Assembly (NCBI GenBank): GCA_005239925.1
Contig: SBBA01000010.1
Coordinates: forward strand, 1 to 38,896
Direction: 5' to 3'
Length of the DNA: 38,896 nucleotides
Origin: Candidatus Troglogloeales bacterium
GTDB taxonomy: Bacteria; Nitrospirota; Nitrospiria; SBBL01; SBBA01
Shown here: one piece after another, positions 1 to 38,896 of the stretch
How positions within the stretch are numbered: the first letter of the stretch is position 1
Layout of the letters: the number at the start of each line of letters is the position of its first letter
Translations under genes and position numbers: made by a program
The notes under the pieces: generated by a model
The model's database searches: none
What the model saw: only the letters and a program-made list of their open reading frames with translations
Told to the model about the DNA's origin: nothing

Positions 1-1
1 C

Positions 2-121
2 AATGCGAAGATGGAAGTAACGTTGATTGGGCCGATTGCAATGGCCGAGGGTTTACGGTTTGCCATTCGCGAGGGGGGCCGCACCGTGGGTGCGGGAGTC
101 ATCTCCAAAATTATTAAATAG
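2..121 (+). CDS. tuf: Elongation factor Tu, C-terminal fragment (truncated by window start)
   Basis: Frame 2 translates [39 protein letters not shown], the canonical EF-Tu C-terminus. Confidence 0.95.
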
Positions 122-123
122 GC

Positions 124-237
124 GTAGGGGCGAAAAACCTTTCGCCCTTCCTTCTTCTTTGCGGGGGGGGCGGTTCTGTCCATGTGGTTTAAAAGGTAAG
201 GGTGAAAGGGTAAGGGCGAAGGGTTTTTCGCCCCTAC
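124..237. repeat. MITE-like inverted-repeat element between tuf and rpmG
   Basis: Left arm 124-149 GTAGGGGCGAAAAACCTTTCGCCCTT matches the reverse complement of 212-237 at 25/26 positions; no credible ORF inside. Confidence 0.8.
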
Positions 238-253
238 GGGAGAGATATAACAC

Positions 254-403
254 ATGCGTGAAGTTATTTCGATGGTTTGTTCGGAGTGTAAAGAAAGAAA
301 TTATTCTACGACGAAGAATAAGAAGAACGATCCGGGGCGTTTGGAGCTGAAAAAATTTTGCAGCCGTTGTCGGAAGCAGACAACTCATAAGGAGGATAAA
401 TAG
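254..403 (+). CDS. rpmG: 50S ribosomal protein L33
   Basis: [49 protein letters not shown]; CxxC..CxxC zinc-ribbon L33. Below the ORF-track length cutoff. Confidence 0.95.
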
Positions 404-452
404 GGGCGAAGGTAAGCCCCTGTGATGGGTGGATTTGTTTAGGGACGCCCTT

Positions 453-527
453 AGGCCAGTAGCTCCAATTGGTTAGAGCGGCGGTCTCCAAAACCGCATG
501 CTGGGGGTTCGAGTCCCTCCTGGCCTG
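453..527 (+). tRNA. trnW: tRNA-Trp(CCA)
   Basis: AGGCCAG/CTGGCCT acceptor stem, GCGGT-CTCCAAA-ACCGC anticodon arm, GGTTCGAGTCC T-arm; expected position before secE. Confidence 0.95.
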
Positions 528-577
528 GGGGAGTGATGAGAAGAGCCAGTGAGCGAATGCGAGCGTTGAGGGGGAGG

Positions 578-601
578 CTCCATCCGGCTTTGCCGGTGGA
601 G
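578..601 (+). other. Stable hairpin between tRNA-Trp and its partial copy
   Basis: CTCCATCCGGC-TTT-GCCGGTGGAG stem-loop; no strong T-tract. Confidence 0.5.
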
Positions 602-628
602 GGGGCGACGCGAGCCCCTGTGATGAAT

Positions 629-677
629 CGGCGGTCTCCAAAACCGCATGCTGGGGGTTCGAGTCCCTCCTGGCCTG
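629..677 (+). pseudogene. Partial duplicate of tRNA-Trp (3' two-thirds only)
   Basis: 49 nt at 629-677 identical to 479-527 (anticodon arm to discriminator base); D-arm and 5' acceptor strand absent. Confidence 0.9.
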
Positions 678-764
678 CCCCCTGAGCAGGGGGTGGCAGC
701 AAGACGACCCGTTGGATCGTCTAAGAGAATAGGGGCGTGGAGGCAGTTTTCTGTTGGTGAAGCT

Positions 765-962
765 ATGAAGCGTTGGCGTTGGGTGCAGGCGATCATCGAG
801 TTTTTAAACGAGGTCAAGGCGGAAATGGTGAAGGTTTCCTATCCCACCAAGAATGAGGTCATCGGCTCCACCACCGTTGTTATCCTGCTAACGATTATCG
901 TCTCGCTGTTTTTATCTCTTATGGATGCAGCTTTGGTTCGATTGCTTCGTTGGGTGGTTTAG
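765..962 (+). CDS. secE: Preprotein translocase subunit SecE
   Basis: MKRWRWVQAIIEFLNEVKAEMVKVSYPTKNEVIGSTTVVILLTIIVSLFLSLMDAALVRLLRWVV; SecE motif and C-terminal TM helix; precedes nusG. Confidence 0.93.
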   Translation: MKRWRWVQAIIEFLNEVKAEMVKVSYPTKNEVIGSTTVVILLTIIVSLFLSLMDAALVRLLRWVV

Positions 963-989
963 GAAAGGGTATAAAAAAGATTGGGAAAT

Positions 990-1520
990 ATGGATAAAAG
1001 CTGGTATGTGATTCACACCTATTCCGGGTTTGAAAATCGGGTTCGGGAAGCCTTGGAAGAGAAGGTAAGAACACTTGGGTTGAATAATCGGGTGGGTAAG
1101 ATACTGGTTCCAACGGAAGAGGTGGTTCGGATTAAAGACGGAAAGCGGCATGTCCTTACCAAGAAGTTTTTTCCTGGTTATGTGCTTATAGAGATGTCGA
1201 TTGATGACCAGTTGCAACAACTGGTTAAAGGGACACCCAAGGTGACCGGCTTTCTTGGAGATGGTGTAGACCCAACGCCCCTTTCACAAGGGGAGGTAGA
1301 TCTTCTCATAAAACAAATGGATGAGGGGGTTTCTCCCTCTCGCGAGAAAAATCAGTTTGATAATGGTGACGCGGTGCGAATTACCGATGGCCCCTTCCTT
1401 GGCTTTAATGGCGTAGTGGAAGAGGTGCATCCCGAACAAAGTAAGATGAAGGTGTTGGTCTCTATTTTTGGTCGCTCCACACCGGTGGAGCTTAATTTCC
1501 TTCAGGTCGAAAAGGTATAA
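990..1520 (+). CDS. nusG: Transcription termination/antitermination factor NusG
   Basis: [17 protein letters not shown]...FPGYVLIEM...[13 protein letters not shown] (NGN + KOW). ATG at 990; alternative TTG at 981. Confidence 0.96.
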
Positions 1521-1523
1521 ATA

Positions 1524-1946
1524 ATGGCAAAAGAAATTAAATCGGTCATTAAACTTCAAGTGGTGGCTGGAAAGGCGAATCCTGCCCCTCCGGTTGGCCC
1601 AGCATTAGGACAGCACGGCGTCAACATTATGGAATTTTGCAAGGCCTTTAATGCAAAAACGGCCGGGCAGGAGGAGATGAATCTCCCCACCCTGATTACG
1701 GTCTATACCGATCGCTCATTTACCTTTGTTATTAAGTCGCCTCCCGCAGCCGATCTTCTGAAAAAAGCGGCCAAGGTCGCTAAAGGGGCCCCGGCACCGA
1801 ATAAGGCTAAGGTGGGCACGGTCACTTTGGCGCAGGTGCAGGACATTGCCAGGATCAAAATGGCAGATTTGAATGCCGTTGACTTGAATGGGGCCGCGGA
1901 GATTATCAAGGGAACAGCCCGCAGCATGGGAATACAAGTAGAATAG
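1524..1946 (+). CDS. rplK: 50S ribosomal protein L11
   Basis: [34 protein letters not shown]...[11 protein letters not shown]. Confidence 0.98.
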
Positions 1947-2093
1947 GTCGGGACGCCGACTGCGTCCGCCGACGGGCGGAGCCGCCAGTGGAAGCGAACG
2001 GAGCCCTCCCGTTGGTCGGCACGCCGACTGCGGTCGGTCTGGGCTTGTCGATGTCGTTACACGAAAATTATTTGCGCAAGATAACGTAGATAT
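1947..2093 (+). repeat. Family A repeat copy 1 (rplK-rplA gap), preceded by an extra 18-nt module at 1947-1964
   Basis: Shares TCCGCCGACGGGCGGAG...CTCCCGTTGG.CGG.ACGCCG.CTGCGGTCGGTCTG...GTTACACGAAAATTAT...CGTAGAT with 7989-8103 and the reverse complement of 35584-35699. Confidence 0.9.
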
Positions 2094-2114
2094 TAAGGAT
2101 GGAAAAGTCTAGGT

Positions 2115-2804
2115 ATGAATAAAAAATATAAAATAGCGGCAGCGAAGGTGACGAAGGAAAGCTATACGTTGGAAGAGGCATTTCAGTTGGTTAAAGAAAC
2201 CGCCTATGCCAAGTTTGACGAGGCGGTTGATTTGGCCGTTCGTTTGGGCGTGGACACGCGGCATTCCGATCAAATGGTTCGGGGCGCGGCGGTCTTGCCG
2301 CATGGCACCGGGAAGAAAATTCGTATTCTTGTTTTTGCAAAAGGTGAAAAGGAAAAAGAGGCCGTGGATGCAGGCGCCGACATGGTGGGGTTGGAGTCCT
2401 ACATTGACAAAATCAATAAGGGATGGCTTGAGTTTGATGTTGCTGTTGCCACGCCGGATGTGATGGCATCGGTGGGTAAGCTGGGTAAGGTGCTCGGCCC
2501 TCGCGGTAAAATGCCCAACCCCAAAACAGGGACGGTTACCTTTGATCTGGCTGGGGCGATTCGCGAAATTCGGCAGGGACGCGTCGAGTACCGTGTCGAA
2601 AAGGGCGGTATTTTTCATGGATCCATTGGCCGAGTGTCTTTTACCAAAGAGCAGCTTTTTGATAATGCAAAGGCGGTGATTGACGCGATTATGGGGGCGA
2701 GACCCGCTTCGGTCAAGGGACAGTATCTATTGGGGATTTCCGTGTCATCAACGATGGGGCCGGGGATCTGTGTTGATATTAATAGTGTTGGTCGTGCAAG
2801 GTAA
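2115..2804 (+). CDS. rplA: 50S ribosomal protein L1
   Basis: Full-length L1 ([18 protein letters not shown]...). Confidence 0.98.
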
Positions 2805-2810
2805 AATAAA

Positions 2811-3338
2811 ATGAAAAGACAGGAAAAAGAAGTCGTTGTAGCCAAAATGCACGAGCGGTTTAGTGCAGCAAAGGTCTCTATCCTGACCGATTATTCCGGC
2901 ATGACGGTGGCGGAGGTTCAGGCCGTTAAGAATACACTTCGCAAGGTAAAGGGTGAGTTTAGGGTGGTGAAGAATCGCCTTGCCATGCGGGCGGCGAAGG
3001 GCACGCCCCTTGAAAAGGTAAGTAGCCATTTTAAAGGCCCCGTCGCTCTGACGCTGGGGTTTGGCGATGTGGTGCCGCCGGTTAAGGCACTGGATGGTTT
3101 GCTTGGTGAGCAGAAGAAATTAAAGGTCAAGGTCGGTGTTATTGATGGCCAGGTGGTGGACCTTGCCGGATTTAGGGCCGTGGCAAAGTTGCCCGGCAAA
3201 GAGGTGTTGTTGGGTCAGTTGGTCGTTCGTATGAAATCGCCCCTTTACGGTTTTGCCGGTGCCTTGGGGGGTATTTTAAGTAAAATGGTTCGTGTGCTTG
3301 ATGCAGTCAAGACGGCGCGCGAGTCATCGGCGAAATAG
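2811..3338 (+). CDS. rplJ: 50S ribosomal protein L10
   Basis: L10 N-terminal region (TDYSGMTVAEVQAVKNTLRK...VVKNRLAMRAAKGT) and operon position. Confidence 0.96.
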   Translation: MKRQEKEVVVAKMHERFSAAKVSILTDYSGMTVAEVQAVKNTLRKVKGEFRVVKNRLAMRAAKGTPLEKVSSHFKGPVALTLGFGDVVPPVKALDGLLGEQKKLKVKVGVIDGQVVDLAGFRAVAKLPGKEVLLGQLVVRMKSPLYGFAGALGGILSKMVRVLDAVKTARESSAK

Positions 3339-3377
3339 GGGTTAATTAACAATAATTAACAAACAAGGAGAAAACAA

Positions 3378-3791
3378 ATGGGACAAGCAGCGACAGAAGA
3401 GATGGAATTAACTAACGATCAGATCGTGGCCGCAATCGAAAAGATGCCGGTCCTTCAACTTTCAGAATTAATCAAAACGGTCGAAACCCGTTTTGGTGTG
3501 AGCGCGGCAGCGCCGATGGCGGTTGCAGCCGTGGCGGGTGCTCCTGCAGCAGCGGCGAGCGCCCCTGCGGCAGAGGAGAAAACGGCCTTTAGTGTTGTTT
3601 TAGCCAGCGCCGGGGATAAGAAGATTCAGGTCATTAAGGTGGTTCGTGAGTTAACGAATCTTGGATTAAAAGAGGCCAAAGACCTGGTTGAGGCGGCTCC
3701 CAAAGAGGTGAAGGGTGGTGTGCCAAAAGAAGAGGCCGAAACCATGAAGAAAAAACTGGAAGAAGCCGGCGGCAAAGTGGAGATCAAGTAG
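3378..3791 (+). CDS. rplL: 50S ribosomal protein L7/L12
   Basis: Ala-rich hinge and [47 protein letters not shown]. Confidence 0.98.
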
Positions 3792-3857
3792 GGGTGACCC
3801 GGTGGGTCGCCCGTGTGTTTGGCAAGGCTACGGCAAAGTTCGTCCGGCATGTTTCTA

Positions 3858-3923
3858 GCCGGAATCCGGGGCTGAGCCATCGCAGACAACCCTGGATTCC
3901 GGCTTAAACATTGCCGGAATGAC
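3858..3923 (+). repeat. Family B palindromic repeat copy 1 (rplL-rpoB gap)
   Basis: CTGGATTCCGGCTTAAACATTGCCGGAATGAC at 3892-3923 is identical to 33695-33726; related copies at 20031 and 37046. Confidence 0.88.
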
Positions 3924-3950
3924 ACATATAATCAAACATAGAGGGGAAGT

Positions 3951-6900
3951 GTGAAAAATCAGACCAATAGCATAAGACAAAGAAAAGATTTTTGTAAGAG
4001 CGGGATCAAGGTTGAGATTCCCGATCTTATTGAAATTCAAAAAAGCTCGTACGAGCGTTTTCATCAGCGGGACGTTCCCCCATCCATGCGAAAGGACATC
4101 GGGCTGCAATCAGTTTTCACGTCAATCTTTCCAATGGCCGATTATAACGAGATGGCGGTCATCGAGTTTATCAACTATTCTATTGGCACACCCAAATATG
4201 ATGTTCATGAATGCCTCGAACGGGGCATGACCTATGCTTCGCCATTAAAAATACAAGTTCGCTTGATCCTCTTTGAAAAAGAAGGAAAGACCAAGAAGGT
4301 TCGGGATATTCGGGAGCAGGAGGTCTATTTAGGTGAGCTTCCCCTGATGACCGAGAATGGCACCTTTATCGTAAATGGGACGGAACGGGTGGTGGTTAGT
4401 CAGCTTCAGCGTTCCCCCGGCGCCGTATTTGGTCATGACAAAGGAAAGACACATCCATCGGGAAAAGTCCTCTACTCTGCGCGCGTTATTCCCTATCGTG
4501 GCTCTTGGCTAGACATCGATTTTGATTCGAAGGATATTATCTACGCGCGAATTGATCGAAGAAGGAAACTGCCGGTCACCGTTCTCTTGGCTGCCTTTGC
4601 TACCGAGCAGGAGTCACAGCAGGGGAAGAAATATGTTATGCAGACCGTCTCCGGCCCTGTTGAGGCCAGCGGGATCGAAGAGCTTCTCTTAAAGCTGTTC
4701 TACCCAGTTGAGAGAATTGGGATTACAGAGGGTCTCTTTTCCAGAATATTAGACCCCAAGATACACGGTGGAACAGGTATGCTGGCGCCGGCTACCTTCA
4801 AAGATAAAATGAAGGAGCCGATCGTTAAGGAGGGGGCGCGTCTTACCGCGTCCCACATTGTTAAGATGCAAGCGGCGGGGATTGATTCGATTCCCTGCTC
4901 CCGTACTGATCTGATTGGGCGGGTCGTTCTTTCCGACCTGGTTGATCCTAATACCGGTGAGGTTCTAATTGAGGGCAACCAGTCCTTGACGGATGCCCAC
5001 CTGACAAAAATTCTTTCGGCAGGTCTCCCTGAAATTTCGTTGCTTCATATTGATAGTGTTCAGTACACATCGGCCATCCGAGATACCTTGGCGGTACGCA
5101 AAATTCTCTCCCCTCAGGAAGCGATGGTCGAGATTTACAGACGACTTCGTCCCGGTGAGACGCCGACAATGGACGGCGTGAAGACCCTTTTTGAGTCCCT
5201 TTTCCTCAATCCCAAACGGTATGATCTTTATCCCGTTGGACGACTAAAACTCAATAAAAAATTGGGGCTCAATATTCCCGACTCCTGTCGCACCCTGACC
5301 CCCCAGGATATGGTGGAGGTGGTGCGTTATTTGGTGAATCTAAAGGGTGGTAAAGGAGAGATCGATGACATTGATCATTTGAGCAGTCGCCGTGTGCGGT
5401 CGGTTGGTGAACTGCTGGAGAACCAATTCCGCATGGGCCTGGTTCGCATGGAACGAACGATTAAGGAGCGTATGAGTCTCCTTAATCTCGACACGGCCCT
5501 ACCACACGACTTGATGAACGCGAAGCCGGTGATTGCGTCAATGAAGGAGTTTTTTGGAAGCAGTCAGCTTTCACAATTTATGGATCAGACCAATCCCTTA
5601 GCCGAGATTACACATAAGCGGAGGTTGTCTGCATTAGGTCCCGGTGGTCTGACACGAGATCGTGCCGGGTTTGAGGCGCGTGACGTTCATCCGTCGCATT
5701 ATGGGCGTATTTGCCCCATTGAAACACCGGAAGGGCCGAACATCGGTCTGATTACCTCTCTGGCAACCTATGCCAGGGTTAACGAGTTTGGCTTTATTGA
5801 GTCACCTTACCGGAAGGTTCAAAACGGAGTGGTGAGCGATAATGTGGAAATGATTTCTGCCTTAGATGGTGAACATTATGCCATTGCCCAAGCCAACACC
5901 CCTTTAGATGAAAAGGGGAAGATTGTGACCGATGCGGTTTCAGTGCAGTCGGGTGGTGAGTTTGTCACGGTCTCCCCGGAAGAAGTCCAATATATGGACG
6001 TCTCTCCAAAACAGATTGTGTCCGTGGCCACCTCTCTTATTCCGTTTCTGGAGCATGATGATGCCAACCGTGCCCTCATGGGTTCTAATATGCAGCGGCA
6101 GGCGGTTCCCTTACTCCGGGCAGAGGCCCCTTGGGTCGGCACCGGTATGGAAGAAGTGGTAGCAAGAAATTCGGGGTATGTGGTATTGGCGAAACGGGAT
6201 GGCGTGGTGGAGAGCGTTGATGCTACTCGGATTGTCGTGAAGGCAGACCTTTCCCGAAAAGAAAAAGAAAAGGCAAGCAATGCCCCTGAAGTGGCGCTAG
6301 ATGTTTATCGCCTGGTGAAGTTTCAGCGATCGAATCAGTCAACCTGCATCCACCAAAAACCGGTGGTGAGTGTTAAACAGCGTGTCACAAAAGGAGAAAT
6401 CCTTGCGGACGGCCCGGCCGTGGATCATGGCGAACTGGCCTTGGGTCAGAATGTTTTTGTCGCGTTCATGCCCTGGGAGGGATACAACTTTGAAGACGCA
6501 ATTCTACTTTCGGAGCGGTTGGTGAAAGAGGACAGTTTCACGTCTATTCATATTGAAGAGTTTGATCTGGAGTCTCGCGAGACGAAGCTGGGAAAAGAAG
6601 AGATTACGCGGGATATTCCCAATGTCAGTGAAGAGGCGCTGGCCAATCTGGATGAGTCGGGGATTGTGCGCGTCGGCGCACGGGTAACCTCCGGGGATAT
6701 TCTGGTGGGCAAGGTGGTTCCCAAGGGGGAGACGCAGCTTACGCCTGAAGAGAAGTTATTGCGGGCCATTTTCGGAGAAAAGGCAGGCGATTTTAAAGAC
6801 GCGTCACTCTATGTTCCTCCGGGTGTGGAAGGTATCGTGGTTGATGTAAAAATATTCTCCAGAAAATCGGTTGATAAGGAGCAAGAGGGGGATGCCCGTA

Positions 6901-7988
6901 CTCTCAATAGTGAGGAGTCGGCCCGTCTGCAACGCAATCACCGTGACGAGCTTCGTATCATCGAGGAGGAGCGGTACAAGAAGATACGAAAGCTGTTGCT
7001 GGGGAATGCGATTGGGAGTGACCTTGTTAATCAGGAGACCGGTGAGATCATCTTAAAAAAGAAAAAAAAGATGACCAAGGAGATTCTGGATGAACTCTCT
7101 GACGAAACCCTGAAGGGCCTGGTGCTCAATGATCCTGCTGAGCAGGAAAAGATCAATCGGTTGGAGGCCTTTACAAAAGAACAGATTGATATTCTCCAGA
7201 CGATCTATGATGGAAAGATTGGGCGTCTGAGACGCGGAGATGAACTTCCGACCGGTGTCATTAAATGGGTGAAGGTCTTTATTGCCATGAAGCGTAAGGT
7301 GCAGGTGGGCGACAAAATGGCAGGTCGCCATGGGAACAAGGGCGTGGTCTCACGGGTGCTGCCCGAAGAGGACATGCCTTATCTGGCCGATGGAACGCCG
7401 GTGGATGTGGTGCTTAACCCCTTGGGGGTACCTTCTCGTATGAACGTTGGGCAGATTCTGGAAACCCACTTGGGTTGGGCCGCGAAGGCCTTGGGTCTTC
7501 ATGTTGCGACACCAATCTTTGAGGGCGCCAACGAAAAGGAGATCAAGCAAATGTTGCATGAGGCGGGGCTTCCTTCCTCCGGTCAAACAACGCTCTATGA
7601 CGGCAAGACGGGCGAGGCATTTCGTAGTGACGTGACCGTGGGGCAGATGTATGTGATGAAGTTACACCATTTGGTTGACGATAAGATTCATGCCCGTTCC
7701 AATGGGCCGTATTCACTGGTGACGCAGCAGCCGTTGGGTGGAAAGGCCCAGTTTGGCGGACAGCGTCTCGGAGAGATGGAGGTCTGGGCGCTTCAGTCGT
7801 ATGGCGCTGCCGCAACGTTGCAGGAGTTTCTGACTGTTAAATCGGACGACGTTGCAGGCCGATCCCGCATTTATGAGGCGATTGTTAAAGGCGAGCCGTT
7901 CCTGGAATCGGGGCTTCCCGAATCGTTTAATGTGTTGGTTAAAGAGCTTCAAAGTTTGGCACTCGACGTGGAGTTAATCAAATCATAA
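3951..7988 (+). CDS. rpoB: DNA-directed RNA polymerase subunit beta
   Basis: 1345 aa; [34 protein letters not shown] start after GAGGGGAAG. Confidence 0.99.
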
Positions 7989-8103
7989 TCCGTCGCGGGC
8001 GGAAGCGATCGGATCGCTCCCGTTGAGCGGAACGCCGTCTGCGGTCAACCTGGGCCTACGAATATTGTTACACGAAAATTATCTACGCAAAAAACGTAGA
8101 TGT
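7989..8103 (+). repeat. Family A repeat copy 2 (rpoB-rpoC gap)
   Basis: Begins immediately after the rpoB TAA; ends TTACACGAAAATTATCTACGCAAAAAACGTAGATGT, 36 nt shared with the 35.6 kb copy. Confidence 0.92.
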
Positions 8104-8136
8104 TACCAAGAAAGAATCTAATAGGAAAAGAAAAAG

Positions 8137-11100
8137 ATGGAAACTCTTACAAAGATAGAAGCCGGCAGTTCTCTTTTTGACAAGCAAAAGATGCCTGTCT
8201 CGTTTGATGCCATTCGGATTCGGTTGGCCTCTCCGGAAAAGATTCGTTCCTGGTCGTATGGTGAGGTCAAGAAGCCGGAAACCATTAATTATCGCTCGTT
8301 CAAGCCGGAACGGGACGGCCTCTTCTGCTCCCGTATTTTTGGGCCGGTTAAAGACTGGGAATGTAACTGTGGCAAATACAAACGAATGAAGCACCGCGGC
8401 ATTGTCTGCGACAAATGTGGCGTGGAGGTGATTCAATCCAAGGTGCGGCGCGAGCGCATGGGCCATATTGAATTGGCGGCGCCGGTGGCCCACATCTGGT
8501 TTCTAAAAGGGGTGCCCAGTCGTATCGGTATTCTGCTCGATCTCACGTTAAAGCAGTTGGAACGGGTGCTCTATTGCGAGAGTTATATTGTGGTGGATCC
8601 CAAGTCCAGCGGCCTGAAAGAAAAACAGGTGTTGACCGAAGAGGAATATCGCACCCTGATTGGCGAACATGGCCCCAATGGATTTGTGGCTAATATGGGC
8701 GCAGAGGCGATTCGGGATCTCTTGAAAAAAATTGATCTGGATCAGCTTTACGGCGAGCTTCATGCCAAGCTGAAGACAATTACTTCCGAGGCGATCAAAA
8801 AGAAGTTGACCAAGCGCCTCAAGGTGGTTGAGTCGTTTCGAAAGGCCGGCAATAAGGTGGAATGGATGATCCTGGAAGTGATCCCGGTAATTCCACCCGA
8901 GTTAAGGCCGCTGGTGCCCTTGGATGGTGGCCGCTTTGCCACGTCCGATTTGAACGATCTCTATCGCCGCGTGATTAACCGGAACAATCGTCTAAAAAGG
9001 CTGATGGAATTAAAGGCGCCGTCGGTGATTATCCGCAATGAAAAGAGGATGCTGCAGGAGTCGGTGGATGCCTTGTTTGATAACGGGCGTCGTGGCCGCG
9101 CGATTCGTGGCACCAATAAGCGGCAGCTTAAATCACTGTCTGATATGTTGAAGGGAAAACAGGGACGATTCCGGCAGAACCTGTTGGGAAAGCGTGTGGA
9201 TTATTCCGGACGGTCCGTGATTGTCGTAGGGCCGGAGTTAAAATTAAACCAGTGCGGCCTGCCAAAGAAAATGGCGATTGAGCTCTTTAAACCGTTCATC
9301 TTTCAGAAGCTGGAACAGCGAGGGCTGGTGACCACGATTAAAGGGGCCAAAAAACTGGTTGAGAAAGAAAGGGCGGAGGTTTGGGATGTGTTGGACGAGG
9401 TCATTCGTGAGCATCCGGTTCTCTTAAACCGCGCCCCCACGCTGCATCGTCTCGGTATTCAGGCCTTTGATCCGGTTTTGGTGGAAGGTAAGGCCATTCG
9501 TTTGCATCCGCTGGTTTGTACCGCCTTTAACGCCGACTTTGATGGCGACCAGATGGCCGTCCATGTGCCTCTTTCGGTTGAGGCTCAGGTGGAGGCGCGC
9601 GTGCTCATGATTTCGGTGAACAACCTTCTTTCTCCCGCCAGCGGCAAGCCGATTATGACCCCTTCTCAGGATATGGTGTTGGGATGTTACTGGCTGACCA
9701 AGGAGCGGGCAGGTGCAAAAGGAGAGGGAAAGGTTTTTGCCGATTCCACCGAGGTTCGTATCGCCTATGATGCGCAGGAAGTGGAAGAACATGCCCGCAT
9801 TAAATTCAGGCGGGATGGCGTTCGTATTGATACCACGGTAGGTCGCGTTCTCATGAGCGATATCTTTCCACCACAGGTTCCTTTCTCGGCCATTAATAAG
9901 GTGCTCAATAAGAAGGAGCTTTCAAAACTGGTGGATATTACCTTTCGAGAGGCGGGTATTCGGGAGGCGATTCTTCTCCTGGATAATCTGAAGCAACTGG
10001 GCTTCTCTTATGCCATGCGTGCTGGAATTTCCGTCTGTTTGGATGATATGAGTGTGCCGGCCAAGAAGGGCCAGATCATTGACAAGGCGCGGCGAGAGGT
10101 TGCAGAAATCAGTCGTCAATATGCCGAAGGCTTGATTACCAACGGGGAACGGTACAACAAGGTGGTGGATATCTGGGCGCATGTGACCGAGTTGGTGGCC
10201 AATGAAATGATGAAGGGCTTGGCCCAGGAAGAAGAGAATGTGAAGCAAGGGGCGGGACACGGTAAGGGGCCGCTCAAGTTTAATTCGATCTACATCATGT
10301 CGGATTCCGGGTCCCGCGGCTCGGCCCAGCAGATTCGCCAATTGGGCGGAATGAGAGGCCTGATGGCCAAGCCCTCCGGTGAGATCATTGAAACGCCAAT
10401 CACGGCCAACTTCCGCGAGGGGTTAACCGCCGTTGAATATTTTATTTCGACACACGGGGCGCGTAAGGGTTTGGCTGATACGGCCTTGAAAACAGCCAAT
10501 TCCGGGTATCTGACGCGCCGTCTGGTGGATGTGTCTCAGGATGTTATTGTTAAGGAGCACGACTGTCGGACAGCTGATGGTATCACCGTTTCATCCCTGG
10601 TTGAAGGGGGCGAGGTCATTATGCCTCTGGAAGAGCGTATATTGGGTCGTGTGGCGGGCGAGGATGTGCTTGATCCGATTACGTCCGAAGTGATTTGTGC
10701 CCGCGATACGGAATTAGATGAAAAGAAGACACAGGCCGTTGTGGAGGCTGGTGTGGACAAGGTCAAGATTCGTTCCGTGCTGACCTGTCAAACCCGTCGC
10801 GGGGTCTGTGTTCTGTGCTACGGTCGTGACCTGGCCCGTGGTCGGCTCATTGAAGTTGGTGAGGCGGTCGGCGTTATTGCGGCCCAATCCATTGGTGAGC
10901 CGGGGACACAGTTGACGATGAGAACGTTCCATATCGGTGGAACGGCCAGCCGGGTCATTCAGCAAACCGTTCTGGTGGCAAGAAATCCAGGCACGTTAAA
11001 GTACATCAATATGAATACGGTGAAAAACAAAGATGGCGATATGGTGGTGATGAGCCGCAGCGGTAAGATTGCCATTGTTGACAAGACAGGCCGTGAAAAA

Positions 11101-21611: not shown

Positions 21612-22918
21612 GCTACAAACTCCTCAATCTCTTCACTGGTGTGTTTTTCGGTGACACAAATTAAAAGATGATTCTTTAATTCCGGGTAATGTTTTGCCAA
21701 ATCAATTCCCCCCAGGATTCCCTTCCGTAGCAGTTTCTTTAGAAGACTTGCGGATGACATGGGCGTCTTTACGACAAACTCCTTGAAATAAACGGAAGAA
21801 AAGGGGCAGGTAAATCCGTCAATGGCCGTAATCTTCTCTTGTAACTGGTGGGCCTTTGTCAAACAAAGCAGGGCGACCTCCTTCAACCCGGCAGGCCCCA
21901 GGGTCGCAAGATAGACGGTGGCCGCCAGGGCATTTAAGGCCTGATTGGTACAGATACCGGAGGTTGCCCGTTCACGTTTAATGTGCTGCTCGCGGGTTTG
22001 GAGGGTCAGGCAGAAGGCGGGGCGTTGGTCTGCATCCACCGTTTTGCCTACAATCCTCCCCGGCATCTGACGAATAAAATCGCGGCGCGTAGCAAAGAAA
22101 CCGACGTAGGGGCCGCCAAAGGAGATCGCATTTCCCATCGCCTGTCCCTCTCCAACGGCAATATCGGCCCCATACTCGCCCGGCGTCTTTAATAGGCCCA
22201 ACGAGATTGGGTCTACCGCCATCACCAGCAACGCGCCTTGTCGGTGTGCCTCTTCTGCGATTTCTTCCACCGACTCCAATTGGCCCAGGAAGTTCGGATG
22301 TTGAATGAGAACTGCGGCGGTCTGGTCTCCGATCTGTTCGGTTAGCTTTAAGACCGATGTTCGCCCGGCGTCTATCGGGGCCTCTTTAATCTTGATCCCG
22401 GTGCCAGAAAGATAAGTCCGAACGACCTGTCGGTAATGCGGATGGATTGCGTCGGTCATGACGACCTCGTTCTTTTTTGTGATCCGAACGGACATCAAGG
22501 CTGCCTCGGCCAACGCCGAGGCCCCATCGTAGACCGAGGCATTAGACACCTCCATGCCGGTCAGATTACAAATTAAGCTCTGATATTCATAAATGGATTG
22601 GAGCAGCCCCTGGCTCATCTCCGCTTGATAAGGAGTATAGGCGGTATAAAACTCAGATCGGGAAAGAACAGCATCTACCGTGGTGGGAATGAAGTGATCG
22701 TAGCTACCTCCCCCCAGAAAGGAAAGGAGCGTTTTGTTTTTTCTGGAAAGATTGCGCATCTCACGGCGCAATTCCATCTGCGTCAGTGGCGCGGGAAGAT
22801 TAAATAGACGATTCAGCCGAAACTCCTGGGGAATCTCTAACAGCGCATCAAACGATGCCACACCTATTTGTTGTAGCATAGCCGCCTCTTCCAGGGCGGT
22901 TTTGGGAATATATTCCAT
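21599..22918 (-). CDS. gcvPA: Glycine dehydrogenase (decarboxylating) subunit 1
   Basis: 439 aa; FLGGGSYDHFIPTTVDAVLSRSEFYTAYTPYQAEMSQGLLQSIYEYQS. Confidence 0.96.
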
Positions 22919-22933
22919 GTCGGTTCCTTACTT

Positions 22934-24031
22934 TTATTTTACTTTTTTGTAGAAGGGGGTTTTTACAATAACGCCGGCGGCCTCTCGGTCGCGGATCATG
23001 ACAAAAATCTCGTTCCCAACTTCGGCATAACGAATATCCACATACCCCATCCCAATGCCGCGTTTCAGGCTGGGTGAAAAATTACCAGAGGTCACCTTCC
23101 CGACCTCTTTTTGGTCCGAATAGATCAGGCACCCATCCCTGGGCACACCGCCGACGGTCAACTCAAAACCGATCAGTTGTTGTGTCGGCTTTTGAGATTG
23201 TTTTTCTCGAAGTGATTTACTGCCGATAAACTCCTTTTTTAAATCGAGAAATTGGCTTAAGCCCGCCTCAACCGGGGTTATCTGCTCATTGATTTCGTGA
23301 CCATACAGAGGATACCCCTTTTCAAGCCGAAGGGTGTCACGTGCTCCCAATCCAACCGGTTTGATACCAAGTGGACCTCCCGCTTCCATCAGGCCGTTCC
23401 ATACCTTTTCTACGGCATGAGCGGGAACAATGATTTCATATCCCCTTTCGCCTGTATAGCCGGTTCGTGCAATCGTTGCCATGGCCCCGCGGGCAAAGAC
23501 AAATTCCGTATCAATAAAGGTGCGAAGGGCAATCTCTTCCATCCCGAATGGGATTACCTGCAATAGAACATCCCATGACTTTGGCCCTTGTAACGCCAGT
23601 AACGCGGTCTCGTCCGTTACATCTTTTAATGTTGTGGAGGCGGGTAGATGGGAAGCAATCCAGGCAAAATCTTTGGCGCGGTTGGCGGCATTCACAATGA
23701 TGAAGAATCGATCTGCTCCACGCTGATAGATGTAAATATCGTCAATGACCCCACCCGCTTCATTCAATAACATCGAGTATTGTGCCCCGCCCCGTTTTAT
23801 TTTATTGAGAGGAGAGGGGACGATGTGGGACAAGGCGTTCTTAGCACCCGTACCGGATAATTCAAATCGGCCCATATGACTGATATCAAAAAGGCCCACG
23901 TCGTTTCGGACGGCATGATGTTCTTCTACCACGCCTGTATAAGAGAGCGGCATTTCCCATCCGGAGAAGGAGACAACTTTTGCCCCTAATTTCAGATGCA
24001 GGTCATATAACGGTGTTTTTTTCATGAACAA
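22934..24031 (-). CDS. gcvT: Aminomethyltransferase (glycine cleavage T protein)
   Basis: TPLYDLHLKLGAKVVSFSGWEMPLSYTGVVEEHHAVRNDVGLFDISHMGR. Confidence 0.97.
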   Translation of the reverse strand: MFMKKTPLYDLHLKLGAKVVSFSGWEMPLSYTGVVEEHHAVRNDVGLFDISHMGRFELSGTGAKNALSHIVPSPLNKIKRGGAQYSMLLNEAGGVIDDIYIYQRGADRFFIIVNAANRAKDFAWIASHLPASTTLKDVTDETALLALQGPKSWDVLLQVIPFGMEEIALRTFIDTEFVFARGAMATIARTGYTGERGYEIIVPAHAVEKVWNGLMEAGGPLGIKPVGLGARDTLRLEKGYPLYGHEINEQITPVEAGLSQFLDLKKEFIGSKSLREKQSQKPTQQLIGFELTVGGVPRDGCLIYSDQKEVGKVTSGNFSPSLKRGIGMGYVDIRYAEVGNEIFVMIRDREAAGVIVKTPFYKKVK

Positions 24032-24184
24032 ATTCCCATCGAGCGGGCGAAAAGTATCATATAGGTTACGGAAAGGTCAAGGAATCTTCAGGAAATTTCC
24101 TTTTCAGGAGAATGTACCTGAAGAGTGTAGCCGTAACAAGAGTGAGTAAAAGTTCGCTATGTTATTTGTGGGGTTTTATCTAAT

Positions 24185-24250
24185 CCGACGAGCGGAAGCG
24201 AATAGACAGCTCCCGTTGGGAGGGACGTTGCTTGCGGCGCTTGGAATCCT
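24185..24250 (+). repeat. Degenerate 5'-half copy of family A
   Basis: TCCGACGAGCGGAAGCGAATAGACAGCTCCCGTTGGGAGGGACGTTGCTTGCGGCG resembles the first half of 7989-8045; lacks the 3' hairpin. Confidence 0.6.
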
Positions 24251-24396
24251 CATGTACACTGCGACCATTACGGTTCCTGTGCGTAGTAGCCCTTGCATTT
24301 GAACCGCTCGCTACGGTTTTTAGAGGTGCCCATAAAAAAATTTACAGATGATGATGGAAATGTCTGGCCTATAGGAGTGTAGGCGCGCCGTGCCTC

Positions 24397-24861
24397 CTAC
24401 AAAACCCCTTTGGGAGGGAGAAGCCTTTCGATAAGGGCTTTGAGAAACAAGAGTTCATCCTTCTGGGTTTCCAATGACGTTTCTATCTGCGCCAGCCGGG
24501 CCTGATGAACCCAGAGTATCCGCCCCATTGCGCCTAGAATAAAAAGGGCAATCGTCATGAAAAGCCCGAACATCCACTGCAAGGTGTCAAATCGCTTATT
24601 CATATCGTCAAACCGCTTATTCATATCATTAAACCGCTGGTTTATATCGTCAAACCGCTGGTTCATATCGTCAAATCGGCGATTCATAGAGGTCTGCAAG
24701 TCGTCAATCCGTTTATTCAGGGCCTGTTGACCGGCCTCTAATCTTGCAAGGCTTTCAATAATCTCCCGGTCACTGATTCGGGGGGCAACCTCAACGGCAT
24801 AAGCCGGCGTCAAAATAGATAAGGCAGATAGGATCACCAAAAAGGCCAACGTCTTTTTCAT
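24397..24861 (-). CDS. Exported/membrane coiled-coil hypothetical protein
   Basis: MKKTLAFLVILSALSILTPAYA signal; heptads RFDDMNQRFDDINQRFNDMNKRFDDMNKRFD; TM helix LFMTIALFILGAMGRILW. Confidence 0.8.
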   Translation of the reverse strand: MKKTLAFLVILSALSILTPAYAVEVAPRISDREIIESLARLEAGQQALNKRIDDLQTSMNRRFDDMNQRFDDINQRFNDMNKRFDDMNKRFDTLQWMFGLFMTIALFILGAMGRILWVHQARLAQIETSLETQKDELLFLKALIERLLPPKGVL

Positions 24862-24941
24862 AGTGTCATTGTGAAACAGATTGCGCTTACGTGTCAACCG
24901 CAGGGTGGAATTGTGTCGAAAAGGATTAAGCGTACCCTTTT

Positions 24942-26957
24942 TTATACCTGTTGTCGCACATCCTCCGAGGCAATTTCCACAGGAACGGTTTGAGGGGCAG
25001 ACACGACCACCCGCTTCCGGGTTCGTCGAAAGATATTAAGAATCACCCCCAATCCCATAATTCCTCCACCATACCAGACCCAGAGCACCAGCGGATTATG
25101 TAGGGCACGCACCCGCGCCCAGGAGCCGTCGGGTGCAACCTCCGGAATCGTTACAAAAAGATGACCGGTATAAATCTGATGAATCGCAGCCTCCGTTGTG
25201 GGTGTTTGTGATACCTCGTAAATACGCTTCTGAGGGCGTAACTCTGTGATCAACGTCTTGTCACGCATAATCTCAAAGTGGGCCTCATGACCCGCCCAGT
25301 TTCCTCCCGTTGTCGGATAGAGTTTAAGCAGTTTGAAGTCATATTGATTTAGGGAAATTACATCACCCGGCTTCATAATCTCCATCTTCTCCGCCTGAAA
25401 CAGCGTGGAGGCGACAATCCCCACCGTCATCACCAGCACGCCCACATGCGTTAATATCCCCGCCGTCTTTCTGGGGTTTTGTTTCAACCCTCGTACGATC
25501 CCGGTCATCAAGCCCGTCTGCTCCCGATCGGCCCACATCTTCCCCAGATTCACGTAATCCTGAATAATCGCCGTGCCCGTAAAAAACGTGACCGATAATG
25601 CCGAAAGGGCATATCCATCACGAATACCGATCAGATAGAAAGTAGGAAGCGAACAAAATGCCACGGTTAACGGCAGCGTAAAAATATCTTTAAGCGCGCT
25701 CACCGAACATTTACGCCAGGGGATATAGGGTCCAATCCCCATCAGAAGGATAATCCCCCAGGCAACCGGCATAAACACCGCGTTGTAATAAGGCGGCCCC
25801 ACCGAGACCTTCTGGAATTCCATCACCTCCACAAAAAGGGGATACAGCGTGCCAATAAAAACGATAATAAAGGCAATGATAAAAAAAAGATTGTTGTAAA
25901 GAAACGCCGCCTCCTTGGAGAGAATCGATTCCATCTCCACGCGGCTCTTTAATTTCTGGGAGCGTGCGATCAACATCCCAAAAGAAAGGATCAGCATGAA
26001 GGTGAGGAAGGCCAGAATATAGACCCCCCGGCCGGGATCATTGGCAAAGGAGTGAACGGAGGAGAGGATGCCGCTGCGCACCAGAAAGGTTCCGATGAGC
26101 GAAAGTGAAAAGGCCAAAATAATTAGAAACAGGTTCCAGACCAGAAACATCTTTCGGGACTCCTGCACCATGACGGAATGCAGAAACGCCGTTGCCACCA
26201 GCCACGGCATGAACGAGGCGTTTTCAACCGGATCCCAGCCCCAGTACCCGCCCCATCCCAATTCGTAATAGGCCCAGTATCCTCCCATCAAAATCCCCGT
26301 GGTCAACGCGAGCCAGGCAAACAGGGTCCATCGCTGCGTGGTCTTAATCCACTCCTCGGAAAGCCGCCCGGAGAAGAGCGCGGACATGGCAAAAGAATAC
26401 GGAATGGACAAGCCGACATATCCCAGATAAAGCATCGGGGGATGAATCACCATCGCGGGGTCTTGCAGGAGGGGATTGAGGTCCTTGCCATCGGGCGGAA
26501 TAAACGGGGTGCGCTCAAACGGGTTCGATAAGAAGAGAATCAGCATCAGGAATCCGGTGAGGAGCGTCGATTCAGTAAAGATCAGATACGGCATGACCGC
26601 CGGTTGGGTCTTCCAGTGAATCAGAACGGCCAACATGCAGAAGAGGGAGAGTACCCATGCCCAGAGCAGCAGCGAGCCTTCATGGCCTCCCCACAAACCG
26701 GCCACCTTGTAAAAAATCGGGAGCTTACTATTCGAAGCGCCATAGACGTATTTCACGGAATAGTCCTGTGTCACAAACGAGTAGATCATGGCTGCCATGC
26801 CGATCGTGATCAGGAAGAAATTTAATGTGACGGCCTGTCGGCCCACGGAGACCCAAACCCCGTTTCGGGTGCTTAGCCCTACCCAGGGGGTCGCCATGCC
26901 GACGATGGCGAGTACCAGTGCGGTTATGGTAGCAAAATGTCCAAATTCAAGAATCAA
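24942..26957 (-). CDS. ccmF: Cytochrome c maturation heme lyase subunit CcmF
   Basis: 671 aa; GGHEGSLLLWAW, WAYYELGWGGYWGWDPVENASFMPWL (CcmF WWD motif); TTG start. Confidence 0.95.
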   Translation of the reverse strand: MILEFGHFATITALVLAIVGMATPWVGLSTRNGVWVSVGRQAVTLNFFLITIGMAAMIYSFVTQDYSVKYVYGASNSKLPIFYKVAGLWGGHEGSLLLWAWVLSLFCMLAVLIHWKTQPAVMPYLIFTESTLLTGFLMLILFLSNPFERTPFIPPDGKDLNPLLQDPAMVIHPPMLYLGYVGLSIPYSFAMSALFSGRLSEEWIKTTQRWTLFAWLALTTGILMGGYWAYYELGWGGYWGWDPVENASFMPWLVATAFLHSVMVQESRKMFLVWNLFLIILAFSLSLIGTFLVRSGILSSVHSFANDPGRGVYILAFLTFMLILSFGMLIARSQKLKSRVEMESILSKEAAFLYNNLFFIIAFIIVFIGTLYPLFVEVMEFQKVSVGPPYYNAVFMPVAWGIILLMGIGPYIPWRKCSVSALKDIFTLPLTVAFCSLPTFYLIGIRDGYALSALSVTFFTGTAIIQDYVNLGKMWADREQTGLMTGIVRGLKQNPRKTAGILTHVGVLVMTVGIVASTLFQAEKMEIMKPGDVISLNQYDFKLLKLYPTTGGNWAGHEAHFEIMRDKTLITELRPQKRIYEVSQTPTTEAAIHQIYTGHLFVTIPEVAPDGSWARVRALHNPLVLWVWYGGGIMGLGVILNIFRRTRKRVVVSAPQTVPVEIASEDVRQQV

Positions 26958-26967
26958 TGATGGCTCC

Positions 26968-27174
26968 TTATTGTAGTTTCGATTTTTTCCTCAATTGCAT
27001 GGCTTTGGTGCTTAGCTCTGAAACAGACCTGTCCACCCAAAGCGTCCTTTGCCACTTCGTGTAATCAAACGGTTCTCTCATGACTAACGAAATGAACCTC
27101 TCCGCTTCGACCTCTCCTAGGGTATTGATAAGCGCTTCAACCCCTTTCACTTTTATTTCTGTATCCGTAATCAT
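26968..27174 (-). CDS. Small hypothetical protein, candidate partner of the PIN protein
   Basis: 68 aa ORF overlapping the stop of the upstream PIN gene by 4 nt. Confidence 0.6.
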   Translation of the reverse strand: MITDTEIKVKGVEALINTLGEVEAERFISLVMREPFDYTKWQRTLWVDRSVSELSTKAMQLRKKSKLQ

Positions 27175-27605
27175 TTTGTTACCTCCTTTATAAAAGAGAT
27201 GGGGTCGCTCACCTTAATTTCCCTAATGCCGGATGCTTTCTTGATCAATTCGTCATCCGTTGTTAAAAGGTATTCGCATTGCATGGAGATTGCACAGGCT
27301 AAATGGATAGAATCTTTGCTTTTGATTCCCATAGGGTAAAACTTCTCGGCTATTTTAACAATTTCCTTCGTCTCGTCTGTATCAGCAGAAGCGTGGTTCT
27401 TCCAGCCTCGGATGGCGAGTCTTCTTTGTTCAAATGGATTTGCCTCATTTTCAAAATCTAAAATGTAAGACCATGTGAGGTCAATTTCTTTTTGTAGAAT
27501 GCGTTGTTGAATGTTTAACTTGGCTTCCGTTTCAAGCTGAATGCGAAGTTGCTTCTGGTCGTCAAAAGGACGATTGAAACAACTAATATCAAGGTATATT
27601 TTCAT
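27171..27605 (-). CDS. PIN-domain (VapC-like) putative toxin
   Basis: MKIYLDISCFNRPFDD...SKDSIHLACAISMQCEYLLTTDDELIKKA; PIN acidic positions. Confidence 0.8.
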   Translation of the reverse strand: MKIYLDISCFNRPFDDQKQLRIQLETEAKLNIQQRILQKEIDLTWSYILDFENEANPFEQRRLAIRGWKNHASADTDETKEIVKIAEKFYPMGIKSKDSIHLACAISMQCEYLLTTDDELIKKASGIREIKVSDPISFIKEVTK

Positions 27606-27634
27606 CTGGCAAATTGCAATTTTTATGGTACGGC

Positions 27635-28408
27635 TCACTCTTCAGGAATTATGGAAGGGTGACGCCAATTCCAGATTATTTTTTTAGGTGAATGGTTTAG
27701 AAGGTTAGAATTAACTTTATTAGATATATCCTGTTCCACTGTTGTTAAATTATGCCGTAACTCTTCAATGTCGATCTGGTCCAAAGTAAAATAGAATTTT
27801 TTATCCTCTAAAATTAGTTTTCTTGGTGACTCCATATGAAATGTCAAAGTATATTTTCCATGTTTCCACCAAAAGGCCTCCATGTGGGCCTTTACAAAAT
27901 CTTTAAACTGCTTACTTTGGAGCGTCTTATTGACAAAATCAGGATCATTTTCTTTCAAGAATCTGAAGTGGGTGAGTAATTCCGTAAAGAGTTTGTTAGT
28001 TGTCTGATCAAATTTGGGTTCTTGAAATCGTACGAATTTCTCTAAAAGAATGTCAGTTCCGATCTTGAATGCAATGGGTGTTTGATCCTTTGAAACAACC
28101 TGACGGTTACCTTCTTCATCTGTAATTTCACTGAAGATTTCTTTCATACCCACCCACCTAAATTCATGTTGGTCTCCGTCTTCGTGGGTTAGGCGAATCC
28201 TAAATTCATTGACTATTGCGTCACGGCGATCGGAAGAGAACGCAAGACGTATATTCAATATGGGCCCTAAGGCGGTAAATCCCAATTCAGCACTCCGCGC
28301 CGGGATGATAGTAACATGGGGTGTTGCAAAATAGCGGTACAACCATGTGCCGATTTGAGGCAACCAAGCTGCTGCACCAATGTAAGCTGCTATTTCTTCC
28401 GGTCTCAT
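27635..28408 (-). CDS. Hypothetical protein
   Basis: 257 aa ORF in series with flanking minus-strand genes; no family recognised. Confidence 0.6.
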   Translation of the reverse strand: MRPEEIAAYIGAAAWLPQIGTWLYRYFATPHVTIIPARSAELGFTALGPILNIRLAFSSDRRDAIVNEFRIRLTHEDGDQHEFRWVGMKEIFSEITDEEGNRQVVSKDQTPIAFKIGTDILLEKFVRFQEPKFDQTTNKLFTELLTHFRFLKENDPDFVNKTLQSKQFKDFVKAHMEAFWWKHGKYTLTFHMESPRKLILEDKKFYFTLDQIDIEELRHNLTTVEQDISNKVNSNLLNHSPKKIIWNWRHPSIIPEE

Positions 28409-28456
28409 TTATTACCGCACACACTAACTAACTTAGTAGGAGTAAGCCTTGGGAGC

Positions 28457-28681
28457 TTAGGCAACTTGAATCTCTAGGGTGGTCGTCAGAATTTCCTTGC
28501 TCATTGATTCTTTAATTTCTTCTTCTGATAAGGTCTCTAAATAAAGTTCAATAGCTTCTTTTACATTTGCCATGACTTCATCTATGGTGTCTCCCTGAGT
28601 CTGGTACCCTTCAAGGTCAGGGGCGTAGGCATAATACCCATACCCATCTTTTTCAATAACGATGCTGACTTTGTATGACAT
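28457..28681 (-). CDS. HicB-family antitoxin-like protein, copy 1
   Basis: MSYKVSIVIEKDGYGYYAYAPDLEGYQTQGDTIDEVMANVKEAIELYLE. Confidence 0.88.
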   Translation of the reverse strand: MSYKVSIVIEKDGYGYYAYAPDLEGYQTQGDTIDEVMANVKEAIELYLETLSEEEIKESMSKEILTTTLEIQVA

Positions 28682-28789
28682 CTTAATCCCTCCAACTTTT
28701 ATGCTTCCCTGCAACTATATTTAGCCCTTTAAAATGCTACTCACCCCTCCTTGGCCAAGCGGTTGGGGTGGTTTGAAATTCTATTAATT

Positions 28790-28993
28790 TTAGACAGTAT
28801 TCTTCTTCAATCCCAATTCGGAAGCAACAAGATCAAACGGGCGTCCCCGCTTATTCCGTGGGTCAGACTTAGCCTCTCGGAGCGCAATAAGATCATGATA
28901 GTCCTCCAACTCCTTCTGAAGACGAAGAAAGTCTTTGTACGAGATCACTACGAACTCTTTTTTGCCCTGTTTCTCAATAATTTGAGCTTTCAT
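28790..28993 (-). CDS. Phd/YefM-type antitoxin, copy 1
   Basis: MKAQIIEKQGKKEFVVISYKDFLRLQKELEDYHDLIALREAKSD; 3 nt after the RelE-type ORF. Confidence 0.78.
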   Translation of the reverse strand: MKAQIIEKQGKKEFVVISYKDFLRLQKELEDYHDLIALREAKSDPRNKRGRPFDLVASELGLKKNTV

Positions 28994-28996
28994 ACC

Positions 28997-29245
28997 TTAC
29001 CTGTAGGCCTCTTTTCTATGACGAATCCGATAGATTATAACAGTATCAGCCGATATTTCAAAAAGGACCCGGTAATCCCCCACGCGAAGACGATACTCAG
29101 GAGTATAATTTGTCAATCTTTTGATATTGCCTTTCAGACCCTGTTCCAATGCAAAAATGGCGTCTGCAATATGCTGTGCTTCGGATTTAGGAATTGAAGA
29201 CAAATCCTTTTCAGCGCGTCGGCGAATCTCAATTTTATAGAACAC
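28997..29245 (-). CDS. RelE/ParE-type toxin, copy 1
   Basis: YKIEIRRRAEKDLSSIPKSEAQHIADAIFAL...YRLRVGDYRVLFEISADTVIIYRIRHRKEAY. Confidence 0.93.
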   Translation of the reverse strand: MFYKIEIRRRAEKDLSSIPKSEAQHIADAIFALEQGLKGNIKRLTNYTPEYRLRVGDYRVLFEISADTVIIYRIRHRKEAYR

Positions 29246-29267
29246 TGTCTGTTACAACCTAAAGTCT

Positions 29268-29393
29268 ACCACGATCCAAACCCCGTTTCGCGTGCCCAAG
29301 CCAACCCACGGGGTCGCCATGTTGACCATAGCGATAACCAATGCGATGATAGCGGCAAAATGTCCAAATTCAAGAACCAATGATGTCTCCTTA
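29268..29393 (-). pseudogene. 5'-end fragment of ccmF (about 40 codons)
   Basis: Minus strand translates MVLEFGHFAAIIALVIAMVNMATPWVGLGTRNGVWIVVDFRL*, versus ccmF MILEFGHFATITALVLAIVGMATPWVGLSTRNGVWVSVG. Confidence 0.9.
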
Positions 29394-29461
29394 TCTTCTT
29401 TTCTACGCTAAAAATACGGTGGGTGGGGGTTCTACAATCCATTGAGGGAGGCCCACATAGA

Positions 29462-29677
29462 TCAGGCCGTCATTTTGGTCACTTCATATTTAACGGGTAG
29501 CAGTCTTTCCAGGGCAATATGTTTTGAGGCATCGAGAATCTCAATGCCAACAATCCGGTCCCCCTCTCCGATGTCCAGTACAATATCTTCTGCAACACGC
29601 CTGTTTAATAGGTTTTGTTTGGTATCATCCAGGCGAATATAAAGAAGGTCTGTCCTGTCATCGTATAAAATGTTCAT
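29462..29677 (-). CDS. DUF2283 family protein
   Basis: MNILYDDRTDLLYIRLDDTKQNLLNRRVAEDIVLDIGEGDRIVGIEILDAS. Confidence 0.88.
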   Translation of the reverse strand: MNILYDDRTDLLYIRLDDTKQNLLNRRVAEDIVLDIGEGDRIVGIEILDASKHIALERLLPVKYEVTKMTA

Positions 29678-29678
29678 C

Positions 29679-29959
29679 TTACCTCTCCCATTTTCCATAA
29701 AATACATAGACCGTCACAGTGACTATAAACCCTTCATCGATAGTATAAAATACTTCCACCCTTTTTAGCTCTAATATTGACCTCGTAGGTTTTGTTTGAA
29801 GTCATAGACCTTGGCTTTTCCCTTTCGTTTATACTTGGCAGGAATCATCATGCCCGTCTGAATAACATCCTTAATCTCATCTTGATTAGTTCCTCTCTCC
29901 TCTGCCCTAGCTAATGTGTGTGGATCAATTTGGATATTCATTTGCTTTGCAAATGACAT
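29679..29959 (-). pseudogene. DUF4258 family gene with a single-base frameshift
   Basis: Frame 1 ...HTLARAEERGTNQDEIKDVIQTG...KVYDFKQNLRGQY*; frame 2 continues ELKRVEVFYTIDEGFIVTVTVYVFYGKWER* to the DUF2283 start. Confidence 0.8.
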
Positions 29960-29985
29960 ACTCTTGAGGGGTAAGCCTTGGGAAC

Positions 29986-30210
29986 TTAGGCAACTTGAAC
30001 CTCTAAGGTGGTTGTCAGGATTTCCTTGCTCATTGCTTGTTTCATTTCCTCTCCTGATAAGGTCTCTAAATAAAGCTCAATAGCTTCTTTTATGTTTACC
30101 ATGACTTCGTCTATGGTGTCTCCCTGCGTTTGACATCCTTCAAGGTCGGGCGCATAGGCATAATACCCATACGCATCCTTTTCAATAACGATGCTGACTT
30201 TGTATGACAT
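29986..30210 (-). CDS. HicB-family antitoxin-like protein, copy 2
   Basis: About 9 of 74 residues differ from copy 1. Confidence 0.88.
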   Translation of the reverse strand: MSYKVSIVIEKDAYGYYAYAPDLEGCQTQGDTIDEVMVNIKEAIELYLETLSGEEMKQAMSKEILTTTLEVQVA

Positions 30211-30317
30211 CTTCCTTCCTCCAGCTTTTATGCTTCCTTACAGCTATATTTAGTCCTTTTAAGTGCTTCTCACCCTTCCTTGGCTGAGGGGTTGGGATGG
30301 TTTAAATTCTATTAATT

Positions 30318-30521
30318 TTAGGCAGTATTTTTCTTCAATCCCAATTCGGAAGCAACTAGATCAAACGGGCGTCCCCGCTTATTCCGTGGGTCAGACTTAG
30401 CCTCTCGGAGCGCAATGAGATCATGGTAGTCCTCCAATTCCTTCTGAAGACGAAGAAAGTCTTTGTACGAGATCACTACGAACTCTTTTTTGCCCTGTTT
30501 CTCAATAATTTGAGCTTTCAT
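30318..30521 (-). CDS. Phd/YefM-type antitoxin, copy 2
   Basis: 66/67 residues identical to copy 1. Confidence 0.78.
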   Translation of the reverse strand: MKAQIIEKQGKKEFVVISYKDFLRLQKELEDYHDLIALREAKSDPRNKRGRPFDLVASELGLKKNTA

Positions 30522-30524
30522 ACA

Positions 30525-30773
30525 TTACTTGTAAGACTCTTTTCTATGACAAATCCGATAGATTATCACAGTATCAGTCGATATTTCAAAAAGGACCCGG
30601 TAATTCCCTACGCGAAGACGATACTCATGGGTGTAATTTGTCAATTTTTTGATATTTCCTTTCAGACCCTGTTCCAATGCAAAAATGGCGTCTGCAATAT
30701 GCTGTGCTTCGGATTTAGGAATTGAAGACAAATCCTTTTCAGCGCGTCGGCGAATTTCAATTTTATAGAGCAC
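30525..30773 (-). CDS. RelE/ParE-type toxin, copy 2
   Basis: About 8 of 82 residues differ from copy 1. Confidence 0.92.
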   Translation of the reverse strand: MLYKIEIRRRAEKDLSSIPKSEAQHIADAIFALEQGLKGNIKKLTNYTHEYRLRVGNYRVLFEISTDTVIIYRICHRKESYK

Positions 30774-30781
30774 TGTTTGTT

Positions 30782-30832
30782 ACAGCCTAAAGTCTACCGC
30801 AATCCAAACCCCACTTTGTGTTCCCAAACGAA
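30782..30832 (-). pseudogene. Second, shorter ccmF 5'-region fragment
   Basis: Minus strand VRLGTQSGVWIAVDFRL* matches the 29.3 kb fragment and ccmF VGLSTRNGVWVSVG. Confidence 0.78.
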
Positions 30833-30893
30833 CCCTTTTATAAAACCATGTTATATGATGTGGTTGAAAGTAGGCAAGAAAAGAGGCATCCCT

Positions 30894-32306
30894 TTACTTT
30901 TGCCATTTTTGAAGGGCAGTCTCCTCAAAAAACCGGACGAACATTTTTATTCCCCCTTCGGCTTGTCGCCAATCGAAATTCTCGTTGGGCGCATGATAGC
31001 CATGTTCCGGCAGACTTAAACCCAGAAAGGTGACAGGGACAGGCGCTCCATTTACTTTCAGATATTTTTGCAGGGTGGGTAAGGCGCCAATCGAGCCGCC
31101 TTCACGTATCCGCACGGGCATACGGCCAAACCCCGCTTGCATCGCCTTCTCTGCCATCTCCATCAAGGGACCAGAGGTTACGCCTTTAAAGGGAGAAAGC
31201 GTGGCGTTTTTTTTGACCGTAATATCTGTATTAATTGATTTGAGGTGTTTTTTTAAAAGATGAAAGATTTCATTCGGGTCTTGGTCGGGAACCAGACGCA
31301 TACTGATTTTGGCCTCGGCTGTCTGGGGCACAATGGTCTTAACACCTGCGCTCATGTGGCCTCCAACGATACCGTGCATTTCAAATGTCGGTTCGGCCCA
31401 GATACGCCGCATCAGATCAAGACGGTCGCGGCTTCGCATAGAGTGGAACTTGTGATCCCGCTTAAATCGGGACACCGAAAAGCCGCATTGCTCAAAGTCC
31501 GCCAGTTCTTTTTTAGTAGGGGGCTTTGCCTTTTTATAAAATCCGGGAATTAAGACCTCTCCGGTACGTGGGTTATGCAGGCGACAAACCGCGTCACATA
31601 GCTCACCAATGGCGTTTCGGGCTACGCCGCCTGTGAGACCGGAATGGCGATCTTCCTGGCCGGTTTTAAGGCGTAAGATAACACACAAAAGACCCCGAAG
31701 CCCTGTTGAAATAACCGGCTGCCGCGCCGATATCCATATGGTGTCGGAGACGACAATGCCATCGGTTTTTAAATCCGATTTTTTTGTTTTAACAAACGAT
31801 TCAAAGTTTCGGCTCCCAACCTCTTCTTCCATCTCCCAAATAAACCGGATATTCAGGGGGATTTTCTCTTGCGCCGCGAAAGAAGCGGCAAGGAACGCAG
31901 TGAGCGCAGGGCCTTTATCGTCGGTCGCGCCTCGTCCAAAATAACGATCCTTATCAATACGCAGGGTAAAAGGGTCCGAAGTCCATGACGATTCCGTGGC
32001 CGGTTGCACATCCAAATGGTTATAGACGGTAATGGTTGGATTATTTGGACTGGTATGGAAAAGGCCCACCACAACGGGGTTGCCATTGGTGGGAACAATT
32101 TTCGCCGTGCCTCCAGAAGTTTGAAAGAGGTTTTGGGCGTATTCCGCCATTTGGGTAAAGACGGACGGGTAAGGGGGATCAGCGCTCACCGTGGGAATCG
32201 CAACCATCTTGGAGAGGCCTGTGACAAAACGCTCCTTGTTGTCCTCGATAAAGCGGTTTAAACGGATGGAATCTTGTCCCTGTAGTGGAGGAGCTATCGA
32301 TGGCAT
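30894..32306 (-). CDS. M20-family dipeptidase/metallopeptidase
   Basis: 470 aa; YNHLDVQPA, YFGRGATDDKGPALTAF, WEMEEEVGSRNFE. Confidence 0.94.
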   Translation of the reverse strand: MPSIAPPLQGQDSIRLNRFIEDNKERFVTGLSKMVAIPTVSADPPYPSVFTQMAEYAQNLFQTSGGTAKIVPTNGNPVVVGLFHTSPNNPTITVYNHLDVQPATESSWTSDPFTLRIDKDRYFGRGATDDKGPALTAFLAASFAAQEKIPLNIRFIWEMEEEVGSRNFESFVKTKKSDLKTDGIVVSDTIWISARQPVISTGLRGLLCVILRLKTGQEDRHSGLTGGVARNAIGELCDAVCRLHNPRTGEVLIPGFYKKAKPPTKKELADFEQCGFSVSRFKRDHKFHSMRSRDRLDLMRRIWAEPTFEMHGIVGGHMSAGVKTIVPQTAEAKISMRLVPDQDPNEIFHLLKKHLKSINTDITVKKNATLSPFKGVTSGPLMEMAEKAMQAGFGRMPVRIREGGSIGALPTLQKYLKVNGAPVPVTFLGLSLPEHGYHAPNENFDWRQAEGGIKMFVRFFEETALQKWQK

Positions 32307-32311
32307 CGGCG

Positions 32312-32620
32312 TTATGGAATCTCGATATGAATATCCGAACCTTCTATCACAACCCTATATGTTTCCACGCCTCTGGGCGCGGGTGGCCCGTCGGCTTCGC
32401 CCGTTTTGATATTGAAGTTGGCCATGTGCCAGGGGCAAGTAACAATATCACCATTAATTTCACCTTCCGAAAGCGGGCCGCCGCGATGCGTACAGGTATC
32501 GCTAATGGCATAAAACGTGCCGTTTAAATTAAATACGGCAATCTTCTTTCCATTCAGATCAACCTGCTTTGCCGTTCCGGGTGCAATCTCTTTTGTTTCC
32601 GCTACTTTTATACTTGCCAT
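32312..32620 (-). CDS. Rieske [2Fe-2S] ferredoxin-like protein
   Basis: CTHRGGPL...CPWHMANFN Rieske cluster-binding boxes. Confidence 0.94.
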   Translation of the reverse strand: MASIKVAETKEIAPGTAKQVDLNGKKIAVFNLNGTFYAISDTCTHRGGPLSEGEINGDIVTCPWHMANFNIKTGEADGPPAPRGVETYRVVIEGSDIHIEIP

Positions 32621-32659
32621 AGAATAAACTCCTTTCTTGTGCTTACCCTGTTCTCCGGC

Positions 32660-32902
32660 TCATTCAACCCCTACCTGAACAAAGTTCTCATGCAACCCAA
32701 AGGCTATGCGCTGCGTATTTGAGTACCACATCAACCTGCTCACGCGCAACACCATCCCTCTCTCTGGTGCTGTCGCCAAGGCCAAAACCTGCCTTTCAAA
32801 CTCACCGACGGACCCCGAACCTCAACCGGGAAACCGCCCATCGTAGTCATTTAAAATCTCGTTGATCTCAGCCTCGATGGCGGGATGGTACTCCCCCCTC
32901 AT
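32660..32902 (-). pseudogene. Degenerate ParE/RelE-type toxin relic
   Basis: Minus strand MRGEYHPAIEAEINEILNDYDGRFPG*GSGSVGEFERQVLALATAPER...; ParE-like N-terminus with in-frame TGA and non-canonical tail. Confidence 0.72.
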
Positions 32903-33117
32903 CGGCGAAGCCTTGTCATCAACTACTCATGGGTTAACGAGCGCCCCCCCTGTTTCCCACTGACGATCTCGCCTTATTGCAACGGCCTCGGCATCATTGT
33001 CACCACAGGAATCTCGAATAAGTCCACTCAGCTCTCCCACAATAACTCCGCCAAGATCGCTTGTTCCTGCTGTGGTGGTAGACGCAGGGCCTTGGTTGCA
33101 ATTTGATCAATACGTAC
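32899..33117 (-). pseudogene. Degenerate addiction-module antitoxin relic (PF09720-like)
   Basis: Minus strand IDQIATKALRLPPQQEQAILAELLWES*, shifted frame DNDAEAVAIRRDRQWETGG, then RSLTHE*LMTRLRR* overlapping the ParE-like ATG. Confidence 0.68.
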
Positions 33118-33241
33118 AGATGTATTATAGTCCCTCAGACTTCCTAAAGGAAGAGGCCACCCATTTCCTCATCAGAAATCTGCCCGAACGCAACACAGAC
33201 AATATCAGGTTATGTTTGCTATAATACGGCCACATATCTAT

Positions 33242-33676
33242 ATGTCAGGTTCATTTGTAGAAAAAAAGTGGCAAACCAATATGGGCAAGGTGGCCTTTGC
33301 AAAGGGGTTTCCGGGCCGTCTGACTACATGGGAATCAGCAATCGGAAAAGCCATCGAGAAGGTCATCTCTTTTGAGAAAGGCCGGATCGGAATGGTGGTT
33401 TTCTCGGATGGGACGTTTATTACGATTCCATCACCAGACCCCCAACCGGCCGATTTAATCCGACTGCTGCTTTTGGCTAAACCTGATCTGGTGCAATTTT
33501 GGAAAGAGGCGTTTGATGATCTGGATCAATGGATTGCAATGGATCGTGAGATGCAGCGAAAGGCGCGACTGCAAAATATTATCGGGGCCATCGAAAATAA
33601 TATGCCCCACATCCCGGAATTAAAAGAGGCGTTAGAGGGGGTACTAAGAAAGTTTCCAGAAAACAGTACCCCATAG
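33242..33676 (+). CDS. Hypothetical protein
   Basis: MSGSFVEKKWQTNMGKVAFAKGFPGRLTTWESAIGKAIEKVISF...; family not recognised. ORF-track start is 33212. Confidence 0.55.
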   Translation: MSGSFVEKKWQTNMGKVAFAKGFPGRLTTWESAIGKAIEKVISFEKGRIGMVVFSDGTFITIPSPDPQPADLIRLLLLAKPDLVQFWKEAFDDLDQWIAMDREMQRKARLQNIIGAIENNMPHIPELKEALEGVLRKFPENSTP

Positions 33677-33694
33677 AAGCATCTTTAAAAGTCA

Positions 33695-33726
33695 CTGGAT
33701 TCCGGCTTAAACATTGCCGGAATGAC
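33695..33726 (+). repeat. Family B palindromic repeat copy 3
   Basis: CTGGATTCCGGCTTAAACATTGCCGGAATGAC, identical to 3892-3923. Confidence 0.88.
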
Positions 33727-33783
33727 GGCAACGTGATGTTTAAATGGTGAGACCTAATTCTATACCAAGCACACCACCCCTCC

Positions 33784-34236
33784 CTACTGCACTTGTAACG
33801 TCTTGAGAAGGTCTTTTTTCGGTAGGACGACACCTGCTTCCTTCATTTCGATGGGCATATAATCCTCCGAGTGCTTTGCCATAATCATCTTGGAATGGAA
33901 TGTTCGATCGGCATCCCAGAACCCCTCTACCACTGCGCCCTGGCCCTCTTTGAATAAATCCGGGGGAATCCCTTCGTAATCTACCAGAATGGTTTCCTTG
34001 CCGTCAGTCAGCGAAAAGCGCATCTGAAGGGTATTGGGCGTCATCTTGACGCTTTCTGCCACAACCATTCCGGCGACTCGAATCTTTTTCTTGTGATAAT
34101 CCGGGGATAATACCACCACCTCGGAAGGTGTAAAAAAATAGACAAGATTCTCGCCAAATTTACCAAAGATCAAATAACCAATCCCCAGCAAAATCACCAC
34201 AACACTAATAAAAATTCCACTCCTTTTTTTATTCAT
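33784..34236 (-). CDS. ccmE: Cytochrome c maturation heme chaperone CcmE
   Basis: VYFFTPSEV, VAGMVVAESV, MAKHSEDYMP (heme-binding His with HxxxY). Confidence 0.94.
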   Translation of the reverse strand: MNKKRSGIFISVVVILLGIGYLIFGKFGENLVYFFTPSEVVVLSPDYHKKKIRVAGMVVAESVKMTPNTLQMRFSLTDGKETILVDYEGIPPDLFKEGQGAVVEGFWDADRTFHSKMIMAKHSEDYMPIEMKEAGVVLPKKDLLKTLQVQ

Positions 34237-34261
34237 TATTGCCTTAATGCTCCTTTAAATC

Positions 34262-34303
34262 CATCCCCCCTGCCTCCTCTTGAGGGAAAGAGAGAAGGGG
34301 GCC
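34262..34303. repeat. G/C-rich palindromic repeat related to 18710-18748
   Basis: CCCCCCTGCCTCCTCTTGAGGGAAAGAGAGAAGGGGGCC. Confidence 0.45.
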
Positions 34304-34304
34304 G

Positions 34305-34832
34305 TTATTCTCCTTCACGGAGAACCGGTTGATAACCCCTTTCGTCCTTAATCTGGAGCGAAGTAATAATCATGCTCCGTTCCATAAAAAATAAAAACAG
34401 CCCCAACGGAATCAACGTGAGAAGATAGGCCGCCGTAACAAAATGAAAGTTCGGAACCAGCGAGAATTTTTGGGCCGATAATTCCATCTTGCCGGTATCC
34501 CATATTCCATGAATGACCAGCACCTTCATCTCACGCAGGTTCTCATAAGGCTTTCCCTGATGGCGCACGACAATAGAGGTCTCCCCTCCAGACGCACTGG
34601 AAATCTCAAACGTTGCCCCCTCTGCATTGGCCTGTAACGTTCCCGCCTTTACCCGTCCCAACACCCGAATCACCCCCTCCGGCCGTGCTATCATGAGCTG
34701 CTCCGGCGTCATGGCATACACCTCTTTGTAATAACGAACAACGGCCAGTCCAATTATGATACAAAGCAGGAGTAGGATCACACCCCATCGGATATTGATT
34801 TTCTTGAGGGACGCTCGTTCGCCTAGCTTCAT
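34305..34832 (-). CDS. CcmE-like OB-fold protein with C-terminal CcmD-like helix, at the ccmD position
   Basis: 175 aa; N-terminal TM, RPEGVIRVLGRVKAGTLQ...HGIWDTGKMELSAQKF, then NFHFVTAAYLLTLIPLGLFLFFMERS; start overlaps the ccmC stop by 4 nt. Confidence 0.6.
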   Translation of the reverse strand: MKLGERASLKKINIRWGVILLLLCIIIGLAVVRYYKEVYAMTPEQLMIARPEGVIRVLGRVKAGTLQANAEGATFEISSASGGETSIVVRHQGKPYENLREMKVLVIHGIWDTGKMELSAQKFSLVPNFHFVTAAYLLTLIPLGLFLFFMERSMIITSLQIKDERGYQPVLREGE

Positions 34833-35557
34833 GATAGGTCATCCCGCAGGCGGCGTTCCGGCTCGCTTAATAAGCCACCCTGTTTTGCCTCAAGAAGATG
34901 GCGCAGATAAAGCATTTGTGTTCGAATCGCCAACATATAAATAAAAAGAAGCGACATCCCAATGGACATGAGAATAAGCGGCGTCCGAATCTCAGGGGAG
35001 ATGCTGATACCGCGCACAGAAATGGACATCGGCTGATGCAGTGTTCGCCACCACTCCACTGAGAAATAAACAATCGGCAGGTCAATAAAACCGATAATGG
35101 CCAAGACAGCCGCATAAGTGGCCTCTTTTCGTGGATCATCAATCAAGGCTCGGAGCATTACATACCCGATCAGAATCAACAACAAAATGGCAAAGGAGAC
35201 CAGCCGGGGGTCCCATGTCCACCAGGTATTCCAGGTGGGTTTCGCCCAGATCGACCCCGTGACAAGAGCCACAAGTGTAAAGAAAACACCCACACCTGCT
35301 GCGGCATGGCAGAGATTGTCAACGACGGGGTCTTTCTTCCAGAGGTAAAAGAGCGACCCCAGAAAGAGCGTTGTATAGGCCAATAATGCACATTTTGCAA
35401 AGGGAACATGGACGTACATAATCCGAACCACCTCGCCCTGATAGTAGTCCGGAGGAGAGGCGATCAGCCCCATGTACAGCCCCGCAAAGATAAAGAGGGC
35501 GGCACAAAAACCGATCTTCTCTTCAAACCGTCGTAATATTTTTATTAGTTTATGCAT
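34829..35557 (-). CDS. ccmC: Heme exporter/handling protein CcmC
   Basis: MYVHVPFA, WAKPTWNTWWTWDPRLVSF, FIDLPIVYFSVEWWRTLHQP; likely ATG at 35557. Confidence 0.95.
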   Translation of the reverse strand: MHKLIKILRRFEEKIGFCAALFIFAGLYMGLIASPPDYYQGEVVRIMYVHVPFAKCALLAYTTLFLGSLFYLWKKDPVVDNLCHAAAGVGVFFTLVALVTGSIWAKPTWNTWWTWDPRLVSFAILLLILIGYVMLRALIDDPRKEATYAAVLAIIGFIDLPIVYFSVEWWRTLHQPMSISVRGISISPEIRTPLILMSIGMSLLFIYMLAIRTQMLYLRHLLEAKQGGLLSEPERRLRDDLS

Positions 35558-35583
35558 TACCGTAACCAGACTCTCTATGGGTG

Positions 35584-35699
35584 ACATCTACGTTTTTTGC
35601 GTAGATAATTTTCGTGTAATGACATCCACATGCACAGACCGACCGCAGGCGGCGTCCCGCCCAACGGGAGTGCTCCGCTCGCCTCCGCCCGTCGGCGGA
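35584..35699 (-). repeat. Family A repeat copy 3 (ccmB-ccmC gap)
   Basis: Reverse complement TCCGCCGACGGGCGGAGG...CTCCCGTTGGGCGGGACGCCGCCTGCGGTCGGTCTG...ATTACACGAAAATTATCTACGCAAAAAACGTAGATGTCA; starts at the ccmB TGA. Confidence 0.92.
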
Positions 35700-36377
35700 T
35701 CAATCATCCAGAATAAACTCAAACATCCAGAACGAGGCGATGGTCAGAACCAGGTCGAAGATCATTAAAAGCTCGATCCAATGGCGATAGAAAGAAAAAG
35801 GATCGCCAGAAAGCACGCCCTGCGTTGATTCAACGGCGCTGATAAAAACCGGTGCGGCCAGGGGGAATAACAACAATGGAAACATCACCTCCCTGGCTCG
35901 AATCTGCACGGTTAATGCAGAAAAGAGGGTTCCCAAGGCACAAAGGCCTACCGTTGCAGCCGTCATTACAAATAAAAGGGGCAACAATTTATCCAAAATA
36001 TCCAGATTAAAAAAGACAATAAACAGGGGAACCAGAATCAGTTCCACCATCAGCATAAGGCAAAGGTTGCCAATCAATTTCCCCAGATAGATGGCCCCTT
36101 TGGGGACCGGGGCAATCCGCAGATAGGAAAGACAGTCGTTGCTGGTTTCCGACAAGAACGACTTTCCTAGCCCCAGCACCGATGTAAAACCAAATGCCAC
36201 CCAGATAAGCCCAGGCATCAGGGCCAGCGTCATATCCCGATCCATTGAAAAGCTAAAGCTGAAAATGAGAATGACATTGAACGCGAAAAAAAACAAGGAG
36301 GAGATATTTTCACGGCTTCTCATCTCGGAGAGCAGGTCTTTCCAGACGATCCACTTAATGATATTAAAATAGGGCAT
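35700..36377 (-). CDS. ccmB: Heme exporter protein CcmB
   Basis: WIVWKDLLSEMRSRENISSLFFF...LGKSFLSETSNDCLSYLRIAPVPKGAIYLGK; start at 36377 overlaps the end of ccmA. Confidence 0.93.
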   Translation of the reverse strand: MPYFNIIKWIVWKDLLSEMRSRENISSLFFFAFNVILIFSFSFSMDRDMTLALMPGLIWVAFGFTSVLGLGKSFLSETSNDCLSYLRIAPVPKGAIYLGKLIGNLCLMLMVELILVPLFIVFFNLDILDKLLPLLFVMTAATVGLCALGTLFSALTVQIRAREVMFPLLLFPLAAPVFISAVESTQGVLSGDPFSFYRHWIELLMIFDLVLTIASFWMFEFILDD

Positions 36378-37047
36378 ACCCCAATTCCTTGACCGGAATC
36401 TCCCGTAACGTCTTATTATGTAAAATACCGGCGTGGCTTGCCACTTCGGCGGCCTTTGCACGATCATGGCTGCTCATCAAAACGGCCGTTCCTTTTTTAA
36501 GAAACTCACGAATACAATCGTTCATCATCTCCATCCCTTTTTCGTCGAGTGAGACGTAGGGTTCATCCAAGAGCAGAAGATTGGGGTTGGCCAAAAGCGC
36601 CTTGGCTAGGGCCAAACGCCTTTGCATCCCAGCCGATAAATACCGGCTCTTTTGTAACGCAAACGGGCCAATACCGACACGATCCAACACATCCCTGATC
36701 ATGCTGAATGACGGCGTCTCTCCACGAAGTCCCATCGTAAATTCAATATTCTCTGTAACTGTTAAGTCATCGTAAAGAAAAGTGCCATGCCCAATAAAAA
36801 AGAGGTAACGCCGCGCCTCCTCCCGACTCTGCTGGGTGTCCTTCCCCATGATCTCGATGGTCCCCGATGTCGGTTTGAGAAGTGTCGCCAGAATTTTCAT
36901 GAGGGTTGTCTTGCCCGCTCCATTGGGGCCAAACAGGACATAACAATCGCCCGGATTTAACGTCAAGGAAACATCCTTTAATACCTTATGATATCGGTAT
37001 GTATGGCTGATCTGGTATCCGAGAAGAGAAACCATGAGAAGGCTCAA
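36364..37047 (-). CDS. ccmA: Heme exporter ATP-binding protein CcmA
   Basis: GPNGAGKTTLMKILATLL, LSAGMQRRLALAKALL, LLLLDEPYVSLDEKG. Confidence 0.94.
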   Translation of the reverse strand: MSLLMVSLLGYQISHTYRYHKVLKDVSLTLNPGDCYVLFGPNGAGKTTLMKILATLLKPTSGTIEIMGKDTQQSREEARRYLFFIGHGTFLYDDLTVTENIEFTMGLRGETPSFSMIRDVLDRVGIGPFALQKSRYLSAGMQRRLALAKALLANPNLLLLDEPYVSLDEKGMEMMNDCIREFLKKGTAVLMSSHDRAKAAEVASHAGILHNKTLREIPVKELGYALF

Positions 37048-37136
37048 ACGTCATTCCCGAATACTTCTATCGGGAATCCAGCGGTTTGCTCCCAACGGCT
37101 CTGGATTCCGGCCTAAAGATTGCCGGAATGACGTTT
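37046..37136 (+). repeat. Family B palindromic repeat copy 4, with perfect 12-bp terminal inverted repeats
   Basis: AAACGTCATTCC (37046-37057) / GGAATGACGTTT (37125-37136); internal CTGGATTCCGGCCTAAAGATTGCCGG. Confidence 0.9.
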
Positions 37137-37216
37137 AAAAAATGCAACATGTCTGGCACAGGCTTAGTCGGGTGCGGTCAAATCCATGTTTTTAAAATAG
37201 AGAGGAACAACCCTTT

Positions 37217-37495
37217 TTAATGGTCCACGAGTTCTTTGAGTTCCTTCCCCGCTTTAAAGAAGGGAACTTTCTTCTCGGGAACAAGGACCTTCATTCCTGT
37301 CTTTGGATTTCGACCCTCTCGCTTTTTCCTGCTCCGTAAACGGAAACTCCCAAAACCCCGAATTTCGACCTTATCGCCGTCCTTCAAGGCGTCTTTAATA
37401 ATCTTTAAAATTTCCTTTACAACCACTTCAATCTCATCCTTCTTGAGTAGGGTGTATCGAAGTGACAGTTTTTCAATAAGTCCGGAGCGTGTCAT
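37217..37495 (-). CDS. HU/IHF-family DNA-binding protein (IHF beta-like)
   Basis: MTRSGLIEKLSLRY...DKVEIRGFGSFRLRSRKKREGRNPKTG. Confidence 0.93.
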   Translation of the reverse strand: MTRSGLIEKLSLRYTLLKKDEIEVVVKEILKIIKDALKDGDKVEIRGFGSFRLRSRKKREGRNPKTGMKVLVPEKKVPFFKAGKELKELVDH

Positions 37496-37496
37496 A

Positions 37497-38372
37497 TTAG
37501 AAGGATAAGAGATAGTGAAAGCCCATGGGCGAAAACGAAAAAGGGTTGCCTAAAAATTTACTCTGCAATGTCTCAAAAAAAGAAAAACCACGTTGCATTT
37601 CAATAATCTTTGGTTTCCCCTCGATACCGGCCAGTTGCGCGGTCTTTTCAACGGCGTCCTCAAGGTTGCCCAATCCATCCACGAGACCGACTTCCTTGGC
37701 CTGACGTCCCGTAAAAACACGCCCATCCGCCAAACTCTTTACCCCTTCAATTTCGAGTGAGCGCCCCTCCGCTACGGCTTCGATAAATTGATCGTGGATA
37801 TCATCCGAGACATTTTGCAATAGGAGTCTTTCTTCTTCTGTCATCTCGCGGAGAGGAGATCCCACGTCCTTATTTTTTCCCGACTTGATCACGACGCTCT
37901 GAATCCCGATTTTCTTAAGCAGTCCCTCGATATTGGATAGTTCCATAATCACGCCGAGGCTTCCCGTCAGCGTTCCGGGATTGGCCATAATAAAATCGGA
38001 GGCCGCGGCAATATAATATCCCCCGGAGGCGGCAACCGTGCCCATAGAGGTCACAATTTTTTTTGCCCCTGATTTTCGAATCTTTAAAACGGTATCATAA
38101 ATCTCCTGCGAGGGAACGACGGCGCCGCCGGGGCTATCAATTCGAAGCAGAATAGCCTTGATACGGTCATTATCCCGATACTGAGTCAGAAGATCAGTAA
38201 CCTCTTTGGCATCGGTAATGATCCCTTCAATTCGAATGAGGGCGATTTGATCCCCGCTGCCATCGAAATCGGGGTTAAACCCAACGCGGGCCATCCAGAA
38301 CATAAAGACAAAAAAGAGGGCCGAGAAAATCAGGAAGTAAAAGCTACCCATGAGGAGTGTTTTTCGTTCCAT
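37497..38372 (-). CDS. sppA: Signal peptide peptidase SppA
   Basis: RIDSPGGAVVPSQEIYDTV, GTVAASGGYYIAAASDFIMANPGTLTGSLGV. Confidence 0.95.
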   Translation of the reverse strand: MERKTLLMGSFYFLIFSALFFVFMFWMARVGFNPDFDGSGDQIALIRIEGIITDAKEVTDLLTQYRDNDRIKAILLRIDSPGGAVVPSQEIYDTVLKIRKSGAKKIVTSMGTVAASGGYYIAAASDFIMANPGTLTGSLGVIMELSNIEGLLKKIGIQSVVIKSGKNKDVGSPLREMTEEERLLLQNVSDDIHDQFIEAVAEGRSLEIEGVKSLADGRVFTGRQAKEVGLVDGLGNLEDAVEKTAQLAGIEGKPKIIEMQRGFSFFETLQSKFLGNPFSFSPMGFHYLLSF

Positions 38373-38387
38373 CGTGCTTTAGTCTTG

Positions 38388-38896
38388 TTACTGATCTACG
38401 TCTCGGAGTGAAAGGGCTATCTTCCGTTCCACAGAATCAAGGCGAATGACGCGTGCGTGAACCGTTTTGCCTACCGGATAGTGATCCGCTCCCCCATCGA
38501 CCTCACTGACATGAACCAACCCCTCGATTCCTTCTTCAAGTTCCACAAAAAAGCCGAAGTCGGTCTGTTTAGTAATTACGCCCTGTACAGAGGTTCCAAT
38601 GGGAAGCCGGGTGGAAATATCCTGCCAGGGATCGGTCGTTAACTGTTTGTAGCCTAGTGAAATACGTCCCTTTTCCCGATCCACCTTCAGAATAACGGCC
38701 TCAACGTCCTGACCCTTTTTAAAGACGTCAGAGGGGTGCTTAATATGGCGCGTCCACGAAATGTCGGAGACATGAATCAATCCGTCGACCCGTTCATCCA
38801 GGCCGACAAAAACACCAAAATCGGTAATACTTTTGACCTTACCGGAAATCGAGGTTCCGGGGGGATATTTCTCCTCCATCTGATCCCACGGATTGG
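38388..38896 (-). CDS. rpsA: 30S ribosomal protein S1, C-terminal fragment (runs off window end)
   Basis: Repeated S1 domains; NPWDQMEEKYPPGTSISGKVKSITDFGVFVGLDERVDGLIHVSD. Confidence 0.93.
   Translation of the reverse strand, partial: NPWDQMEEKYPPGTSISGKVKSITDFGVFVGLDERVDGLIHVSDISWTRHIKHPSDVFKKGQDVEAVILKVDREKGRISLGYKQLTTDPWQDISTRLPIGTSVQGVITKQTDFGFFVELEEGIEGLVHVSEVDGGADHYPVGKTVHARVIRLDSVERKIALSLRDVDQ

Follow-up and report, generated by a model that had tools for sequence, protein, structure and literature searches.

The three repeats that occupy the rplK/rplA, rpoB/rpoC and ccmB/ccmC gaps of the window, the whole stretch of 38,896 nucleotides analysed here, are copies of a dispersed mobile DNA element of 110-150 bp. 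This is probably a short non-autonomous element of IS200/IS605-like type, which is inserted 3′ of (W)CTAA, ends in CTAA and lacks terminal inverted repeats (TIRs). Its dispersal, target, ends and structure are established at the level of sequence, and a new variety of miniature, IS200/IS605-like non-autonomous element accounts, in our view, for most of what is seen.

The copy in the rpoB/rpoC gap (7989-8121, plus strand; profile match of 102 bits, boundaries from the flank alignment) contains one inner hairpin cassette and begins directly 3′ of the TAA at 7986-7988. This rpoB stop codon forms part of the host target tetranucleotide, ATAA (7985-7988, plus strand), in a family that prefers CTAA. 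On the same strand follow a left-end hairpin, S0, with the sequence TCCGTC-GCG-GGCGGA (7989-8003), supported by covariation across copies; the inner 18-nt hairpin cassette AGCGGAACGCCGTCTGCG, placed approximately at 8026-8043 by the alignment of copies and missing there from the shortest members of the family; a right-end hairpin, ATCTACG-CAAAAAA-CGTAGAT (8081-8101); and the terminal CTAA that forms the right end of the element (8118-8121). The ccmB/ccmC copy (35566-35699, minus strand) begins directly 3′ of the ccmB TGA, and its right end has decayed to CTGG. The rplK/rplA copy (1965-2112, plus strand) has CTAG at its right end, followed by GTATG. As described in the first-pass annotation, an 18-nt module intervenes between this copy and the rplK stop; it is the hairpin cassette GTCGGGACGCCGACTGCG, directly after the TAG (1947-1964, plus strand). 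Cassettes of this type also occur inside other element copies, and because the module is such a recurrent cassette the copy can equally be read as abutting the stop. The left starts given in that annotation stand; the 3′ ends lie about 18 nt further on, past the last hairpin, at the terminal CTAA, CTGG or CTAG, so that the rpoB copy ends at 8121 and not at 8103. All three copies are oriented sense to transcription, and Pfam confirms the flanking genes as those for L11, L1, RpoB, RpoC, CcmB and a cytochrome c assembly protein adjoining CcmB. The window also contains an old partial copy, left half only, with the S2 variant ACAGC (24185-24237, plus strand; repeat families D7 and I3) and a probable left-half relic, AACGGGGGCAGCGAGCAGCCCGCTCCCGCTGGTCG on the minus strand (15022-15056; repeat family D9, compared by eye with the sub-families).

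The home genome is a 2.37 Mb MAG of 258 contigs, 93.6% complete, and its copy number is roughly a hundred, as an order of magnitude only. BLAST searches of this genome returned at least 44 matches for the rpoB copy (the best 40 of 134 first-look candidates were scored) and at least 46 for the consensus (the best 40 of 225), and E-values of 1e-28 and better rule out chance. Within 1.18 Mb of contigs, about half the genome, we obtained 167 profile matches including many partial copies, although these contigs were partly picked for holding copies and the density is not simply extrapolable. Some dispersed copies are 97-98% identical to the consensus, and sub-families share common ends with different middles. 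Boundaries and genomic context were taken from 77 near-complete copies of a first batch, whereas the stop-codon count used 84 copies and the identity bins used 98 comparable copies from the 1.18 Mb.

Alignment of the flanks gives the anatomy of the element as host CTAA, the left junction, a hairpin opening with TCCGCC, a second hairpin, the right hairpin and GAGTCTAA, after which host sequence resumes. Among copies scoring above 100 bits, the left flank reads (W)CTAA with C in 39, T in 46, A in 48 and A in 47 of 53 copies, while at the right end GAGTCTAA each of the last bases is the consensus in 54 of 56. Apart from the left CTAA, the host sequence beyond both ends is near random. Six copies have TTAA on the left and none of these has it on the right; across the left variants TTAA, ATAA, GTAA and TTGA, the right end is mostly still CTAA. 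The difference at position -4 is significant (C in 39/53 on the left versus 54/56 on the right, Fisher P=0.0008). The host supplies the left tetranucleotide, a variable target for which stop codons, TGA and TAG included, contribute some of the sites, and the right CTAA is the fixed end of the element. Since the two tetranucleotides do not co-vary, they are not a classical target-site duplication.

In the IS200/IS605 family the target tetranucleotide lies outside the element, next to its left end, and the last tetranucleotide on the right is part of it (PMC6006769). The same arrangement is found here, with a preferred but variable CTAA outside the left end and a fixed tetranucleotide closing the right, no TIRs, no target duplication of variable sequence and a subterminal hairpin at each end. 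The strongest signal of an unbiased mutual-information scan falls on the second hairpin, S2 (columns 34-52 and 36-50), and the observed pairing of S0 and S2 was reached by 0 of 500 shuffles and is far above slid controls; compensatory changes across copies are not seen in the right hairpin. Folding as single-stranded DNA predicts hairpins at both ends (z -3.6 for the whole element), and the rpoB copy folded by itself as RNA is uninformative (z -0.7). By eye the foot of the right hairpin reads AATT or AATG, the left hairpin abuts the cut, and no common guide tetranucleotide was recognised. A candidate pseudoknot, S1 (AACGG/CCGTT), crossing S2 was dropped, as 333 of 500 shuffles reach its pairing.

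Individual insertions bear the mark of the two CTAA sequences. In two cases (C135 and C142) an overlapping TAATG has been split, the upstream gene keeping its TAA and the downstream ATG taking its A from the right CTAA, and in several antisense copies (for example C114 and C95) the right CTAA read backwards regenerates a TAG stop. One copy (C87) lies in frame within an ORF of about 600 residues, to which it adds 39; the corresponding place in homologs from G001 and G006 is a variable linker, compatible with an empty site, though not an exact one. Tandem copies joined at one shared CTAA were found twice (C251 and C141). We propose that the element inserts immediately 3′ of (W)CTAA and that, its own end being CTAA, the target would reappear on both sides, leaving the neighbouring genes usable. 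It would move as single-stranded DNA, much as IS200/IS605 elements or PATEs do; a Y1 (HUH) transposase supplied in trans would read the hairpins and cut on the 3′ side of both the target and the terminal CTAA. In compact operons the tolerated CTAA sites would often be stop codons only, and this would produce the abutment to stops; the inserted element would be a transcribed passenger, whose position needs no separate RNA function.

Several other repeats are present in the same window. A second, REP-like palindromic family, GTCATTCCGG...GGAATCCAG / CTGGATTCCGGCTTAAACATTGCCGGAATGAC, occurs at 3838-3924, 20032-20110, 33688-33727 and 37046-37136, and elsewhere in the genome a CTAA-ended element (C252) sits in the loop of a copy of this different palindromic repeat. 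The 3′ part of the gene for tRNA-Trp (452-528) is repeated exactly over 49 nt further downstream (629-677), and between the two lies a palindromic repeat, GGGGGAGGCTCC...GGAGGGGGCGACGCGAGCCCC, which resembles repeats in G001 and G011-G016 and the middle of the elements of G015. A long direct repeat (28438-29060 and 29967-30588) is 88-94% identical at a spacing of about 1528 nt, and a 21-bp tandem repeat (24568-24693) lies within a minus-strand ORF (24397-24897).

Three known kinds of element invite comparison. PATEs are elements consisting of ends only that are mobilised in trans (PMC7290912). Like them, the CTAA element is short, has hairpins near both ends and no TIRs, is flanked on the left by a host target, contains its final right tetranucleotide and is presumably moved in trans. 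It differs in that its left hairpin starts at the first base, in its extra hairpin and 18-nt cassettes, in copies that far outnumber the single PATE-like element of that study, and in that we found no autonomous IS having its ends. Like the REP/BIME sequences moved by RAYT (TnpAREP), it has many intergenic palindromic copies and occasional in-frame copies in genes, and the home genome has a RAYT-like Y1 gene (C131). However, REPs measure 21-65 nt (PMC6006769), whereas the CTAA element is longer, directional and fixed in its CTAA ends; no copy lies near the RAYT-like gene, and by eye the GT[AG]G hairpin foot is not in the consensus. Rickettsia palindromic elements (RPEs), known from in-frame insertions in genes (PMC10969869), are of similar size and structured; the commonest length of the CTAA element, 117, is likewise a multiple of three, one frame is usually open and one copy is in frame in an ORF. 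This one clear case (C87) stands against a large intergenic majority, and frequent in-frame insertion into genes was not seen.

The enzyme that moves the element was sought in the home genome and its relatives. In the 1.18 Mb read, about half of the 93.6% complete MAG, no cognate transposase was found. The one Y1_Tnp gene of the home genome (C131) encodes 316 aa with a Bac_DnaA_C domain, and its flanks are without element ends; this domain has been reported for subgroup 2.1.2, within a subclass that has no linked REPs (PMC6006769). This single RAYT-like Y1 gene, at L212 (2617-3564), has imperfect inverted sequences of its own, GGTCAGGCATGAATTAT / ATAATTTCAGGCCAGACC, on either side. Element ends were absent from every Y1 locus examined from the order, among incomplete genomes, and an autonomous IS combining a Y1 TnpA with these ends was found neither in the home genome nor in the relatives; TnpB had no match in the home genome. 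In a search for an autonomous parent with its ends far apart, only longer sub-families and one pair 368 nt apart (C61) were recovered. As the MAG is 93.6% complete and half of it was read, the autonomous parent may simply be absent from the data. With no related autonomous Y1 IS the element cannot be filed as a proven PATE, and the claim that it works like one rests on its ends.

CTAA-ended relatives of the element occur in G002, G015 and G017, which represent three further families of the order, and one of these relatives abuts what reads as a stop codon. Among 396 genomes drawn evenly from the phylum, matches were confined to G000 and G017, and scans of GTDB genome contigs and IMG/VR with exact-core patterns gave no match. 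In G015 and G002 (L296, L298, L299, L315 and L323) the ends of the CTAA element are joined to a different middle, GGGGGCTTGCGTCGCCCCCTC, which suggests mosaic exchange between repeat families. The first-pass annotation had called for inspection of orthologous gaps in relatives: the nearest named relative of RpoC, at 72% identity, belongs to a Nitrospirales MAG (L132), and the rpoB/rpoC gap of that genome is without a copy.

The enzyme searches leave some room for a different agent. It is possible, although we judge it unlikely, that the copies form a novel gene-sparing miniature transposon family confined to one order, in which CTAA regenerates TAA, antisense TAG and TAATG, and that its enzyme is not a recognisable Y1 protein. 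Mobilisation by another HUH or rolling-circle enzyme, of IS91/Helitron-like type, or by an enzyme as yet unknown, is improbable. In its favour, and against the Y1 step, two relatives that carry the element, G002 (97% complete) and G017 (94% complete), gave no match to Y1_Tnp. Helitrons begin with 5′ TC, end in 3′ CTRR and have a subterminal 3′ hairpin, and the CTAA element has a 5′ TC, a 3′ CTAA and a hairpin some 16 nt before its end. Against this, a host tetranucleotide on the left and a fixed one on the right follow the IS200/IS605 rule and not the Helitron A|T rule, and a T follows the right end in just 19 of 56 copies. Y2_Tnp had no match in the home genome, where the control was silent as well, so this result is not evidence of absence.

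The first-pass annotation had inferred from three copies out of three that the repeat lies in sense directly after stop codons, and had suggested either an element with stop codons as its insertion sites or an RNA module acting between cistrons. That geometry does not extend to the family. In the first batch, tandem gaps contained 37 sense and 22 antisense copies, a further five copies lay between divergent genes, five between convergent genes and one inside a gene, and five were at contig ends. Copies starting exactly at a stop codon numbered 20 of 84, or 23 of 98. When every non-coding site with a matching tetranucleotide is counted as available, 2.4 copies would be expected to abut a stop, and 20 were seen to do so; we judged this expectation misleading, since it mixes in long gaps and probably uncalled genes, and chose a gap-matched null of available CTAA sites after seeing that result. 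In gaps of up to 40 nt the stop-abutting fraction was 0.48 for copies against 0.55 for available CTAA sites, and the sense fraction 0.83 against 0.80; in gaps of up to 100 nt the values were 0.43 against 0.33 and 0.75 against 0.68, none of these differences being significant. A modest excess at stops emerges only once the gap limit is raised (P=0.026 at 200 nt, P=0.006 at 300 nt), and may reflect selection or errors of the simple gene caller. As CTAA contains the sequence of a stop codon, the stop-abutting, sense placement mostly follows from the target. Of the two suggestions the first comes close: the element is mobile, and its target is (W)CTAA, often a TAA stop. Set against random orientation and position, which that annotation had named as its counter-case, the family falls in between.

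A conserved cis-acting RNA module, acting in processing, stability or coupling and kept as useful after stops, is not supported and seems improbable to us. In its favour are the excess of sense copies in tandem gaps, the two covarying hairpins and the behaviour of the identity bins. Copies 80-95% identical to the consensus are mostly sense (40 against 12 antisense), whereas of the youngest (at least 95% identity, n=13) three are sense, six antisense and one is at a stop (Fisher P=0.015 for orientation); 34 of 67 copies in the former bin lie within 20 nt of a stop, compared with 1 of 13 in the latter (P=0.005). However, the oldest bin reverses the trend (3 sense, 8 antisense), and a survivorship reading is only suggestive as identity is confounded with sub-family. 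Further points against an RNA module are the third or so of tandem-gap copies that are antisense, the copies that are divergent, convergent or inside an ORF, the short-gap stop and sense fractions no different from available sites, and the empty gap in L132. Rfam gave no match at gathering and none at E up to 1, by eye the pair counts contain no clear surplus of G-T relative to A-C that would point to RNA in preference to DNA, and the rpoB copy has a single terminator-like match, which falls on the antisense strand and close to chance level (one found where 0.4 were expected).

Weakest of all is the proposal of a MITE of an IS5-like DDE transposon, whose 4-bp target preference is of YTAR type (CTAA, TTAA) and for which both CTAA would be a target-site duplication: the copies are short, the targets CTAA or TTAA, and 36 of 77 have an exact flanking CTAA direct repeat, but the TIRs and co-varying duplication of a DDE MITE are not seen (TCCGCC on the left versus ACTCTC read inward from the right end; just one matching non-CTAA copy, GTAA/GTAA, left variants otherwise mostly keeping the right CTAA) and the two sides differ in conservation, as given above, which makes it very improbable.

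We return to the probable IS200/IS605-like element and what it means. The availability of target sites in short gaps offers a simple null for claims of stop-codon targeting or of intercistronic RNA, and the element points to a mobilising enzyme in the order. Its insertion rule shields coding sequence on both strands, so that the repeat sits between rpoB and rpoC, and between rplK and rplA, without evident harm.
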